Below are positions 1 through 64,000 of a stretch of DNA of 64,000 nt, in pieces. The position numbers were made by a program, and so were the translations under genes. Every line of letters begins with the position of its first letter. The first letter of the stretch is position 1. Origin of the DNA: Henriciella algicola. Its GTDB lineage: Bacteria > Pseudomonadota > Alphaproteobacteria > Caulobacterales > Hyphomonadaceae. The notes below the pieces were generated by a model. It did no database searches. It was not told the DNA's origin and worked only from the letters and a program-made list of their open reading frames with translations. The DNA is taken from positions 1,426,001 to 1,490,000 of the forward strand of contig NZ_QWGA01000003.1 of NCBI RefSeq assembly GCF_003576245.1, in the 5' to 3' direction.

Positions 1-2
1 GG

Positions 3-59
3 GCTAACGTCGCAACGACTGGTTTGGGCGCAGCGATTACGCACTTGGAGCGTCACTGA
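3..59 (+). CDS. Possible C-terminal end of a gene cut by the window edge
   Basis: Frame 3 is open from the window edge to a TGA at 57-59 and reads as 18 residues ending GAAITHLERH, which has a plausible protein composition. The start lies outside the window. Too short to assign to a family. It could be a chance open frame. Confidence 0.25.
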   Translation, partial: ANVATTGLGAAITHLERH

Positions 60-102
60 ATGCATCGCTCCTTTCTGAGACGGCAATCCCCCTCACCCCT
101 GA

Positions 103-124
103 CCCCTCTCCCAAGGGAGAGGGG
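103..124. repeat. Perfect 10-bp inverted repeat, REP-like
   Basis: CCCCTCTCCC at 103-112 is followed after AA by its exact reverse complement at 115-124, preceded by a C-rich tract from 88. This is the general look of dispersed extragenic palindromes. It has no T-tract, so it is not a standard terminator. I saw no second copy in this window. Confidence 0.55.
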
Positions 125-207
125 AGAATCCGACAAACTCAGACATTCTGGTCTCCCGCACCAATCCGGCGTAAACTCTCGCTCGAAACGCTTGAAAGCC
201 ACCCACC

Positions 208-570
208 ATGACCAAACATCGCATCTATACGATGGCCTTTTCCAAGGTTTATCCCGCCTATGTCGCCAAGGCGGAGAAGAAGGGCCGAACCAAGGCTGAG
301 GTCGATGAGATTATCTTCTGGCTGACCGGCCATGATGCGGCGAGCCTTGCCGGCGTCCTGAAGGATGGCACTGATATCGAGACATTCTTCGCGAGCGCGC
401 CGGCGATGAATCCTGACCGGGGTCTGATCAAGGGCGTCGTCTGCGGCGTGCGGGTCGAGGAGGTCGAGGAAGAGACGATGCGGGAAATCCGCTATCTCGA
501 CAAACTCATCGATGAGTTGGCAAAGGGAAAGGCGATGGAGAAAATCCTTCGCAGCCCCTCAGCAGCCTGA
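208..570 (+). CDS. DUF2200 family protein
   Basis: A 120-residue soluble protein matching the compact DUF2200 family in length and layout: an N-terminal [22 protein letters not shown] stretch (residues 5-26), a central IIFWLTGH motif, then conserved FF and NP positions near residues 55-65. No signal peptide or membrane segment is visible. The family has no established function that I know. It stands alone on the plus strand, tail to tail with rbfA. The ATG at 208 is the first good start and the family N-terminus follows it directly. Confidence 0.8.
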
Positions 571-602
571 TCGAAAGCAGGGCCGCGTTGGCCTCGCGAA
601 GC

Positions 603-1040
603 CTATTCGTCGTCCTCGTCTTCTTCGTCACCGACAAGGTCGCGTTTGACCTGCGGGCTATTGAAGACCGACTCCATATAAGCGCCTTCATCATAGGAAT
701 GGTCGGCGATGAAGTGCAGCTGCGGCGTGAACTTCATGTCGATATGCTTGCCGAGACGGCCGCGAATATAGGGGGCCGCCCGGTTCAGTGCCTTGGCGAG
801 CGCGGTCTGGGCGGCTTCATCCGTCTCGCCCAGCGGTGAGCTGAAGACGTGCGCATGTTTGAGGTCCGGGGAAACGCGAACCTCTCCAATCGTGACATTG
901 ACGCCCTGAAGCTCCGGATCGCGGAACTCCTCGCGCATCATGATGTCTGTGAGGGCGTGGCGGATCAGCTCACCAGCGCGCAGCTGGCGCTGTGAGGGTT
1001 CATTTGCGGCGGGTGCCTGCGATCGTCTCTTCTTCGCCAT
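603..1040 (-). CDS. rbfA: Ribosome-binding factor A
   Basis: RbfA is a KH-fold protein that binds the 30S subunit late in assembly and helps mature the 5' end of 16S rRNA, notably in the cold. The 145-residue protein has the expected RAGELIRHALTDIM start of the fold (residues 21-34), the VTIGEVRVSPDLKHAHVF strand region (49-66) and RAAPYIRGRLGKHIDMKFTP (86-105). An acidic tail closes it. AAGGA seven bases before the ATG supports the start. Its first 41 bases overlap the upstream 205-residue membrane gene, suggesting cotranscription. It lies downstream of infB but beyond that gene's terminator. Confidence 0.95.
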   Translation of the reverse strand: MAKKRRSQAPAANEPSQRQLRAGELIRHALTDIMMREEFRDPELQGVNVTIGEVRVSPDLKHAHVFSSPLGETDEAAQTALAKALNRAAPYIRGRLGKHIDMKFTPQLHFIADHSYDEGAYMESVFNSPQVKRDLVGDEEDEDDE

Positions 1041-1617
1041 CGTGCAATCCTTCTCTCAGACGAGCGCGGAACGCCTGCGCTGCCTGCTTGTCGCGGCCAA
1101 ACCACTTGTCGGGGACGAGCAGCGGATCTGCGCCCCTGAAGGTGATAAGTGTATCACGGCGGCTCTCGCGGACAGACCGGAGCGCGCGCCAGGCGATGCG
1201 TGTCTCTACATCGCCGCGACGGATGTGGAGGCCCGTGGGCGTAAGGTCAATGGCGGTTTCGCTGTCGAGCTCTGCGGCGCGCCCATGATTGTGGCGATAG
1301 GACCAGCGCATGAAGATCAGATACCAGCTGATACCCGCCATGGCAGCGAGCAGGGAAGAGGTCAGCAGGATCCAGTAGTCGGTGAAGGCTGTGCTGGCGA
1401 GCATCTCTCGCGTCACGAACGCGGTGCCTGCAGAAATGACCGGCGCGGTGACACCCGCATAGTAGAGCGCGGTCGGGCCGATATTCGAGGAGCGGGTCTG
1501 GCTGACCAGCCGTTTCATATCCCGGTCACTTGGGGCGCCTGAGATGCTGATGGTTTCGGCATCGGCGGAATAGAGAGGTGTGGCGGCGAGCGATGGCATG
1601 GCCGCCACAAACCACAT
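1000..1617 (-). CDS. YcxB-like membrane protein
   Basis: A 205-residue protein with two predicted membrane segments (about residues 47-69 and 80-105) and a cytosolic C-terminal domain in which TPTGLHIRRGDVETRIAWRALRSVRE resembles the YcxB-like domain (a sheet-rich domain of unknown role found after two helices). The N-terminus up to residue 20 is rich in small residues and may be a poor signal sequence. An alternative ATG lies at 1599; neither start has a clear Shine-Dalgarno. It sits between the infB terminator and rbfA and overlaps rbfA by 41 bases. Confidence 0.6.
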   Translation of the reverse strand: MWFVAAMPSLAATPLYSADAETISISGAPSDRDMKRLVSQTRSSNIGPTALYYAGVTAPVISAGTAFVTREMLASTAFTDYWILLTSSLLAAMAGISWYLIFMRWSYRHNHGRAAELDSETAIDLTPTGLHIRRGDVETRIAWRALRSVRESRRDTLITFRGADPLLVPDKWFGRDKQAAQAFRARLREGLHDGEEETIAGTRRK

Positions 1618-1636
1618 CTTGTTTAACCGCTTATGG

Positions 1637-1662
1637 AAAAAGCCGGGAAATCTCCCGGCTTT
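1637..1662 (-). terminator. Intrinsic terminator downstream of infB
   Basis: Read on the minus strand, GCCGGGA-GATT-TCCCGGC forms a perfect 7-bp stem (1642-1648 with 1653-1659) followed by TTTTT at 1641-1637. It sits 32 bases past the infB stop and separates the rimP-nusA-ylxR-infB unit from the YcxB-like/rbfA unit. Confidence 0.9.
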
Positions 1663-1693
1663 CTCAACTTGATATCAATGTGAGGCAGTGGGC

Positions 1694-4252
1694 CTAGTCG
1701 AGGCGGCGCTCGATCATTTCCACTTCGAAACACTCGATCTTGTCGCCTTCGCGAATGTCTTCGTATTTCTCGAAGGCCATGCCGCACTCCATGCCGGAAG
1801 TAACTTCTGCGACTTCGTCCTTGAAGCGCTTCAGCGTCTTCAGCTTGCCTTCGTGGATCACGACATCGTCGCGCAGCAGGCGGACGCCGCAACCGCGCTT
1901 AACCGTGCCTTCGGACACCTTACAGCCAGCAACCTTGCCGACCTTGGTGATGTTGAAGACTTCCAGAATGTCGGCATAGCCGATGAAGGTTTCGCGCTTC
2001 TCCGGGGCGAGCATGCCTGACAGCGTGTCTTTCACATCGTCGATCAGGTTGTAGATCACCGAATAGTAGCGGATCTCCACGTCTTCCTTCTCAGCGAGCT
2101 CACGGGCCTGCTTGTTCGCACGCACGTTGAACGCAAAGACCGGCGCGCCGGATGATTTCGCGAGCAGGATATCGCTTTCGGAGATGCCACCTGCGGCACC
2201 GTAAACGACATTTGCGCGAACTTCTTCGGTCGACAAACCTTCGAGAGAATGGCGGATCGCTTCGACAGAACCCTGAACGTCGCCTTTGACGACGATTGGG
2301 AGTTCGGAAACCTCCGCAGCGTTCATCGAGTTCATGAGCGACTCAAGCGATGCACGGCCGGAGGCCACGCCCTGCTTCTGGCGTTCTGCACGTTGGCGGT
2401 ATTCGGTGACTTCGCGGGCACGCGCTTCGCTGTCGACGACATTGAACATGTCGCCTGGCTCTGGCGCACCGTCGAGGCCGAGGATTTCGACCGGAACACC
2501 CGGGCCTGCATCCTTGAGCTGCTGGTTGCGCTCGTTCACGAGCGCGCGAACCTTGCCCCACTGCTTGCCTGCCACGACGATCTCGCCGCGCTTCAGCGTA
2601 CCACGATTGATCAGCACGGTTGCGACCGGGCCGCGGCCCTTGTCGAGCTGGGATTCCACAACAATGCCGTCTGCCTGGCGGTCTGGATTGGCCTGCAGTT
2701 CGAGGAGTTCGGCCTGCAGCGTGATGGCTTCGGTCAGCTCATCAAGGCCGGTCTTCGCAAGCGCCGACACCTTGATCGCCTGGACGTCACCGCCCATCGC
2801 TTCAACCTGGATGTCGTGCTGGAGCAGCTCGGTCAGGACCTTGTCCGGATTGGCGTCCGGCTTGTCGCATTTGTTGACCGCAACAATGATCGGCACTTCA
2901 GCAGCCTTGGCGTGTTTGATCGCCTCGATCGTCTGAGGCATCACGCCATCGTCTGCGGCAACCACGAGGATCACGATATCGGTGACGTTCGCACCGCGTG
3001 CCCGCATGGCCGAGAAAGCTGCGTGGCCCGGCGTGTCGAGGAAGGTAATCTTGTCCTCTGACGCCAGTTGAACCTGATAGGCGCCGATATGCTGCGTAAT
3101 GCCGCCAGCTTCGCCTGCGACCACATCGGTCGAGCGGAGGGCATCGAGCAGGGACGTCTTGCCGTGGTCGACGTGGCCCATAATGGTGACGACCGGCGCA
3201 CGTGGCTTCAGATCCTTCGGATCGTCCTTGTCGTCGCCAAGGCCAATTTCGACGTCGGATTCAGCAACACGTTTCACGGTGTGGCCAAATTCCTCGGCAA
3301 TCAGTTCGGCGGTGTCGGCATCAATAATATCATTGGCGCGCATCATTTCGCCCTGGCGCATCATGTATTTGACCACGTCAGCGACGCGCTCATTCATGCG
3401 CTGGGCGAGATCCTGCAGCGTGATCGTTTCTGGCAGGGTAACTTCGCGGGAGACTTTCTCCTGCTGATCACCGCCCTGACGACGCTCACGTTCGCGCTCA
3501 CGGGCGCGTTTCACGGATGCGAGGGAACGCTGACGGTCACCATCATCGCCGAGCGCGCTGGCAATAGTCAGCTTGCCCTTGCGACGCTTGTTATTGCCGC
3601 CGCCGCCACGATTGCGTGAATTGCCATCGTCACCAAAGTCACGGTCGCTGCCACCCTTGCGGGCTTTCTTGTTGCGGCCCTGAGCAGGCTCTGGCATCGG
3701 CATGTCAGGCGATGGTGCAGCTGCACCACCCTGAGCGCCGCGTGGTTTGGCGTCAGCCTTTTTCTTGCGGGCTTCGGCTTCTTCGCGGGCCTTGCGCTCT
3801 TCTTCCTCGGCCTTGCGACGGGCTTCGGCTTCGACGCGTTCCTTGTCTTCCTGGACCTTGCGTTCCTGCTCAGACAGAAGGCGCTCGCGGGCAGCTTCCT
3901 GGCGCTCTTTCTCGGCCTTCTGCTTCTGCTCGGCTTCCCGGCGCTGCAGCAGGACCTTCTGGCGCGCAATCAGTTCTTGTTCGGTAATGCCAAGCTTCTT
4001 GGCGGCTTCAGCCAGTTTCGAAGGCTGTTTGCTGCCAGACTGGGACGAAGGCTTTGAAGCAGGCGCATTCGCGCCGCCCCCGCTACCGGATTGACCGGCG
4101 CCGGGGCCGACGACCCGCCGCTTCTTCGTCTGGACGATGACCTGTTTGGAACGGCCATGACTAAAGCTCTGCTTGACCGTGCCGCTTGATCCGCGGGACA
4201 CCGTCAGGGGCTTGCGTCCACTATTATTGCCTTTGTCGTTCGTATCGCTCAT
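1694..4252 (-). CDS. infB: Translation initiation factor IF-2
   Basis: IF-2 is the GTPase that positions initiator tRNA on the 30S subunit and drives subunit joining. The 852-residue protein has a long, charged, coiled-coil-rich N-terminus (residues 80-170 are mostly E, R, K and A), a Gly/Asn/Arg-rich linker, an IF2_N domain (about 270-320), then the G domain with GHVDHGKTS at about 357-365, DTPGH and NKCDKPD, followed by the beta-barrel domains and the C-terminal initiator-tRNA domain. GGAG lies four bases before the ATG. It is the last gene of the rimP-nusA-ylxR-infB cluster and is followed by a strong terminator. Confidence 0.98.
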
Positions 4253-4305
4253 GCGACTCCATATACCTGCGTATTTACCGGCAGGAACGCCCTGCCGTAA
4301 TCATC

Positions 4306-4980
4306 TTACCGTTTAAGACCAGAAAACCAGTCTCGCTCCGGTGCCGGGCGAAATCCCGTCAGACGCCAATATGCGTCCTTGAAGGCTTCGCACAGCGCCC
4401 CCTGCTGAAGCAGCGCGTGTATCACATGCGGCCTGCCAAAGGCCATGCCCAATTCAGCAGAAGTGAGAGCACCTGCTGTCTGTGGCGTTTCATATATGGC
4501 CTTGGCGAGAAAATGAACCTTGTTGCGGCCATCTTCGCTGCCATCGCTGGCTTCCAGGAGGATTCCGGGCGCTTCGTTCCTTAGATAGGCACGAACCTGG
4601 TCGAATCCAATGACCACCTCACCTGCCTTGCGCGACATGCCGAGATAATTAAGGCATCTCTGCAGCAATTGACGTTCGACAAGGTCGGAAAGGCCAGCTT
4701 CAGCGGTCGTTTTTTGCTTGAAGGCACGGGCGAAAACGCCCTGCTTCACTGCGGCATCGACAGTCTCGCGATCTGCCTTCACCCATGCACCGCGCCCGGG
4801 CAGCTTGCCGGCCACGTCAGGCACAGCAATCCCGTCCGGAGAGCGGACAAAGCGGATCATGCAGTCCTGCGTCCAGGACTCGCGGGTCACCGCGCACTGA
4901 CGGACGGGGCCGTCAGTGCCGGTTTCCTGATTGTCGGACGCCTTCAGGCGTTGGCGGCGATCATTCCTTGGAGTCGGCAT
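4306..4980 (-). CDS. YlxR (DUF448) RNA-binding protein with a C-terminal L7Ae-like half
   Basis: This 224-residue protein begins with a YlxR/DUF448 domain (about 25-95), recognisable from the RQCAVTRES start and the LPGRGAWV motif, a fold thought to bind RNA. The second half (about 105-200) with LGMSRKAGEVVIGFDQVRA resembles the L7Ae/L30e-type ribosomal fold. The fused form is usual in alphaproteobacteria, whereas Firmicutes encode the parts separately. It overlaps the 3' end of nusA by 20 bases and precedes infB, so it belongs to the same operon. GAGGA eight bases before the ATG supports the start. Confidence 0.85.
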   Translation of the reverse strand: MPTPRNDRRQRLKASDNQETGTDGPVRQCAVTRESWTQDCMIRFVRSPDGIAVPDVAGKLPGRGAWVKADRETVDAAVKQGVFARAFKQKTTAEAGLSDLVERQLLQRCLNYLGMSRKAGEVVIGFDQVRAYLRNEAPGILLEASDGSEDGRNKVHFLAKAIYETPQTAGALTSAELGMAFGRPHVIHALLQQGALCEAFKDAYWRLTGFRPAPERDWFSGLKR

Positions 4981-6757
4981 CGTCGCCGTCCTCTGCTGTA
5001 TCGTCGCCAGCCTCTTCGGCAGCGAGTGCGTCGAGGTCGAAGATCAGCTCTTCTTCAGCGAGCTCTTCGTCTGCCTCATTGCCGCCCTTGCCGATGTCGC
5101 CGAGAGCGAGCAGAGCGCGCTCTTCTTCAGACAGGTCAGCCATTTCGCCTTCAGCTTCGGCAGCCATGTCGGCTTCCAGCTGCTCAAGCGCTTCCGGCTC
5201 GACCCAGCCTGCGGCCACACGGGCTCGCATGATGAAGATCTGGGCCTCATCCTTGCGCATTTCGCCCTTCTTCAGGATGCCTTCCTTGAAGACCGGCTTG
5301 CCATCCGGGCCCGGCTCACGCCAGCCCGTAATGTCGTCCGGCACCAGGCCAGCGATATCCTCAAGCGTCGCAACTTCGTTCTCACCGAACTTCACGGCGA
5401 AAGCGACGGTCATGCCTTCAAGCTCCATGACGCTGTCTTCGACGCCAAGCTCCTTGCGGCGAGCGTCCTGCTCGGCTGCGAGGTTCTCGAGGTATTCGCG
5501 GGCGCGTTCCTGGATCTCGTTGGCGACTTCAAGGTCGAAGCCGTCGATGGAGATAAAGTCTTCAGGTGCGACGTAGGCGATTTCCTCAACGCTCTCGAAG
5601 CCTTCAGAGGCCAGCAGCTGTGCCAGCGTCTCATCAGCGTCGAGCGCTTTCATGAAGAGCTCGGTACGTGCCTGGAAGTCTTTCTGGTAGCGCTCGGAAT
5701 CGGCGGTCTCGGTGACGAGGTCGATCTGCCAGCCGGTCAGCTGCGACGCGAGACGGACGTTCTGGCCGCGGCGGCCAATGGCGAGCGGGAACTGATCGTC
5801 AGCAACGACGACTTCGACGCGCTGCTCATCCTCGTCCAGAACCACTTTCGACACTTCGGCCGGCTGCAGTGCGTTCACGATGAATGTCGCGGCGTCATAG
5901 TTCCAGGGAATAATGTCGATCTTCTCGCCCGACAGCTCACCAACGACGGCCTGGACGCGTGCACCGCGCATACCGACACAGGCGCCGACCGGATCGATCG
6001 AGCTGTCATTGGAGATCACGCCGATCTTGGCGCGCGAACCTGCGTCACGGGCGCAAGCGCGGATCTCGATGACGCCGTCATACACTTCCGGCACTTCCTG
6101 GGCGAACAGCTTGACCATGAAGTCAGGGTGAGCGCGCGACAGGAAGATCTGCGGGCCCTTGGTCTCGCGGCTGACCTTGTAAAGATAGGCACGAACGCGG
6201 TCGTTCGGCTGGAAGTTCTCACGTGGGATACCGTCATTGCGGCGGATGATGCCTTCGGCGCGGCCAAGGTCCACGATGACGTGGCCATACTCGACGCGCT
6301 TGACGATGCCGTTGATGATCTCGCCGACACGGTCCTTGTACTCGTCATACTGACGCTCACGCTCGGCATCGCGTACCTTCTGCATGATGACCTGCTTGGC
6401 GGTCTGTGCAGCAACGCGGCCAAAGTCGAATGGCGGAAGCTCTTCCTTGATCTCGGTGCCGACTTCGTAGCTGGCATCGATCTTCTTAGCTTCGGTCAGT
6501 GCAAGCTGCTGGGCCGGGTCCTCGACTTCGTCGTCAGCGACGACGGTCTGGACGCGCCAGAGGGTCTGCTCACCGGTGTCCGCGTCGATGACGGCACGGA
6601 TGTCGTGCTCCTGGCCATAGCGGGACTTCGCGGCCTTCTCGATCGCTTCCTGCATCGCGCCAATGACGATGCTGCGGTCGATGGATTTCTCTTCCGCGAC
6701 GGCTTTAGCAATCTGAAGAATTTCGAGCCGGTTGGCTGAAACGCCGACTGTACTCAT
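4961..6757 (-). CDS. nusA: Transcription termination/antitermination factor NusA
   Basis: NusA binds RNA polymerase and nascent RNA and modulates pausing, termination and rRNA antitermination. The 598-residue protein has the NusA N-terminal domain (about 10-130), an S1 domain (IINGIVKRVEYGHVIVDLGR), and two KH domains including CVGMRGARVQAVVGELSGEKIDI and LAIGRRGQNVRLASQLTGW. The C-terminal 200 residues carry helix-hairpin-helix-like repeats and a strongly acidic tail, longer than the 495-residue E. coli protein, as is common in alphaproteobacteria. It overlaps rimP by four bases and ylxR by 20. GGAG seven bases upstream supports the ATG. Confidence 0.98.
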   Translation of the reverse strand: MSTVGVSANRLEILQIAKAVAEEKSIDRSIVIGAMQEAIEKAAKSRYGQEHDIRAVIDADTGEQTLWRVQTVVADDEVEDPAQQLALTEAKKIDASYEVGTEIKEELPPFDFGRVAAQTAKQVIMQKVRDAERERQYDEYKDRVGEIINGIVKRVEYGHVIVDLGRAEGIIRRNDGIPRENFQPNDRVRAYLYKVSRETKGPQIFLSRAHPDFMVKLFAQEVPEVYDGVIEIRACARDAGSRAKIGVISNDSSIDPVGACVGMRGARVQAVVGELSGEKIDIIPWNYDAATFIVNALQPAEVSKVVLDEDEQRVEVVVADDQFPLAIGRRGQNVRLASQLTGWQIDLVTETADSERYQKDFQARTELFMKALDADETLAQLLASEGFESVEEIAYVAPEDFISIDGFDLEVANEIQERAREYLENLAAEQDARRKELGVEDSVMELEGMTVAFAVKFGENEVATLEDIAGLVPDDITGWREPGPDGKPVFKEGILKKGEMRKDEAQIFIMRARVAAGWVEPEALEQLEADMAAEAEGEMADLSEEERALLALGDIGKGGNEADEELAEEELIFDLDALAAEEAGDDTAEDGDDADSKE

Positions 6758-7359
6758 CTGTTAGCTCCACTTTCTTCTTTATTGTCTTCATTGTCCTCGT
6801 CCTCGCTGTCATCGACATCGAGGCCGGAAAAATCTTCATCGTCTGGCTGCGGCGGCAGGCCACCTGCCTTCTTCGCCGCATCGATCAGCTCATCGGTAAG
6901 CACCAGGCTCGCCTTCGACATCTCATCGACCTGCGCGACCAGTTCGCTCTCATCGTCGAGTTCGATGGCGACACCGCGGTCATCTTCGCGCGTGATAATG
7001 CCCTGAAAGCGGCGGCGGCCGCTTATCGGCATGGCAAGCTCAACCTTGGCGAGGTGTCCGGTCCAGCGGCCAAAATCGCCCTTGCGGGTCAGTGGGCGGT
7101 CAATGCCCGGCGTCGACACTTCGAGCCGGTACGGGTCTGACACAGGGTCAGCGGCTTCAAGCACCGGAGAAATAGCATGCGAAAGGTCGGCGCAATCTTC
7201 GACATTGGTCGGCGCGCCGCCAGCCTTCTCGGTCATGATCTGAAGGATCGGACGCTTGCCGCCCATGAGGCGCACGCGCACGATCTCCATGCCAATGCCA
7301 TCGGCCACAGGCTCGATGAGGCTCAGAATGGTCTTTTCCTGCTGCGAAAGCGCGATCAC
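6754..7359 (-). CDS. rimP: Ribosome maturation factor RimP
   Basis: RimP assists early 30S assembly. The 201-residue protein has the RimP N-terminal domain (residues 10-85, with the conserved YRLEVSTPGIDRPL segment at about 82-95) and the C-terminal SH3-like domain, then an alphaproteobacterial acidic tail of about 35 residues rich in D and E. The start is a GTG at 7359, with GGAG eleven bases upstream. Its stop overlaps the nusA start by four bases. First gene of the rimP-nusA-ylxR-infB cluster. Confidence 0.95.
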   Translation of the reverse strand: MIALSQQEKTILSLIEPVADGIGMEIVRVRLMGGKRPILQIMTEKAGGAPTNVEDCADLSHAISPVLEAADPVSDPYRLEVSTPGIDRPLTRKGDFGRWTGHLAKVELAMPISGRRRFQGIITREDDRGVAIELDDESELVAQVDEMSKASLVLTDELIDAAKKAGGLPPQPDDEDFSGLDVDDSEDEDNEDNKEESGANR

Positions 7360-7383
7360 GGTTCAACTGTCTCCGGGACAAAA

Positions 7384-7425
7384 GAAAGCGGCGGACCCGT
7401 TGCCGGACCCGCCGCCGATATTTTT
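7384..7425. terminator. Possible terminator between TonB-C gene and rimP
   Basis: CGGCGG at 7389-7394 can pair with CCGCCG at 7412-7417 around an imperfect C/G-rich interior. The hairpin is flanked by ATATTTTT on the plus strand and by CTTTCTTT on the minus strand. It sits after the stop of the upstream minus-strand gene and before rimP, so it could end the TonB-C transcript. The interior pairing is poor. Confidence 0.4.
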
Positions 7426-7483
7426 CGACTTGGCCATTAGAATAATGGCCGAAGCGCTGTTTGTCTATAGGAGGCGTCAGCGC

Positions 7484-8659
7484 TCAGTTCGGCAGTACAT
7501 CGTAGGAAGCCGCAAAAGCGAATTCGAAGGGCTGGATTACGTTTTTAACTTCCTTGCGGCAGGGAGGCGCACCAGGGCCTGGTTCCTCCCAATTCCATTT
7601 CAGCCGTTCCATCGATTCAAGCACAGCCTCATCGAATTTATCTGAGGGTACCGACGCTGCGATACGGGCATCGATCCTGCCCTCTTCGTTCACATCGAAC
7701 GCAACGATCACGGCGCCGACATACCCTTCGTTGAGTGCAGCTTGGGGATACTTCGGGCTAGGCGGTCGATTGAGGTTTCCGGGACACCTGCGAATTCGGT
7801 CTTCGGCGTGGGTGGTATCGCCTTCCACGTGGGTGTGGTTGTCGTCAGTTATGGCGTCATCGACAATCTTTTGAGCGCGGCGGCGGGCCCAGCTCGACGT
7901 GTCCTCTGAGCGAAAGTAAGCGTGCATCGCTGTCCACCAGGCATTCGTCTCGTAATATCGGTTTCGCAGCCACTCAGGAGCAGGCGATGGAGCGACGTGA
8001 AACATTAGCTTGAGTTCCGCATACAATTCAGCAATCCCGATGAGTGCGTCCGGTGACTGCTTTTCGTTGAAATGCGTGGTGTGGACCGCGAGCTCTGCGC
8101 CTGACCAAAGTTGTCCGACCTGATCTTTGGCCTGTCCCATATGTGTTGCTGCAGCGGCCGCCGTCTTCTGCGCCATCCTGGCCCGGCCTTCGCTCAGATC
8201 GTTTATGTAGCGATTGTGAAATGCCGACACGGTAAGCAGCGTAGGAAAACTCTCGACACGATCAGATAGCTCAGCATCAAGGGCAGTGCGCGTGTCTGAA
8301 TTCTTTTCAACTGTCCACTCGGCGTACGCCAACAGCAGCCGCCGATCTTCGCGCGTTGGGTGTTCTCCGGCATTCGCAGGCAGTCCGAGAGCAAACTCCG
8401 CCGCAGGAATAGCTGCCTCACATTCGCCATTCCGGCACAGCGCCCAAGCCGCCTCGAACGCCAGAAGTGCAGCGTCCCGATCGTCTGGAGAGGCGACAGC
8501 CTCACCGGCGAGGGCTTCGGCTGCTGTAAGTAGGGAAGGAACGTCATTGGCCTGCACAGCAGCGTTGTAGCGCGCGACCGTTTCGTCCGAAATTTTAGCC
8601 ACAGCCGGTGCGCATAGCGCCCCGAATACCGCGAGCGCCGATACTATAAATTTCCGCAT
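7484..8659 (-). CDS. Exported TonB C-terminal-domain protein, copy 1
   Basis: A 391-residue protein with a Sec signal peptide (residues 1-22, ending CAPAVA) and, at about 295-385, a TonB C-terminal-type domain: SPKYPQAALNEGYVGAVIV followed by VNEEGRIDARI. Unlike true TonB it has no membrane anchor or proline-rich spacer, so coupling to ExbBD is unlikely; the fold may serve protein or peptidoglycan contact in the periplasm (inference). The middle 250 residues are helical with a C-x4-C pair. The ATG at 8659 has AAGGA seven bases upstream and is preferred to the TTG five codons earlier. A paralogue lies at 9192-10385. Confidence 0.7.
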   Translation of the reverse strand: MRKFIVSALAVFGALCAPAVAKISDETVARYNAAVQANDVPSLLTAAEALAGEAVASPDDRDAALLAFEAAWALCRNGECEAAIPAAEFALGLPANAGEHPTREDRRLLLAYAEWTVEKNSDTRTALDAELSDRVESFPTLLTVSAFHNRYINDLSEGRARMAQKTAAAAATHMGQAKDQVGQLWSGAELAVHTTHFNEKQSPDALIGIAELYAELKLMFHVAPSPAPEWLRNRYYETNAWWTAMHAYFRSEDTSSWARRRAQKIVDDAITDDNHTHVEGDTTHAEDRIRRCPGNLNRPPSPKYPQAALNEGYVGAVIVAFDVNEEGRIDARIAASVPSDKFDEAVLESMERLKWNWEEPGPGAPPCRKEVKNVIQPFEFAFAASYDVLPN

Positions 8660-8727
8660 GAATTTGTCCTTCAACCCCAGATATCTGGTCTTGCCGAAGG
8701 GGTTCGAAGTTTCAAGCCTGTAGAGAC

Positions 8728-8758
8728 AAAAAAACGGCGGCTTCCGAAGAAGCCGCCG
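8728..8758 (-). terminator. Intrinsic terminator of the cold-shock gene
   Basis: On the minus strand, a perfect 10-bp stem CGGCGGCTTC / GAAGCCGCCG (8749-8758 with 8735-8744) closed by a stable TTCG tetraloop is followed by seven Ts (8734-8728). It begins 25 bases past the csp stop and should insulate csp from the downstream TonB-C gene. Confidence 0.93.
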
Positions 8759-8782
8759 CTGTATTTCTTATTGGCCTGTGAG

Positions 8783-8992
8783 CTAGAGAAGCTTCAGGTC
8801 AACGGCCGAGGTCTTGCCGCGGCGCTCGTCGGTGTGGAGTTCATACTCAATCGGAGCGTCTTCGGCGAGCGTACGCATGCCGGACTTCTCGACTGCCGAG
8901 ATATGAACGAAGATGTCCGCACCACCAGCGTCAGGCTTGATGAATCCATAGCCCTTCTGGTCGTTGAACCACTTAACTTTTCCGGTTGCCAT
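8783..8992 (-). CDS. Cold-shock domain protein (CspA family)
   Basis: A 69-residue single cold-shock domain that binds single-stranded RNA and DNA and melts RNA structure. The GKVKWFNDQKGYGFI motif (RNP1) and DIFVHISAV (RNP2) are both intact. The start at 8992 (MATGKVKWF) is chosen over a longer in-frame start at 9046 because it matches the family N-terminus and has GGAG eight bases upstream. It has its own strong terminator and a GC-rich structured leader, and lies between two TonB-C paralogues. The promoter was not identified. Confidence 0.95.
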   Translation of the reverse strand: MATGKVKWFNDQKGYGFIKPDAGGADIFVHISAVEKSGMRTLAEDAPIEYELHTDERRGKTSAVDLKLL

Positions 8993-9082
8993 AATGGCTA
9001 CTCCAGTCTTCTCCCCGTGCCGGACCCACACCGTGCGGGTGGTCACGAAGGTTCTCGAAAAAACGGGGGAAGTGAAGAAAGG

Positions 9083-9116
9083 CCGTCGGTCCGACGGGGT
9101 CTTATGAATTCAGACC
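9083..9116 (-). promoter_or_regulatory. Structured 5' leader of the cold-shock gene
   Basis: About 90-125 bases upstream of the csp start, CCGTCGG-T-CCGACGG (9083-9097) is a perfect 7-bp inverted repeat, directly followed by GGTCT (9098-9102) and AGACC (9112-9116), which can form a second hairpin. Both could also pair in an alternative register (GACCGACCG with CGGACGG-like partners). Long structured leaders that act as thermosensors are known for cspA; a role here is inference. Confidence 0.45.
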
Positions 9117-9191
9117 GACCGTATATTCGATGTCTTCCTTATGCCTGAAAACCTCGTTCTTCGCAATCAGCTTTGCATCACAGCTGCGCGA

Positions 9192-10385
9192 CTAGGATTC
9201 CATGGCAAAGACGAGCGGTATGAAGATGTTGCTGTGATCGGTGCGGCAGGTTTCCCCCGGGGTGCCCGAGCTCACCTCCCAGCGCCATTTCATGATCGTT
9301 TCACGAGCCCGGTCTTCGAACGTCGAGTGAGGCACCGCAGCGAGAATTTCGACGTCGGAAACCTGCAAGTCCTTCACATTGATCCTGGCGAGGACGGCAC
9401 CGTACATGCCGCGTTGGCTCGCGCGCATGGGGTAGCGCAGCTGTGGCGTCATATCGAACTCGCCAGAGCAGAAAGGCAGCTTCCCTTCTCGCGCATTATA
9501 CTCTTCGGCAGAGACGACGCGCGTTCTGATCTTCGGATAATCTCGCATCTTTCGAAGTATGGAGTTCACAACCGTTTCCAGCTCCTCAGGGTCGGGCCCC
9601 TGCAGGCGGCTTCCTGTCTGGCGCCGACCGCCGCCGGACCGGTAGTAGGCATGCATGGCAAGCTGCCAAGCGTGGGCGAGATGACGGTGGCGATCGAGCC
9701 AGTCCGGTGTCTCGCTCATCTCGGAGGATAGTTTGGCGAGCGCGACACGATGCTCAGCCATCTCCACAACGTCCTGCGTATCCGGATTGCGATTGAAACC
9801 TGCAATGATGCCGGCAATGGCTGCATCGCTCCAGTTTTTGCCGATCATGTCCTTGAATGGCGCGAAATGTTCAGCCGCCTGCCGGGCATTGATTTCGGCC
9901 TCGCGATAGTCCGAACGCTCAAAGTCATGGAGGTATCGCGCCTGATAGGCCGTCAGCGTCAGCAGGGAAACACCGCTGTCCACGCCTGCCTGCAGGGCCG
10001 CGTCAAGCGCGTCTCGGCTCTGGCCACCGGGGCTGGCTTTCCAGTCGGCATAGGCGCCAAGTATTGCGATATGAGCCGGCGGGACTGCATTTGCCGGAAT
10101 GTCTGCAGTTGCGGCAAAGGCGGCGAGCTGCGGCGTGCCATCACAGGCATCATAGACGCAGAGTGACTGACCTGCCTCATAGGCGAGTAGCCCGGCATCA
10201 TCCCGGTCAGGATTGGCCATGGCCGCTGCGCCGAGTGCCCGCGCTGCCGCCGAGCGCTCCGCCGCGGAACCTGTGGCTGCAGCGTCATTATAGGCGGATA
10301 TGACATCATTGACGTCGTTTGCCTGGCCCGCAGCAGACAGTGCGCCTGCAACAGTCACTACAGATATGGCGATCGTTCTCAGCAT
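9192..10385 (-). CDS. Exported TonB C-terminal-domain protein, copy 2
   Basis: A 397-residue paralogue of the protein at 7484-8659: signal peptide (about 1-22, LSAAGQA), helical middle, and a C-terminal TonB-like domain (about 312-394; TPQLRYPMRASQRGMYGAV). Shared landmarks are the C-x4-C pair in the first 90 residues, the AxxADIPANA/GLPANA stretch, an ILGAYADW/LLAYAEW motif, a TAYQARYLHD/SAFHNRYIND motif and a lone cysteine near the end. No membrane anchor. AAGGG five bases before the ATG supports the start. It lies 70 bases after trmB and before csp. Confidence 0.7.
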   Translation of the reverse strand: MLRTIAISVVTVAGALSAAGQANDVNDVISAYNDAAATGSAAERSAAARALGAAAMANPDRDDAGLLAYEAGQSLCVYDACDGTPQLAAFAATADIPANAVPPAHIAILGAYADWKASPGGQSRDALDAALQAGVDSGVSLLTLTAYQARYLHDFERSDYREAEINARQAAEHFAPFKDMIGKNWSDAAIAGIIAGFNRNPDTQDVVEMAEHRVALAKLSSEMSETPDWLDRHRHLAHAWQLAMHAYYRSGGGRRQTGSRLQGPDPEELETVVNSILRKMRDYPKIRTRVVSAEEYNAREGKLPFCSGEFDMTPQLRYPMRASQRGMYGAVLARINVKDLQVSDVEILAAVPHSTFEDRARETIMKWRWEVSSGTPGETCRTDHSNIFIPLVFAMES

Positions 10386-10455
10386 CCCGGCCCTTCCCCT
10401 CTTGATCGGGGATCACCCTACGGCGGACCGGGCAGAGATCAACCTGAAGCTGGGT

Positions 10456-11160
10456 CTATTTACGCTCAAACTCATAGAAAACGGGTGCGATATCGCCCAG
10501 ATTTTTCGTTTGGTACCGCGTGCGGAAGTGATCCGCTGGTGGCTTGCGCCAATCATCTGCGGCCTCGGCGAGCCAGCTGAAGCGATCTTCCGCCATGAAA
10601 ATGGTGAGCGCCTCATCGGCATAGGAGCGCACATCGGTCGCAAACCGGAGACGCGCGCCCGGCTTCATGACCCGTGTGAGTGCTTTCAGGAAATCCGGCT
10701 GGATGATGCGCCGCTTCTGGTGGCGCTTCTTGGGCCATGGGTCAGGAAACAGGATGAAGACGCGGTCGAGGCAGGCATTCGGCAGCAAGTCGACCAGGTC
10801 ACGGGCATCCTCATCCCAGAGGCGCACATTGCGAAGCGCCATCTCGTTGATGTCGGTCAGGCACTTGGCGATGCCCTCGATGAAGACCTCACTTGCCATG
10901 ATGCCGGCATCCGGGTTCGCTTTGGCCTGTGAGCTCACATGTTCGCCGCCGCCAAAACCGATCTCGAGCCAAAGCTGGCTGACCTCTGCATTGAAGAGGT
11001 TCAAGGGCGTCTGCAGGGCGCTCGCCTCACCCGGAAGGCGCAGGCGGGGCAAGAGATTATCAACCAAACTCTGCTGTCTGCCCGACAAGGGGCGGCCGCC
11101 CTTTCGGCCAAAGGAGCGGATGGGTGAATTCAGTTTCGGATCGCGATCTTGTTCGGGCAT
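10456..11160 (-). CDS. trmB: tRNA (guanine-N7)-methyltransferase
   Basis: TrmB makes m7G46 in the variable loop of tRNAs using SAM. The protein (234 residues from 11160) has the family N-terminus RSFGRKGGRPLSGRQQ, the SAM-binding LWLEIGFGGGEH motif at about 60-71 and the catalytic-face FPDPWPKKRHQKRR motif at about 140-153. The ATG at 11160 is preferred to one 22 codons upstream because the family conservation starts just after it. Its 5' end overlaps by 37 bases the start of a divergent membrane-protein gene. Confidence 0.95.
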   Translation of the reverse strand: MPEQDRDPKLNSPIRSFGRKGGRPLSGRQQSLVDNLLPRLRLPGEASALQTPLNLFNAEVSQLWLEIGFGGGEHVSSQAKANPDAGIMASEVFIEGIAKCLTDINEMALRNVRLWDEDARDLVDLLPNACLDRVFILFPDPWPKKRHQKRRIIQPDFLKALTRVMKPGARLRFATDVRSYADEALTIFMAEDRFSWLAEAADDWRKPPADHFRTRYQTKNLGDIAPVFYEFERK

Positions 11161-12791
11161 GGGGTCCGTGGCTCGCCTGGATAGTCGTGTTCGCGCTGAT
11201 CTCTGCGGTCCTGCCGCGAGATGCAAGTTTTGATGTCGCCCATTATCATCTTCACAATGGCTGGTCGGCCCTCAATGGCAGGCTTGAGCAGGATCTCTCC
11301 CCGGCCGAGATGCACAGCTTTCTCAATCCGGTCTTCAATGTTGCGGTCTGGTGGCTGATCGAACTACTGCCCGGCCCAGCGGTGAACGCGATCCTCGGCG
11401 CGCTTCAGGCGACTGCGGTGCCTGTTCTGTATTCCCTGGCGCGAAAGCTCCTGAGGTTGTGCGACGTTCGCGACGCGAGCCAAGTCGCCCTTTTCTGCGC
11501 GTTTGTGGGCTTCCTGTGCGTGCCGATGCTGGCGACGATGGCGTCCCTGCGGAACGACATGTACGGGGCCATCGCATTCTGCGGAGCGTTGCTTCTACTG
11601 ATCGATGAGGAGAGGCAAACGGTATCGCTCACGCGTCTGTTCGCAGCCGCTTTGATCGTAGGTCTCGCCGCGGGCGTAAAGCTTACCAATGTCGTCTATA
11701 TCCCGGGTCTCGCCGTATTCGTATTGGCCGCGTGGCCCGGGCTGCGACCTCGCGCAGCTGCTGTCGCGATCGCGGCCTCAGGCGGCCTCGCGGGAATTGT
11801 TCTCGGCGGGGGCTGGTGGATGGCGAAGCTCTACACAGAGTTCGGCAATCCAGTCTTTCCGATGCTGAATGACCTCTTCGGCGCCCCTCTCGGGCCAGCA
11901 GAGGGCGTCTCGCGTGATGTTCGCTATCTTCCGGACGGTGTTCTGGAGGCGCTGGTGAGACCAGTCATGGGTGCCTTCGACCTCGCGCTTATCAATGAAG
12001 ACACTGGACGCGACCTGCGGCTCGCCGCTTTCTATCTCGGCGCGGTCGCAATTCTGGGGATCAGCCTCGCACAGATGCGCAGCCGCGTGACCGTGCCCCG
12101 CCAGGTGATTGCCCTGGCGCTGGCATGTCTCGCTTTCACAGTGGTCTGGGTGCTCCAGTTCTCGATCATGCGCTATGCGACCGGCGCTTTCCTGCTCGGG
12201 CCGCTCATGCTCGTTCTTGCCTGGAAAATCGGGCCGTTCGAGACATCACTCAGCGTGTCAGCGCGCCCATTTCTCTACGGGATGGCGCTATTGATGATCG
12301 CCACCCTCGGGCCAGAATCGGTCCGCCGCGCACCGTGGGAAAGACCGAGTGAGCCATACCTGACCATTGAATTGCCAGCGGGCTTTGAGGCCGCGGAGGC
12401 CGGCATCATCATGGCAGGGCCTTTTCCGACCGCTTTCACGGCGACCGCGTTTGATGATGCTGCGTGGATTGGGCACGGCGCAGCGCAGCCATGGTCTGCG
12501 CCATTTCTGAAAAATTATCGTCCCTTGATCTCTGAACGCATCGATAGCGAGAGTACCGAGCTTTTCGCCGTCATCTGTGTTCAGGATACCGGCGTCGAGA
12601 ATGAGCAGCACCGCAGTAGAGGGGTGACCGACAAAAACACAGCCGGCCAGACGCTTGCGCGGCTGGCCGGTGAATACCCCGTCGAGGCAGATGAGAGCAC
12701 TTGCCTACCGTTGAAGACAAGCTTCGACACCGACACGACCCGTTGGGTCATGTGCCCGCTGACGCGTTCATCGTCAGCAGGCCCAGCCTAG
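11124..12791 (+). CDS. Polytopic membrane protein, GT-C glycosyltransferase-like
   Basis: A 555-residue protein with about nine or ten predicted membrane segments (first at residues 12-30). The first loop carries FDVAHYHLHNGW (about 35-46), an acidic/His-rich motif in the place where GT-C lipid-linked glycosyltransferases keep their catalytic Asp. The C-terminal 130 residues are soluble and likely periplasmic. The function is inferred from topology only. The start is GTG at 11124 with AAGGAG seven bases upstream. It is the only long plus-strand gene within a 24-kb minus-strand block, convergent with metK (one base apart) and overlapping trmB at its start. Confidence 0.6.
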   Translation: MNSVSDRDLVRAWGPWLAWIVVFALISAVLPRDASFDVAHYHLHNGWSALNGRLEQDLSPAEMHSFLNPVFNVAVWWLIELLPGPAVNAILGALQATAVPVLYSLARKLLRLCDVRDASQVALFCAFVGFLCVPMLATMASLRNDMYGAIAFCGALLLLIDEERQTVSLTRLFAAALIVGLAAGVKLTNVVYIPGLAVFVLAAWPGLRPRAAAVAIAASGGLAGIVLGGGWWMAKLYTEFGNPVFPMLNDLFGAPLGPAEGVSRDVRYLPDGVLEALVRPVMGAFDLALINEDTGRDLRLAAFYLGAVAILGISLAQMRSRVTVPRQVIALALACLAFTVVWVLQFSIMRYATGAFLLGPLMLVLAWKIGPFETSLSVSARPFLYGMALLMIATLGPESVRRAPWERPSEPYLTIELPAGFEAAEAGIIMAGPFPTAFTATAFDDAAWIGHGAAQPWSAPFLKNYRPLISERIDSESTELFAVICVQDTGVENEQHRSRGVTDKNTAGQTLARLAGEYPVEADESTCLPLKTSFDTDTTRWVMCPLTRSSSAGPA

Positions 12792-12792
12792 A

Positions 12793-13989
12793 CTAGCCCA
12801 CCAGATCTTTCAGCTGGTCGACCAGATCGGTCTTTTCCCATGAGAAACCGCCATCGGCATCCGGCTTGCGGCCAAAGTGACCATAAGCTGCCGTGCGCGC
12901 GAAGATCGGCTTGTTGAGGCCGAGCGCCGTGCGGATGCCGCGCGGCGACAGGTCCATCACTTCCATCAGGCGCTTTTCAAGCTTGCGCTCATCAGTGTTC
13001 GCCGTGTCGTGAAGATTGACGTTGATGGAGAGCGGACGCGCCACGCCGATCGCGTAGGAAAGCTGCAGCGTGCAGCGCTGGGCGAGGCCAGCGGCCACGA
13101 CATTCTTGGCAAGGTAGCGCGCGGCATAGGCAGCCGAGCGGTCAACTTTCGTCGGGTCCTTACCGGAGAAGGCGCCGCCACCATGCGGAGCCGAGCCGCC
13201 ATAGGTGTCGACGATGATCTTGCGGCCGGTGAGGCCTGCGTCGCCGTCCGGACCACCGATGACGAACTTGCCGGTCGGGTTCACATAGAACTTGTCCTCA
13301 TCCGGGAACCAGCCGTCTGGAAGGATCTCCGCAACCACCGGGCGGACAAGCTCGCGCACATCAGCGGCCGACAGGCCATCCTGGTGCTGGGTCGAGACCA
13401 CGACGGCATCGACACCGACAGGCTTGCCATTGCTATACAGCATGGTGACCTGGCTCTTGGCGTCAGGTTCGAATTCTGGGCGCTCGCCTGAGTGGCGGAG
13501 GTCAGCCATCCGCTTCAGGATGCGGTGCGAATAGGAGATCGGCGCTGGCATCAGCTCATCGGTCTCATCGCTCGCATAGCCGAACATGATGCCCTGGTCG
13601 CCAGCACCTTCTTCAGTGTATGTGCCGGTGCCTTCATCGACGCCGGCGGCAATGTCTTCGGACTGGCCGTGAAGCCAGTTGTTGAGCTTCAGATTCTTCC
13701 AGTGAAAGCCGTCCTGCTCATAGCCGATCTCCTTCACGGCGGCGCGAACAACATCCTCGATCATGTCTGGCGTGATCGTGTCCGGCCCGCGCATCTCACC
13801 AAGGAGTGCGATCTGGTTCGTGGTCGCCGCAGTTTCGCAAGCGACGCGGACGCGCGACGTGTCGTAGCCTGCCTTGATGGCTTCGCGGAAATAGAGATCA
13901 ACGACCTCGTCAGAAACGCGGTCACAAACCTTGTCAGGGTGGCCCTCAGAGACGCTCTCGCTGGTAAAAAGAAATACTGGATCGGTCAA
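12793..13989 (-). CDS. metK: S-adenosylmethionine synthetase
   Basis: MetK makes SAM from methionine and ATP. The 398-residue protein has the family N-terminus [15 protein letters not shown] (residues 6-20), the ATP-binding [12 protein letters not shown] motif (about 128-139) and the P-loop-like [16 protein letters not shown] (about 271-286). The only in-frame start before the conserved N-terminus is a TTG at 13989 with a weak GGAA upstream, so translation may be limited at initiation. The 70-base leader after the HTH gene can fold into a two-helix element (14020-14053). Confidence 0.97.
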
Positions 13990-14019
13990 AATTCTATTCC
14001 GGCTTTAGATTGGTCGACT

Positions 14020-14053
14020 TAGCTCTGTTATAGGGTTCGCCCTGATGAAGCTA
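14020..14053 (-). promoter_or_regulatory. Two-helix leader element upstream of metK
   Basis: On the minus strand TAGCT (14053-14049) can pair with AGCTA (14024-14020), enclosing a second helix AGGG-CGAA-CCCT (14043-14032) with asymmetric internal loops. It ends 30 bases before the metK TTG start. It matches none of the SAM-riboswitch consensus sequences I remember (SAM-II, SAM-V, SAM/SAH). Regulatory role is a guess. Confidence 0.3.
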
Positions 14054-14059
14054 GGGTTT

Positions 14060-14473
14060 TCACGAATCGTCTTCATCAATGACGGCGGCTGCCTTCACCG
14101 TAGCGAGAAGTGTCTTGCGTAGCTCCTCATTTCGGATCTTCTGAAAGTGGGAAACCAGGTCCATCGCCTCATGGTCGAATTGGGGTAGCGGCGCTGCTTC
14201 GGCGGAATCTTCCTGAAACTGTTCGGGAAGCGAGAGATACTCCTTGGCGCCTTCAAAAAAGTAGCAGATCTCCACATCCAGCACGATGGAAAGCTCGTAG
14301 AGTCGGCCCGCCGATATGCGGTTGACGCCCTTTTCGTATTTCTGGACCTGTTGAAAGGTGAGGCCGAGCTTCTCGCTCAGCTGTTCCTGTGTCCATTTCA
14401 GCTCTTTTCGGCGCCAACGGATGCGCTGGCCTACCAGCTCATCAATCCTGTTGGGTAATTTACTCTCGGGCAT
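14060..14473 (-). CDS. XRE-family HTH regulator
   Basis: A 137-residue protein with an N-terminal XRE helix-turn-helix (about 13-67: RIRWRRKELKWTQEQLSEKLGLTFQQVQKYEKG) and a C-terminal helical extension with an acidic end. This lnt-HTH-metK arrangement is conserved in many alphaproteobacteria. The regulator's targets cannot be read from sequence. Position between lnt and metK suggests a link with methyl/lipoprotein metabolism or simple operon membership. Confidence 0.88.
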   Translation of the reverse strand: MPESKLPNRIDELVGQRIRWRRKELKWTQEQLSEKLGLTFQQVQKYEKGVNRISAGRLYELSIVLDVEICYFFEGAKEYLSLPEQFQEDSAEAAPLPQFDHEAMDLVSHFQKIRNEELRKTLLATVKAAAVIDEDDS

Positions 14474-14521
14474 AATATCGCTTTTAAAGGTGTCGCGTCG
14501 GGATTGGTTCTGGCTGGGCTT

Positions 14522-16162
14522 CTAGCGTCGCCAGGTGAAGAAGGCCAGAACCGTGAAGCCAGCGAGTGTCAGCCAGAAGAGCGCAGCGCCGAAGCGCTGA
14601 TACGCCGTGGTCGCCAGCGGTTCGGGCAGCGGCGCGCGCACAACCGATGACACCCAGCCGTCAGGATCACCCGGTCGGCGCTGGCCGCGCGCAGTTTCGC
14701 GGCCATACCCGTCAATGACAGCCGTGGCGCCGCGGCTTGCGACACGTGCCATTGGCAGACCGCTCTCAATGGAACGATAGCGGTTCTGGGCATAATGCTG
14801 CGCCGGGCCGAGGCCGCGGCCGAACCAGGCATCATTGGAGATGGTCACGATCCACTCGGCCGCTTCGCGCTGCGGCTTCGCGATCCGGGTAATCTCGGGA
14901 AAGAGCGCCTCATAGCAGATCAGCGCAACGAAGGGCGGCACATCGCGCGGGAAGACGACGGTTGGTTCTGCGCCGGGGGTAAAGCCTGCCGATGCGAGTT
15001 CCTGCATGGCGCCGGGAAGGAAACCGGCCATCATGTCGCCGAACGGGATGATGTCGGTCGCGGCCAGTTCTCCGAATGGTACCAGCCGGTGTTTGTCATA
15101 GAGACCAATCAGTTCCGACTGTCCGTTCTGCGCGGCAAGTACTGCGAGGCTATTGAAAAACACGGTCTCCTCATCATCGAGGCTGCGGCGCGTGGAGCCG
15201 ACGATCAGCGTGCGATTGCCGAGATAGGTGGAGATCGTGTCGATCGCATAGGTGTTGGTAAGCAGGTAGAAGGGCAGGGCGCCCTCGGGCCAGATGACGA
15301 TGTCATCATCGGCGCTTTCAACCTCCTGAAGGAAGTTGAGATATCGGCGAAATAGCCGGTCAGAGGCGCCATTATACTTGTCTGCCTGCGGCACACCCGG
15401 ATCCATCAGGACGACGTGCTGCTCTGTCATCTGGGATGGTTCTGCAAGACGCTGCGCGCCCCAGGCCCAGCCGACGCTGGCAAGGATCACTGCCGCTGTA
15501 ATCGGCAAGGCGCGCTCGAACAGGCCGCGAACTTCGCGCGTATCGACGAGGGCTGCGGGTGCGGCGCTCACAAACAGCGTCAGCAGCGTCAGCCAGTAGA
15601 CCCCGCCAAGCGATGCCGCCTGTGAAAGCGAGCTACCCGGCGTCCAGGTCGTGCCGAAGATATTCCACGGAAAGCCACCGAAAAGATAGCCGCGCAGCAG
15701 CTCTGCCAGCCCCATAAAGACGGTGAAGATGAAAACGCGCGAGGGCGAAGCAGACCAGAAGGCACCAGCGAGGCAAAACGCGCCACCCCAGATCAGGGCC
15801 ATACCCCCCGGCAACAGGACCAGGGGCATCCAGATATATGCGGCATGTTGGGCTGGATCGACCAGGAATGGCGAGACCGTCCAGTACATGCTAACCAGAA
15901 AGAAGCCATAGCCAAACGCCCAGCCGCGCATGAAGAGGGCGCGGCCCCAACGGGCCTTCTTGCGCGCCCCGTCCATCATCCAGACGAGCAGCGTTACACA
16001 AACGACAAGCGCAAGCGCGATGTGGAATGGCGCAAAGCCAAGCGCTGCGATGGCGCCCAGAATGATGCACAGCAGGAAAGCGAGCAGGCCTGAAATGCCC
16101 GATATACCCTGATGAAGGGGGGCGAGGGCTGTCAGCCCGTAGCTCTGCTCGCGAGCGCTCAA
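14522..16162 (-). CDS. lnt: Apolipoprotein N-acyltransferase
   Basis: Lnt adds the third acyl chain to the N-terminal cysteine of lipoproteins in the inner membrane. The 546-residue protein has about six N-terminal membrane helices and a periplasmic nitrilase-type domain with the expected triad: Glu in WPEGALPF (about 290), Lys in YDKHRLVPFGE (about 355) and Cys in ALICYEALFPE (about 415). A last helix closes the protein. The start is a TTG at 16162 overlapping the corC stop by four bases (TTGA), which suggests translational coupling. Confidence 0.95.
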   Translation of the reverse strand: MSAREQSYGLTALAPLHQGISGISGLLAFLLCIILGAIAALGFAPFHIALALVVCVTLLVWMMDGARKKARWGRALFMRGWAFGYGFFLVSMYWTVSPFLVDPAQHAAYIWMPLVLLPGGMALIWGGAFCLAGAFWSASPSRVFIFTVFMGLAELLRGYLFGGFPWNIFGTTWTPGSSLSQAASLGGVYWLTLLTLFVSAAPAALVDTREVRGLFERALPITAAVILASVGWAWGAQRLAEPSQMTEQHVVLMDPGVPQADKYNGASDRLFRRYLNFLQEVESADDDIVIWPEGALPFYLLTNTYAIDTISTYLGNRTLIVGSTRRSLDDEETVFFNSLAVLAAQNGQSELIGLYDKHRLVPFGELAATDIIPFGDMMAGFLPGAMQELASAGFTPGAEPTVVFPRDVPPFVALICYEALFPEITRIAKPQREAAEWIVTISNDAWFGRGLGPAQHYAQNRYRSIESGLPMARVASRGATAVIDGYGRETARGQRRPGDPDGWVSSVVRAPLPEPLATTAYQRFGAALFWLTLAGFTVLAFFTWRR

Positions 16163-17004
16163 GCGCCAACCTCGGCGGTGGCGCGCCGGATGACGAGGCG
16201 TTCAATTCGCCGGGCGTCGCCGTCCATGATCTCTATGTCTGCACCCGCTGGGTGTCGCAGCACCTCCCCGCGCAGCGGCACTTTCCCGGCAAGCGCGAAA
16301 GCCACGCCGCCAAGTGTGTCGACTTCAACATCCTGATCGCCAAGATCGAGATCCATTCCGGTCTTTTCGAGAAAGTCCGAAATCTCCATACGCGCATCCA
16401 CTTCCCAGGCATGGCGACCACGGCGCACGACCATGGCTGGCTCCTCATCGTGCTCATCTTCGATGTCGCCGACGATTTCTTCCATAAGGTCCTCAAGCGA
16501 GACGAGGCCGTCCGTGCCGCCATATTCGTCGACAACAAGCGCCATATGGATACGGCTCGTCTGCATCTTCACGAGCAGGTCAGCGAGCTTCATTGAAGGC
16601 GGGACGTATAGGATATCGCGGCGCAGACGTTCCAGCGGGCGGTCCATGCCTTCGCCGCCGCGCGCAATCTCTCCGACCACATCCTTGATGTGGACGAGGC
16701 CGATCGGGTCATCCAGCGTCTCGCGATAGACAGGTAGGCGCGAATGGGACTCTTCGGCGTACAGTTGGATCAGCGCTGGCAGGTCAGTGGAGAGTTCGAC
16801 GCCGACAATCTCTGCCCGCGGAACCATGACATCGGCAACTCGGCCCTGCTCAAATTCTGCAAGGCGCAGTCGAAGCTGGGCAGGCGTATGCTGTGCGTTC
16901 TGCACCGTTACAGCTTCTGCTTGCTGCTCTTCGTTTTCGCGCCGCCTGCTAAATCTGAATAGGCGCGGGCGGCGCCGTCTCTCTCGGTCAGTTGTGTCAG
17001 TCAT
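16159..17004 (-). CDS. CorC/YbeX-type CBS-domain protein
   Basis: A 281-residue cytosolic protein with two CBS domains (about 55-180; VMVPRAEIVGVE, then LVDEYGGTDGLVSLEDLMEEIVGDI) and a C-terminal CorC_HlyC domain (about 195-275) ending with a hydrophobic RIERLVIRR strand. No DUF21 membrane domain is present, so it is the short CorC/YbeX form, associated with magnesium/cobalt homeostasis and ribosome function in E. coli. Gene order phoH-ybeY-corC-lnt mirrors E. coli ybeZ-ybeY-ybeX-lnt. Overlaps lnt by four bases. Confidence 0.93.
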   Translation of the reverse strand: MTDTTDRERRRRPRLFRFSRRRENEEQQAEAVTVQNAQHTPAQLRLRLAEFEQGRVADVMVPRAEIVGVELSTDLPALIQLYAEESHSRLPVYRETLDDPIGLVHIKDVVGEIARGGEGMDRPLERLRRDILYVPPSMKLADLLVKMQTSRIHMALVVDEYGGTDGLVSLEDLMEEIVGDIEDEHDEEPAMVVRRGRHAWEVDARMEISDFLEKTGMDLDLGDQDVEVDTLGGVAFALAGKVPLRGEVLRHPAGADIEIMDGDARRIERLVIRRATAEVGA

Positions 17005-17015
17005 CTCGTTCCAGC

Positions 17016-17474
17016 TCAGAGGTCCCTGCCATAGGGATCGCCAATTCCAAGACCGGCAAGGGCCTTGATCTCGAGCGCCTCCATTTCGCGGGCCTCTTCC
17101 TCGTTCATATGATCATAGCCGAGCAGGTGAAGATAGCCGTGAATGACGAGGTGGCTCAGGTGATCGGTCAGTTTGATACCGCGTGTGGCTGCATCGCCAC
17201 GCGATACGCCAAGTCCGACGGCGATGTCGCCCAGGAATGGCGCGTCCATTTCATCAGCCGGAAAGGACAGCACATCGGTCGGTTTGTCCTTGCCGCGCCA
17301 GTCACGGTTCAGCGTGTGCATCTCATCATCATCGGTCAGGAGAAGCGCGACTTCTCCCTCAATGGCGACAAGCGCAAAAGCGGCGTCTAGCGCGCGCTGG
17401 CAGACCGCTTCGGCGTCTTCCATTTCATTAGCCCAGCCTGCGTCCTCTATGCGCAGGTCCAGCACGATGCTCAC
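17016..17474 (-). CDS. ybeY: Endoribonuclease YbeY
   Basis: YbeY is a zinc metalloprotein needed for 16S rRNA 3'-end maturation and 70S quality control. The 152-residue protein keeps the zinc motif [15 protein letters not shown] (about 105-119) and the [13 protein letters not shown] strand before it. It starts with GTG at 17474 and overlaps phoH by four bases (GTGA), implying coupled translation. Confidence 0.96.
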
Positions 17475-18454
17475 GATCCGGCCCCCGGCGTCTTGTCGTC
17501 GCCAGTGCCCGCATCTCTGTCATAGGCGCGAATGATGCGTGAGACGAGCGCATGACGGCGCACATCAGACGCGGTGAAGTGAACAATGCCTGTGCCTTCG
17601 ACGCCTTCAAGAATGCGAAGCGCATGGGCAAGGCCCGACGGCGTTTTCGGCGGCAGATCCACTTGTCCCGGATCGCCCGTGACGACCATGCGCGAGTCGC
17701 GGCCAAGACGCGTCAGGACCATCTTGGTCTGCCCAATCGTGGCGTTCTGCGCTTCGTCCATGATGACAAAGGCGTTCTTGAGCGTGCGGCCCCGCATGAA
17801 GGCGAGCGGGGCGACCTCGATGATCTTCTTCTCACGCATGCGTTCGACATGATCGGCGCCGAGCACTTCATTCAGCGCATCCCAGATCGGGCGAAGATAA
17901 GGCTCAACCTTCTCTTCAAGATCGCCAGGCAGGAAGCCGAGATTCTCGCCAGCCTCGACGGCAGGGCGTGTGATGATCAGGCGTTCCTTGGTCTTCTTGC
18001 GAAGCTCTGCAGCGCCCGCGGCGACCGCGAGATAGGTCTTGCCGGTACCAGCTGGCCCGACACCAAAGACGAGGTCGCGGCCCTCGCGGGTGAGGTAGTC
18101 GATATACTGGGCCTGCGTGCGCGTTTGCGGCATCACAGGCACGCGAAGCCCGGTCAGTGAGCCATAGCTTTCAGCCGGCGCGCGGGCCTGATCGATGGCG
18201 CCTTCGAAGGCGTCCTCACCAGCGGCCGGGTCGCTCTTCAGCATGCGCTCAAACGCCGCCAGTGCCGCTTCGGCGTCGGCGACAGCGGCCTGCGTGCCGG
18301 TCAGCCGGATGCTGCCGCCCTGGCTGTCGGCTTTCAGCTTGCCATCGATAAGGGCCATTTCCAGCTTCATCAGATTGCGATGCTGCGGCCCGCAGATCGC
18401 AGGAAGAAGCGCTGGATTGTCCGGGGTGTAGAGGCGGGTGACGGTGCCTTTCAA
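17471..18454 (-). CDS. PhoH-family ATPase (YbeZ)
   Basis: A PhoH-type P-loop ATPase/putative RNA helicase partner of YbeY. Walker A is [13 protein letters not shown] (about 138-150), Walker B-like [11 protein letters not shown] follows about 100 residues later, and GDPGQVDLP is present. An N-terminal KH-like region precedes it. I prefer a TTG start at 18454 because GGAGG lies nine bases upstream and it begins just after the miaB stop; the longer GTG start at 18475 has no ribosome-binding site and overlaps miaB by 20 bases. Confidence 0.93.
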
Positions 18455-18455
18455 A

Positions 18456-19829
18456 TCAGGCGGCCTCCACCGCACGGGCGTATTCGCCGGTGAGGGAGCT
18501 CATCGTCGAGCCGACAATCTTCACGTCCACAATCTGTCCAACAAGGCTTTCAGGCGCATCGAAGTGAACGGCCTGCATCCAGGGGGAGCGGCCATGCGCC
18601 TGACCCGGCATCTTGCCCTTGCCAGTCACGAGAACGGGCAGCGTTTCACCAACCTTGGAGGCGTTAAATTCGGTCTGTTGCTGCTTCAGCAGGGCCTGCA
18701 GCCGCTGCAGGCGCTCATCCTTCACCTCTTCAGGCACATGGCCGAACATGTCAGCCGCCGGTGTGCCCGGGCGCGGAGAATATTTGAACGAATAGGCAAT
18801 GGCATAGCCGACTTCGCGGACGAGGTTCATCGTGTCCTCAAAGTCCTGATCGGACTCGCCCGGGAAGCCGACGATGAAATCAGACGCGAGCGCCATGTCA
18901 GGGCGCGCATCGCGCATCCGGCGCATGATGTCGAGATAGTGCTCGGCTGTGTGGCCACGGTTCATCGCTTTCAGAATGCGGTCAGAGCCGGACTGCACGG
19001 GCAGGTGCAGGAAAGGCATCAGCTCCGGCACTTCGCCATGCGCTGCGATGAGGTCATCGTCCATGTCCCGCGGGTGGCTGGTTGTGTAGCGGATCCGGTC
19101 GATTCCACCGATTTTGGACAGGTGACGCGCAAGCTGGCCAAGGCCCCATTCACCGCCGCCTTCCAGCTTTGGCGCTGCGCCATGCCAGGCATTCACATTC
19201 TGGCCGAGTAGCGAGATGTCACGTACGCCCTGCGCGGCAAGGCTGCGCGCTTCCATGACAATGTCATCCACAGGGCGCGAAAGCTCTGCGCCGCGGGTGT
19301 AAGGCACGACACAGAAGGTGCAGAACTTGTCGCAGCCTTCCTGCACCGACAGGAAAGCGGCAGGGCCATCCGCCTCACGCTGCTTTGGCAGGGCGTCGAA
19401 CTTCTCAAGCGTCTCGAATTCAGTCTCGAGCCGGTCACCTGCCGCGCGGCTGGCGCGTGCGACCATTTCAGGCAGCTTGTGATAGGCTTGCGGGCCAAGC
19501 ACGAGATCCACGGCAGGCTGGCGGCGCATGATCTCGGCGCCTTCGGCCTGCGCCACGCAACCTGCAACGGCGATGGTCATCTTGCCGCCGGCGGCCTCTT
19601 TCATCTTCTTGATCTGGCCGAGCTCGGAATAGACCTTCTCGGTCGCCTTCTCACGGATGTGGCAGGTGTTCAGAACAACGAGGTCAGCGGTCTCCGGACC
19701 GTCGACAGGCTGATAGCCGAGCGGGCGCAGCACATCGCGCATGCGCTCGCTGTCATAGACATTCATCTGGCAGCCATACGTCTTGATGAAAAGACGCTTG
19801 GGCTCTGGGCGCGAAGTTGGGGTGGTCAT
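18456..19829 (-). CDS. miaB: tRNA-2-methylthio-N6-isopentenyladenosine synthase
   Basis: MiaB is a two-cluster radical SAM methylthiotransferase acting on i6A37 of tRNAs. The 457-residue protein has the UPF0004 domain (about 11-130, starting [17 protein letters not shown] with cluster-ligand cysteines), the radical SAM motif CDKFCTFC (about 165-172) and a C-terminal TRAM domain (about 385-450). It sits between fur and phoH on the minus strand. Confidence 0.97.
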
Positions 19830-19875
19830 CCGCGGGCTTATGCAACAAAACAGGCCTTGGGGCCAGCCTCGGGAG

Positions 19876-20295
19876 TTAGTTGGACTTGTCCGATTTCAGC
19901 GGCACGCCGTAAAGCTCCAGCCGGTGATCGACCAGCCTGTAGCCCAAGCGTTCAGCGATCTCGACCTGAAGGCGTTCGATCTCTTCAGAATGAAACTCGA
20001 CGACGTCGCCGGTTTTCACGTCGATCAGGTGATCGTGATGCTCTTCAGGCACTTCCTCGAAGCGGGCCCGCCCGTCGCGGAATTCGTGTCGCTCGATGAT
20101 GCCGCTTTCCTCAAACAGCTTCACCGTCCGGTAGACAGTTGCCAGCGAGATGGAGTTGTCGAGCGCATTGGCGCGGCGGTGCAGCTCTTCTGCATCGGGA
20201 TGGTCATCGGACGTGGACAGCACGCGCGCAATCGTGCGGCGCTGCTCGGTCATACGGAGACCTTTTTCGGTGCAAAGCTTTTCGAGACGATCCAT
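19876..20295 (-). CDS. fur: Fur-family metalloregulator
   Basis: A 139-residue Fur-type repressor: N-terminal winged helix (about 1-80, [18 protein letters not shown] recognition region) and a C-terminal dimerisation domain with the metal-site EEHHDHLID motif (about 85-93). It lacks the C-terminal CxxC pairs of E. coli Fur, as usual in alphaproteobacteria, where such proteins may act as iron (Fur) or manganese (Mur) sensors; the two cannot be told apart here. It follows rimI by seven bases. Confidence 0.92.
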
Positions 20296-20302
20296 GGCCT
20301 GT

Positions 20303-20791
20303 TCATGCCCCCGATTTGTTCGTGTGTCCAGCGAGTGGACGTGACATTAGCACTGCGTCCGCAGCGGCGCCGTCTTCCCGGCGGTAATAGTTCTTGCGAA
20401 CACCATCACGCCCGAATCCATTGCGCTCATAGAAAGAGATAGCGGGAAGATTGTCGCCAGCAACATCCAGCATCAGCCGGTCTATGCCGTAGGGGCCAAG
20501 CAATGTGGCTGCATGATCGAAGAGTTGCTGCGCTGCGCCGCTGCGCCTTGCGGCGGGATGAACGCAGATCGTCAGGATTTCAGCGTCCGGTGGGACGCGC
20601 TGTATCAGAAGCAGGCCAATAAGATTTGCGCCATCTTCCAGGCCGAGCGCGAGCGTGGTCTGTGCGCTGAGCGTCCCGCGCATGGAGCGGGCGCTCCACT
20701 GGCCGCTCACGTCAAAACAGGCCGCGTGCAGCATGGCCGCACGCGCTGAATCTTCCTCGTTGAGAATGACGATGCTGCGCCGTCCGGCCAT
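20303..20791 (-). CDS. rimI: Ribosomal protein alanine N-acetyltransferase (RimI-like)
   Basis: A 162-residue GNAT enzyme. The acetyl-CoA motif A appears as ICVHPAARRSGAAQQLFDHA (about 89-108) and motif B as NLPAISFYERNGF. Placement immediately after tsaB, sharing one base (TAATG), is the classical tsaB-rimI pairing. RimI acetylates the N-terminal alanine of ribosomal protein S18 in E. coli; the substrate here is inferred from the pairing. Confidence 0.88.
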   Translation of the reverse strand: MAGRRSIVILNEEDSARAAMLHAACFDVSGQWSARSMRGTLSAQTTLALGLEDGANLIGLLLIQRVPPDAEILTICVHPAARRSGAAQQLFDHAATLLGPYGIDRLMLDVAGDNLPAISFYERNGFGRDGVRKNYYRREDGAAADAVLMSRPLAGHTNKSGA

Positions 20792-21438
20792 TACGGTTTG
20801 CGGCCGCCAGGCAGGGCTGCGTCTGGCGCACGTACATAGACAGGGCGCGCCACGCCGGCAGGATTGTCGGCGCCTGCAGCAAACTCCGCCGTCCGCCGCG
20901 CACTTGGGCGGGCTTCATGAATCTCGATCCCATCGAGCGCAGTATCCAGCGTGCCGCCCACTTCGCCAAAGACAAAGTGCGGATGAGCACTGAGTTCAGC
21001 CTTTATGGCGTCGAGGCCGAGCTCTTCCGGTTCACCGGTGGCCGCGCCTGTGCGGAACCGTTGCACCCAATAGGACAGGTCAGGTGGGCGTCTCTTGGCG
21101 GGAAGGGCAACAATGGCGGAGCCTTGCTGGCCTGCAGGGAGTGCGGCTTCGAGCGCGGTCACGCCGACACACGGCACCTTGAGCGCCAATGCCAGGCCGC
21201 GCGCAAACGCGACGCCAACGCGAATGCCAGTAAAGCTACCGGGGCCGGTAACGACGCCGATCCGTGCAACATCCTGAAGGCCGAAACCTGCATCATTCAG
21301 GCAGGCCTCAACGATTGCAGGCAGGCGCGCATCCTGTCCGCGCACCATCTCTTCATGGCATTCGGAGAGGCAATCGCCACCTTCCAGAACCGCGACATCG
21401 CAGGCCGGGCCGGACGTATTGATACCAAGCGTCAGCAT
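20791..21438 (-). CDS. tsaB: tRNA threonylcarbamoyladenosine biosynthesis protein TsaB
   Basis: TsaB is the non-catalytic partner of TsaD in making t6A37 in ANN-decoding tRNAs. The 215-residue protein has the actin-like/ASKHA N-terminus LTLGINTSGPACDVAVL and the typical GVVTGPGSFTGIRVGVAFA segment (about 63-81). The C-terminal third is shorter and less conserved than in TsaD. First gene of the tsaB-rimI-fur unit. Confidence 0.94.
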   Translation of the reverse strand: MLTLGINTSGPACDVAVLEGGDCLSECHEEMVRGQDARLPAIVEACLNDAGFGLQDVARIGVVTGPGSFTGIRVGVAFARGLALALKVPCVGVTALEAALPAGQQGSAIVALPAKRRPPDLSYWVQRFRTGAATGEPEELGLDAIKAELSAHPHFVFGEVGGTLDTALDGIEIHEARPSARRTAEFAAGADNPAGVARPVYVRAPDAALPGGRKP

Positions 21439-21453
21439 GACAGGGACGCTCGC

Positions 21454-22056
21454 CTAGAGAACCTTGCAGGCCTCGTCGAAGCTGAGGCGCGGGCTGCGGT
21501 CGAAAATCGTGCTGTCATCGCCGTGACCAATGGCGCAGAGAAAGTTCGAGCGCCAGTGATGGGTCTCATCCTTGTCGGCGAAGAATTCGAGATCAACACC
21601 ATCCTGGTTGAAGCCGGACATCGGTGCGCAGTCGAGACCGAGCGCGCGCGCGGCCAGCATCAGATAGGCGCCCTGAAGCGAACCATTGCGCATGGCGTGC
21701 TCTTCGCGGGCATGCGGATCGGAAAACCAGTCTTTCGCGCCCGGATTGTGCGGGAAGAGTTGAGGGATTTTCTCATGAAACATGAAGTCATTGGCGATGA
21801 TGCAGACCCATGGCGCGCTCAACGTCTTGTCGACGTTGCCTTCCATCAGGTGCGGTTTGAGGCGCGCCTTGGCCTCTTCGGTGCGAATGAAAACAAACCG
21901 GGCCGGGCAACAATTGGCGCTCGTCGCGCCCATTTTCGCAAGGTCGTAAACCGCGCGGATCAGGGTCTCGGGTACGTCCTTGTCATGCCACCCATTATAG
22001 GAACGGCCCTTCCGCCAGATGAGGTCGAGGGCATAGTCGTTGACCGGATCGGACAT
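21454..22056 (-). CDS. Malonic semialdehyde reductase/nitroreductase (RutE/HadB type)
   Basis: A 200-residue FMN-dependent nitroreductase-fold protein. TSANCCPARFVFIRTEEAKARL and the GLDCAPMSGF segment match the RutE/HadB branch, whose members reduce 3-oxopropanoate to 3-hydroxypropanoate with NAD(P)H. No rut genes are nearby, so the physiological substrate is open. AAGGAA nine bases before the ATG supports the start. Same strand as tsaB and nfu. Confidence 0.85.
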   Translation of the reverse strand: MSDPVNDYALDLIWRKGRSYNGWHDKDVPETLIRAVYDLAKMGATSANCCPARFVFIRTEEAKARLKPHLMEGNVDKTLSAPWVCIIANDFMFHEKIPQLFPHNPGAKDWFSDPHAREEHAMRNGSLQGAYLMLAARALGLDCAPMSGFNQDGVDLEFFADKDETHHWRSNFLCAIGHGDDSTIFDRSPRLSFDEACKVL

Positions 22057-22083
22057 GGTTCGGATTTCCTTGCTCGTGATTTT

Positions 22084-22671
22084 CTAGAGTGCAGCTTCGA
22101 CCGCGTTCACTTCGGGCACATAGGCCTTAAGCATATTCTCGATACCCTGCTTCAGCGTCATGGTGGAGGATGGGCAGCCTGCACAGGCGCCGCGCATGGC
22201 AAGGTGGACGATCCCTGTGTCGGCATCAAAGCGCTGGAAGGTGATATCGCCGCCATCCTGCGCCACGGCAGGACGAACGCGCGTTTCGATCAGCTCCAGG
22301 ATCTCGCCGACGATTTCCGCAGTTTCGCCTTCATAATCATCCGCCGTGGTCGCATTGGCATCAACTTGCGGCGCCGCGCCGCCATCGCTCAGCACGGGAA
22401 GCCCGGCGACGTAGTGGTCCATGATAGCGGCCAGTACCATCGGGCGCAGATGCTTCCAGTCGGACCCTTCGGCCTTGGAGACAGACAGGAAGTCTGGCCC
22501 GAGGAAAACGCGGGTTACGCCGTCTACATTGAAAACAGTCTGAGCAAGCGGGCTGGAGCCAGCCTCTTCAACGCTCGCGAAATCAAACGGGCCGACAGCG
22601 CCGGCAACGGTTTCGCCCGGGATGAACTTGATCGTGTCGGGGTTTGGTGTGGGCTCGGTCTGTATGAACAT
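22084..22671 (-). CDS. NifU/Nfu-type iron-sulfur carrier
   Basis: A 195-residue scaffold/carrier for Fe-S clusters. The N-terminal Nfu_N domain (about 1-90, starting MFIQTEPTPNPDTIKFIPG) is followed by a NifU C-terminal domain (about 115-190) with the cluster motif CAGCPSS. This two-domain form is the mitochondrial NFU1-like type general in alphaproteobacteria, delivering 4Fe-4S clusters to targets such as lipoyl synthase or aconitase. Confidence 0.93.
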   Translation of the reverse strand: MFIQTEPTPNPDTIKFIPGETVAGAVGPFDFASVEEAGSSPLAQTVFNVDGVTRVFLGPDFLSVSKAEGSDWKHLRPMVLAAIMDHYVAGLPVLSDGGAAPQVDANATTADDYEGETAEIVGEILELIETRVRPAVAQDGGDITFQRFDADTGIVHLAMRGACAGCPSSTMTLKQGIENMLKAYVPEVNAVEAAL

Positions 22672-22773
22672 CGAAGGTCCGGCACTCTCTTGTCTGCTAA
22701 CGCCGTTCAGATGGACGTCCGCGCCGCCCGTTTCAAGCCGTGTCTGGCCGTCCCGGGCACCCTGTCCTGCAAA

Positions 22774-23823
22774 CTATTGAGTGCCTGCCGCGCCGGTGAG
22801 CGCAGCTTTGGCCTGGTCCTCTGCGTCGATGATGATGGCGCCGCCAAGATCACGCGTCGCCCGGCCAGCTTCGCCGATGTAGAATGCCATCATGGCGAGG
22901 TGATCGGCCATGATCCGCGCATCGCCTGACTGGCTCGAGACGAAAACCGGATCAAGGGTCGCCGCCTTGCGCCATGCCGCGACGAGCCGATCGATCCGCG
23001 ATTGGACCGCTTCGCTGACCAGCGTATCCGGTTCTGCATTGAGGCTGGCCGCTATCAGCTGGCTCGCAAGCTGTGCGCGGGCGCGTGCGGCGTAAAATGC
23101 TTCGATGTCCGCTTTGGATGCAGGCCAGCCATCGCGCAGGTTGGACTGCTCACCAAGCTCTGCCGCCGATACATCCGACCAGCTGGCCATCAGGCCGAGC
23201 TTGTCGAGAAGGTTCTCGAAACCCGCTGCTTCGGACGCAAGGTCGCGCTCCAGCCGGCCTTCATAGCGCGCCAGTGCCTCGGCGGCGGCGGCGAGGCGCG
23301 GGGTCTGCTCAAGTTGCGGATCGATAGCGAGCAGACGAGCGGCTGCAGACAGGTCGGGGTCTGCTGTTCCGCGCGGTGTCTTTGCCTGCATAGACATCAA
23401 CCGCGTGTACTCACTCATCGAAGACGACAGGGTTTCCTGCCAGGCAGGAAGGCCGGTCAGGCGGGCCTGCGGATGCCAGCCGGGCCGGTCGTTCGCCCAG
23501 CCCGGGCCCTGGATCTCACGGCCAATCATGGTGATGATGATTCCAGTTTCCGGAGACGTCCAGGGGCGTTCAGCCGACAGGACGACCGGCTCGTCCTTGA
23601 TGTCGTGCGACCCGGCGACGAGCGCGGGATAGAAAGCGACGATTGCCAGAATACCGAGGATTTTCAGCGCCTTCACGCCGCGCGCCCACCACCATTCGGC
23701 GCTTTGCATAAGCGGTGAGGGTTCAGCTTCGTCGAGATAGGAGTCCGGCAGGTCCGTTCCGATAAGCGTCACAGCAAGCCCGTCTCCACGGGTCTTTACT
23801 GGAAGCTTTTCGACATTGTTCAT
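22774..23823 (-). CDS. DUF2333 family inner-membrane protein
   Basis: A 349-residue protein with one N-terminal membrane helix (about 52-72) and a long periplasmic part. The GWANDRPGWHPQARLTGLPAWQ segment just after the helix and the following SSSMSEYTRLMS resemble the DUF2333 family, which has no assigned function that I know. The C-terminal half is helical and alanine-rich. Start at the ATG in the 23823 position; no close neighbour in the same operon is obvious. Confidence 0.7.
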   Translation of the reverse strand: MNNVEKLPVKTRGDGLAVTLIGTDLPDSYLDEAEPSPLMQSAEWWWARGVKALKILGILAIVAFYPALVAGSHDIKDEPVVLSAERPWTSPETGIIITMIGREIQGPGWANDRPGWHPQARLTGLPAWQETLSSSMSEYTRLMSMQAKTPRGTADPDLSAAARLLAIDPQLEQTPRLAAAAEALARYEGRLERDLASEAAGFENLLDKLGLMASWSDVSAAELGEQSNLRDGWPASKADIEAFYAARARAQLASQLIAASLNAEPDTLVSEAVQSRIDRLVAAWRKAATLDPVFVSSQSGDARIMADHLAMMAFYIGEAGRATRDLGGAIIIDAEDQAKAALTGAAGTQ

Positions 23824-24007
23824 GCGGTCGCTGATCCGGTCATGGCGCGCGCGGGAGCAGCCTCAACCGGTCCCGCAACTTGTTGGATTAAGACTTTGTT
23901 AACACATAAATCTTGATCCGCCCACGGTCTATCATGCGTTTATTGCGCACCCGGAACGAAAAGCCGCCCATGTAGGCGCGGAGATCTGGCAACTGAAGGC
24001 TTGGTGC

Positions 24008-24130
24008 CTAAAGCCCCAGAGTCTGGATGACCGCCAGCGCGCTTGCTGCAGCGATTACAGAAAGAAGCACGAACAGCCCGATCTGTCCGCCGTGATGACG
24101 TTTTACGGCCCGCTCAGTTGTCGTTGCCAT
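24008..24130 (-). CDS. Small single-helix membrane protein (40 aa)
   Basis: From ATG 24130 (GGAGAG upstream) the frame encodes 40 residues: a basic N-terminus with two histidines (AVKRHHGG), then one hydrophobic helix (about 18-37) running to the stop. The start overlaps the 3' end of the lipoprotein gene by 17 bases, so it is probably cotranslated with it. No family recognised. Confidence 0.5.
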   Translation of the reverse strand: MATTTERAVKRHHGGQIGLFVLLSVIAAASALAVIQTLGL

Positions 24131-24320
24131 CTTCCGTACTCTCCTCTTGGTCGCCAGCCTCAAGCTCCTTGACCTGGTCGCTGACGCCTTCAGCAATGTC
24201 CTGAACGCGGTCGAGACGTTCCTGTTGCCTGTCACAGGCTGAAAGCGCGGAGACGCCGACAGTCATTGTCAGGATCAACGCGGCCAGTGGCCGGGATGGG
24301 AGGGACCGCAATGCTTTCAT
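24114..24320 (-). CDS. Small lipoprotein
   Basis: A 68-residue protein starting MKALRSLPSRP with a lipoprotein signal peptide and lipobox LSAC (Cys about 29), followed by an amphipathic, E/Q/D-rich helix of about 40 residues. Resembles entericidin-size or small Lpp-like lipoproteins in layout, but I cannot assign a family. It overlaps the following 40-residue membrane protein. Confidence 0.6.
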   Translation of the reverse strand: MKALRSLPSRPLAALILTMTVGVSALSACDRQQERLDRVQDIAEGVSDQVKELEAGDQEESTEDGNDN

Positions 24321-24369
24321 TTGGGGGAGGCAGATAGTCTGAATCGACGAAGAAGGCGAGCGATTTACT

Positions 24370-25323
24370 CTAAATGGCGCCGAGTGCCCGGCCGACGGTC
24401 TCACCTGCTTCTTGGATGGCGTCGCGCGCTGGAAGGGAAACAGCGGTCAGGTTCATAAAGCCGTGCACCATGCCTGGATGCTCGCGGATCGTTACCGGCA
24501 CCCCATGAGCAGCAAGCTTGCTGGCATAGGCGCGCCCCTCATCCTTCAGCGGATCCCAGCCGCACAGGACGACATGGGCGGGGGGTAGACCATTGAAATC
24601 GCTATCAGGGGCGAAGAGGGGCGAGACCTTCCTGTCCATCCGGTCGCTCTCGGCCTGAATGTAGGCGTCGCGGAAATAGTCGAAGAGCCTTTCAGACAGG
24701 AAGAATCCTTCCTGAAAGGTCAGCTTCTTCGTTCTGATGTCGACGAACTGCACCAGAGGGTAGAGCAGCAGCTGGAAGGACGGCGCAGGCTCTCCCTTCC
24801 GGTTCAGCTCCTGACAGAGATAAGCGGCCAGATTGCCGCCGGCGCTATCGCCTGCCACGCATAGTCGCTCAGGGTCCATTTTCAGAAACTCGGTGCGCTG
24901 GGTTGCCCAGGTCCAGATTGCCATCGCGTCTTCATGCGCAGCGGGAAACGGGTGTTCGGGGGCGAGTCTGTAGTGCACCGAGAGGACGCGGCACCGCGAC
25001 CCAGCCGCGAGTCTGCGGCAGATCATGTCATGGCTGTCGAGATCACCAAGGACGAAGCCGCCGCCGTGAAAGAACAGGATCCCCGGCCCCGGCCCGATGC
25101 CTGCGCCAAGGGGTGTGTAGAGACGTGCTTTTAGCGGCCCATCAGCCCCATCAACCGCAAGCGTCGAAATGTCGGCCAGCTCCGGTGCGTCACGTTCGAC
25201 GGACCGGCTGGCGCGATAGAAACTACTGCGCAGCCGATCGGCCGACTGGATGATATCCAGCTTGGAAAAGTCCGGCAGCTTGAAGCGATCCAGAAAGGTG
25301 CGCAGGGTTTCGTCGAGGGCCAT
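24370..25323 (-). CDS. Alpha/beta hydrolase, hormone-sensitive-lipase type
   Basis: A 317-residue esterase-type hydrolase (family IV, alpha/beta hydrolase fold-3). The oxyanion motif FFHGGGFVLGD (about 83-93) and nucleophile motif GDSAGGN (Ser about 155) are present, and a His in HPGMVHGF near the end completes the triad. Cytosolic, likely acting on short acyl esters. A 13-bp palindrome overlaps its leader (25333-25345). Confidence 0.9.
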   Translation of the reverse strand: MALDETLRTFLDRFKLPDFSKLDIIQSADRLRSSFYRASRSVERDAPELADISTLAVDGADGPLKARLYTPLGAGIGPGPGILFFHGGGFVLGDLDSHDMICRRLAAGSRCRVLSVHYRLAPEHPFPAAHEDAMAIWTWATQRTEFLKMDPERLCVAGDSAGGNLAAYLCQELNRKGEPAPSFQLLLYPLVQFVDIRTKKLTFQEGFFLSERLFDYFRDAYIQAESDRMDRKVSPLFAPDSDFNGLPPAHVVLCGWDPLKDEGRAYASKLAAHGVPVTIREHPGMVHGFMNLTAVSLPARDAIQEAGETVGRALGAI

Positions 25324-25332
25324 GCTACTAGA

Positions 25333-25345
25333 ATGACGTCGTCAT
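25333..25345. promoter_or_regulatory. Palindrome in the hydrolase/isomerase intergenic region
   Basis: ATGACG-T-CGTCAT is a perfect 6-bp arm palindrome ten bases upstream of the minus-strand hydrolase start and 62 bases upstream of the divergent isomerase gene. It could be a regulator site; no regulator gene is adjacent. Confidence 0.3.
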
Positions 25346-25406
25346 CCTCGAATTTGAAGCCGGATTATCGCTGGCTCTGAATAATTTTTTCCGCCAGATT
25401 GATGGC

Positions 25407-26051
25407 ATGTCCGTAATCGATGTTTTCTGGTCTTTCCGCTCGCCATACTCCTATCTCGCGACCAGACGGCTTATTTCGCTGAGTAAAGACTGGGACGTGC
25501 GCGTTCGCCCGCGACCGGTTTACCCTATCGCTATTCGCACCCCTGATTTCTTCCAGACCATTCGTCCGCAATGGACGCCATATCTCATGCGGGACATCTT
25601 CCGGCTGGCTGTATATCTTGACCTGCCCATGGCGCGGCCAGACCCTGACCCAGTCGTCATGAACATGGCGACGCGTCAGATTTCGGAAGAGCAGCCCTAT
25701 ATCGGCCGCCTGACCAGAATGGGTGTGCTGGCCTGCGAGGCAGGCGACGCGCAAGGTTGGGCGCTCCTCGATGAGGTTTCGACACTCATCTGGTCAGGCA
25801 CGCCCTGGATGACCTCTGATCATCTGGAAAAAGCTGTTACGCGAGCCGGGTTTGATCTCGCACACCTCGATGCGCGTCAGTCTGATGAGAAAGACAGGCT
25901 GGAGGGGGTCATCAAGGCCAATGAAGACGCCCAGCAGCCTTATCATTGGGGCGTCCCGCTCATGGTGTTCGAAGACGAGGCCTTCTTTGGGCAGGACCGT
26001 ATAGATCTTCTGGAGTGGCGCCTCGAGAAAGCCGGCGTCAAACGCGCCTGA
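25407..26051 (+). CDS. DsbA-fold protein, 2-hydroxychromene-2-carboxylate isomerase-like
   Basis: A 214-residue thioredoxin-like protein of the GST-kappa/DsbA family. VFWSFRSPYSYLA at residues 6-18 is the typical active-site region with Ser in place of the CxxC, as in 2-hydroxychromene-2-carboxylate isomerases. The C-terminal WGVPLMVFEDEAFFGQDRID is the cis-Pro loop and substrate end. Glutathione-dependent isomerase on an aromatic substrate is plausible; it may accompany the nearby CoA ligases and GSTs. Confidence 0.82.
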   Translation: MSVIDVFWSFRSPYSYLATRRLISLSKDWDVRVRPRPVYPIAIRTPDFFQTIRPQWTPYLMRDIFRLAVYLDLPMARPDPDPVVMNMATRQISEEQPYIGRLTRMGVLACEAGDAQGWALLDEVSTLIWSGTPWMTSDHLEKAVTRAGFDLAHLDARQSDEKDRLEGVIKANEDAQQPYHWGVPLMVFEDEAFFGQDRIDLLEWRLEKAGVKRA

Positions 26052-26054
26052 CGC

Positions 26055-26969
26055 CTAATAGGCCGACATCATCCAGATGATCCGCCGGATGCCATAGCGG
26101 TCCAGATAGTCGAGCCCGGTCGTCCACAAACGCGCCTTTGTCATCTCGGGCAGGTTCTCGACGCGCTGGATCATGCGCACGCCAAGGTCGCAGAAGTTCA
26201 CCGTCTCGAGCGCCGCATCCATCTCTCGCCGGCTTTTGCCCTCGGTGGTCAGCAGCAGGGTAAGGTCGCTATCGAACAAGGCACCGGTGCCGAGCGTCTG
26301 GAGGGCGCTCATATCGGCGCGGGACGGATAGCCCCTGTTCTGGGGCCGTATCCTCGCATCGATCACCGCATCGAGCAGGATGGTCAGCGTCTCTAGCGAA
26401 TAATCGTAAAGCGGCTCACCGGGGGCGAGATAGGACTGCAGCAGAAGGTAGGCATCCTGCTCGGCAAGCTCTGCATAGGCGACGAGGTCGGTGCCCATAC
26501 AATAAGGCGAGCCGGACCCCGACAGGCTTTCCAGCCGCGAGCGGGTCAGCTCCATAACCTCATTTGCATAGCGTATGTCGGCTTTGGAAAGGCGCTGCAG
26601 GCTCTGCATGATCGGTTCGCTACCGGCCTGCAGGAGAAGCACGCCAATCTCCCCCTCAGGCACGCCCCGCTCAAGTGCGACCAGCAGTGTCTCGCGCAAC
26701 TGCCGGGCCTCTGCAGGAAAGGCGCTGTCGAGCTTTCTGAAATAGGTGCGCGTCAGCGCGTCTTCGCCAAGCGTGGCAAGCGCAGCTTCGGCCTCAGCTT
26801 CCATGTCGCTGGCGACTTCATCACTGATCTGTCCGCCCGTGAAAGAGGGCCAGGCGAACAGGAGACCGGTGACGGCGAGGGCAAGCACGAAGGCGGCGGC
26901 CACAATCCAGGTGCCGCCAGACGCCGCCTTGCCCTTTCCCCCATCCGGTCTGTCTGGTTCGCCGCTCAC
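26055..26969 (-). CDS. Membrane-anchored protein of unknown function
   Basis: A 304-residue protein with a short cytosolic N-terminus, one membrane helix (about 20-40) and a helical periplasmic domain. Two isolated cysteines (about 163 and 270) could form a disulfide. It starts with GTG at 26969, two bases after the stop of the feruloyl-CoA-synthase-like gene, so the two are probably one operon. No family recognised. Confidence 0.6.
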   Translation of the reverse strand: MSGEPDRPDGGKGKAASGGTWIVAAAFVLALAVTGLLFAWPSFTGGQISDEVASDMEAEAEAALATLGEDALTRTYFRKLDSAFPAEARQLRETLLVALERGVPEGEIGVLLLQAGSEPIMQSLQRLSKADIRYANEVMELTRSRLESLSGSGSPYCMGTDLVAYAELAEQDAYLLLQSYLAPGEPLYDYSLETLTILLDAVIDARIRPQNRGYPSRADMSALQTLGTGALFDSDLTLLLTTEGKSRREMDAALETVNFCDLGVRMIQRVENLPEMTKARLWTTGLDYLDRYGIRRIIWMMSAY

Positions 26970-26971
26970 AC

Positions 26972-28828
26972 TCAGGCTGTGATGACGCCGGGTGCTGGCG
27001 GTTCACTGAAGAGGCCGCGCACCAGATCGTCGCGCCGGTCGATGACGCAACGCTGGTTCACATAGCCCTTGTCAGTGATTTCGCCCGCATCGATGGATGG
27101 CGGCTCGGTCATGACGGTAAAGCGGCGGATCTTGCGCGAAGAGCCTTTTTCGCCCGCATTGAACGCCTTCACCTTCTCGGTGAGGTCGGCGGTCAGCTGC
27201 GCGAGCGCTTTCGGCGCATCGCCTTCGGCCTTCTTCACATAGGACATGAAGGTCGCCTGCGCGGGCCAGAACATTGCGGCTGCAAAGTCCTTGTCCTGAC
27301 CGGCAATGACAGCGTCAAAGACAAGCGGAGAACAGGCCGCGACAACGTCAGGACGCAGCGTGCCGACAGACACCCATGTACCGGTCGACAGCTTGAAGTC
27401 CTCACCAACGCGGCCGTCAAAAATGATCCCTTTATTGGGGTCATTCTCATCCACCATGATGGCGGCGTCGCCCAGCTTGTAGAAGCCTTCCTCGTCGAAC
27501 ACTTCGGCATTCTTGTCCGGCATGTCGAGATAGCCCGGCATGACGCTTGGGCCCTTCACGCGAACTTCCAGCTTCGCGCCGTTCGGCACCAGCTTGAGGG
27601 TAGAACCCGGCAGTGGAAGGCCAATCAGGCCAACGCGCTCCACCACCCAGTGCACCACGGTAATCCCCTGCGTCTCGGTTGCGCCATACATGGTGATGAT
27701 CGGAATGCGCTTGCCGGTCGCCTTGATGGCGAGCTTCTGCAGCCGGTCATAAAGGTCGTCCGACAGCGTCGCGCCACCATAGCCGATGGACCGCATATTC
27801 TTGAAGAAGGCCTCGAGCAGGTCGTCATCTTGCTCCATCGCGTCAGCCAGCATGGAGAGCGCGATTGGCGCGGTGCCGAAGGATGACGGGCTGACTTCGC
27901 GGATGTTGCGGATCGTTTCACCGAACAGGTCCGGGGTCGGCTTGCCGCCATCGATCCAAAAGGTCGAACCGTTGAACAGCGCGCCGTTGAAGTTCACGTT
28001 CGAGCCGGAAATGTGGTTCCACGGCAGCCAGTCGAGCACATTGTGGACCTCGTCCGGATCATAGTCCGGATCCTTTTCGTCATCACGCAGGCCATCGACG
28101 CCCGCGATCATTGCGCACATCGCGCCCTGCGTCTGTGGGACAGGTTTTGGCATGCCGGTCGAGCCGGAGGTGAAGAGGTACTTGCCGACGCTGTCGTCGT
28201 TCAGCTTCGACATGGCCTCATCGACGGCCGGGGTCGGCTGCGTGTCTGCCAGCGTGTCGAAGGACTGGATCTCATTCGTCGCGCCATTCTTGGCAAAGAC
28301 CGTACAGCCATGCTCGCCAAGCGCGCCGAGCGCATTCTTGAACGGCGCGACATCCTGAACAAAGATCGCCTTGGGCTGTACCGCCTCAAAGCAATGCTTC
28401 AGCTTGCCGAAGTCGGTCGACATGGTGGAGTAGGGCACGGAAATCGGCGCGGCAGGGGCGCCGATCTTCATCGCTGCGAGGATCACCAGCGCGCTCTCGA
28501 TGGAGTTGCCGGACAGGATCATCACAGGCGATTTCGGGCCAGCGCCCATGTCGAGGAAAGCCTGCGCCAGCGCATCGACTTGTCTTTTGCCTTCGCCATA
28601 GGTGACGGTCCGCCACTGATCGGTTTCAGGATCGCGCTGTTTCAGCCATGGGCGATCGGGATGTTCTGCGGCGCGCTCATCAAGGCAGTGCGGAATTGTC
28701 TTCGGCCGGTCGCCCGGTGTCTGGCGCGGTGTCAGATAGATTGTGCCGTCATCCTTGCGGACCATTTCGATGTCCGGCTCTTTCTGCGGCAGGGGGCGAA
28801 ATGGCGGCAAAGCCTGTCCGTCAGCCAT
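26972..28828 (-). CDS. Feruloyl-CoA synthase-like AMP-forming ligase
   Basis: A 618-residue adenylate-forming enzyme that would activate an aromatic or acyl carboxylate to its CoA thioester. The P-loop-like YLFTSGSTGMPKPVPQTQG lies at about 215-233 and the TMYGATETQG motif at about 380. The long N-terminal lead DIEMVRKDDGTIYL and overall length fit the feruloyl-CoA synthase branch more than FadD. AGGGAG before the ATG. A 24-bp palindrome lies in the divergent region with the TrmO-like gene. Confidence 0.8.
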   Translation of the reverse strand: MADGQALPPFRPLPQKEPDIEMVRKDDGTIYLTPRQTPGDRPKTIPHCLDERAAEHPDRPWLKQRDPETDQWRTVTYGEGKRQVDALAQAFLDMGAGPKSPVMILSGNSIESALVILAAMKIGAPAAPISVPYSTMSTDFGKLKHCFEAVQPKAIFVQDVAPFKNALGALGEHGCTVFAKNGATNEIQSFDTLADTQPTPAVDEAMSKLNDDSVGKYLFTSGSTGMPKPVPQTQGAMCAMIAGVDGLRDDEKDPDYDPDEVHNVLDWLPWNHISGSNVNFNGALFNGSTFWIDGGKPTPDLFGETIRNIREVSPSSFGTAPIALSMLADAMEQDDDLLEAFFKNMRSIGYGGATLSDDLYDRLQKLAIKATGKRIPIITMYGATETQGITVVHWVVERVGLIGLPLPGSTLKLVPNGAKLEVRVKGPSVMPGYLDMPDKNAEVFDEEGFYKLGDAAIMVDENDPNKGIIFDGRVGEDFKLSTGTWVSVGTLRPDVVAACSPLVFDAVIAGQDKDFAAAMFWPAQATFMSYVKKAEGDAPKALAQLTADLTEKVKAFNAGEKGSSRKIRRFTVMTEPPSIDAGEITDKGYVNQRCVIDRRDDLVRGLFSEPPAPGVITA

Positions 28829-28855
28829 GGGTATCTCCCTTGAAATTCAGTTTTT

Positions 28856-28879
28856 TGTATAGCGCGACCAGTCTATACA
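28856..28879. promoter_or_regulatory. 24-bp operator-like palindrome
   Basis: TGTATAG at 28856-28862 is repeated as its exact reverse complement CTATACA at 28873-28879 with a 10-base spacer. The element lies in the 82-base region between two divergent genes, close to both starts, as expected of a TetR- or GntR-type operator. No such regulator is encoded nearby. Confidence 0.5.
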
Positions 28880-28910
28880 CAGGCAAATTCCTGCCAAGAG
28901 AAACCCGCCG

Positions 28911-29384
28911 ATGACCCAACGTAATATAGGTATCTACCCTATCGGAACTGTCAGGTCCAAGCGTTCTGAACCGATAGATGATGGCTGGGATGCCATTCCC
29001 GCGCACATCGAAGTCGACGCTGAGCGGTTCACGCCCGAAGCGCTGTTCGGCCTCGACACGTTCTCTCACGCAGAGATCATTTTCCTCTTCGACCGCGTCC
29101 CCGACGAGAAGATCGAGCGCAGCGCGCGTCATCCACGCGGCAACAAGGACTGGCCGCTGACCGGCATCTTCGCGCAGCGCGGCAAGAACCGTCCCAACCG
29201 GATCGGCGTCACTGTCTGCCGCGTCCTGAAGGTGGAAGGGCTGACCCTTTACCTCGAAGGCCTCGACGCGATCGACGGCACACCGGTCCTCGACATCAAA
29301 CCCGTCATGGAAGGCTTCCTGCCCCGCGGCGACATCCGCGAACCTGACTGGTCGAAGGCGCTGATGGCTGGCTACTGGGACTGA
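28911..29384 (+). CDS. TrmO/TsaA-family tRNA methyltransferase-like protein
   Basis: A 157-residue TsaA/TrmO-fold beta-barrel. IGIYPIGTVRS at the start, then FSHAEIIFLFDRV, RHPRGNKDWPLTGIFAQRGKNRPNRIGVTVCRV and the GLDAIDGTPVLDIKP motif match the SAM-dependent enzyme that methylates t6A37 in tRNA-Thr(GGU). It is short compared with E. coli TrmO, as several family members are, so the substrate is inferred. Confidence 0.85.
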   Translation: MTQRNIGIYPIGTVRSKRSEPIDDGWDAIPAHIEVDAERFTPEALFGLDTFSHAEIIFLFDRVPDEKIERSARHPRGNKDWPLTGIFAQRGKNRPNRIGVTVCRVLKVEGLTLYLEGLDAIDGTPVLDIKPVMEGFLPRGDIREPDWSKALMAGYWD

Positions 29385-29397
29385 AACTGGGCGCGCG

Positions 29398-29823
29398 ATG
29401 ACCGACATTTTTGATATCCGCTTCGACCCGCCAGTCGATCCGGCTGGTAGGACCTATCGCAGCGTTCCGATCAATGATCCGGAATTTGCATCGAGGGCGA
29501 CCAAGCTCTCGATCCATTGGGAAGTGAATTATTGGGCGGGAAATAACTGCTTCTCTGGCGGACGCGGACAGATGCTCAGCATCCTTTCCGAACTGGTCCA
29601 CGGATATCAAGCTACGAAGCAAAGATCAGATTTTGTGCTTGCGCCGCGAGGAGAGGAATTAGGGCGGATAGAATTTCGCGAGGACGGCGCATTGTTCTAC
29701 GATCTCTATGGGACGCCGCCAGACAAATTCGTCGCGCATTGCGAGGCTGCACAAGTCGAGCGCCGCTATCAGGAGGCCGTAAGCGCACTCTATCACCGGA
29801 TGCTCCAATATATGGGGGGTTAG
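29398..29823 (+). CDS. Hypothetical protein
   Basis: A 141-residue soluble protein with several aromatic-rich strands (SIHWEVNYWAGNNCF, about 39-53) and a C-terminal helix. No signal peptide or membrane segment; no family recognised. It starts 13 bases after the TrmO-like stop and is probably cotranscribed with it. A structured repeat lies just beyond its stop. Confidence 0.6.
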   Translation: MTDIFDIRFDPPVDPAGRTYRSVPINDPEFASRATKLSIHWEVNYWAGNNCFSGGRGQMLSILSELVHGYQATKQRSDFVLAPRGEELGRIEFREDGALFYDLYGTPPDKFVAHCEAAQVERRYQEAVSALYHRMLQYMGG

Positions 29824-29876
29824 CAGTTCGCGGATGCCTTCACTCGGACTAAGTCTGGGCCGCAGCCGCTATTTCC

Positions 29877-29962
29877 GTCATCCCAGCGAAAGCTGGGACC
29901 CATGGCGGTTGAGCAATCACCTCTTGGCCGTCATGGACCCCACCTTGCGGTGGAGAGGCGGA
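29877..29962. repeat. Three-hairpin dispersed repeat, copy 1
   Basis: An element of about 85 bp between convergent genes. It can form CCCAGC-GAAA-GCTGGG (29882-29897), CCATGGCGG paired with CCGTCATGG (29900-29936) and CCACC-TTGC-GGTGG (29940-29953). A second copy lies at 34427-34513. Differences in stem positions between copies preserve pairing. Confidence 0.75.
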
Positions 29963-29974
29963 AGTGAAGAAGTC

Positions 29975-30721
29975 TCAGGCGGATTTCGGTTTCAGCCGAT
30001 AACGCGAGATCGCTTCATGGCTTTCCCGTGCTTCATCCGCCAGCTTGCGCAGCGCGTCAGGCAGCACTGGCTCCTCACGCCGCGGTGCGCCAAACCCTGT
30101 CGACTGCCACACCGCATCATACCAGTGCGGCGCCCAGACCCCGTCTTCAGGCTTTGGCCCCGCCTTCCAGCTCAGCATGGCATCGGTGTATTCGATACCA
30201 AACGCTGCGCAGAGGGCGCGTAACATCCCGGCTGGGTCTTCAAGGATATCATCGGAATCGACCACAGGCGGCGCTTCGCCCCTGATCTGACACACCCGGT
30301 CGAACAGCTCCGCTTGCTGCGGCACCCCGATCGCTTCAAGGCTCACCGTCTCCATCTTGCGCGCATAGGAGGCGAGCACACGTGCCGGATCGCGGATCAG
30401 GAAGGCATTGGTCACGCTATCCATCCAGCTACGGGGCAGGGCGGGCGCCATATGGTGCGTCATATGCTTCTGATAGAAGACAGGCTTCTCGCCGGGCACA
30501 GGCGCTTCGCTCAGCTCTCGTGCAACGACGGCGCCGTCATGCGCCTGCGCCTCCAGGATCTCCGCCTGCATGGGGTGCACTGTGCCAGTAGAGACAAGAT
30601 AGGCCGCATAGAACGGCTCATCGACGCAGGCTGTGTCAGGCCGCGCGCCAAAGCTGCGCATCATCGTGGTCGAGAGATTACGCGGTCCAGACCACATGGC
30701 GATGCGGACAGGCTCGCTCAT
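29975..30721 (-). CDS. Sulfotransferase-like P-loop protein
   Basis: A 248-residue protein beginning with RIAMWSGPRNLSTTMMRSFG (residues 5-24), the 5'-phosphosulfate-binding loop position of sulfotransferase folds, and a 3'-site-like FLIRDPARVLASY segment at about 108-120. The specific substrate is unknown. It overlaps by four bases the class IV aminotransferase upstream, so the two are likely made together. Confidence 0.72.
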   Translation of the reverse strand: MSEPVRIAMWSGPRNLSTTMMRSFGARPDTACVDEPFYAAYLVSTGTVHPMQAEILEAQAHDGAVVARELSEAPVPGEKPVFYQKHMTHHMAPALPRSWMDSVTNAFLIRDPARVLASYARKMETVSLEAIGVPQQAELFDRVCQIRGEAPPVVDSDDILEDPAGMLRALCAAFGIEYTDAMLSWKAGPKPEDGVWAPHWYDAVWQSTGFGAPRREEPVLPDALRKLADEARESHEAISRYRLKPKSA

Positions 30722-31644
30722 TTGATCGGCGTGAGGCTGCGGGCGACGAGATCCTGGTAAAGCCCTGTAATCCGCTTCGCCATTGGCCCGCCGACATGTT
30801 CGATCGTTCGTCCGTCCACCTCACGCACCGGCGTCACGCCTGCAAAGGTGCCCGTCACGAAGGCCTCATCAGCCGAATAGACGTCGAACAGGGAGAAGCG
30901 CTTCTCGCGGACAGTAATTCCGGCTTCCTCGCAGACACGGATGATGTTGCCGCGCGTGATGCCGCCGAGGCAGTAATCCGGCGGCGACGTCCAGACCTCG
31001 CCATCCCGCACGATGAAGAAATGGGTAGAGTTACAGGTCGCGACGAACCCGTCAGCATCCAGCATCAGCCCCTCATCCGCGCCCGCCTTGTCGGCCTGTA
31101 TGCAGGCGAGAATGCAATTGAGTTTTGAGTGCGAGTTGAGCTTTTGGTCCTGCTCGGCAGGCCCTGTCCGCCGAATATGAACGGTGAAAAGCGAAAGCCC
31201 CTTCTCGATCACTTCCGGTACGGGCGCCTTATATTCCGGGATGATGACGATGGTCGGCTTGGTGATGGTAAAGCGCGGGCCCTGATACGGCGTCTTCTTG
31301 ATGCCACGCGTCACCATCAGCCGGATATGCACCCCATCATTCATGTCCTGCGCCTTCAGGCAGTCGAACAGGCGCTGGGTGAGATCTTCCTTCGAAAGCC
31401 CGATATCCATGTCGATGGTTTTTGCGCCCGCATAGAGCCGCTTCAGATGCTCATCGAGAAAGGCCACACCGCCATTCTTGACGCGCAAGCCTTCCCACAC
31501 CCCGTCGCCTAGAAGGTAGCCACTGTCGAACACCGAAACGGTCGCTTCATCACGGTGCTTCAGCTCTCCATTGACCGAGATCAGCACATTCGCATTGCGC
31601 GGATCGTAGACAAAGTCATGCACACCGTGCGGTTCGTCTTCCAT
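30718..31644 (-). CDS. Class IV aminotransferase with altered PLP site
   Basis: A 308-residue fold-type IV PLP enzyme (branched-chain or D-amino-acid aminotransferase family). The Schiff-base lysine lies in LNSHSKLN (about 168) and the phosphate-binding GGITRGN near 232. The stretch DGFVATCNSTHFF stands where typical members have a conserved Glu that pairs with the PLP pyridine nitrogen (xxE, then N before F): here Thr and His replace them. The activity may therefore differ from a standard transaminase. AGGAGA seven bases upstream supports the ATG. Confidence 0.8.
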   Translation of the reverse strand: MEDEPHGVHDFVYDPRNANVLISVNGELKHRDEATVSVFDSGYLLGDGVWEGLRVKNGGVAFLDEHLKRLYAGAKTIDMDIGLSKEDLTQRLFDCLKAQDMNDGVHIRLMVTRGIKKTPYQGPRFTITKPTIVIIPEYKAPVPEVIEKGLSLFTVHIRRTGPAEQDQKLNSHSKLNCILACIQADKAGADEGLMLDADGFVATCNSTHFFIVRDGEVWTSPPDYCLGGITRGNIIRVCEEAGITVREKRFSLFDVYSADEAFVTGTFAGVTPVREVDGRTIEHVGGPMAKRITGLYQDLVARSLTPIK

Positions 31645-31710
31645 CGAGTGATCTCCTGTCTCGAACGTCCGGTTCTAGTCATACACCGGACTGCCCCAGA
31701 GCGAAGCATG

Positions 31711-31728
31711 CCCCTGCGAAGGCAGGGG
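31711..31728. repeat. Small perfect hairpin between aminotransferase and FadD-like gene
   Basis: CCCCTGC-GAAG-GCAGGGG, 7-bp arms with a GAAG loop, in the 111-base gap between two minus-strand genes. Similar in shape to the first hairpin of the repeat at 29882 and 34431 but different in sequence. No T-tract follows, so it is more likely a REP-type unit than a terminator. Confidence 0.45.
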
Positions 31729-31755
31729 TCGAAGGACGAGCGCGGGATGGGGAGA

Positions 31756-33324
31756 TTAGCCAACCCGGCGGTCAGTATCCTTCCAGTAAGGCTCGCGCAG
31801 ATCCTTGCGGAGGATCTTGCCGGACGGGTTGCGCGGCAGCACTTTCACGAAGTCGACCGATTTCGGGCACTTGTAGCCAGCGATCTTCTCTTTCGTGAAC
31901 GCGATGATGGCGTCCTTGTCGGGAGTCGCGCCTTCCTTCAGGACGATGATCGCCTTGACCGCTTCGCCCCATTTCTCGCTCGGAATACCGATGACGGCGA
32001 CGTCGGCGACATCCGGGTGGCTGAACAGGGCGTTCTCGACCTCTGCCGGATAGACGTTCTCACCGCCCGACACGATCATGTCCTTGATCCGGTCGTGGAT
32101 AAAGAGGAAGCCATCCTTGTCGAAATAGCCAGCATCGCCTGTGTGGAAGAGGCCGCCGCGAAGCGCTTCTTCGGTGGCTTCTTCACGGTTCCAGTAGCCC
32201 TTCATCACAAAATCGGCGCCAATGACGATCTCGCCAACCTCGCCCTGCGGGACCGGATTGTCCTGCGGGTCGACCACGCGAACGATGGCGGTTGGATACG
32301 GCACACCGCAGGAGCGCAGCTTGCCCCAGCTCGGGTCGTGCGCTTCCGGTGGCAGATAGGTGCCGAGGCCAACCGTCTCGGTCAGGCCGTAAAGCTGGGT
32401 GAACTTCGCGCCGAACAGGTCGACAGCGCGCTTTAAGAGGTCTTCTGCAATCGGAGATGCGCCATAGGAAATCGTCTTCAGCGAAGAGAAATCCCGGTCA
32501 TCGACGCCCGGCATCTGCGACAGCATCAGGATGACAGCCGGCACCCAGAAAGCGTGATTGACCTTGTGCTGCTCGACGAGGTCGAGGATGGCCGACGGGT
32601 CGATCTCACGTAGGATCAGCGTCATCGCTCCCTGCGCGCTGGCCAGAACACCGATATTGCAGCCCGCCACATGGAATAGCGGCATGGCGTTCATCACCAC
32701 ATCGCCCTCATCATAGGCAGCCCAGTCGAGCTTCGCTGCTTCGGTGAAGACGGCGCGATAGTTCGCATTGGTCAGCATGACGCCCTTGGGAAGGCCCGTC
32801 GTACCCGAAGTGTAGAGCTGAATGACATCGTCATCATCTTCGGTCTTGAGCCCCGGCGCCTTGTCGCTCTGGCTCGCCATCCAGTCGTCATAGGACGGCC
32901 AATCCTTGTGGCCGCCATCAATCGCGATGATCGTCTTCAGTTCAGGACATTCCGGCGCGATCTTCTCTGCGGCCTCATAGAATTCCTTTGCGACGAACAG
33001 GACTTTCGACTTGCTGTCGGACAGGATGAATTTCATCTCCGGTGGCGCGAGGCGGTTATTGATGCCCGTCATGGTCGAGCGTGACTTCGCGCAGCCGAAA
33101 AGCTGTTCGTAATAACAGCCCATATTCTTGGCGAGATAGGCGACCCGGTCGCCCGGCTTCACGCCTGCCGCGAGCAGGCCATTGGCGACCTTGTTGGCAT
33201 TCTTTTCGAGACCGGCGAATGTCGTCGTCTTCTCCTCGAACCAGATCGCAGGCTTGTCAGCGAGTTTCTCTGACTGCACGCGCGGAATATCGGCGAGGTG
33301 TGGCATCAGGACGGGATCGAGCAT
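31756..33324 (-). CDS. Long-chain acyl-CoA synthetase (FadD-like)
   Basis: A 522-residue AMP-forming ligase. IQLYTSGTTGLPKGVML (about 169-185) is the ATP-binding loop, TQLYGLTETVG the second core motif, and the C-terminal PRNPSGKILRKDLRE carries the catalytic lysine. Substrate is likely a fatty or related carboxylic acid. AGAGGAAG lies upstream of the ATG. Divergent from the GST-like gene at 33444. Confidence 0.87.
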   Translation of the reverse strand: MLDPVLMPHLADIPRVQSEKLADKPAIWFEEKTTTFAGLEKNANKVANGLLAAGVKPGDRVAYLAKNMGCYYEQLFGCAKSRSTMTGINNRLAPPEMKFILSDSKSKVLFVAKEFYEAAEKIAPECPELKTIIAIDGGHKDWPSYDDWMASQSDKAPGLKTEDDDDVIQLYTSGTTGLPKGVMLTNANYRAVFTEAAKLDWAAYDEGDVVMNAMPLFHVAGCNIGVLASAQGAMTLILREIDPSAILDLVEQHKVNHAFWVPAVILMLSQMPGVDDRDFSSLKTISYGASPIAEDLLKRAVDLFGAKFTQLYGLTETVGLGTYLPPEAHDPSWGKLRSCGVPYPTAIVRVVDPQDNPVPQGEVGEIVIGADFVMKGYWNREEATEEALRGGLFHTGDAGYFDKDGFLFIHDRIKDMIVSGGENVYPAEVENALFSHPDVADVAVIGIPSEKWGEAVKAIIVLKEGATPDKDAIIAFTKEKIAGYKCPKSVDFVKVLPRNPSGKILRKDLREPYWKDTDRRVG

Positions 33325-33443
33325 CTTCTGGACTTCCTCTTGAGCTTTGTTTCTTTTTCTGTACCGCTTGAAATCGCTTTGAACGCGGCGGGCAAGCCCT
33401 CAGATGGGATAGGGTGCCTGCCAGACAGCGAAAAGGAACGCCA

Positions 33444-34394
33444 ATGGCCAGCGCGCAGTCGATTATTCTCCACCATTACCAGACGTCTCCCTTCTCGGAG
33501 AAAGTCCGGCTCGCGCTGCGAATGAAGAACCTCGCCTGGGCGTCGGTCGAAATCCCCAACATGATGCCAAAGCCGCTGCTCATGCCGCTGACGGGTGGCT
33601 ATCGCAAGACGCCCGTTATGCAGATTGGCGCGGACATCTTCCTCGACAGCGCGATGATCATCCGCGCGCTGGAAGAACGCTTCGAGATCCCACAGCTCGA
33701 CCTGCCGGGCCATGAGGGTCTCTCCAATGTCGTCGGCTCATGGGCTGACGGAAAGTGGTTCCAGACCAGCGTAGCCATCATCTTCGGTACGATCGGCGAT
33801 CAGGTGCCGGAAGCTTTCAAGAAAGACCGCGAGCAGCTGTCAGGCCGCCCGTTCGATACCGATGCCATGAAGGCAGTCGTGCCGATGATGAAGGATCAAT
33901 GGCGCGCGCAGATGGCGTGGCTCGAACAGCGCCTCACGGGCGGACAGGGCGCCGGTGCCGGCAACTGGCTGGTCAGCACCAAGCCGGGCCTCGTCGACGT
34001 GCACGCCTATATGAATCCATGGTTCATGGAGAGTGCCCTGCCTGATTTTGCTGCGCAGTGCTTCAAATCCTTCCCGCGCACCGCAGACTGGTATCAGCGC
34101 ATGAAGGAAATCGAGGGTCAGACACCGGAAGACATCACGGGCGAAGAGGCGCTGGAGATCGCGCTTCACGCTGCCCCGCGCCTCAAAGCGGCCAAGACCG
34201 AAGGCGAACTTCAGGAGTTCGAGCCCGGTGAACGCGTCGCTGTCGCGGCCGACGATTATGGTCGCGACTGGGTCGAGGGCGAGATCGTCATCGCCACCGC
34301 CGACCGCATCATCATCCACCGCCATGACGAGCAGGCCGAAACACTGAACCTGCACTTCCCGCGCACCGGCTTCATGGTCCGGCGCCTCGGCTAG
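33444..34394 (+). CDS. Glutathione S-transferase family protein with C-terminal extension
   Basis: A 316-residue protein with an N-terminal thioredoxin-like GST domain (HHYQTSPFSEKVRLALRMKN, residues 8-27, then a KTPVMQIGADIFLDSAMI region with the Ser-Ala glutathione contact) and a C-terminal helical domain. About 90 extra residues at the end form a beta-rich tail (FEPGERVAVAADDYGRDWVEGEIV) unlike standard 200-220-residue GSTs. The ATG at 33444 has AAGGAA upstream and is preferred to a GTG ten codons earlier. Confidence 0.8.
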   Translation: MASAQSIILHHYQTSPFSEKVRLALRMKNLAWASVEIPNMMPKPLLMPLTGGYRKTPVMQIGADIFLDSAMIIRALEERFEIPQLDLPGHEGLSNVVGSWADGKWFQTSVAIIFGTIGDQVPEAFKKDREQLSGRPFDTDAMKAVVPMMKDQWRAQMAWLEQRLTGGQGAGAGNWLVSTKPGLVDVHAYMNPWFMESALPDFAAQCFKSFPRTADWYQRMKEIEGQTPEDITGEEALEIALHAAPRLKAAKTEGELQEFEPGERVAVAADDYGRDWVEGEIVIATADRIIIHRHDEQAETLNLHFPRTGFMVRRLG

Positions 34395-34426
34395 AAAACG
34401 TCTCGAGAACGAGATTCCGCACGCCG

Positions 34427-34513
34427 TCTTCCCAGCGAAAGCTGGGACCCATGGCGGTTGAGCGCGCACATCCCCAGCCGCCATAGACCCCCACTCTTCA
34501 GTGGGGAGGCGGC
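34427..34513. repeat. Three-hairpin dispersed repeat, copy 2
   Basis: Second copy of the element at 29877-29962. Hairpins: CCCAGC-GAAA-GCTGGG (34431-34446), ATGGCGG with CCGCCAT (34451-34484), and CCCCACT-CTTC-AGTGGGG (34489-34506). The first 34 bases are nearly identical to copy 1; later stems change on both sides. Again it lies between the 3' ends of convergent genes. Confidence 0.75.
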
Positions 34514-34540
34514 GTTGTAGCGATTGTCGGCTATTCGAGC

Positions 34541-35482
34541 CTAGGCTGCCTCGGTCGTCATCGCGACGAACACATCTTCCAGCTTCGGCTGGTCGGTGGA
34601 GAGGTCCGCCACGCTGATCCCTGCCTCACGTACCTGCTCCAGCAGGCGGCCAATGCCGGTCTCGCTGTTGCGATACGCGATTTCAAGCTCGCCAGACTTG
34701 AGCAGCCGGATATCGAGGTGCTTCAGGCTCTCAGGTACCGCGCTCAGCGGCTCGCGCGGCTGGATCTTCAGGATCCGCTGGTCCATGCGCGCCAGCAGTT
34801 TCGGCGTCGGCTCACACGCGATGATCTCGCCATGATTGACGATGGCGATTTCGTCGCAGAGCTCTTCAGCCTCTTCCAGATAGTGCGTTGTCAGGATGAT
34901 GGTCGTGCCCTCATCGTGCAGCCGGCGGACATATTGCCAGAGCGAGCGGCGAAGCTCCACGTCAACACCGGCCGTCGGCTCATCAAGGATGAGGACAGGC
35001 GGGCGATGAACGAGTGCCTTCGCGATCATCAGGCGCCGTTTCATGCCGCCAGATAGCTGGCGCACATAGGCGTCGCGCTTGTCGGCAAGGCCGACCGCGT
35101 CGAGAATTTCCAGCGTCCGGCGCTGGCCCTTCGGCACGCCATAGAAGCCAGCCTGCAGCTCCAGCGCCTCTTCCGGCGTGAAGAAGGGGTCCATGGTGAT
35201 TTCCTGGTTCACGACACCGATCGCGGCGCGGCTCGCGCGCGGATGCTGGTCGATATCCATGTCCCAGATGCGGGCCGTGCCGGATGTCTTGGTCACGAGA
35301 CCGGCAAGAATGTTGATAAAGGTGGACTTGCCCGCACCGTTCGGGCCCAGCAGGCCAAAGATGCTGCCGCGCGGAATTTTCAGGCTGATGGACTGGAGCG
35401 CGCGCTTTTCCGGCATCTTACCAGAGGCAGCGTAGACCTTCTCAAGGTTCTCGACCTCGATTGCATAATCAGGGGCGGACAT
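34541..35482 (-). CDS. ABC transporter ATP-binding protein (DrrA/NodI type)
   Basis: A 313-residue ATPase subunit: Walker A LGPNGAGKST (about 45-54), signature LSGGMKRR (about 143), Walker B LILDEPTAGVD (about 163), H-loop TTHYLEEAEEL. The C-terminal 80 residues are the DUF4162-like extension of drug/polysaccharide exporters. No permease gene is adjacent, so the partner must be elsewhere. GGAG five bases before the ATG. Confidence 0.93.
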   Translation of the reverse strand: MSAPDYAIEVENLEKVYAASGKMPEKRALQSISLKIPRGSIFGLLGPNGAGKSTFINILAGLVTKTSGTARIWDMDIDQHPRASRAAIGVVNQEITMDPFFTPEEALELQAGFYGVPKGQRRTLEILDAVGLADKRDAYVRQLSGGMKRRLMIAKALVHRPPVLILDEPTAGVDVELRRSLWQYVRRLHDEGTTIILTTHYLEEAEELCDEIAIVNHGEIIACEPTPKLLARMDQRILKIQPREPLSAVPESLKHLDIRLLKSGELEIAYRNSETGIGRLLEQVREAGISVADLSTDQPKLEDVFVAMTTEAA

Positions 35483-35509
35483 CTGCTCTCCGTGGTTTGC
35501 TCGAAGCGT

Positions 35510-36169
35510 CTATATAGGACTGTCGCCCTCGACCTCTACCACCAGCGCCTGTTTTTGTCGCTCCTGCGCGCGCTTGAATGCAGGGCGCTCCTTCATCCGG
35601 CCGAGATATTCCTTGCAGGTCGCGGTCAGGCACGGTTCCAGCGGCGGCAGGACGCTGGCCAGCAGCAGGCCATAGCCGATCGCGATATCTGCCATGGTGA
35701 ACCTGTCGGCGACCATGAACCGCGAATGCTCCAGCTTCTGGTCGACGATGCGCAGGCGGCCCGAAAACCACATGCGATAGTCATCGGCGACCTGCGGCTG
35801 GCGGCGCGACTTCTTTTCCAGCATCTCATAGCGAAGCACCAGCGTTTGCGGGAAGGTCAGCGTCGCGTCAGAGAAATACATCCAGTTGAGATACTCGCCA
35901 TATCCCGCCTCATCGGGCCGGACGGCAAGATCTGTCGGCCCATGCGTCTCTGCAAGGTAATGGCAAATGCCGGTCGATTCGGTCATCTTCGTCTTGCCAT
36001 CGGTAAAGAACGGGATGGTGCCGAGCGGGTTGATCTCCATGTACGGTTTGTAGTGCGCGCGAGGCGGGAAGGGCAGGACGACGAGGTCATAGTCGATGCC
36101 CATTTCCTCCAGCGCCCAGAGCGGCCTGAACGAGCGGGCGTTGCGGCAGTGGTAGAGTGTCGGTTTCAT
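35510..36169 (-). CDS. Glutathione S-transferase
   Basis: A 219-residue GST starting MKPTLYHCRNARSFRPLWAL with the thioredoxin-like domain, the NPLGTIPFF cis-Pro loop and the ESTGICHYLAE glutathione-contact Glu-Ser motif, then an all-helical C-terminal domain. GGGAGG seven bases before the ATG at 36169 decides the start; the frame extends 13 codons further without a ribosome-binding site. Located 28 bases upstream of the ABC ATPase gene. Confidence 0.88.
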   Translation of the reverse strand: MKPTLYHCRNARSFRPLWALEEMGIDYDLVVLPFPPRAHYKPYMEINPLGTIPFFTDGKTKMTESTGICHYLAETHGPTDLAVRPDEAGYGEYLNWMYFSDATLTFPQTLVLRYEMLEKKSRRQPQVADDYRMWFSGRLRIVDQKLEHSRFMVADRFTMADIAIGYGLLLASVLPPLEPCLTATCKEYLGRMKERPAFKRAQERQKQALVVEVEGDSPI

Positions 36170-36286
36170 CGGTCGGCCTCCCGGTCCTGGGTGCGGTGTC
36201 TCATCCAATTGACGCCGCTTGTCATGACGGACTACCTATGCGCCGTAACGCCTGACGGGCAATGCTGACATTGGGGAAGCTCAACT

Positions 36287-36478
36287 ATGGCCACTCAGAA
36301 CCTGCCGGAAGCCCCGGAGACGATCGTCACCGATGAGCACCGCGTCGCCTGCGATGGCGGAAATGGCCCGCTCGGTCACCCGATCGTCTGGTACGAAATG
36401 GGCGACGATGACATGGTCGAATGCGGTTATTGCGACCGCCGCTTCATCCTCAAGGGCGGCAAGTACGACCTCGGCTAG
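36287..36478 (+). CDS. NDUFS6-type zinc-finger protein
   Basis: A 63-residue CHCC zinc-finger protein: Cys in RVACDGG, His in PLGHPIVW and the CGYC pair near residues 46-49 form the zinc site. It is homologous to the accessory complex I subunit NDUFS6 (13 kDa), which is kept in alphaproteobacterial complex I. It stands alone here, away from nuo genes. GGGGAAG upstream supports the ATG. Confidence 0.88.
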   Translation: MATQNLPEAPETIVTDEHRVACDGGNGPLGHPIVWYEMGDDDMVECGYCDRRFILKGGKYDLG

Positions 36479-36493
36479 TAGGGCGAGGTCGGC

Positions 36494-37297
36494 CTAGGCC
36501 GCCTGCCTGCGCCGCTTCTTGTCGCGCCGCCACATCCCGAAAATCTTCGGCCCGTCGATCACATAGCGTTTGAACATACGCTGCGGCTCACTCGTCAGCC
36601 TGTGCAGCCATTCCAGCCTGAAATTGCGCATCCATTCCGGCGCCCGCGTCGTGCGCCCGGTCAGGAAGTCGAGGCTCGCGCCGCAACAAAGGCCGACCCC
36701 CTGCACCGTGCCAAGCTGCTTTGCCGCCAGTGCCACCATCTCCTGCTGAGGAGAGCCGACACACAGGAAGTGAAACCGCGCCGGGTTGCGCGCCATGAAC
36801 TCGGCCGCGGCCTTCACAGCCTCCGGTTTGCGCCGAAGTCCCATTGGCGGGTCGTGCCAGCGCACGTCGGACAGGCCAAAGCGCGCCTTTAGCGCGGCAA
36901 TCTCGCTCGCCGTGCAGCCAATCACCACGACAGGTTCTTCAGGGGCCAGTTCCTTCTCGAATAGCGTCTGAACGATGTCAGCGCCCGGCGACGCGGGCAG
37001 GTCGATCTTCTCAAACCCGGCGAGCAGTTCAAGGATGCGGCTATCGTTCAGGATCAGTCCGGCTTCATCGTAAAGATGGCGCAGGTCTTCTTCGCGCTGG
37101 AGGCGGACCATATGGTCGACATTCGGCGTTACGACATACCAGAAGCTGTCAGACCCCAGCGCGCTGGCAGCAATCGTGCGCGCAGCCTGACGGGTTGAGC
37201 GCGGCTGGAAAGTCAGGCCCAGAAAGTCCACGGCGTCCGGCGTGTTGGCGGCCGGGGCGGCGCCAGTCTGCGGCGTCTTTGCGGTAGAACCCTGCAT
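36494..37297 (-). CDS. WecG/TagA/CpsF-family glycosyltransferase
   Basis: A 267-residue glycosyltransferase (GT26). VVTPNVDHMVRL (about 54-65), the LLAGF/DLPASPGADIVQTLF region, and FLCVGSPQQEMVA (about 174-186) then GVGLCCGASLDFLTG are typical for enzymes that add an N-acetyl-mannosamine-type sugar to lipid-linked intermediates of polysaccharide or O-antigen. A C-terminal amphipathic basic segment can hold it to the membrane. No capsule cluster is adjacent. AAGGAGA precedes the ATG. Confidence 0.9.
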   Translation of the reverse strand: MQGSTAKTPQTGAAPAANTPDAVDFLGLTFQPRSTRQAARTIAASALGSDSFWYVVTPNVDHMVRLQREEDLRHLYDEAGLILNDSRILELLAGFEKIDLPASPGADIVQTLFEKELAPEEPVVVIGCTASEIAALKARFGLSDVRWHDPPMGLRRKPEAVKAAAEFMARNPARFHFLCVGSPQQEMVALAAKQLGTVQGVGLCCGASLDFLTGRTTRAPEWMRNFRLEWLHRLTSEPQRMFKRYVIDGPKIFGMWRRDKKRRRQAA

Positions 37298-37353
37298 CGT
37301 GTCTCCTTGGCAGGCAGATCGCGTCGATCAGTGCTTGCGAATCTATTCCTGTT

Positions 37354-38427
37354 TCAGTCGCTTGTCTCGGTGTCCGGCTTTCCCGGCTTCTTTCCATAGT
37401 CGTGTTTGCGCAAAAGCCCGCGAAACTGGTGATAGGTCAGGCCAAGCGTTTCTGCGGCCTTGCCCTGATGACCATCATGGGCAGCAAGCGCAGCATCTAT
37501 GAGAGCTGTTTCGAAAACCTTTGTCTGAACTTCGAAAGTGGCTCCAAGCTGCGGCTTCGGCAGCTCGACTTGACTGGAGCGGGTGGGTTGAGTGGCGGCA
37601 GGTGGGGAGTCTGACGTTCCTTTCAAGACCGAAGGTGGCCTGAAGGGCGACGCGAACGGGTCCAGCGCTTCAGGGTCAAACCGCACAGGCTCATTGGTGG
37701 GCACGATCAGCGCGCGTGCTGTAATGCGCTGCGCGAAATTCCTGAGCTCGCGCACATTGCCCGGCCAGTCATGCGCCTCGATCGCCTCGATGGCCGAAGG
37801 GGCAAAGCCTGGAAAATCTTCCAGCATTTCACGCGCCATGCGGCGCGCAAAGAAGTCGGCCAATAGAGAGGCATCGCCCCTGCGCGCACGAAGCGGGGGC
37901 AGCGTCACGACATCGAAGGCCAGCCTGTCCAGAAGGTCTGCCCGGAATTTGCCCGCCTCGACGGCGGAAGGCAGGTCGATATTTGTCGCCGCCACGACGC
38001 GGACATTTGTCTCCAGCACTTTCTCGCCGCCGAGGCGCTGAAACTCGCCATACTCGATGACGCGCAGCAGTTTTTCCTGCACGCGCTGGGTCGCCGTGGC
38101 GATCTCGTCGAGAAAGATCGTACCGCCATTGGCAAGCTCGAACCGCCCGGTCCGCCGCTCCGTTGCGCCGGTGAACGCGCCGCGCTCATGGCCAAACAGT
38201 TCCGAATCCAGAAGGTCGTCGGAAAGGGCAGCGCAGTTCACCTTGATATACGGCCCATCCCAACGCTTCGACAGGAAGTGCATCCGCTCGGCAATCAGTT
38301 CCTTGCCGGTACCGCGCTCGCCAATGACAAGCGCGGGCCGGTCCAGCGGCGCAAGCCGTGAGACATGCTCCAGCGCTGAAAGCCACTCCGGGGCTTCGCC
38401 AATAATTTGGGGTGTATTACCAATCAT
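37354..38427 (-). CDS. pspF: Sigma-54 activator PspF
   Basis: PspF is the bacterial enhancer-binding protein that activates psp genes when released by PspA. The 357-residue protein starts directly with the AAA+ domain (no receiver domain): Walker A IGERGTGKELIAERMH (about 34-49), the sigma-54-contact GAFTGAT loop (about 84-90), Walker B IFLDEIATA. A Fis-type HTH closes it (AAETLGLTYHQFRGLLRKHDYGKK). It is divergent from the psp operon, which fits negative control by PspA. Confidence 0.95.
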   Translation of the reverse strand: MIGNTPQIIGEAPEWLSALEHVSRLAPLDRPALVIGERGTGKELIAERMHFLSKRWDGPYIKVNCAALSDDLLDSELFGHERGAFTGATERRTGRFELANGGTIFLDEIATATQRVQEKLLRVIEYGEFQRLGGEKVLETNVRVVAATNIDLPSAVEAGKFRADLLDRLAFDVVTLPPLRARRGDASLLADFFARRMAREMLEDFPGFAPSAIEAIEAHDWPGNVRELRNFAQRITARALIVPTNEPVRFDPEALDPFASPFRPPSVLKGTSDSPPAATQPTRSSQVELPKPQLGATFEVQTKVFETALIDAALAAHDGHQGKAAETLGLTYHQFRGLLRKHDYGKKPGKPDTETSD

Positions 38428-38467
38428 GCGGTAAATTTAACTAAATAAGCAGTCAAAACAACTAAAA

Positions 38468-38490
38468 TAATTAGCGTAATTGGCTAATTA
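38468..38490 (+). promoter_or_regulatory. Candidate PspF upstream activating sequence
   Basis: TAATTAGC (38468-38475) and its exact reverse complement GCTAATTA (38483-38490) are separated by seven bases in an AT-rich stretch, 72 bases upstream of the -24 element. Position and symmetry suit an enhancer site for PspF; a second AT-rich half (ATTTAACTAAAT near 38434-38445) may be another site or bind IHF. Confidence 0.6.
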
Positions 38491-38561
38491 GATCGACCAA
38501 GTTGGTGGCCCGAAAATTTTATTTCCAGCAAAAACAATGCGCTAGGTGGTTAGCAAAAAAC

Positions 38562-38577
38562 TGGCACGGTCCTTGAA
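38562..38577 (+). promoter_or_regulatory. Sigma-54 (-24/-12) promoter of the psp operon
   Basis: TGGCACG-GTCC-TTGAA: the -24 box is a perfect TGGCACG, spacing of four is exact, and the -12 box is TTGA instead of TTGC. It lies 55-70 bases upstream of the first psp gene and downstream of the symmetric AT-rich site, matching the RpoN/PspF arrangement known for psp operons. Confidence 0.85.
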
Positions 38578-38631
38578 ATGAGTATGGCAAGTCAGGCGAT
38601 GGGCGTCGCCTAAACCGAAAGGACCAGAAGA

Positions 38632-38772
38632 ATGACCGACCGCTCCTACGAGACCCGCTACCGGCAAGGCCGCGAAGAAGGTGGCCGCTTCGGCCGCTGG
38701 CTCGCAAGCCGTCCAGCCGAGTGCTGGATGTTCTTTGCAGCAGGCGTCTTCCTTGGCGGCCTGTTCTTCTAG
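38632..38772 (+). CDS. Small membrane protein, first gene of the psp operon (46 aa)
   Basis: A 46-residue ORF: basic, Arg/Gly-rich N-terminus (RQGREEGGRFGRWLA, about 11-25), then a hydrophobic C-terminal helix (about 32-46) ending FLGGLFF. AGGA upstream and position just after the sigma-54 promoter argue that it is expressed with psp genes. I recognise no PspD, PspE or PspG similarity. It may be a membrane sensor or PspA docking peptide (inference). Confidence 0.65.
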   Translation: MTDRSYETRYRQGREEGGRFGRWLASRPAECWMFFAAGVFLGGLFF

Positions 38773-38836
38773 CCACCCGTAAAAAGCACCTCGTCTCCTC
38801 CCAGAAGACCGACGAGAATTCGAAAGGATAAAAATC

Positions 38837-39523
38837 ATGGGACTTTTTTCCCGCCTCGGCGACATCATCAACTCCAACATCAACGCGATGCTGGACAGTG
38901 CCGAAAACCCAGAAAAGATCGCACGCCTGATCATCCAGGAAATGGAAGACACGCTGGTTGAGGTCCGCACCGCGGCCGCCCGCGCCATGGCCGACAAGAA
39001 GGAAATGGAACGCGAGATCGCCTATTACACCAACGTCCGTGACGATTGGGAAAAGAAGGCTGGCGTCGCCATCGACAAGGGCCGTGAAGACCTCGCCCGC
39101 GGCGCACTGACCGCAAAGCAGAAAGCCGCTGGCGAAATCGATCGCCGTGAGCATGCCATGCAGGCTGCGGAAGACGCTTTCGAGAAGCACCAGTCGGACC
39201 TCGGCAAGCTTCAGGCAAAGCTGGACGAAGCTAAGGCCAAGCATCGTGCACTGATGATGCGCCGCGAAGCTGCCGAGCAACGCATCCGCATGCGCTCGCA
39301 GACCTATGACGGCCGTGTCGATGACGCGCTTGCCCGCTATGCAAGCGTTGAGCGCAAGGTCGACGAGATGGAAGCCTATGCTGACACCATCCAGGGCCGT
39401 GAGCCGAGCCTCGAAGACGAATTTGCTGCGCTTGAGCGTGACGAAGCCGTCGAGAAGGAGCTCGAAGCCCTGAAGAAGTCGCGCGGTCAGTCTTCCACGC
39501 AATCCAACCAAGGCGAGGGCTAA
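38837..39523 (+). CDS. pspA: Phage shock protein A
   Basis: PspA (ESCRT-III-related) binds stressed inner membrane and inhibits PspF. The 228-residue protein is almost entirely coiled coil. It starts with the amphipathic, membrane-binding helix MGLFSRLGDIINSNINAML, then NPEKIARLIIQEMEDTLVEVR, both strongly conserved in PspA. AAAGGA precedes the ATG. It is followed after three bases by a 34-residue membrane ORF and then pspB and pspC. Confidence 0.97.
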   Translation: MGLFSRLGDIINSNINAMLDSAENPEKIARLIIQEMEDTLVEVRTAAARAMADKKEMEREIAYYTNVRDDWEKKAGVAIDKGREDLARGALTAKQKAAGEIDRREHAMQAAEDAFEKHQSDLGKLQAKLDEAKAKHRALMMRREAAEQRIRMRSQTYDGRVDDALARYASVERKVDEMEAYADTIQGREPSLEDEFAALERDEAVEKELEALKKSRGQSSTQSNQGEG

Positions 39524-39526
39524 GTC

Positions 39527-39631
39527 ATGCTGACATCCCTTTTCGTACTCGGCATTATCCTCTCCATCATCATCGTGCCAGGTCTCGTCATCCAGTCCAT
39601 GGATGACCGGGCCGAGGCCCAGAAAGGATAG
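39527..39631 (+). CDS. 34-aa single-helix membrane protein between pspA and pspB
   Basis: Starts three bases after the pspA stop. Encodes 34 residues: a hydrophobic helix (about 4-22, LFVLGIILSIIIVPGLVI) and a short charged tail with DDRAEAQKG. Its stop is two bases from the pspB start and its end carries the pspB ribosome-binding site (AAAGGA). Resembles a truncated PspB-like helix; could be a relic or a real micropeptide. Confidence 0.55.
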   Translation: MLTSLFVLGIILSIIIVPGLVIQSMDDRAEAQKG

Positions 39632-39633
39632 TC

Positions 39634-39891
39634 ATGGACACGGATCTGCTGATCCCGCTCGTTGCGATCGTCTCACTCTTTATCGTCTTCCCGGGCATGG
39701 TGTTTCACTACGTCACGCTCTGGAGAAAACAGAAGACGCTCGAGCCAGACGACGAACGCATGCTCGAAGACCTCTGGCGCTCCGCAAAACGAATGGAGCG
39801 CCGCATCGAGACCCTCGAGAAGCTCGTAGACAACAATCCGGAAGATGCCGCGCCGGTCAGTCGCCAGCCGCGCTCCTCCTACGACCAATAA
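39634..39891 (+). CDS. pspB: Phage shock protein B
   Basis: An 85-residue PspB: N-terminal membrane helix (about 5-27), then a cytosolic coiled coil (DDERMLEDLWRSAKRMERRIETLEKLV). PspB with PspC senses envelope stress and relieves PspA inhibition of PspF. AAAGGA five bases upstream of the ATG. The SLFIVFPGMVFHYVTLWR core matches the family. Confidence 0.93.
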   Translation: MDTDLLIPLVAIVSLFIVFPGMVFHYVTLWRKQKTLEPDDERMLEDLWRSAKRMERRIETLEKLVDNNPEDAAPVSRQPRSSYDQ

Positions 39892-39903
39892 GGAACCACT
39901 TTA

Positions 39904-40362
39904 ATGACCCACTCTGACCGTCACCCACATTCCGGGCGCGACCGTCATCAGCGCTACGAAGACGAGATGTTCCGCTCGCCAAACCCAAAGCGCCTCTACC
40001 GCTCGCGCAATGAGCGGATCCTGGCAGGCGTCTGTGGTGGTATCGGCGAACGTTACGGATGGGACCCGCTCGTGGTCCGTCTTGTCGCCGTCGTGGCCTT
40101 TTTCTTCCTCGCCGGACCGCTGATGCTCCTCGGCTATCTGCTCATGTGGATGATCGTGCCGAAAGCCCCAAAGTCCTACGGGCATCTCGCCCCTGAAGAA
40201 GAGGCTTTCTGGCGCGGCGTCTCCGACCGCCCGAAAACGACCTATTCCGGTCTCAAATACACCTTCATGGACCTGGAGGACCGTCTCCAGAACCTCGAAG
40301 CCAGTGTCACCTCGGATGAATGGCGCCTGCGCCGCGAATTCCGCAACCTCGAAAAGAACTGA
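39904..40362 (+). CDS. pspC: Phage shock protein C
   Basis: A 152-residue PspC: the PspC domain spans about 30-95, with LYRSRNERILAGVCGGIGERYG followed by a long hydrophobic hairpin (about 55-85) and IVPKAP. The C-terminal third is charged and may form a coiled coil. The N-terminal 30 residues are His/Arg-rich. Works with PspB at the inner membrane. AAGGA nine bases before the ATG. Confidence 0.94.
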   Translation: MTHSDRHPHSGRDRHQRYEDEMFRSPNPKRLYRSRNERILAGVCGGIGERYGWDPLVVRLVAVVAFFFLAGPLMLLGYLLMWMIVPKAPKSYGHLAPEEEAFWRGVSDRPKTTYSGLKYTFMDLEDRLQNLEASVTSDEWRLRREFRNLEKN

Positions 40363-40364
40363 AC

Positions 40365-40637
40365 ATGTCGGCTCAACTCCTCTCCCTGCCAAACCGGTAT
40401 CACTGGATAGAGCCGGCACCTCAACCGACTGAAGCCAAGGGGGCTCTTCAAATGACACGCAATCTCCAGACCAGCGGATGGCTCGCACTTGCCGGTGCAA
40501 CCTTCATCCTGGCGTCTGCCGTCGCAGCCAGCATGCTCGGCGGGCTGCACATCGAAGCTGGCGGTGTCCAGCTGACGCTCGAAGCTTCGGCAGAGCGCGG
40601 TCTGCAGCTGGTCTTCGCAGCCGCCAATCAGGGCTAA
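40365..40637 (+). CDS. Small membrane protein at the end of the psp operon (90 aa)
   Basis: Starts two bases after pspC. It has a soluble Pro-rich N-terminus (about 1-33), one helix (about 37-58, LALAGATFILASAVAASML) and a short beta-like tail (LHIEAGGVQLTLEA). An internal ATG at 40452 could give a 61-residue form. No family recognised. Its position suggests a role in the Psp response. Confidence 0.6.
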   Translation: MSAQLLSLPNRYHWIEPAPQPTEAKGALQMTRNLQTSGWLALAGATFILASAVAASMLGGLHIEAGGVQLTLEASAERGLQLVFAAANQG

Positions 40638-40644
40638 GCGTCCG

Positions 40645-42474
40645 TCAGCCCCCGCGCTTCAGGGCGCGAAGAATGAGCCGCATCGGCGACACCGCCTCAA
40701 GGGCGGGCTCCGTCGCCGGGGCGGGTTCTTCAAGGATCTGACCGGCCAGTATCTCACCCGCCCAAGGGCCCCAGGTAAAGCCGCGCGATCCAAATCCACC
40801 CGCCATGAACAGGCCACCGACCAGCGGCGCGTCCGCTTCGATGGCCTGACCATGTTTCACCCCGTCGAAAATCTCTCGTGCAGCCGCCTCATCGGGCACC
40901 GCTCCGATCAGCGGCAGGCGGTCCGGCGTTGTCGCGCGTACCCCGGCGCGGCTCTGAAGCTCTGCAGCTTTCGCGGCCTGTCGCCAATATGGGTCCAGTT
41001 CTTCAAGGGCTGCCATATTCGTGGCCCGCGCGGCCTCAGATAGGTCCGGCCCGGTTCCGTCCCAAGCCTCAAACGTCGCGCCCCATAGACGGGTCTGGCC
41101 CAAAGCGAGGGCATAGTGGCCGCTTGCGATTGCTGAAGGCGGCGCGTCAACGGCGACGTCAGCAAACTCCACCTGACCAAGACGTCCGGTCAGCCCCAGC
41201 CACGGCAGCAGATCCTGCGCCCCCTGACCGGCAGCGATGATGGTCGGCACCTCCGGATTGAGGTCTGAGAGATGAAGCTTTTCGCCAAACCGGGTCTCGG
41301 CCCCTTCGAGAAGGTGCGCGATGAGCTTCTCCGGCTCCAGTATCAGCGCCTGTTTGTGAAGCTGGCCGCTTACTGCCGCCTCAAGGTTCTCAAGCCCCAG
41401 CGGCGGGTCAGCCAGTACTTTGGCAATCCGCGCTGCCTCCCGCTCATCTTTCGGGCGCTGCAGCACATTGGTTTCGGTAACGCCCGGCCGCCCGGCATAG
41501 AACTGGCGCGCACGAAGATAGGCGTCGATCAGCAGCCGCGCCTGAACCGTATCGCCCGCATCAAGCCGCGGCATGACCAGCGCCAGCGGGTTACCGCTTG
41601 CATGCTTCGCCGGGCCGCTCGCCGCGTCGATCATCTCGACCTCAAGGCCGCGATCAAGAAATGTCCGCGCCAGACACGCCCCGGCTATACCAGCCCCGAT
41701 GATCCGAACTCTGTTTGGGCGGTCATCAGGGGAGCGAAGGCCGTAGACATCCGGTGCGGGCTGGGGCGCTTCGTTGAGGCGCACTTCCAGCCGCTCCCGC
41801 TTGCGCCCGAAGCCTTCGACCTTGGCGACATCGAAGCCAGCGTCGGCAAGGCCGCGCCGCACGAAACCAGCCACCGTGAATGTACTGAGAGAAACACCGT
41901 CAGTGCACCGCTGCTGCACCATCGGCCAGAGGGATTTGTCCCACATTTGCGGATTCTTAGCCGGGGAAAATCCATCAAGAAACCACGCATCGGCGGCAAA
42001 GCGGGAGGCGGGCAAAGTCTCGCTGATGTCCCCGGTATGAAGCGTCAGCGTGACGCCCTCTTCCGGCCAGACGATCCGTTGGACACCCAGCGCCCGCTCT
42101 GGCCAGCGCTCGATCAACTTGTCTGACAATTCGCTGATCTCGGGCCATGCGGAAAGCGCGCGGGCGGCGTCCTCGCGGTCGAGTGGAAACCCTTCAAAGG
42201 AAATGAAGTGCAGCCACGCTTTCGGCGTCGGACGCGTCCCGCGCCAGAGCTGCCAGGTGCCGAGGAAATTAAGCCCCGTTCCAAAGCCAAGTTCGCCAAC
42301 GGTAAAGCTGCCTCTGCCCTTCCAGCGCTCTGGCAATCCGCAGCCTTTCAGGAAAACGAGGCGTGTTTCCTCCAGCCCGCTCTGACGGGAGAAATAGATA
42401 TCATCCACCCGCACATCCTGCGGCGTGCCATCATCTTTCCAGTCAAGTTCAGGGCGGGGCGGTAGTCGGCTCAT
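40645..42474 (-). CDS. mnmC: Bifunctional tRNA 5-methylaminomethyl-2-thiouridine synthesis protein
   Basis: MnmC converts cmnm5s2U34 to nm5s2U (FAD oxidase half) and then to mnm5s2U (SAM methyltransferase half). The 609-residue protein has the N-terminal methyltransferase (LGFGTGLNFLGTWQL, then WFLDGFSPAKNPQMW) and a C-terminal FAD domain with IIGAGIAGACLART near 257. The ATG at 42474 (MSRLPPRPELDWKDDGTPQ) matches the family start. It converges with the psp operon, seven bases apart. Confidence 0.95.
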   Translation of the reverse strand: MSRLPPRPELDWKDDGTPQDVRVDDIYFSRQSGLEETRLVFLKGCGLPERWKGRGSFTVGELGFGTGLNFLGTWQLWRGTRPTPKAWLHFISFEGFPLDREDAARALSAWPEISELSDKLIERWPERALGVQRIVWPEEGVTLTLHTGDISETLPASRFAADAWFLDGFSPAKNPQMWDKSLWPMVQQRCTDGVSLSTFTVAGFVRRGLADAGFDVAKVEGFGRKRERLEVRLNEAPQPAPDVYGLRSPDDRPNRVRIIGAGIAGACLARTFLDRGLEVEMIDAASGPAKHASGNPLALVMPRLDAGDTVQARLLIDAYLRARQFYAGRPGVTETNVLQRPKDEREAARIAKVLADPPLGLENLEAAVSGQLHKQALILEPEKLIAHLLEGAETRFGEKLHLSDLNPEVPTIIAAGQGAQDLLPWLGLTGRLGQVEFADVAVDAPPSAIASGHYALALGQTRLWGATFEAWDGTGPDLSEAARATNMAALEELDPYWRQAAKAAELQSRAGVRATTPDRLPLIGAVPDEAAAREIFDGVKHGQAIEADAPLVGGLFMAGGFGSRGFTWGPWAGEILAGQILEEPAPATEPALEAVSPMRLILRALKRGG

Positions 42475-42578
42475 TTGCGGCTCATCTAGCACGGGAATTT
42501 AATATTCCACCCCGGGAACGGCAGGGCCAGACCGCTTGTTATTCTGGTGATCTACACACGCAAAAGGAGAAACCTTCC

Positions 42579-42767
42579 ATGGGAAAAGATCAAGCTGAAG
42601 GCCTCGGCAAGAAAGTCGCTGGCAAGGCTAAGGAAATCGCTGGTGTCGCCACCGATAACCGCAAGCTCGAAGCCGAAGGCAAGGCGCAGCAGGTTGAAGG
42701 CAAGGGTCAGGAAATGGTCGGCAAGGCCAAGGACGCCCTGAAATCAGAAGAGAAAAAGAAAGCCTGA
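42579..42767 (+). CDS. CsbD-family stress protein
   Basis: A 62-residue, Lys/Gly/Ala/Glu-rich helical protein of the CsbD family, with KKVAGKAKEIAG and VEGKGQEMVGKAKDALK repeats. Family members are abundant general-stress proteins of unknown mechanism. AAAAGGAGA upstream of the ATG is a strong ribosome-binding site. Divergent from mnmC. Confidence 0.92.
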   Translation: MGKDQAEGLGKKVAGKAKEIAGVATDNRKLEAEGKAQQVEGKGQEMVGKAKDALKSEEKKKA

Positions 42768-42818
42768 TCCACCAGCATTTTTCTTGGCAGGGTCTCTGGC
42801 GCGCCTAAATCCTCTTCC

Positions 42819-44063
42819 ATGATTTCGCACCATGAGACCCCTGCAAGGCGCACAGGCCTTGAAAGATTGAATGAATTTGCGCCCCTCATGGGGACGCATT
42901 ACGGGCACCGTCGCAATATCGACCCGGGCGAAAATGCCCGCCCGAACGTTTCCCAGCTTTCCCCCTTCCTTCGCCACCGGCTGATCAGCGAGGAAGAGGT
43001 CGCCTCCGCGGCCCTCACGGTGCATGGCAGCGAACAGGCGACGAAATTCATTCAGGAAATTTGCTGGCGGACATATTTCAAAGGCTGGCTGGAGCATCAC
43101 CCGTCTGTCTGGTCGGATTATATTTCCGACCGTGATGCGCAATTTACTTCCCTCGAAAAGGATAAGGGCCTACGCGCCGATTATGAGGCCGCCATTGAAG
43201 GCCGCGCCGGCATCGAAGGCTTCGACCATTGGGCGAAAGAACTCACTGAGACCGGCTATCTCCATAATCACGCCCGCATGTCTTTCGCCTCTATCTGGCT
43301 CTTCACGCTGAAGCTGCCCTGGTCGCTCGGCGCAGACTTTTTCCTCCGCCATCTCCTCGACGGCGACCCTGCTTCCAACACGCTATCTTGGCGCTGGGTC
43401 GCCGGGCTGCACACGCTGGGAAAGACTTATCTCGCCAAGAAGGAAGCCATTGAGACCTGCAGCGATGGGAGGTTCGCGCCGGGCAATCTCGCCCAGAGCG
43501 CCCGTCAGGTTCCCGGGCCGGACAACCCCCAGCCGCAACAGCTTCCGCCCCGCGACATCCTGCCTGATGAAAGTTTTGCGCTTCTCCTCACCGAGGATGA
43601 TCTCAGCGTCGAAACATGGCTCAATGAGCATCTGGACATCGAGGCGATTGCCGGACTGCACAGCGCCGAGACCAGATGCGCCGCAGACGTTTCGGAGAAA
43701 GCCGTGTCTTTCACCAAAGGCGCGCTCAAAGATGGCCTAGCAAGGGCAGGCAGCCATTTCGGCATCGAGGCTCAAAACCTCTCAGATGACAGCGACAGGC
43801 AATCCGCACTGAAAGACTGGGCGAACAGCCTTGAGACGAGGCACATCGTCGTTCCCTACATCCCGGCCGGATGGACGCGGGATACGCTGTCGCCGGTCCT
43901 GTCAGGGCTTCAGGCAGACGGGTTTCACATCCACCAGATCCGGCGCGACTGGGATGAGTGTTTCTGGCCGCACGCCAGGAAGGGTTTCTTCAAATTGCGC
44001 AAGCAGATCCCATCTGTTCTGGACACGCTCGACATAGCAGAAGGTCTGAAACTCGATGGCTGA
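42819..44063 (+). CDS. Photolyase-type FAD-binding protein lacking the N-terminal antenna domain
   Basis: A 414-residue protein that opens directly with the FAD-binding helical domain of photolyases/cryptochromes: RNIDPGENARPNVSQLSPFLRHRL (about 32-55), FIQEICWRTYFKGWLE, TGYLHNHARMSFASIWLF and the flavin-contact DGDPASNTLSWRW. The N-terminal alpha/beta domain normally placed before it is absent; instead about 150 residues with alternating strands and helices follow it. Function (repair, light sensing or redox) is open. It overlaps by eight bases a GNAT gene. Confidence 0.8.
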   Translation: MISHHETPARRTGLERLNEFAPLMGTHYGHRRNIDPGENARPNVSQLSPFLRHRLISEEEVASAALTVHGSEQATKFIQEICWRTYFKGWLEHHPSVWSDYISDRDAQFTSLEKDKGLRADYEAAIEGRAGIEGFDHWAKELTETGYLHNHARMSFASIWLFTLKLPWSLGADFFLRHLLDGDPASNTLSWRWVAGLHTLGKTYLAKKEAIETCSDGRFAPGNLAQSARQVPGPDNPQPQQLPPRDILPDESFALLLTEDDLSVETWLNEHLDIEAIAGLHSAETRCAADVSEKAVSFTKGALKDGLARAGSHFGIEAQNLSDDSDRQSALKDWANSLETRHIVVPYIPAGWTRDTLSPVLSGLQADGFHIHQIRRDWDECFWPHARKGFFKLRKQIPSVLDTLDIAEGLKLDG

Positions 44064-44343
44064 TCCTGAAATCAAGCACTCAGAAAGCGATAGCGGCGGG
44101 GTCTTCCACACGACTATTGATGGCCACAAAGCTGAAATGACCTACTCAAAGGCTGGCACGACGGTCATGATCATTGATCATACGGGCGTGCCCGAAGCGC
44201 TCGGCGGTCAGGGCGTGGGTCTGAAGCTGGTCGAGGCCGGCATCGCCCTTGCGCGTGAGCGCGGACTGAAAATCATGCCGCTCTGCCCCTTCGCAAAGGC
44301 GCAGTTCGAGAAGCACCCGGAATGGAAGGATGTCCTTCGATGA
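44056..44343 (+). CDS. Mini-GNAT protein (YjdJ type), copy 1
   Basis: A 95-residue protein of the short YjdJ/Acetyltransf_CG family: TYSKAGTTVMIIDHTGVPEALGGQGVGLKLVEAGIALARERGLKIMPLCPFAKAQFEKHPEWKDVL. The GGQGVG segment is the CoA pyrophosphate loop. The gene overlaps the photolyase-like gene by eight bases and the second copy by four, so all are one translational unit. Confidence 0.88.
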   Translation: MADPEIKHSESDSGGVFHTTIDGHKAEMTYSKAGTTVMIIDHTGVPEALGGQGVGLKLVEAGIALARERGLKIMPLCPFAKAQFEKHPEWKDVLR

Positions 44344-44615
44344 GCGACCTCACACTTCAGGATGACGGCAAGCAACTGACAACGGATGTCGAAGGCCACG
44401 AACTTGTCATCCGCTATGGCTGGCAGGGCGATGACGTCATGCGGGTTGATTTTGTCGGCGTGCCATCAGCGCTCGGCGGACGCGGCCTCGGCACGAAGCT
44501 GGTCGGCAAGCTGGTTGAAAAAGCGCGCGCGGAGAATTTCAAGCTGGTGCCGGTCTGCGGTTTTGCCCGAACGCAGATCGACAGGCATCCGGACTGGAAG
44601 GATGTGCTCGCCTGA
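44340..44615 (+). CDS. Mini-GNAT protein (YjdJ type), copy 2
   Basis: A 91-residue paralogue of the preceding gene with GVPSALGGRGLGTKLVGKLVEKARAENFKLVPVCGFARTQIDRHPDWKDVL. Start ATG at 44340 overlaps the previous stop (ATGA). The two copies differ in about half of their residues, suggesting an old tandem duplication with different partners or heterodimer formation. Confidence 0.88.
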   Translation: MSDLTLQDDGKQLTTDVEGHELVIRYGWQGDDVMRVDFVGVPSALGGRGLGTKLVGKLVEKARAENFKLVPVCGFARTQIDRHPDWKDVLA

Positions 44616-44630
44616 TCCATTACGTCAGGT

Positions 44631-45083
44631 ATGAGCAAGCCATTCTGGGAAACCAAAAGACTGACAGAGATGACCCCGCAGGAGTGGGAGTCGCTTTGCG
44701 ATGGCTGCGCGAAATGCTGCCTCATCAAGCTTGAGGACGAAGATAGCGGCGACGTCGCCTATACGAGGCTGCACTGCAAACTCCTCGACGCTGATCTCTG
44801 CCGCTGCGCAGACTATGAGAACCGCAAGGCCAAGGTGCCGGACTGCGTGATCCTGACGCCGAAATCGGTGTCAGAGCTGAAATGGATGCCGAAAAGCTGT
44901 GCCTATCGCCGCGTGCATGAGGGACGCGGACTGGAAGACTGGCATCATCTCGTCTGCGGTGACCGTCAGCGCATCCATGAGGTCGGCAAATCGATCATGG
45001 GCCAGACGGTGAGTGAAGAGACGGTCTTCGAGGAAGACCAGATCGACTGGATCATCGACTGGGACGGCAATCCGCCGGACTGA
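44631..45083 (+). CDS. YcgN-family cysteine-cluster protein
   Basis: A 150-residue protein of the UPF0260/YcgN family. The cluster CDGCAKCC (about 22-29) with later cysteines in LHCKLLDADLCRCADYENRK and DCVILTP and the final SCAYRRVHEGRGLEDWHHLV match the family. The cysteines probably bind an iron-sulfur cluster or zinc; the function is unknown. It lies 15 bases downstream of the second GNAT. Confidence 0.92.
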   Translation: MSKPFWETKRLTEMTPQEWESLCDGCAKCCLIKLEDEDSGDVAYTRLHCKLLDADLCRCADYENRKAKVPDCVILTPKSVSELKWMPKSCAYRRVHEGRGLEDWHHLVCGDRQRIHEVGKSIMGQTVSEETVFEEDQIDWIIDWDGNPPD

Positions 45084-45119
45084 TCGCCAGCCCGGCAGTT
45101 ACCAGATTTCAAACGGGGC

Positions 45120-46169
45120 TTATGGCCCCTCGATCTCGTAACCCTTGTCACGCAGCAGGGTGATGACGCTGTCAGGCCCTGCAAGGTGGCCTGCACCAAC
45201 CGCGACGAAGACCGTGCCTTCGACATCATCGAGGAAGCCTTCGATCTGCGGCACCCAGTTCTCGTTCCGCTCAACAAAGAGGGCATCATAGATGCCGTCG
45301 CCGCCGCCCGTATCGGGGTTCGCCACGAGCATGCCCAGACCTTCGACATCGCCGTCACGCCACTCATCGACAACCTGATCGAGGGTGCGGCTGGTATCAC
45401 CCAGCGTGATGGAGGTCTCATAGAGGTAGGCGGCCTGCGTATCTTCCGGCAGTTCGTCAAAGATCGCGGCCTGATCGGCGGCGGTTTCAAGGAAGGCAAA
45501 TTCCTTACCGGCCGCTTCTGCATCGGCGATCAGGATCTGCTCAATGCCGGCATTCGGGTCAAACCCATCAGACTGAAGCTGTAGAACGGACAGGTTCACA
45601 GCCGCCATCCACGGCTCCATCGGGTCGAAAGCAGAGACGGGCAGGTTGAGGCCAGACAGCGCTTCTTCAAAAGCCGTGAGAACCGGGTCTGGCAGCTCAT
45701 TGCTGAGCGTGCGCCCATCCCCATAAAAACCGCGAGACAGGAAATCACGGGCGACGGCCTGCTGGCCTTCCTCACTCACCATGTCGAGCTCAAGGACAAG
45801 CAGGTCAGCCGAATTGAATTTCTCGGTGAACTCGTCGGTGCGCCAGTCGAGGTCCGGCCGCATCAGATGGACAGTGCCGAAGATGTGGACCGTCGTGTCC
45901 TCGTCGGACATGGTCCAGATTGCGGGTGAGCCGTCACCATTGGTGGCCTGCGCCTGCTCCAGCGCCGCATCAAACTCAGCCATCAGCTCATCGCGCGAGC
46001 GATATTCAGCAGAGCCCTCAGGGCTTGTGTCTTCAGCGCCCGTGCCGGTTTCGACGACGGCTGGTTCGTCGCTCATGGCGGCCTCATCGCTGCCAGACGG
46101 GCTACAGGCTGCGAGCGCGGCAAAGGCAATGGCGCTCAGGCCTGAAACGAAATGGAAGCTGCGGCTCAT
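45120..46169 (-). CDS. TraB/GumN-family lipoprotein
   Basis: A 349-residue protein with a lipoprotein signal peptide (LAAC, Cys about 22), a low-complexity acidic linker and the TraB/GumN (Tiki-like protease superfamily) domain: [18 protein letters not shown] (about 87-104), a central [19 protein letters not shown] region and [27 protein letters not shown] at the end, with the GTVH and GAGHL motifs that carry predicted metal ligands. AGGAGA upstream. Confidence 0.87.
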
Positions 46170-46311
46170 ACGGGTAATCTCCTAAAGACGGGCGGCCCGC
46201 GATGCGGGCGACAGGCTTTACTACATGCCAACGGACACTGGCACAAAGCTGATTTGGCGTGTTTCGCAAAGATTGCACCTGCGCCCCCATTCGCATAGAG
46301 GGATTGGCAAC

Positions 46312-46388
46312 GCACCTATAGCTCAGCTGGATAGAGCGCTGCCCTCCGAAGGCAGAGGTCACAGGTTCGAATCCTGTTAGGTGCGCCA
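46312..46388 (+). tRNA. tRNA-Arg (CCG)
   Basis: Cloverleaf reads GCACCTA / TAGGTGC acceptor stem, D-arm GCTC..GAGC, anticodon stem CTGCC / GGCAG with loop CTCCGAA (anticodon CCG), T-loop TTCGAAT. CCA is encoded at 46386-46388. Confidence 0.96.
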
Positions 46389-46414
46389 TTCATTCAAATT
46401 GTCGGTGGGATGTC

Positions 46415-46488
46415 TGGAGCGGATAGCGGGAATCGAACCCGCATCCTCAGCTTGGAAGGCTGCTGCACTACCATTGTGCTATATCCGC
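46415..46488 (-). tRNA. tRNA-Gly (TCC)
   Basis: On the minus strand the acceptor stem GCGGATA pairs with its complement, D-arm GCAC..GTGC, anticodon loop CTTCCAA (anticodon TCC) and T-loop TTCGATT are clear. CCA is encoded (TGG at 46415-46417 on the plus strand). Confidence 0.95.
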
Positions 46489-46654
46489 GCGCCAGAGGGC
46501 CACGAGATACTTCGGGGCGCGGCGCGATGCAAGTGAAGAGGCGCGCGGATGGCAGTGGGCGCGATTGCAACTCGACGTGACTTTGGTGCCGAATGCTGAC
46601 CCGCAGCCCTGAGCGCGATCCATCGCGGAACGTAGTGAAGCGGGGATCAACTAG

Positions 46655-46679
46655 GAAAAGCCCCTGCCGGGGCATTTTC
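46655..46679. terminator. Terminator-like hairpin downstream of tRNA-Tyr
   Basis: On the minus strand GCCCC-GGCA-GGGGC (46673-46660) is followed by TTTTCC, suitable for ending the tRNA-Tyr transcript 60 bases after the mature 3' end. The plus strand also has ATTTT after the hairpin, so it may work in both directions. Confidence 0.7.
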
Positions 46680-46735
46680 ATCCTAAATTCGATCCACTGG
46701 ATCGAATTTTTCACGCAGTGAACTGGATGAAAATG
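46673..46735. repeat. Nested palindromes next to tRNA-Tyr
   Basis: A 25-bp palindrome with 12-bp arms and one central base (AAATTCGATCCA-C-TGGATCGAATTT, 46685-46709) lies inside a wider inverted repeat CATTTTCATCC (46673-46683) / GGATGAAAATG (46725-46735). The right outer arm reaches two bases into the encoded CCA of tRNA-Tyr. Confidence 0.7.
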
Positions 46736-46818
46736 GTGGAGGGGACAGGATTCGAACCTGTGTACGCTATGCGGGCAGATTTACAGTCTGCTGCCTTTAA
46801 CCACTCGGCCACCCCTCC
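46734..46818 (-). tRNA. tRNA-Tyr (GTA)
   Basis: A class II tRNA of 85 nt with a long variable arm (CCCGCATAGCG region). Anticodon stem CAGAC / ATCTG region with GTA anticodon, acceptor GGAGGGG pairing with CCCCTCC, T-loop TTCGAAT. CCA is encoded. Confidence 0.95.
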
Positions 46819-46916
46819 AGGGATTGCCTTGCAGCGTCGGTAATTGACGCTGCCACATCGGACCGCCAAAAGGCTGTCATCAACAACCCGGTCGCTCCGA
46901 AGCGCGCTTTATAGGG

Positions 46917-47687
46917 ATGAAGCCCATTCCACGCAACCATGAGAAACGGCGATTTGCAGCGCGATCTGCACCAGACCCGAATGAGCCGCTCTGGCTCTGG
47001 GGTCAGCATGCCGTCGAAGCCGCAATTTCCAACAAGAACAGGGTCATTCTGCGCTGGGTCGCGACAGAGAATGCGGCCAAGCGCACCGGCCTGACAGGCT
47101 TTGAAGTCATGGACCAGAAGGCGCTCAGCAAGCTGCTGCCGCCCAGCGCGGTCCATCAGGGCATCGCCATCAAGGTCGAGCCGGCCGAGCCGTCCGCACT
47201 GGAAGACGTGATCAACCGTCCTGATGCGCCGGACACGTTGTGCATTCTCGACCAGATTTCGGACCCGCATAATCTCGGCGCCATCTTCAGGTCCGCAGCC
47301 GCATTCGGTGTCGGCGGCCTTGTCCTGCAGACGCGGCATACACCGCCGCTGACCGGCGTGGTCGCCAAGTCTGCGGCAGGCGCCATCGAGACGGTCGAGG
47401 AAATTCGCGTCGTGAACATCGCCCGCGCGCTCGATGCGCTGGGGGCAGCGGGCTATCATACGGTGGGTCTCGCCGGTGAAGGACAGGAACACCTTTCTGA
47501 TTCCGTCAGCGGGGCCCGCAAGATCGCCTTTGTGATGGGGGCGGAAGGATCAGGTCTTCGCCCGGCTGTGGCCAAGGCGTGCGCAACGCTGGCGCGCATT
47601 CCCATGGTGCCTGGCATGGAAAGTCTCAACGTTTCCAACGCGGCAGCCATTGCCTTCTATGAGGCGATGCGGTCAAAACAGCTTTAA
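46917..47687 (+). CDS. rlmB: 23S rRNA (guanosine-2'-O-)-methyltransferase RlmB
   Basis: A 256-residue SPOUT methyltransferase (SpoU family), modifying G2251 of 23S rRNA in E. coli. It has the N-terminal L30e-like substrate-binding domain (LWLWGQHAVEAAISNKNRVI), then the knotted domain with ILDQISDPHNLGAIFRSAAAFGV (motif 1), VMGAEGSGLRP (motif 2) and IPMVPGMESLNVSNAAAIAFYEA (motif 3). Downstream of tRNA-Tyr on the opposite strand. Shares one base with the next gene. Confidence 0.93.
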   Translation: MKPIPRNHEKRRFAARSAPDPNEPLWLWGQHAVEAAISNKNRVILRWVATENAAKRTGLTGFEVMDQKALSKLLPPSAVHQGIAIKVEPAEPSALEDVINRPDAPDTLCILDQISDPHNLGAIFRSAAAFGVGGLVLQTRHTPPLTGVVAKSAAGAIETVEEIRVVNIARALDALGAAGYHTVGLAGEGQEHLSDSVSGARKIAFVMGAEGSGLRPAVAKACATLARIPMVPGMESLNVSNAAAIAFYEAMRSKQL

Positions 47688-48556
47688 TGACACTTCTCGG
47701 ACCGACTTCGCACACCTATTTCTCGCAGCGCCTCAAGCTGCACTATGCCGACTGGGGCAATGAAGACGCGCCGCCGCTCCTTCTGGTGCATGGTGGGCGT
47801 GACCATTGCCGCAGCTGGGACTGGACGGCAGAGGCCCTGCGCAAGGACTGGCACGTCATTGCGCCGGATCTTCGCGGCCATGGCGACAGCGCCTGGTCGC
47901 CTGAAGGCAATTACAACATGCAGGCGTATATCTACGACCTCGCCCAGCTGATCCATCAGCTGAAGCTTGCGCCTGTCACCATCGTATCCCATTCGCTCGG
48001 CGGGAATATCTGCCTGCGTTATACCGGCCTCTATCCGGAAAATGTCCGCAAGATCGTGGCCATCGAGGGCCTCGGGCCGAGCCCAAGCCGCCTGGAAGAA
48101 CGCCGCAAGACGCCGTGGCAGGATCATTTCCGCAAGATGATCGATGACAAGCGCGGTCTCGCTGGCCGCCAGCCAAAGCGCTACGAGTCACTGGAGCAGG
48201 CCTATGCCCGGATGAAGGAAGAGAATAGCTTCCTGACGGCCGAGCAGGCACGCCACCTCACCATCAATGGTATCGCCCGCAATGAGGACGGTACCTATTC
48301 GTGGAAGTTCGACAATTACCTCCGCGTCTGGGAGTCAGTCGACATCACGCATGAGCAGGTGGCCGAGCTCTGGTCGAATATCAGCTGTCCGACCCTGCTG
48401 CTCTACGGCGAGAAAAGCTGGGCCTCGAACCCGGCCGAAGATGGCCGGATCAAGCACTTCAAACATGCCGATGTGAAGATGTTCCCAGAAGCTGGCCACT
48501 GGCTGCACCATGACCAGTTCGATCTCTTCATCGAGACGCTTCAGGACTTCCTCTAG
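47687..48556 (+). CDS. Alpha/beta hydrolase
   Basis: A 289-residue hydrolase. LLLVHGGRDHCRSWDW (oxyanion region), IVSHSLGGNICLRY (nucleophile Ser about 106) and AGHWLHHDQFD (catalytic His) are present. Cytosolic; substrate unknown, similar in layout to epoxide hydrolase/haloalkane dehalogenase-type enzymes. It starts one base within the rlmB stop (TAATG) and its stop TAG is shared in a CTAG with the convergent gene. Confidence 0.88.
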   Translation: MTLLGPTSHTYFSQRLKLHYADWGNEDAPPLLLVHGGRDHCRSWDWTAEALRKDWHVIAPDLRGHGDSAWSPEGNYNMQAYIYDLAQLIHQLKLAPVTIVSHSLGGNICLRYTGLYPENVRKIVAIEGLGPSPSRLEERRKTPWQDHFRKMIDDKRGLAGRQPKRYESLEQAYARMKEENSFLTAEQARHLTINGIARNEDGTYSWKFDNYLRVWESVDITHEQVAELWSNISCPTLLLYGEKSWASNPAEDGRIKHFKHADVKMFPEAGHWLHHDQFDLFIETLQDFL

Positions 48557-49590
48557 CCTGACACCTCTTTCAGGAACTGCGCGATGCTGGCCGCTGTCTG
48601 GCGGCTGATGTCGGGGCACATATGCGCGGCGATTTCTGTGCCGTGGCTGGTGCCCATGACATTACGGCATTGGGCCGGCTGTCCGGTGCGCAGGAGCAGG
48701 CGGTAAAACTCGATGCCTTCATCGCGCAGCGGGTCGCACTCATTCACGCTGATCATCACGGGCGGCAGGCCCTTCACATCCTCTTCGCTGGCAAAGAGCG
48801 GCCAGGCAAGCGGATCCTTCGCCTCATAGGCGTCGATGCCGTAGGCGATTGCCGCGCCCATGCCTTCAAGGTGGAGCAGGATGCCATTGTTCTCGATACT
48901 GGAGGGCAGGCGGTCGTCAGGCCACTTGCCCGCGATGTCCGGGCAAAGCGCGTAGAGACCTTTGACGAGGCCGATATCGCCATCCCGGTTGAGCTTGAGG
49001 CCCGTGGCGAGCGTGAGATTGCCGCCGCCGCTTTCGCCTGCGACGATGATCCGGTCCTTGTCGATGCCGAGCTTGCCAGCATTCTCGCTGACCCATCTGA
49101 CGCCGGACGCACAGTCATTGAGGCCCGCTGGAAACGGTTCGATCTCCGGGGCCGAGGAGGGGCGCAGACTGTTGCGGAAATCCACCATGGCGATCGCCAT
49201 GCCCTGATGCGCCAGCAGGCGGCCCCATGTCCGGTACATCGCGTCGAAGCAGGAGAAATCCTGCATGCCGCCGCCATGAATGTAATAGACGCAAGGCAGC
49301 GCTCCGGCGCCTTCCGGCTTGATGAGCTGGATCTTCACCGTGTTGCCATCGGGCTGAGAGGTGAATCCATGGGTCGAGATATCGAGGCCCTTGGTGGGGG
49401 CGAGTGGCTCAGTGTCGATCTGGGAGAAGAGCTTCTGCACCATGGCGGCGCGCTCATTTGCTTCGGGTGAATTGGCGCGTGCGACCATTTCCTCGCGCGT
49501 CGTCGCCGGGTTCGGCGCTGGCTGCGGCATGGTTGTGAGCATTGCGCGAATGCGCGGGTCCAGTCTCGGATCGTCTGCGCCCTTTGCCAT
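48553..49590 (-). CDS. Alpha/beta hydrolase, esterase/lipase family IV
   Basis: A 345-residue esterase. YYIHGGGMQDFSCFD is the HGGG oxyanion motif and GESGGGN the nucleophile elbow (Ser about 203); SHGTE near the end gives the His. The ATG at 49590 has GGAGG six bases upstream and is preferred to upstream in-frame starts, whose extension is basic and low-complexity. Its stop overlaps that of the preceding plus-strand gene. Confidence 0.87.
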   Translation of the reverse strand: MAKGADDPRLDPRIRAMLTTMPQPAPNPATTREEMVARANSPEANERAAMVQKLFSQIDTEPLAPTKGLDISTHGFTSQPDGNTVKIQLIKPEGAGALPCVYYIHGGGMQDFSCFDAMYRTWGRLLAHQGMAIAMVDFRNSLRPSSAPEIEPFPAGLNDCASGVRWVSENAGKLGIDKDRIIVAGESGGGNLTLATGLKLNRDGDIGLVKGLYALCPDIAGKWPDDRLPSSIENNGILLHLEGMGAAIAYGIDAYEAKDPLAWPLFASEEDVKGLPPVMISVNECDPLRDEGIEFYRLLLRTGQPAQCRNVMGTSHGTEIAAHMCPDISRQTAASIAQFLKEVSG

Positions 49591-49666
49591 TCTTATCCTC
49601 CCTTTGGCTTTTCTTGTTCTCTCAGCCTTAGCACGGGGAGGGCGGCTGAGGCAGGGGCTCGCAAGG

Positions 49667-50278
49667 TCAACCTTTGGCGCGCGGCAGCTTGATGCCAAAG
49701 ATGATAGCCATCGCGCGGGAGATGAAGGCCGTCGCCATGCCCGCGGCAAAGGCGATGGCTTCAGGCGCGCCAAGTGCAACCGCCGCGAAATAGACGCCGG
49801 ACCCTGCCAGTGCGCAGGTCGCGTAAAGCTCCCCCTCTTTCAGCACCAGCGGTTCCTCATTGGCGATCACATCGCGCAGCAGGCCGCCCGCGCTCGCCGT
49901 GATCGCGCCCATGATAACAACGACGAGAAAACCGTGGCCGAGCGACATGGCCTTGGCGGCGCCTGTGACGGCGAAGAGCGACATGCCCACCGCGTCTGGC
50001 CAGCGAAGGGCGCGGAACTGGCTGACATAGCGATAGAACAGGAAAGCGGTCAGCCCGCCCGCAATCGCCAGCACGAGCGTTAGCGTATCGGACAGCCAGA
50101 AGACGGGCGCGCCGAGCAGGAGGTCGCGCAGCGTGCCCCCGCCAATAGCTGGCAGGAAGGCGAGCACGATCACGCCGAGCAGGTCCATCTCCTTGCGCAC
50201 GGCAAGCACGCCGCCAGAGATGGCGAAGACGAAGACGCCGAACCGGTCGGCAAAGGCCATGAGAAGGTCTGGGCTCAT
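49667..50278 (-). CDS. UPF0126/TRIC-type membrane channel protein
   Basis: A 203-residue protein with seven predicted helices built from two related halves, each with a Gly-rich GGTLRDLLLG / GGLLRDVIANEEPLVL motif. These are the marks of the prokaryotic UPF0126 family, related to eukaryotic TRIC cation channels. AAAGG six bases upstream supports the ATG at 50278. Monocistronic, divergent from ectD. Confidence 0.88.
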   Translation of the reverse strand: MSPDLLMAFADRFGVFVFAISGGVLAVRKEMDLLGVIVLAFLPAIGGGTLRDLLLGAPVFWLSDTLTLVLAIAGGLTAFLFYRYVSQFRALRWPDAVGMSLFAVTGAAKAMSLGHGFLVVVIMGAITASAGGLLRDVIANEEPLVLKEGELYATCALAGSGVYFAAVALGAPEAIAFAAGMATAFISRAMAIIFGIKLPRAKG

Positions 50279-50533
50279 CAGCGGCCTTTTGAAGGAGAAG
50301 CGCTTTGCCGTCCAGCACCTTGCCTGTTCACGGGTGCGCACCACCCGGTTGCATGCGCGCGGCGCTGCGTCTGCATAACCTCAATTAAGATTATGATTAG
50401 TCGTCAGATTTGCTTGCAACCTATGAGTGTGGCCTTGCGTAGGTGGGGCCAGATGAGCGGCACATCCCGCCATCGCAAACGAGAACTGGCGCAGAAAGCG
50501 CCCGCGAAACCAAGAGGATCAGAACGATTAGCC

Positions 50534-51460
50534 ATGCAACAGGTACATGAGGACCGATACACCACCCGTCTCAGCACCAGACCTGAACAGATCGCTCGCC
50601 GCGACAGCGTCGTCCACGCGAAAGGCGGCACCAATCCACCAATCGACCCTTCGCTTGTCCGCGACTTTGAACGCGATGGATTCATCGTGCTTGAGGATGT
50701 CTTTTCGCCAAAAGAGGTCGCCCGCATGCGCGGCACGGCCAATGAGATGCGCGACTATCCAGACAGCCTCGCCGACGAAACCGTCATCTCAGAGCGCGAT
50801 AGCGGCGCAGTCCGCTCCGTCTTCGCGATCCACCGCCAGACGAGCGACTTCGATGTCGTCGCCCGTGACCCACGCCTTGCTGATGTCGCCCGCTACATCC
50901 TGGACGATGAGGTCTACATCCATCAGTCGCGCCTGAACTATAAGCCAGCCTTCAAAGGCAAGGAGTTCTACTGGCATTCCGACTTTGAGACCTGGCACGC
51001 TGAGGATGGCATGCCGGATATGCGCGCCCTCTCCATGTCCGTGATGCTGACGGACAATCACCCGCAGGCTGGCCCTGTCATGTTCGTCCCGGGCAGCCAT
51101 GAGACCTTCATCTCCTGCGTTGGTGAAACGCCTGAGGACAATTACAAATCGTCGCTAAAGCGTCAGGAGACCGGCATTCCGGATGCGGACTCCATCGCCC
51201 AGCTGGTCGATGAGGGCGGCATTGTTGCCCCGGCTCCGAAGGCGGGTTCCGTCGTGATCTTCGACTGCAACACGCTGCACGCCTCGAACGGCAACATCAC
51301 CCCGTTTGAACGGATGAATGCCTTCTTCGTCTTCAATGCGTGGTCAAACCGCCTGAAGGCGCCATTCGCAGCCAATTCAGAGCGCCCTGAGCACATCGCT
51401 CACCGCCGGGTCGAAGCTCCTCTGGCACCGCTATCGAAAGTGACTGGCAGGCTGTCCTAG
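50534..51460 (+). CDS. ectD: Ectoine hydroxylase
   Basis: EctD is an Fe(II)/2-oxoglutarate dioxygenase that hydroxylates ectoine to 5-hydroxyectoine. The family signature FYWHSDFETWHAEDGMP (about 135-151) is intact, with His and Asp iron ligands and a later DCNTLHASNGN (His). GPVMFVPGSH and RPEHIAHRRVEA also match. The 308-residue start at 50534 fits the family length; an upstream frame extends to 50393 but is basic and unlike EctD. No ectABC genes are in the window. Confidence 0.9.
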   Translation: MQQVHEDRYTTRLSTRPEQIARRDSVVHAKGGTNPPIDPSLVRDFERDGFIVLEDVFSPKEVARMRGTANEMRDYPDSLADETVISERDSGAVRSVFAIHRQTSDFDVVARDPRLADVARYILDDEVYIHQSRLNYKPAFKGKEFYWHSDFETWHAEDGMPDMRALSMSVMLTDNHPQAGPVMFVPGSHETFISCVGETPEDNYKSSLKRQETGIPDADSIAQLVDEGGIVAPAPKAGSVVIFDCNTLHASNGNITPFERMNAFFVFNAWSNRLKAPFAANSERPEHIAHRRVEAPLAPLSKVTGRLS

Positions 51461-51491
51461 AAGGGCGTCCGCACCAGAAACAGTAGAAGGT

Positions 51492-52568
51492 TCAAGCCCG
51501 CAATGCCCCGGCCAGCATGACCCGGTGGTATTTGCGGGCGAACTTTGCCGGAACATCCAGAAGCCGGTGGCGCCCCTCTATCCGGGCCGCAAGGCTTGAG
51601 GCCGATGTCGCGATCTTCTGCGGCGTCGCCAGCGCCAGCGCGCCTGCCCGTACCGGTGCCATATAGGTTGCCAGCTGGCGCTTGTACTGCATCCCCCCGA
51701 GGCCGAGGTGAAGCTCCTTGATGCCTTCGCCCGCGCTCCATTGCGCAAGGCTGAAGAGCAGGGCGAGGCCCGGCTTCTGTTTGGCATAGCGGCTTTCATA
51801 GGCCGGGAACCAGTAGTGCATCACGCGCTCTGACCGCATGCAGTAGGTGATGGCGGCGAGTTCACCCTCAATGTGAAGCGTTGAGAGCACGCCGCGCGCG
51901 TCGCTGGCCTTGCGCTCTGCCAGCGTTTCCAGAAGGCGGCGTGGCCAATCCAGCGAGAAGAGCGGGAAGTGGCCCGACTGCTGATAGGCGACCTGCTTCA
52001 GCTCCAGTAGCCGGTCGAAGGCGGCGTCATCGACTACGTCATGCGCGACAACGGTGCCCGGCGCTTTCAGAAGCGCGTCGACCTTGCGGTGCTCACGCCT
52101 GAAATTCGAGGAGGCTGACTGGCGCTCTGCAAGCCATGCGTCATAGCCAGCCGACAGGTCCATGACCTGATTGCCGTCGCCGATATGGCCGGTCAGGCCG
52201 TGGCGCTGCTGGGTGTAGGGCGCCGCAGTAAACGCATATCCACCGACATGCCGGGTGACGGATCTCTGACAGAGGTCCAGCGCCGTACCGGGCGCTGCGA
52301 CGATGCCGTGAAGGTCATCCATCGGCCCGCCGACAGGGCGTGCGGTGCCTAGCGGGCCGGGCCGCACAGGCCAATAGGCGACCGGCGTGCTGCCTTCAGA
52401 GAACTTCAAAACCTTCACGCCGGGCCGTGCGATATTCGCGGCGGCGGCGTAGGAATACGAGAAGTAGGGGCTCCACAGGAATGGGTCGCTGGCCTGAAGT
52501 GCGGCCCATGCTTCCCGGTCCGCCCCGGTCAGGTCGGCAAAATCAATGAGATCTGATTTGGTCGCCAT
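51492..52568 (-). CDS. CelD/BcsL-type GNAT acetyltransferase
   Basis: A 358-residue protein of the CelD/BcsL group: two GNAT-like halves, with FRREHRKVDALLKAPGTVVAHDVVDDAAFDRLLELKQ (about 160-196) and YCMRSERVMHYWFPAYESRYAKQKPGLALLFSLAQWSAGEGIKELHLGLGG. Members acetylate or transfer aminoacyl groups to polysaccharide or peptidoglycan precursors. No cellulose genes are adjacent. Convergent with ectD. Confidence 0.78.
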   Translation of the reverse strand: MATKSDLIDFADLTGADREAWAALQASDPFLWSPYFSYSYAAAANIARPGVKVLKFSEGSTPVAYWPVRPGPLGTARPVGGPMDDLHGIVAAPGTALDLCQRSVTRHVGGYAFTAAPYTQQRHGLTGHIGDGNQVMDLSAGYDAWLAERQSASSNFRREHRKVDALLKAPGTVVAHDVVDDAAFDRLLELKQVAYQQSGHFPLFSLDWPRRLLETLAERKASDARGVLSTLHIEGELAAITYCMRSERVMHYWFPAYESRYAKQKPGLALLFSLAQWSAGEGIKELHLGLGGMQYKRQLATYMAPVRAGALALATPQKIATSASSLAARIEGRHRLLDVPAKFARKYHRVMLAGALRA

Positions 52569-52677
52569 GGCCCGTCAGAATTGCAGAATATCGTACGCGC
52601 AATACTCTATGGGAAAACGGTTAAGGCGAGAAAAACCAATCCTTCGAAAACGCGGATTGTCGGAAAACCTGATGCGC

Positions 52678-52751
52678 TGGAGCGGGTGAAGGGAATCGAA
52701 CCCTCGTCTTAAGCTTGGGAAGCTTCTGCTCTACCATTGAGCTACACCCGC
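52678..52751 (-). tRNA. tRNA-Gly (CCC)
   Basis: Minus strand GCGGGTG acceptor stem, D-arm GCTC..GAGC, anticodon loop TTCCCAA (anticodon CCC), T-loop TTCGATT, CCA encoded as TGG at 52678-52680. Base pair 27-43 is a mismatch but the rest of the anticodon stem is sound. Confidence 0.94.
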
Positions 52752-52888
52752 ACGCCGACCGGTCTGGCTGAATAGCTTTTCTGGCGGGAAACGCCAGCGA
52801 TTTGTCAGCCTCGCCTTGGTGGAAAGCCGACTTCACATCTGCGCGAGTGCATGAAAACGTCTGCTTGTCATGCTGGTGTGCAAGACTA

Positions 52889-53848
52889 ATGTCCGGGCCC
52901 ATGGCGCATACGACATTGATCGAACAGAAGTTTCGCGACCCTTTCATAACGGCGAAGGGAGAGACCCGTGGGTCAGTGGATTGGCGCGGCCTCAAAACGC
53001 TGTGGCTGAACACCGGCACGCTCTGCAACATCGAGTGCCGCAACTGCTACATCAAAAGCTCTCCGACCAATGATGACCTCGTCTATCTGACGCTTGGCGA
53101 TGTGGTGCCGTTTCTGGATGAGATCGATGAACTCGCCGAGGGCGCAAAGGAGATCGGGATCACGGGCGGTGAGCCTTTCATGTGCCCCGACATTCTGGCG
53201 ATCATGGAAGAGGTGCTGGCACGCGGTCACACGCTGCTCGTCCTGACCAATGCGATGCGCCCGATGATGCGCCCCAAAATCCGCGAGGGCCTGCTCGCGC
53301 TCAATGAGCGGTATGGCGACAGGATCACCATGCGTGTGTCGATGGATCACCATTCGCAGCCACTTCACGATGCTGAGCGCGGCACTGGAAGTTTCGAGAT
53401 TGCCGGTGAAGGCCTGGCCTGGCTCGCCGAGAATGGCTTTTCAGTCGCCATCGCCGGGCGGCAGGACCTTGCCGAGAGCGAGGATGAAGCTCGCCTTGGC
53501 TATGGGGCGCTGATCGAACGGCTTGGCCTTCGCATCGACCCGGCTGACACCAAGGCGCTCGTCCTGTTTCCTGAAATGATTGAGGGCGACAGCCCGCCAG
53601 AAATTACCACGGCCTGCTGGGGCATTCTCGATGTCGATCCGGGCGACATGATGTGCGCCAGCCAGCGTATGGTCATCCGGCGCAAAGGTGCAGGCCGCGC
53701 CACTGTGACGGCCTGCACCCTGCTTGCCTATTCGCCGGAGTTTGAACTTGGCGACACGCTGGCCGCCGCGACTGAAGACCCGGTTCAGCTCAACCACCCC
53801 TGGTGCGCGACCTTCTGCGTGCTGGGCGGAGCAAGTTGTTCGGCTTGA
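52889..53848 (+). CDS. Radical SAM protein with C-terminal cysteines
   Basis: A 319-residue radical SAM enzyme. The CNIECRNC motif (CxxxCxxC, Cys about 46, 50 and 53) binds the 4Fe-4S cluster and ITGGEPFMCPD is the SAM-binding GGE motif. The C-terminus has six further cysteines (TACWGI, MMCAS, TACTL, WCATFCVL, SCSA) that may bind an auxiliary cluster. Substrate unknown. The start is uncertain; an ATG at 52901 is also possible and neither has a clear ribosome-binding site. Confidence 0.85.
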   Translation: MSGPMAHTTLIEQKFRDPFITAKGETRGSVDWRGLKTLWLNTGTLCNIECRNCYIKSSPTNDDLVYLTLGDVVPFLDEIDELAEGAKEIGITGGEPFMCPDILAIMEEVLARGHTLLVLTNAMRPMMRPKIREGLLALNERYGDRITMRVSMDHHSQPLHDAERGTGSFEIAGEGLAWLAENGFSVAIAGRQDLAESEDEARLGYGALIERLGLRIDPADTKALVLFPEMIEGDSPPEITTACWGILDVDPGDMMCASQRMVIRRKGAGRATVTACTLLAYSPEFELGDTLAAATEDPVQLNHPWCATFCVLGGASCSA

Positions 53849-53946
53849 GAGCCCGTCGGGGCGAGCGAGCCCGGCCTGTGGTTCGAGCCCAGCCGCCGCT
53901 AGGGCATGCTTCGTTCACCTACCGGCCTTATGAGACGAATGAGAAA

Positions 53947-53980
53947 GCCCGCATGGTGAGCGAAGTCGAACCACGCGGGC
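53947..53980. repeat. Imperfect hairpin after the radical SAM gene
   Basis: GCCCGC (53947-53952) pairs with GCGGGC (53975-53980) and GGT with ACC inside it, enclosing TGAGCGAAGTCGA. The core GGTGAGCGAAGTCGAACC has the form of a dispersed palindromic unit common in alphaproteobacteria. No T-tract. It lies between the radical SAM gene and the convergent XRE gene. Confidence 0.45.
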
Positions 53981-54006
53981 GATATCTTGGCCGTTGCAGA
54001 AAGTGC

Positions 54007-54225
54007 CTATTCAGCAGCCTTTGACACCGGTGCGGCCGGGTCCTGAAAAACCTCCTCAATCGACTTGCCGAACAGGCGGGCAATGGCAAAGGCCAGCGGC
54101 AGGGACGGGTCATACTTGCCTGTCTCGATGGCGTTTACCGACTGGCGGGAAACGTCGAGCTGTTCGGCCAGTGCGGCCTGGCTCCAGCCCTGCTCGGCGC
54201 GAAGGGTGCGGATGATGTTCTCCAT
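54007..54225 (-). CDS. XRE-family HTH regulator, short
   Basis: A 72-residue Cro/CI-type protein consisting mainly of the HTH (LRAEQGWSQAALAEQLDVSRQSVNAIETGKYDPSLPLAFAIARLF) with a short Pro/Ala tail. It begins 11 bases after the stop of the 136-residue membrane-protein gene, so both form one operon. Typical of the small regulators paired with four-helix membrane proteins in many bacteria. Confidence 0.9.
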   Translation of the reverse strand: MENIIRTLRAEQGWSQAALAEQLDVSRQSVNAIETGKYDPSLPLAFAIARLFGKSIEEVFQDPAAPVSKAAE

Positions 54226-54236
54226 CTACCGCCCCT

Positions 54237-54647
54237 TCAGACCGTCTTGCCGAAGAGATTGTCCGCACAGTAGTTGAGCCCATAGACCAGTAGAAAGAAC
54301 GGGCCGAACCAGAAAACGTTGACGCCGGGAACCACGTCCCAAAGCTGGAAGCTACCGACGACCCAGATTGCGCTGAGCGTGATGCACGCGCTGCGGGCGA
54401 AAGCCTTCAGCTGGCGCAGACGCGTATACTCGTCCGTCTCCTCTGAGTGACGCAACATCAGCCACATCATGAAAACGAGCGGCGCGGCCGTCAGCACTGA
54501 AAAGGTAGCTGTCAGCCAGACCGGTGAGGTGTCCTTGTTCACGATGACGGCGCCGCCAAGACAGATGGCGACATAAGCGGCAACAGCTGGCCAGTAGAGC
54601 CGCTGATAACGTTTTTTTGCGGCGTTGAAGCCGAGCTGGTGAGCCAT
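54237..54647 (-). CDS. Four-helix membrane protein paired with XRE regulator
   Basis: A 136-residue protein with four predicted membrane helices (about 17-36, 45-65, 85-105 and 115-130) and a cytosolic loop HSEETDEYTRLRQLKAFARSA between helices 2 and 3. I recognise no family with known function. AAGGAG six bases before the ATG supports the start. A palindromic operator lies just upstream. Confidence 0.7.
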   Translation of the reverse strand: MAHQLGFNAAKKRYQRLYWPAVAAYVAICLGGAVIVNKDTSPVWLTATFSVLTAAPLVFMMWLMLRHSEETDEYTRLRQLKAFARSACITLSAIWVVGSFQLWDVVPGVNVFWFGPFFLLVYGLNYCADNLFGKTV

Positions 54648-54672
54648 GGTTTGCTCCTTCCGAATTGTCGTG

Positions 54673-54710
54673 TTTCCTTGACACTATGACAAGGAAACTT
54701 GTCAGTCAAG
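54673..54710. promoter_or_regulatory. Palindromic operators upstream of the XRE module
   Basis: TTTCCTTGACACTATGACAAGGAAA (54673-54697) is a palindrome with mismatches only at its centre and at one position per arm; CTTG-TCAGT-CAAG (54698-54710) is a second shorter one, and another CCTTGACA half lies at 54714-54721. They sit between the XRE/membrane-protein operon and the divergent MFS gene, with a plausible minus-strand TTGACT...TAGTGT promoter across them. Confidence 0.6.
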
Positions 54711-54769
54711 CGTCCTTGACAAAATTCGTGCTTTCCCAATGGCGGCGCAGGGTATAGGACAGCCCACCC

Positions 54770-56077
54770 ATGGCGCTCGCTCCTTCTCTTCAGGTCTTCA
54801 GGCATCGCGCATACCTGCATTTCTGGCTGATGCGGGTGTCGATCGCGGCGGCGCGCCAGATGGAAGCGATAACCATTGGCTATCAGGTCTATGACCTCGC
54901 CCGCAGGCCCGCAGAGACAGGTGGTCTCGGCTGGAGCATTGAGGAATCGGCCTTCCTGCTGGGCCTCGTCGGCCTCGCGCAGTTCGTGCCCGTGCTCCTG
55001 CTCTCACTTGTCGGGGGACAGGCCGCAGACCGGCTCAACAGGAAGATGATCCTCATTGTGTCAAACACGGTGCGGGTGCTGCTTTCGTTCGGCCTGCTGG
55101 CGTCGGTCTTCCTGCCCGCATCGAACGCCCTGCCGATCATATTTGGCGTTGCGATCATGCTGGGCTGCGTCAATGCGTTTACGCCCGCCGCTGCCAACTC
55201 ACTTTTCCCGCGCCTTGTGCCGCGCAAGGAGCTGCCAAACGCGATCGCTTGGAATTCGCTCGGCTTCCAGACCGCTGTGATCGTTGGGCCTGCTGTCGGC
55301 GGGCTGATCTATGGCTTCTTTGGTGCAGCCACGGTGTACACAGTTGCCATCATCCTCGCCTCCTTCGCCATTCTCGCCATCGCGACGGCAAAGACCCCGC
55401 CGCATGAGAAAGTCCTGAATGTTCGCGGCTGGTCCATGGTGTTCGAGGGGCTTGGCTATATCCGCCGCAACAAGATCGTTCTTGGCGCGATCTCCCTGGA
55501 TCTCGTCGTTGTCTTTTTCGGCGGCGCGAAGGCGTTGCTGCCAGTGTTCGCGCGCGACATCCTGCATGTCGGGCAGGAAGGCCTCGGCATCCTTGCAGCA
55601 TCGCCCGCAATCGGCGCGGCCACAGTGGCCTTCATCCTCGCGACACGGCCCCTGAGCAGAAATACTGGCCCATGGATGATGTGGGCCGTCGGCATCTACG
55701 GCGTCGCGACTCTGGTCTTTGGCCTCTCGCCTTACTTCTTCCTCTCCATGGCAGCGCTTATCGTGACGGGCGCCGCTGATGAGATTTCCGTCTATGTCCG
55801 CGCCTCGCTGATCCAGCTCGCGACACCGGATGAGATGAAGGGCCGTGTGTCTTCGGTCTCCTTCATCTTCATCTCTGCCTCGAATGAGCTTGGAGAGTTT
55901 GAGAGCGGCGTCGCCGCAAGGCTGCTTGGCCCTGTCGGCGCTGTCGTGTTCGGCGGCTGCGCAGCGATTACCACTGCGCTTTTATGGACGCGGCTTTTCC
56001 CCGATCTCGCCCGCGCGGACCGGTTCGAGAATATCGAGGAACAGGCCGTCAGCGAAAAGCCACCAGCCAGCGCCTGA
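54770..56077 (+). CDS. MFS transporter (EntS-like)
   Basis: A 435-residue major facilitator with about 12 membrane helices. The first loop AADRLNRKMILIVSN is the MFS motif A-like signature. Sequence style fits the MFS_3/EntS group of exporters, which includes siderophore exporters, but no siderophore gene is nearby. Divergent from the XRE module and may share its operators. Confidence 0.87.
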   Translation: MALAPSLQVFRHRAYLHFWLMRVSIAAARQMEAITIGYQVYDLARRPAETGGLGWSIEESAFLLGLVGLAQFVPVLLLSLVGGQAADRLNRKMILIVSNTVRVLLSFGLLASVFLPASNALPIIFGVAIMLGCVNAFTPAAANSLFPRLVPRKELPNAIAWNSLGFQTAVIVGPAVGGLIYGFFGAATVYTVAIILASFAILAIATAKTPPHEKVLNVRGWSMVFEGLGYIRRNKIVLGAISLDLVVVFFGGAKALLPVFARDILHVGQEGLGILAASPAIGAATVAFILATRPLSRNTGPWMMWAVGIYGVATLVFGLSPYFFLSMAALIVTGAADEISVYVRASLIQLATPDEMKGRVSSVSFIFISASNELGEFESGVAARLLGPVGAVVFGGCAAITTALLWTRLFPDLARADRFENIEEQAVSEKPPASA

Positions 56078-56080
56078 CGT

Positions 56081-57820
56081 CTATTCTGCGGCGACCTTTG
56101 CCTGCGCCGGGACGCTTTGCGCGCCGCGGACCAGCCGTCCGGGTTTTGCCCCTGTCGGGTCACCATCGCGGTAGATCGTCTGGCCGGCCACGATGGTCGC
56201 GGTATAGCCGCTGGCCCGCTGCATGAGGCGGCGCCCATTTGCCGGCAGGTCCCGCAGGATGACCGGGCGGTGCAGGGTCAAATTGTCATAATCGATGACA
56301 TTGAGGTCTGCGCGGTAGCCCGGCGCGATCAACCCGCGATCATGCAGGCCGATCCAGTGGGCGGTGTCCGCCGTCTGGCGCTTGACCGTCCACTCGAGAG
56401 AGAATTTCGGTCCGCGAGAGCGGTCACGCGTCCAGTGGGTCAGCATGCTGGTCGGGAAAGAGCCGTCGCAGATCATGCCGACATGCGCGCCGCCATCGGA
56501 AAGGCCTGGAATGGTCGCCTTACTGCTCAGCATTTCATAGGACGGGTCGAGCGAGCCGTTCGCATAGTTGAGGAAGGGCAGGTAGAGCATGCCCCGCCCA
56601 TCATCCTCGAGCAGGATATCGAGCGCGGCTTCCTCATTCGTGATGCCGCGCGCCTTGGCGATGGCTTCAACCGTGCGGTCGGCCTCAGGCTCATAATTTG
56701 GCACGGCGTCGAGCGTGAAGAGCTTGCCGAAATTGCGCAGCAGGCTTTTCACGAAAGGGTTGTTCGGGTCCGGCCTGGATGAGAGCAGCCGCGCGCGGAA
56801 GTCCGGATCGCGCAGGGCAGCGACTTTCTCCTGAAGCGTCTTGTCCTTGATCTCCTGATAGACCGGATGCGCGGTGAACGGGTTCATGGTGAGGTCGAGG
56901 CCAAGCAGGACGCCGACCGGGCGACCGCAGACCTGCGCCCGCATTGGCAGGCCGTCATCGACCGCCTCCTCAATGGCGCCGAGCAGGACACGCCAGCCTT
57001 CCGGTGCGACATCGGATTGTGCCAGCGAGACAGAAAGCGGGCGGCCCGTCCGCTCCACGATCCGGCGCAGCATGGCCGCTTCCTTTTTGGGATCGTCAAA
57101 GTCCGACACGAATTGGAGCACGCCTTTCCCAGCTTCCTTCAGCGCCATGCCGATACCGGTCAGCTCTTCTTCGCTGGCGGTCAGCGTCGGGGTCGGCTGG
57201 CCGTCAGAGGTGCGGTGGTTCAGCGTGCGAGAGGTGGAAAAGCCGAGCGCGCCTGCCTCAACAGCTTCGCGGGCGAGCTTTGCCATGGCGGCGATGTCGT
57301 CGGCTGTCGCTTCCTCGCGATTGGCCCCGCGCTCGCCCATCACGAAGACGCGAAGCGCGGCGTGGGGCAATTGCGCCCCGAAGTCGATGTCGTAAGACTT
57401 GTCCGACAGGCTTTCGAGATATTGCGGGAAGCTCTCCCAGTCCCAGGGAAGGCCGGTCGAGAGGACGGGGAACGGAATATCCTCAACGCCTTCCATGAGG
57501 CGGATGAGCCGGTCGTGATCCTGTTCGCGGCAAGGGGCGAAGCCGACGCCGCAATTGCCCATGATGGCGGTGGTCACGCCATGGATAGAGGATGGCGTCA
57601 GCGTGTCGCCCCAGGTGACCTGCCCGTCATAATGGGTGTGCACATCAACAAAGCCCGGGGTGACGATTTCGCCCTTCGCGTCGATCTCTTCGCGGCCCTT
57701 GGCGGGGACGTTTCCGACGCTGGTGATGCGGCCAGCATCGATAGCGATGTCGGCTTCCCGGCCGGGCGCTCCTGTTCCGTCGACGACGAAACCATTGCGA
57801 ATGACGAGATCATGGGTCAT
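56081..57820 (-). CDS. N-acyl-D-amino-acid deacylase family amidohydrolase
   Basis: A 579-residue metal-dependent amidohydrolase. FVDVHTHYDGQ (about 58-68) provides the metal-binding HxH, with further motifs around GNCGVGFAPC and LSDGGAHVGMICDGSFPT (metal Asp/His at about 447-454). Members hydrolyse N-acyl-D-amino acids or related amides. The SD GGAGG seven bases before the ATG lies inside a possible RNA structure. No signal peptide. Confidence 0.86.
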   Translation of the reverse strand: MTHDLVIRNGFVVDGTGAPGREADIAIDAGRITSVGNVPAKGREEIDAKGEIVTPGFVDVHTHYDGQVTWGDTLTPSSIHGVTTAIMGNCGVGFAPCREQDHDRLIRLMEGVEDIPFPVLSTGLPWDWESFPQYLESLSDKSYDIDFGAQLPHAALRVFVMGERGANREEATADDIAAMAKLAREAVEAGALGFSTSRTLNHRTSDGQPTPTLTASEEELTGIGMALKEAGKGVLQFVSDFDDPKKEAAMLRRIVERTGRPLSVSLAQSDVAPEGWRVLLGAIEEAVDDGLPMRAQVCGRPVGVLLGLDLTMNPFTAHPVYQEIKDKTLQEKVAALRDPDFRARLLSSRPDPNNPFVKSLLRNFGKLFTLDAVPNYEPEADRTVEAIAKARGITNEEAALDILLEDDGRGMLYLPFLNYANGSLDPSYEMLSSKATIPGLSDGGAHVGMICDGSFPTSMLTHWTRDRSRGPKFSLEWTVKRQTADTAHWIGLHDRGLIAPGYRADLNVIDYDNLTLHRPVILRDLPANGRRLMQRASGYTATIVAGQTIYRDGDPTGAKPGRLVRGAQSVPAQAKVAAE

Positions 57821-57880
57821 GGGCGTTCCTCCGTTCGGCCTGCTCTGATGGCAGGCCTGTCTGGCTAGAGAGAAACGCCC
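57821..57880 (-). promoter_or_regulatory. Leader structure that may hide the deacylase ribosome-binding site
   Basis: On the minus strand GGGCGTT (57880-57874) can pair with AACGCCC (57827-57821), the last seven bases before the ATG. Between them is a 7-bp hairpin GGCCTGC / GCAGGCC (57857-57837) and the GGAGG ribosome-binding site. The structure would hold the start region. Untested; a sequence search of homologous leaders would show covariation if real. Confidence 0.4.
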
Positions 57881-57924
57881 CTGACGCTTGGGAAGTCAAT
57901 CGGAACCGCAGTCCCGAAAACCGC

Positions 57925-58431
57925 CTAGGCGGCCGGGCAGGTGCCCGTGTCTTCCATGCTGTTATCGATGCGGTCGATCACGTCGCCAATCATTCGGACG
58001 CCAGCCATGGTGCCCTGCGCAGTTTCGCCTTCGGCGTCGGTCATGGCGGCGCTCATCATGCGGCTGACGACGTCTTCGGCGCCTTCACCGCTGGCTTCCA
58101 TGCCGTCGGTCACTTCTTCGAGCGTGATGAGCATCTGCGCACGCTCTTCTTCCGGGCTGTTGTCGATGACGTCCACGAAACACTCGCAGAAGCCTTCCGT
58201 GTCGGTGCCCATGTCGACGAAGCTTTCCTGCGCTTCCGGGTCGCTTGCGAGGATCAGGCAGTCGGCTTCAAGCGCGGCCACGTCATCGACTTCTGGCGCC
58301 TGAGCTTCCTCGGCGGCCTCGATCACAGTTTCGTCTGCGGTTTCAGCGCTTTCGGCCGGGTCGGTTTCGCCGCCGCCGCAAGCTGCAAGCGCCAGACCGG
58401 CAACGGCCGCGCTAAGGATTTGGAATTTCAT
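57925..58431 (-). CDS. Acidic lipoprotein
   Basis: A 168-residue lipoprotein: signal peptide and lipobox LAAC (Cys about 18), an E/A/D-rich linker (about 22-50), then a helical domain with cysteines at about 59, 83, 85 and 164 that could form disulfides. No family recognised. Located 76 bases downstream of dcd on the same strand. Confidence 0.7.
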   Translation of the reverse strand: MKFQILSAAVAGLALAACGGGETDPAESAETADETVIEAAEEAQAPEVDDVAALEADCLILASDPEAQESFVDMGTDTEGFCECFVDVIDNSPEEERAQMLITLEEVTDGMEASGEGAEDVVSRMMSAAMTDAEGETAQGTMAGVRMIGDVIDRIDNSMEDTGTCPAA

Positions 58432-58507
58432 GGCTTAAGCCCCCAAAGTTGCAAGGATGCGGCAATCCAAAAGGCTGCCGGATACATTGTCCAGCGATTT
58501 CAGGCTC

Positions 58508-59524
58508 TCAGGCGAAATGCTTGGACAGTTTGAGCCGCTGGCCCTGATAATTGCTAGACTTGCCGCCATAGAGCGCGGCCGGGTCGCCTGCCATGTCCTC
58601 ATAGACGAGCTTTGCAACCGGCTGGCCGTGCTCAAGGATGAAGGGCACATCGCGTGAGCGGACCTCCAGAACGGCGCGCGAGCCGCCTGCATTCGTCCCA
58701 AAGCCCGGATCGAAAAAGCCAGCATAGTGCGCACGAAACTCACCCAGCTCCGGCGCGACAGGGGCCATCTCGGCGGCCTGGCCAGGGGCGACGCTGACGC
58801 TTTCACGTGAGGCGAGGATGTAGAAATCCTCCGGGTTCAGCACGACCCGGCCCTTATGCGGGAAAAGCGGCTCCCAGTAGTCGGCAACCTCATGGCCGCC
58901 AATGGCGCGAAGGTCGATCAGCCCTGCATGATGCTTGGCGCGCCAGCCAACTGGCTTGCCATCTGCCGCTTCCATATCGATGGAGACGATCAGGTCGCTG
59001 ACATTCTGCGGCTTGCCGCGGCGAAGGCGCAACTGGGCGAGCCTGTCACCGGGCCGCGCGAGGATTGAATAGGTGCGCGGGCTGATTTCCAGCCAGAGCG
59101 GGCCGTCATAGCCTTCCTGGATGTCGTCGAATGCGTTCGCGCGGTCGGTGACGAGCCGGGTAAAAACATCGATCCGCCCGGTGGAGCTTTTCGGGTTCGC
59201 GCGTCCTGAAATGCCTTCCGGCAGGCGGACCGTTTCCATCAGCGGGACGAGATAGACGCAGCCTGTTTCCAACACGGCGCCCGCATCGGTCAGCGGGATT
59301 TCATGCAGCGCAAGGCCCGGCTCTTCCAACACATCAGCTACCCGGCGACGGTCCCCCGGCAGGAAGCTGGCGCGGATGCGATAGGCGACGGTGCCGAGAC
59401 GAAGATCGAGGCTGGCAGGCTGGATCTGATCGGCGTCCAACGGCCGGTCAGCGCTGATCGAGCCTTTCTCGAACAGCTCTTTTAATTCCCCGTCGGGCAG
59501 GACGCCCTGTCTTGGCTCAACCAT
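58508..59524 (-). CDS. dcd: 2'-deoxycytidine 5'-triphosphate deaminase
   Basis: dCTP deaminase converts dCTP to dUTP for thymidylate synthesis. The 338-residue protein is a double-length alphaproteobacterial type: two dUTPase-like beta-barrel halves, with LDADQIQPASLDLRLG (about 28-43), GRANPKSSTGRIDVFTRLVTD (about 111-131) in the first half and the GFFDPGFGTN region in the second. The frame is open far upstream, but ATG 59524 has AAGGATCAAGG upstream and the family N-terminus. Confidence 0.9.
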   Translation of the reverse strand: MVEPRQGVLPDGELKELFEKGSISADRPLDADQIQPASLDLRLGTVAYRIRASFLPGDRRRVADVLEEPGLALHEIPLTDAGAVLETGCVYLVPLMETVRLPEGISGRANPKSSTGRIDVFTRLVTDRANAFDDIQEGYDGPLWLEISPRTYSILARPGDRLAQLRLRRGKPQNVSDLIVSIDMEAADGKPVGWRAKHHAGLIDLRAIGGHEVADYWEPLFPHKGRVVLNPEDFYILASRESVSVAPGQAAEMAPVAPELGEFRAHYAGFFDPGFGTNAGGSRAVLEVRSRDVPFILEHGQPVAKLVYEDMAGDPAALYGGKSSNYQGQRLKLSKHFA

Positions 59525-59587
59525 GCCTTGATCCTTTTCCGTCAAGAGGCTTAAGACGGACCGCTCATGTTTGGAAGGATGAAGTCC

Positions 59588-60784
59588 ATGGCGGCTGAAG
59601 ATGGCAAGGACTGGAAACCAGCGACGAAACTCGTGCGCGGTGGCACAATGCGGTCCGAGTTCGGAGAGACCTCCGAAGCGATCTACCTGACCTCTGGCTA
59701 TGCGTATGACAGCGCCGAGCAGGCGGCCCGCCGCATGTCCGGCGAAGAGGAAGGCTATGTCTATTCGCGCTACGCCAACCCGACTGTCCGCATGCTGGAA
59801 AACCGGCTCGCCATGCTGGAAGGCGCAGAGGCAGCCCGCGTCACCGCGTCCGGCATGGGCGCCATCTCGACAGCGCTGATCGCACCTGTTGGTCAGGGCG
59901 ACCGCGTCGTCGCCGCAAGTGCGCTCTTTGGCTCCTGCCGTGTCATTTGTCAGACGATCCTGCCGCGTTATGGCGTGGAGACCGAATTCGTTCAGGGCTC
60001 TGATCTCGATGCCTGGAAGAAGGCACTGTCGCGCCCGGCCAATTATGTTCTCATCGAATCGCCGTCCAATCCGCTTCTCGAAGCCGTGGACATCGCCGCC
60101 GTGGCAGAGCTCGCCCACAAGGCGGGCGCCAAGCTGATCGTCGACAATGTGTTTGCCACGCCAATCCTTCAGCGCCCGCTGGAGCTTGGCGCGGACATCT
60201 CGGTCTATTCGGCGACGAAGCATATGGACGGGCAGGGCCGCGTTCTGGCTGGCGCGATCCTCGGTCCTACGGACTGGATGGAGGAGTTCGTCGACCCATG
60301 GCTGCGCCATACAGGGCCTGCCGCTTCGCCTTTCAATGCATGGGTTGTCCTCAAAGGGCTGGAGACACTCGACCTCCGCGTGCGTCAGGCGAGCAAGAAC
60401 GCCGCGCGGCTCGCCGACGCCATTGCCGGGCATGAGAATGTTGCCGCCGTCCGCTATCCGGGCCGCAGCGATCATCCGCATTACGCCGTCCATGCCAAGC
60501 AGATGGAAGAGGGCGGCACGCTGATCGCCTTTTCGGTGAAGGGCGGACGCCCCGAAGCTTTCCGCGTGCTGAATGCGCTGAAGCTGGTCGATATCTCGAA
60601 CAATCTTGGCGACACCAAATCGCTTGCCTGCCACCCGGCCTCGACCACGCACCGCGCCCTCAATGAGGAAGAGCGCGCCTCGATGGGGCTTGATGAAAGC
60701 TGGATCCGCATCTCTGTCGGCCTTGAAGACGCCGGTGACCTCGAAGCCGATCTCCTCGCGGCGCTCTCGGCGATGAACGGCTAG
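59588..60784 (+). CDS. metZ: O-succinylhomoserine sulfhydrylase
   Basis: A 398-residue PLP enzyme of the Cys/Met metabolism family. YVYSRYANPTVRMLENRLAMLEGAEAARVTASGMGAIS (about 56-93) and the Schiff-base lysine in SATKHMDGQGRVL (about 206-218) are clear. It makes homocysteine from O-succinylhomoserine and sulfide. GGAAGG lies eight bases before ATG 59588; two earlier ATGs are less well placed. Divergent from dcd. Confidence 0.9.
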   Translation: MAAEDGKDWKPATKLVRGGTMRSEFGETSEAIYLTSGYAYDSAEQAARRMSGEEEGYVYSRYANPTVRMLENRLAMLEGAEAARVTASGMGAISTALIAPVGQGDRVVAASALFGSCRVICQTILPRYGVETEFVQGSDLDAWKKALSRPANYVLIESPSNPLLEAVDIAAVAELAHKAGAKLIVDNVFATPILQRPLELGADISVYSATKHMDGQGRVLAGAILGPTDWMEEFVDPWLRHTGPAASPFNAWVVLKGLETLDLRVRQASKNAARLADAIAGHENVAAVRYPGRSDHPHYAVHAKQMEEGGTLIAFSVKGGRPEAFRVLNALKLVDISNNLGDTKSLACHPASTTHRALNEEERASMGLDESWIRISVGLEDAGDLEADLLAALSAMNG

Positions 60785-60802
60785 GCTGGGGGCCCAACGG
60801 AT

Positions 60803-61219
60803 ATGGCATCGTCTCGAAAGGCCCTCCGCTATGAAGCGGTGACGGACGGCATGAAGATCGCCGTCACGCCGAAATTCCTCGATGAGGAATCGCTGCCGGC
60901 AAAGGGCCGCTTTGTCTGGGCCTATACGATCGAGATGGAAAACAGCTCCGACACGACCTGGACGCTGACGCTTCGCCACTGGGACATCATCGACAGCTTC
61001 GGCAGGCGCCAGACGGTCGACGGCGAAGGTGTTGTTGGCCAGACGCCTCGTCTCGAGCCAGGCGACAAGTTCCGCTATTCGTCCGGCGCGCCGCTGGCCG
61101 CCCCATCCGGCATGATGAGTGGCAGCTATACGTTCGTGTCGGATGACGGCGCAGAATTCGTCGCGCGCGTGCCTGCCTTCTCGCTCGACAGTCCTTACGA
61201 CCAAAACCTTCCGAGCTAG
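60803..61219 (+). CDS. apaG: ApaG protein
   Basis: A 138-residue ApaG-type immunoglobulin-like domain: VTPKFLDEESLPAKGRFVWAYTIEMENSSDTTWTLTLRHWDIIDSFGR, with GVVGQTPRLEPGDKFRYSSGAPLAAPSGMMSGSYTF. Its role is uncertain, with links to cobalt resistance and Ap4A in enterics. Follows metZ by 18 bases. Confidence 0.93.
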   Translation: MASSRKALRYEAVTDGMKIAVTPKFLDEESLPAKGRFVWAYTIEMENSSDTTWTLTLRHWDIIDSFGRRQTVDGEGVVGQTPRLEPGDKFRYSSGAPLAAPSGMMSGSYTFVSDDGAEFVARVPAFSLDSPYDQNLPS

Positions 61220-61277
61220 GCCTTTCCCCGCCGAAAACCGGTGACGCGGGCGCAGAAACACTGCTAGAGCGCCAGTC

Positions 61278-62177
61278 ATGGGTTTCCGCGATTTCCTGCT
61301 TCTCTTCGCCGTCTGCTTTGTCTGGGGGCTGAACCTCGTGGTGACCCGTTGGGTTGTCGCAGACGCCGCCGTGCCGCCTGTCTTCTTTGCGGCCGTCCGC
61401 TTCGCGGGTATCGCGCTAGTTCTCATTCCCTTCCTGTTCCCGGCGCCAAAACAGATGCTGACCCTGTTCGGCATTTCCATGTGTATGGGCGCGGTGCATT
61501 TCGCGCTGCTCTTCATGGGCCTTGCCAATGCAGAAGCGAGCGCAGTGTCCGTCACGGGGCAGCTTGGCGTTCCGTTCGCAACGCTGATGAGCATGGCGTT
61601 CCTTGGTGAGAAGGTCGGCTGGCGGCGTGGCCTCGGCATCATGCTGGCCTTTGCGGGGGTGACCCTGATCGCTTTCGATCCAGACAGTTTCTCGGTCAGC
61701 TTTGGCCTCATCTATGTGATTGTTTCGGCCTTCATCGGCGCCTCTGGCGGCATCATGATGAAGAAGATGGCGCCGATCAGCGCGCTGCAGCTTCAGGCAT
61801 GGCTGGGCCTGTTCAGCTTTGGCCCGCTTTTGATTTTCTCTTTCCTGACAGAAGGCGGACAGGTTGAGGCATTTGTCGGCGGCGGCTGGCTGGTCTGCAC
61901 CGCGACCGTGTTCGCTGTGCTGGGCGTCAGCGTTTTTGGTCATGGCGCTTACTACTACCTCATCAAGAAGTACGATATCTCGCTCCTCTCGCCGCTGACG
62001 CTTATGACGCCGATCTGGGGCGTGGTTCTTGCGGTCAGCCTGCTTGGCGAACCGCTGACATCGCGCCTCGTGGTCGGTGCGGCGATTTCCCTGAGCGGGG
62101 TATTTGTCATTGCCCTGCGCCGGAACAAATCCCTTCCAGAAGCAGCCATTCCTGAAAAAGCCCGTGTGGTGAAATGA
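61278..62177 (+). CDS. EamA/RhaT-family transporter
   Basis: A 299-residue protein with ten membrane helices in two EamA repeats (about 5-135 and 150-285). Likely exports a small metabolite; YdeD-type members export cysteine and O-acetylserine, which would fit the nearby metZ but this is inference. Overlaps the next gene by four bases (ATGA). Confidence 0.83.
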   Translation: MGFRDFLLLFAVCFVWGLNLVVTRWVVADAAVPPVFFAAVRFAGIALVLIPFLFPAPKQMLTLFGISMCMGAVHFALLFMGLANAEASAVSVTGQLGVPFATLMSMAFLGEKVGWRRGLGIMLAFAGVTLIAFDPDSFSVSFGLIYVIVSAFIGASGGIMMKKMAPISALQLQAWLGLFSFGPLLIFSFLTEGGQVEAFVGGGWLVCTATVFAVLGVSVFGHGAYYYLIKKYDISLLSPLTLMTPIWGVVLAVSLLGEPLTSRLVVGAAISLSGVFVIALRRNKSLPEAAIPEKARVVK

Positions 62178-62857
62178 AAATCACTCACCTTTCCAGCCCG
62201 AACTTCAATGACCGCCAGTTCGCGCTTGATATGCTGGTGCTGCACTATACCGGGATGGAAACGGGCGACGCGGCGATTGAACGGCTTACCGACAAGGAAG
62301 CTGGCGTCTCTGCCCATTATGTCGTGCGCGAGACCGGCGAAATCCTGCAGCTGGTCGATGAGGACAAACGGGCATGGCATGCGGGCGTTTCCAGCTGGCG
62401 GGGCGATGAGGATCTCAATTCCCGCTCTGTCGGGATCGAGATCGTGAATGGTGGACATGACTGGCGCGCCCCGGATGGCAGCCTGCCGGACTATCCGGAC
62501 GCGCAGATCGAGGCCGTCATTTCCTTGTCGAAAGCGATCATAGACCGCTGGAATATCCCGGCGGACCGTGTGGTCGGCCACAGCGATATTGCGCCAGCCC
62601 GCAAGGCGGACCCGGGCGAGCATTTCCCCTGGCAACGCCTCTCCGAAGCGGGCATCGGGCTCTGGCCTTCGGTCAGCGGTGGAGCGGACCAGCCCGCAGA
62701 GATATCGCTGCGCGCGATTGGCTATGACGTCAGCGACCTCCCGGCGGCCATCACCGCATTCCGGCGCCGCTGGATGCCGGACCGCATCGATGGCGGTGAC
62801 GACGAAGACCTGCGGGCGGTAGCGGCAGCTGTGGCGGCCGCTTATTCTGCGGTCTGA
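62174..62857 (+). CDS. N-acetylmuramoyl-L-alanine amidase, AmpD/AmiD fold
   Basis: A 227-residue zinc amidase of the Amidase_2 family. LVLHYTGM (His zinc ligand, about 18), HAGVSSWRG and VVGHSDIAPARKADPGEHFPW (His and Asp ligands at about 136-148) are all present. A short C-terminal helical domain resembles a peptidoglycan-binding unit. No signal peptide, so it may act in the cytosol on recycled muropeptides. Converges with the YihY-like gene, overlapping by 16 bases. Confidence 0.9.
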   Translation: MKITHLSSPNFNDRQFALDMLVLHYTGMETGDAAIERLTDKEAGVSAHYVVRETGEILQLVDEDKRAWHAGVSSWRGDEDLNSRSVGIEIVNGGHDWRAPDGSLPDYPDAQIEAVISLSKAIIDRWNIPADRVVGHSDIAPARKADPGEHFPWQRLSEAGIGLWPSVSGGADQPAEISLRAIGYDVSDLPAAITAFRRRWMPDRIDGGDDEDLRAVAAAVAAAYSAV

Positions 62858-63780
62858 TCTGCGCCTTCAATCGCCAGATCGTCTGGCGCTTCGGTCGCGG
62901 CGGGCTCTTCCGACAAGAGTTTCGACCATTCGACACTGAGCGCTGCGCCCAGAAGCAGCGATGAAACCGACACGACCAGCCAGATGAAACCGAGGATCAC
63001 CGACGCCAGCGCGCCGTAGAAAGTGTCGAGAACCGATATCCGCAGATAGAGGTGATAAGCCCAGGTCGCGATACTCCAGCTGAACGCGCCGGCAGCTGCG
63101 CCGAGCATCATGGAGCGACCCGAATTTATCCGTCCGTGCAGCGACAATGAGATGATCAGGTAGAAGATCACAAAGCAGGCGACGAATTTTCCAAGCCAGA
63201 GCTGGGCTGCGAAATTGGAAATGTCGCGCGCCAGTGAAAAGGCGATGAATCCTTCGCGCTCAGTGGCGAAGGACATCAAAAGCTGCAATGCACCAAGTAG
63301 CCAGACAATGAGGATGAGGAGCGTCGTCATCAGAAGCGACACGCCCTGAAAGCGGATGATGTTCGAACGCCGCTCACTGCCCGCGACCATTCGGATACCG
63401 GTAATGGCGGCCTTGGCCCCGGACGTTGCTGTATAGAGCACGACCAGAACTGCGCCCACGGCCCGGATCGTCAGGCCCTGCGGGGTGGAATCGCGAATAG
63501 TGGCAAGGTCAGCCTGCTGGAGCGGGGCAACGGCAGAGGTCAGCACCTGGTCGACCGTGTTCGATAGTGCGTCGGACAGGTCATGCGGCAATAGCGAGAA
63601 GAGCAGGGTCAGCGTGAGATAGATCAGCGGGAAGATGGAGAAGAGCGCGTAGAAGCTGATCCCGCCGGTCACGATCCTCACTTCCGGGCGCGAGAGCCGG
63701 ACAATGGCGCGCCATAGCGGAAGGATAATCCAGTCCCGCAGGAATTGCGGCATTGGCAGTTTTGTCAGCCAGGCCTCCAT
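62842..63780 (-). CDS. YihY/BrkB family membrane protein
   Basis: A 312-residue protein with six membrane helices of the YihY/BrkB family, including RIVTGGISFYALFSIFPLIYLTLTL (about 33-57) and a polar KAAITGIRMVAGSERRSN loop. Often mis-named ribonuclease BN. The ATG at 63780 has GGGAG five bases upstream and starts MEAWLTKLPMPQF; a longer frame adds a 37-residue non-hydrophobic lead that is not expected. Confidence 0.9.
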   Translation of the reverse strand: MEAWLTKLPMPQFLRDWIILPLWRAIVRLSRPEVRIVTGGISFYALFSIFPLIYLTLTLLFSLLPHDLSDALSNTVDQVLTSAVAPLQQADLATIRDSTPQGLTIRAVGAVLVVLYTATSGAKAAITGIRMVAGSERRSNIIRFQGVSLLMTTLLILIVWLLGALQLLMSFATEREGFIAFSLARDISNFAAQLWLGKFVACFVIFYLIISLSLHGRINSGRSMMLGAAAGAFSWSIATWAYHLYLRISVLDTFYGALASVILGFIWLVVSVSSLLLGAALSVEWSKLLSEEPAATEAPDDLAIEGADQTAE

Positions 63781-63823
63781 CGGGGCTCCCCTGCATAGGC
63801 TGTATTGATCCGTGCAGCATGGA

Positions 63824-64000
63824 TCAGCCCGGCGCGCGACGCCATAGCTTCCTGCCACCAAACTCGATTTCCTTGCCTTCTGCCCAGACAAAGGCTATGT
63901 GCCCGCCCCAGAAGTCTCCCTCGTATTGCCGCGGCTGCTGACCCGACTGGCAAAACACTGAGGAAGACAATGTCCCACCCCAACTCGCGTGCCGAGCGCC
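63824..64000 (-). CDS. C-terminal part of an unknown gene running off the window
   Basis: The minus-strand frame is open from 64000 to a TGA at 63826-63824: 58 residues with the protein-like stretch FWGGHIAFVWAEGKEIEF and a basic end RRKLWRRAPG-like. The start lies beyond the window. Family not recognised. It ends 43 bases upstream of the YihY gene and may be in the same operon. Confidence 0.5.
   Translation of the reverse strand, partial: GARHASWGGTLSSSVFCQSGQQPRQYEGDFWGGHIAFVWAEGKEIEFGGRKLWRRAPG

Follow-up and report, generated by a model that had tools for sequence, protein, structure and literature searches.

A probable inverted-topology photolyase of the NewPHL type in Henriciella algicola: fold and profile evidence for an antenna-domain counterpart at the C-terminus

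Introduction

Photolyase-like proteins whose FAD-binding domain comes first have already been described under more than one name. The NewPHLs (Emmerich et al. 2020, NAR, as reported in PMC9426592 and PMC13274461) have an N-terminal FAD domain followed by a C-terminal 'Z-domain', with no N-terminal antenna domain and no Fe-S cysteines. Both PMC9426592 and PMC13274461 treat the inverted-topology class as such; the latter uses the wording 'NewPHLs or SPLs' with 'an inverted domain topology' and includes a NewPHL from Erythrobacter in its listing. The characterised NewPHLs, from Dinoroseobacter shibae and Methylobacterium mesophilicum, are stated in the same two papers to repair cyclobutane pyrimidine dimers (CPDs) with a preference for single-stranded DNA. 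The SPLs (Xu et al. 2021, MBE) are presented in PMC9649867, PMC9178010 and PMC9498864 as bacterial proteins with a FAD domain and no N-terminal alpha/beta domain; papers citing the work relay a published proposal that photolyases and cryptochromes descend from such short forms, and PMC9649867 restates the position of Xu et al. on SPLs. In marine Synechococcus/Cyanobium, according to the account in PMC9426592, Phr4/Phr5 and Phr6 have the reverse order of FAD and photolyase domains, and Phr7 has no Fe-S cysteine set. Among the literature matches listed, no title or abstract opening announces permuted photolyases; Emmerich et al. (2020) and Xu et al. (2021) may discuss them.

Here we analyze a 414-residue protein encoded in a window of 64,000 nt from Henriciella algicola (contig NZ_QWGA01000003.1, 1,426,001-1,490,000, forward strand; all coordinates below are window positions). 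Its gene (42819..44063, + strand) has an ATG start, and the ORF, Pfam, the structural model and a tree together identify the product, with high confidence, as an inverted-topology photolyase of the NewPHL/SPL kind, i.e. a circular permutation in which the FAD domain leads and the photolyase alpha/beta domain lies behind it. The class being in print, the window protein belongs to a described class.

Results

The protein opens with the flavin-binding helical domain of photolyases, as an initial annotation made from the DNA alone had proposed. Pfam FAD_binding_7 matches residues 77-200 (E 9.3e-22) and is the only Pfam family above cut-off in the 414 residues; PDB photolyases match the protein down to E 1e-17. 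The full-length AlphaFold2 model, built from a 72-row alignment, has a mean pLDDT of 95.1 and a pTM of 0.92, and its residues 3-230 align with residues 173-414 of the Thermus photolyase 1iqr (208 residues, rmsd 2.3, VIA-align Z 15.6). By this model the FAD domain is complete over residues 3-230; as a feature (residues 1-230, 42819..43508, +) it is the C-terminal domain of photolyases placed first, recognized by Pfam, VIA-align and conservation. The canonical order is PF00875 then PF03441, and the N-terminal DNA_photolyase domain is missing from the window protein.

Ten residues of this domain (E80, W83, N150, M154, W168, D181, D183, N187, W191 and W193) are identical in 72/72 rows and face identical letters in alignments to PDB photolyases. 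From these alignments we take them to be the equivalents of the residues responsible for FAD binding, dimer contact and electron transfer in class I photolyases. Besides the window protein, the 72-row alignments contain 71 references out of 99 that are not the window; those removed by hand were for the most part close copies or rows similar to others. An Fe-S cluster was considered for the window protein and rejected, since no four conserved cysteines occur across the 72 rows; position 134 is a cysteine in 41 of the 72 and a glycine in the window protein.

Behind the FAD domain, a linker with no regular secondary structure in the model (residues 231-251, 43509..43571, +) leads into a five-stranded alpha/beta domain (residues 252-403, 43572..44027, +), which the model, VIA-align and profile comparison point to as the counterpart of the antenna domain and the 'Z-domain' of the literature. 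It is predicted with high confidence in the full model, and residues 244-409 folded alone reach a pLDDT of 93.0. When the isolated domain was compared with known structures, the nine best VIA-align rows were all photolyases or cryptochromes, with Z from 9.9 to 8.6. Eight of these alignments stay within chain residues 1-167, and the ninth, to 6k8k_B, spans 4-297 at an rmsd of 7.1. The structures 8a1h and 7ykn reach Z 9.9 over 121-122 residues, and residues 2-167 of PhrB (4dja) align with domain residues 9-166 (Z 9.2, 150 residues).

The domain could instead be an unrelated one, of a universal-stress-protein-like or ATP-pyrophosphatase-like kind, in which case the protein would be a new fusion with no permutation; we regard this as unlikely. 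A universal stress protein scores Z 8.6 in VIA-align, within 1.3 of the best photolyase, and is also the top Foldseek match of the domain (E 0.011), Foldseek giving no match to it under E 1e-3, so that the fold alone is not decisive. Among the 50 VIA-align rows listed, however, only photolyases and cryptochromes (21 rows) extend beyond domain residue 150 to cover the C-terminal helices (extent being judged by first and last aligned residues only, and absence of a family from such a list not excluding that family).

Profiles also speak for a photolyase origin. In local mode, hhalign matches the domain to 45 photolyase N-domains (retained from 55 matches after 10 partial ones were removed) over 85 columns with a score of 30.0, E 3.4e-4 and probability 38%, E-values here and below applying to single comparisons; 0/100 column shuffles reach 30.0, the best scoring 22.0, and the reversed alignment scores 13.9. 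The global alignment is weaker (E 0.0029, probability 4%). Neither Pfam nor NCBIfam recognizes a family in the C-terminal domain of the window protein; across the 72 family members, Pfam DNA_photolyase appears in this domain once (E 0.0039) and an unrelated phosphatase-like Pfam family five times (best 0.0069). Two related forms described below, termed 4-Cys and split, bear on the question from both sides: matched directly to their domains, the window-type domain gives a weak result (E 0.015, probability 3%), yet the 14 4-Cys and 2 split domains match photolyase N-domains more clearly than the window domain does (E 1.8e-6, 93 columns, probability 90%; 0/100 column shuffles as high).

Taken domain by domain in separate alignments, both halves of PhrB (4dja residues 2-167 and 194-464) are covered by the window protein in swapped order, which argues for a circular permutation whose cut would lie in the linker that joins the domains. 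That the window protein is a circularly permuted photolyase with the antenna-domain counterpart at its C-terminus is thus well supported. The initial annotation had raised a circular permutation as one of two possibilities, and this guess is supported by the nine best VIA-align rows, by the shuffle-controlled profile match, by a FAD domain matched over its whole length, and by the fit of the modeled C-terminal domain, which is best to the photolyase alpha/beta domain (Z 9.9, vs 8.6 for universal stress proteins). It had also called the region of some 150 residues after the FAD domain new; the region is real, but the inverted architecture had already been published as NewPHL/SPL. Canonical photolyase antenna domains have a helix between strands 1 and 2. 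In the model this first helix is reduced to a three-residue turn, and an antenna pigment of the usual kind therefore appears doubtful.

Compared by description and not letter by letter, the window protein and the NewPHLs reported for Emmerich et al. (2020) show no difference that we could find: an N-terminal FAD domain, a C-terminal alpha/beta (Z) domain, no N-terminal antenna domain and no Fe-S cysteines are likewise present in both, and an Erythrobacter relative (L066) falls in the same tree clade as the window protein. Class membership is accordingly a matter of architecture and clade, with the D. shibae and M. mesophilicum enzymes set beside the window protein by description only. SPLs as described are like it in being bacterial and in having a FAD domain without an N-terminal alpha/beta domain, whereas Phr4 and Phr6, by the account in PMC9426592, carry Fe-S cysteines, which the single-chain window protein lacks. 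The class I CPD photolyase of the same genome (L001, contig C1) has the same FAD domain fold and active-site residues with the opposite domain order, at 35% identity in the FAD domain. This genome also encodes a PhrB-type relative (L003) without the cysteine cluster that is present in the PhrB of L014.

Judging from the conserved residues, the protein would bind FAD, and its likely reaction is the ordinary light-driven splitting of CPDs; by analogy with the characterised members, it probably acts on dimers in single-stranded DNA. A light receptor of the cryptochrome-like kind, rather than a repair enzyme, would be a different reading of the same architecture, and a rather improbable one. Receptors can retain repair residues, and response-regulator genes are found no more than a few kb from two plasmid relatives (in Ruegeria and Peteryoungia); against this, the dimer-pocket and electron-transfer residues, with the roles that we presume for them, do not vary in any of the 72 rows, and other photolyase genes recur near NewPHL genes (16/80 loci). 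Repair of CPDs is also what PMC9426592 and PMC13274461 state for the characterised members of the class.

Relatives are numerous. In species genomes, at least 586 stretches encode one at tblastn E <= 1e-3, some of which may be ordinary photolyases; the best 80 of these all match over nearly full length. Further forms came from a sample of 246 genomes of Frigoribacterium's phylum (Actinomycetota) and from other loci. Of the sampled genomes 81 had a match. Among 16 stretches examined, 14, picked from these genomes for short frames or partial matches and hence not at random, proved to encode the 4-Cys form, and 2, both from another genome (G121), encode ordinary photolyases. In each of the 14 actinobacterial 4-Cys proteins the FAD domain leads, nothing ahead of it matches the photolyase N-domain, and a C-terminal domain follows; all 14 share four conserved cysteines that the window protein is without. 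We take them to be of the SPL kind; the SPLs, in the accounts cited above, are described as being without an alpha/beta domain, whereas these proteins have one C-terminally. Pfam DNA_photolyase hits both of the two 4-Cys domains scanned, at E 0.002 and 0.039, each below the family's cut-off; neither of the split alpha/beta ORFs is recognized by Pfam. The split form occurs in two genomes of the window's order (L104 and L105), where a FAD ORF of 274 and 288 aa, respectively, is followed with a 4-nt overlap by an alpha/beta ORF of 154 and 136 aa; Phr4/Phr5 is likewise described as two ORFs (PMC9426592).

In a tree of FAD domains with 78 rows (24 of 25 hand-picked NewPHL loci, those passing a length filter, with class I enzymes capped at 22, 16 DASH-like, 14 4-Cys and 2 split proteins, PhrB-type enzymes being left out), a branch supported at 100/99.6 sets the three inverted forms (NewPHL, 4-Cys and split) apart from class I and DASH-like enzymes; the tree carries a long-branch warning. 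A second tree of 57 rows, made of subsets of the first and 13 PhrB-type enzymes, breaks this grouping: its best topology does not unite the inverted forms, although uniting them is not rejected (p-AU 0.47). Here, too, long branches come together, and the bootstrap had yet to converge. A single permutation event behind the inverted forms is therefore plausible, though unproved. The fuller scenario, in which NewPHL, 4-Cys and split forms would all derive from one circular permutation, perhaps by way of a split FAD-then-alpha/beta pair that was later fused, stands in our judgment evenly balanced on the sequences at hand.

Directly behind the photolyase gene and on the same strand are mini-GNAT 1 (44056..44343, +, 95 aa), its tandem paralogue mini-GNAT 2 (44340..44615, +, 91 aa as counted from the ATG at 44340; a longer mechanical frame begins at 44322) and a YcgN-family cysteine-cluster protein (44631..45083, +, 150 aa). 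The photolyase and mini-GNAT 1 genes overlap by 8 nt and the two mini-GNAT genes by 4 nt, with a gap of 15 nt before ycgN. The initial annotation had these four ORFs and their spacing exactly, and its naming of the downstream proteins as two mini-GNATs and a YcgN cysteine-cluster protein agrees with Pfam and NCBIfam: both mini-GNATs match Acetyltransf_CG (E 2.4e-27 and 8.3e-19) and are 43% identical to each other, and the fourth protein matches Pfam CxxCxxCC (2.9e-10) and NCBIfam YcgN (8.4e-66). Domain matches place a CsbD-like small protein upstream of the photolyase (42579..42767, +) and a TraB/PrgY/GumN-family gene on the convergent flank (45120..46169, -). The divergent flank is a gene with methyltransferase and FAD-dependent oxidoreductase domains (40645..42492, -), which we presume from this domain pair to be mnmC-like. 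A scan found 0 promoter-like sites (0.6 expected) and 3 terminator-like sites (2.7 expected).

The exact overlaps had suggested a single functional unit in which the photolyase, both mini-GNATs and YcgN would couple the sensing of light or flavin to acetylation and metal handling. The order NewPHL-GNAT-GNAT-ycgN is indeed retained in 8 of 29 genus genomes (G000, G002, G004, G011, G013, G016, G017 and G020; flanks of about 1.5 kb or less were searched), but its parts also occur separately, and we reject the proposal as having very little chance of being right. Six genomes (G008, G009, G018, G019, G021 and G025) have csbD-GNAT-GNAT-ycgN without the NewPHL gene, csbD being beside the mnmC-like gene with mini-GNAT 1 directly next in 6/6; seven (G001, G003, G006, G007, G014, G023 and G027) have the NewPHL gene with neither GNAT nor ycgN alongside. 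It still adjoins the mnmC-like gene in G023 and G027, as it does in L020. The other 8/29 have neither a NewPHL match nor the tandem GNAT pair.

The wider comparison agrees. Within flanks of about 6 kb or less around the best 80 of the at least 586 stretches, a mini-GNAT gene lies near NewPHL in 6/80 and ycgN in 3/80, and the loci bearing either come, by record title, from Henriciella, Ponticaulis or a further member of the Hyphomonadaceae. Beyond the genus, the four-gene order was not found in the loci examined, where only NewPHL with one mini-GNAT occurs, in Ponticaulis-type loci (L007-L009 and L092); the gene order that the initial annotation had wanted to see in other genomes is thus confined to one genus among these loci. 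In L007 (Ponticaulis) the single mini-GNAT gene follows about 40 bp behind NewPHL amid otherwise different surroundings, so this pair would be somewhat older than the genus. Another photolyase gene is present in the flanks of 16/80 loci (DASH-like in 12, PhrB-type in 10, class I in 1); the label DASH-like is ours, and the protein that served as query for it is a full-length photolyase with PF00875 and PF03441. No other photolyase gene lies in the flanks of the window's own locus. Clustering of the genes within 400 bp of NewPHL gives no non-photolyase family that occurs in more than 6/80 loci, and an amine-oxidoreductase-like gene turns up in 8/80 flanks. The more recurrent company of NewPHL is other photolyases rather than GNATs or YcgN, and the mini-GNATs and the cysteine-cluster protein are probably bystanders, not partners.

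A miscalled start in an ordinary photolyase, which is how a missing N-terminus is usually explained, can be dismissed as next to impossible here: an in-frame stop lies 17 codons upstream of the photolyase start (stop-to-stop frame 431 aa), this stop and the csbD and mnmC-like genes that occupy the preceding DNA leave no space for a missed N-terminal domain, and matches begin at photolyase residue 1-12 in 101 full-length references (two of which are the window itself, with some genomes present twice). The photolyase-like FAD protein without an N-terminal domain that the initial annotation had described is therefore real, and the wrong start that it had itself named as a possible refutation is ruled out by the upstream stop.

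Discussion

As a permuted photolyase of the NewPHL class, the window protein would work in the ordinary way: FADH-, excited by blue/UV-A light, would donate an electron to a CPD that has flipped into the pocket of the FAD domain, the dimer would then be split, and the electron would return. The C-terminal domain may pack as a lid or as an antenna-like lobe. As for the neighboring GNAT and YcgN genes, they would probably be transcribed along with the photolyase gene without serving a common task.

Together, these findings place an apparently new protein in a class of repair enzymes that is widespread and has been described before. What they add to that class is fold and profile evidence for a C-terminal counterpart of the antenna domain, a domain order common to the 4-Cys and split forms, and a gene cluster that is dissociable. 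If a common permutation is indeed behind these forms, the short photolyases 'lacking' an alpha/beta domain would not be primitive one-domain ancestors, the domain being at the other end; the C-terminal location of the 'missing' domain in the forms analyzed here, and the possible grouping of split and fused forms with them, bear on the published proposal that such short forms gave rise to photolyases and cryptochromes.

Genomic context of the NewPHL gene

Six same-genus loci (L203–L208) carry the order mnmC-csbD-GNAT-GNAT-ycgN with the photolyase absent, and from these loci the site of photolyase presence or absence is between csbD and the first GNAT gene. At three other loci (L020, L093 and L094) the mnmC-like gene adjoins the NewPHL gene in divergent orientation, and no csbD, GNAT or ycgN gene was found beside NewPHL there: the mnmC-NewPHL neighbourhood can occur apart from the GNAT pair. 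On the Ruegeria and Peteryoungia plasmids (L201 and L202), an AarF/UbiB kinase gene adjoins the NewPHL gene, and response regulators lie nearby.

Four loci (L027, L039, L052 and L076) hold a same-strand run of three photolyase genes, ordered DASH-like, NewPHL, PhrB-type, with intergenic gaps of ~140–240 bp as measured between match edges. In two genomes of the window's order the inverted photolyase is split into an FAD-domain ORF and a separate alpha/beta-domain ORF that overlap by 4 nt (L104, 938–2223, minus strand; L105, 1285–2558, plus strand), a two-ORF arrangement like that of Synechococcus Phr4/Phr5.

Cysteine conservation

The PhrB-type (6-4 photolyase-like) protein of the H. algicola genome itself (L003, contig C2) lacks the cysteine cluster present in the PhrB of L014. 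In NewPHL, the position of residue 134 (window 43218–43220) is occupied by a cysteine in 41 of the 72 alignment rows; this cysteine apparently corresponds to the first of the four cysteines in the actinobacterial 4-Cys forms, and may be what remains of a former Fe-S site.
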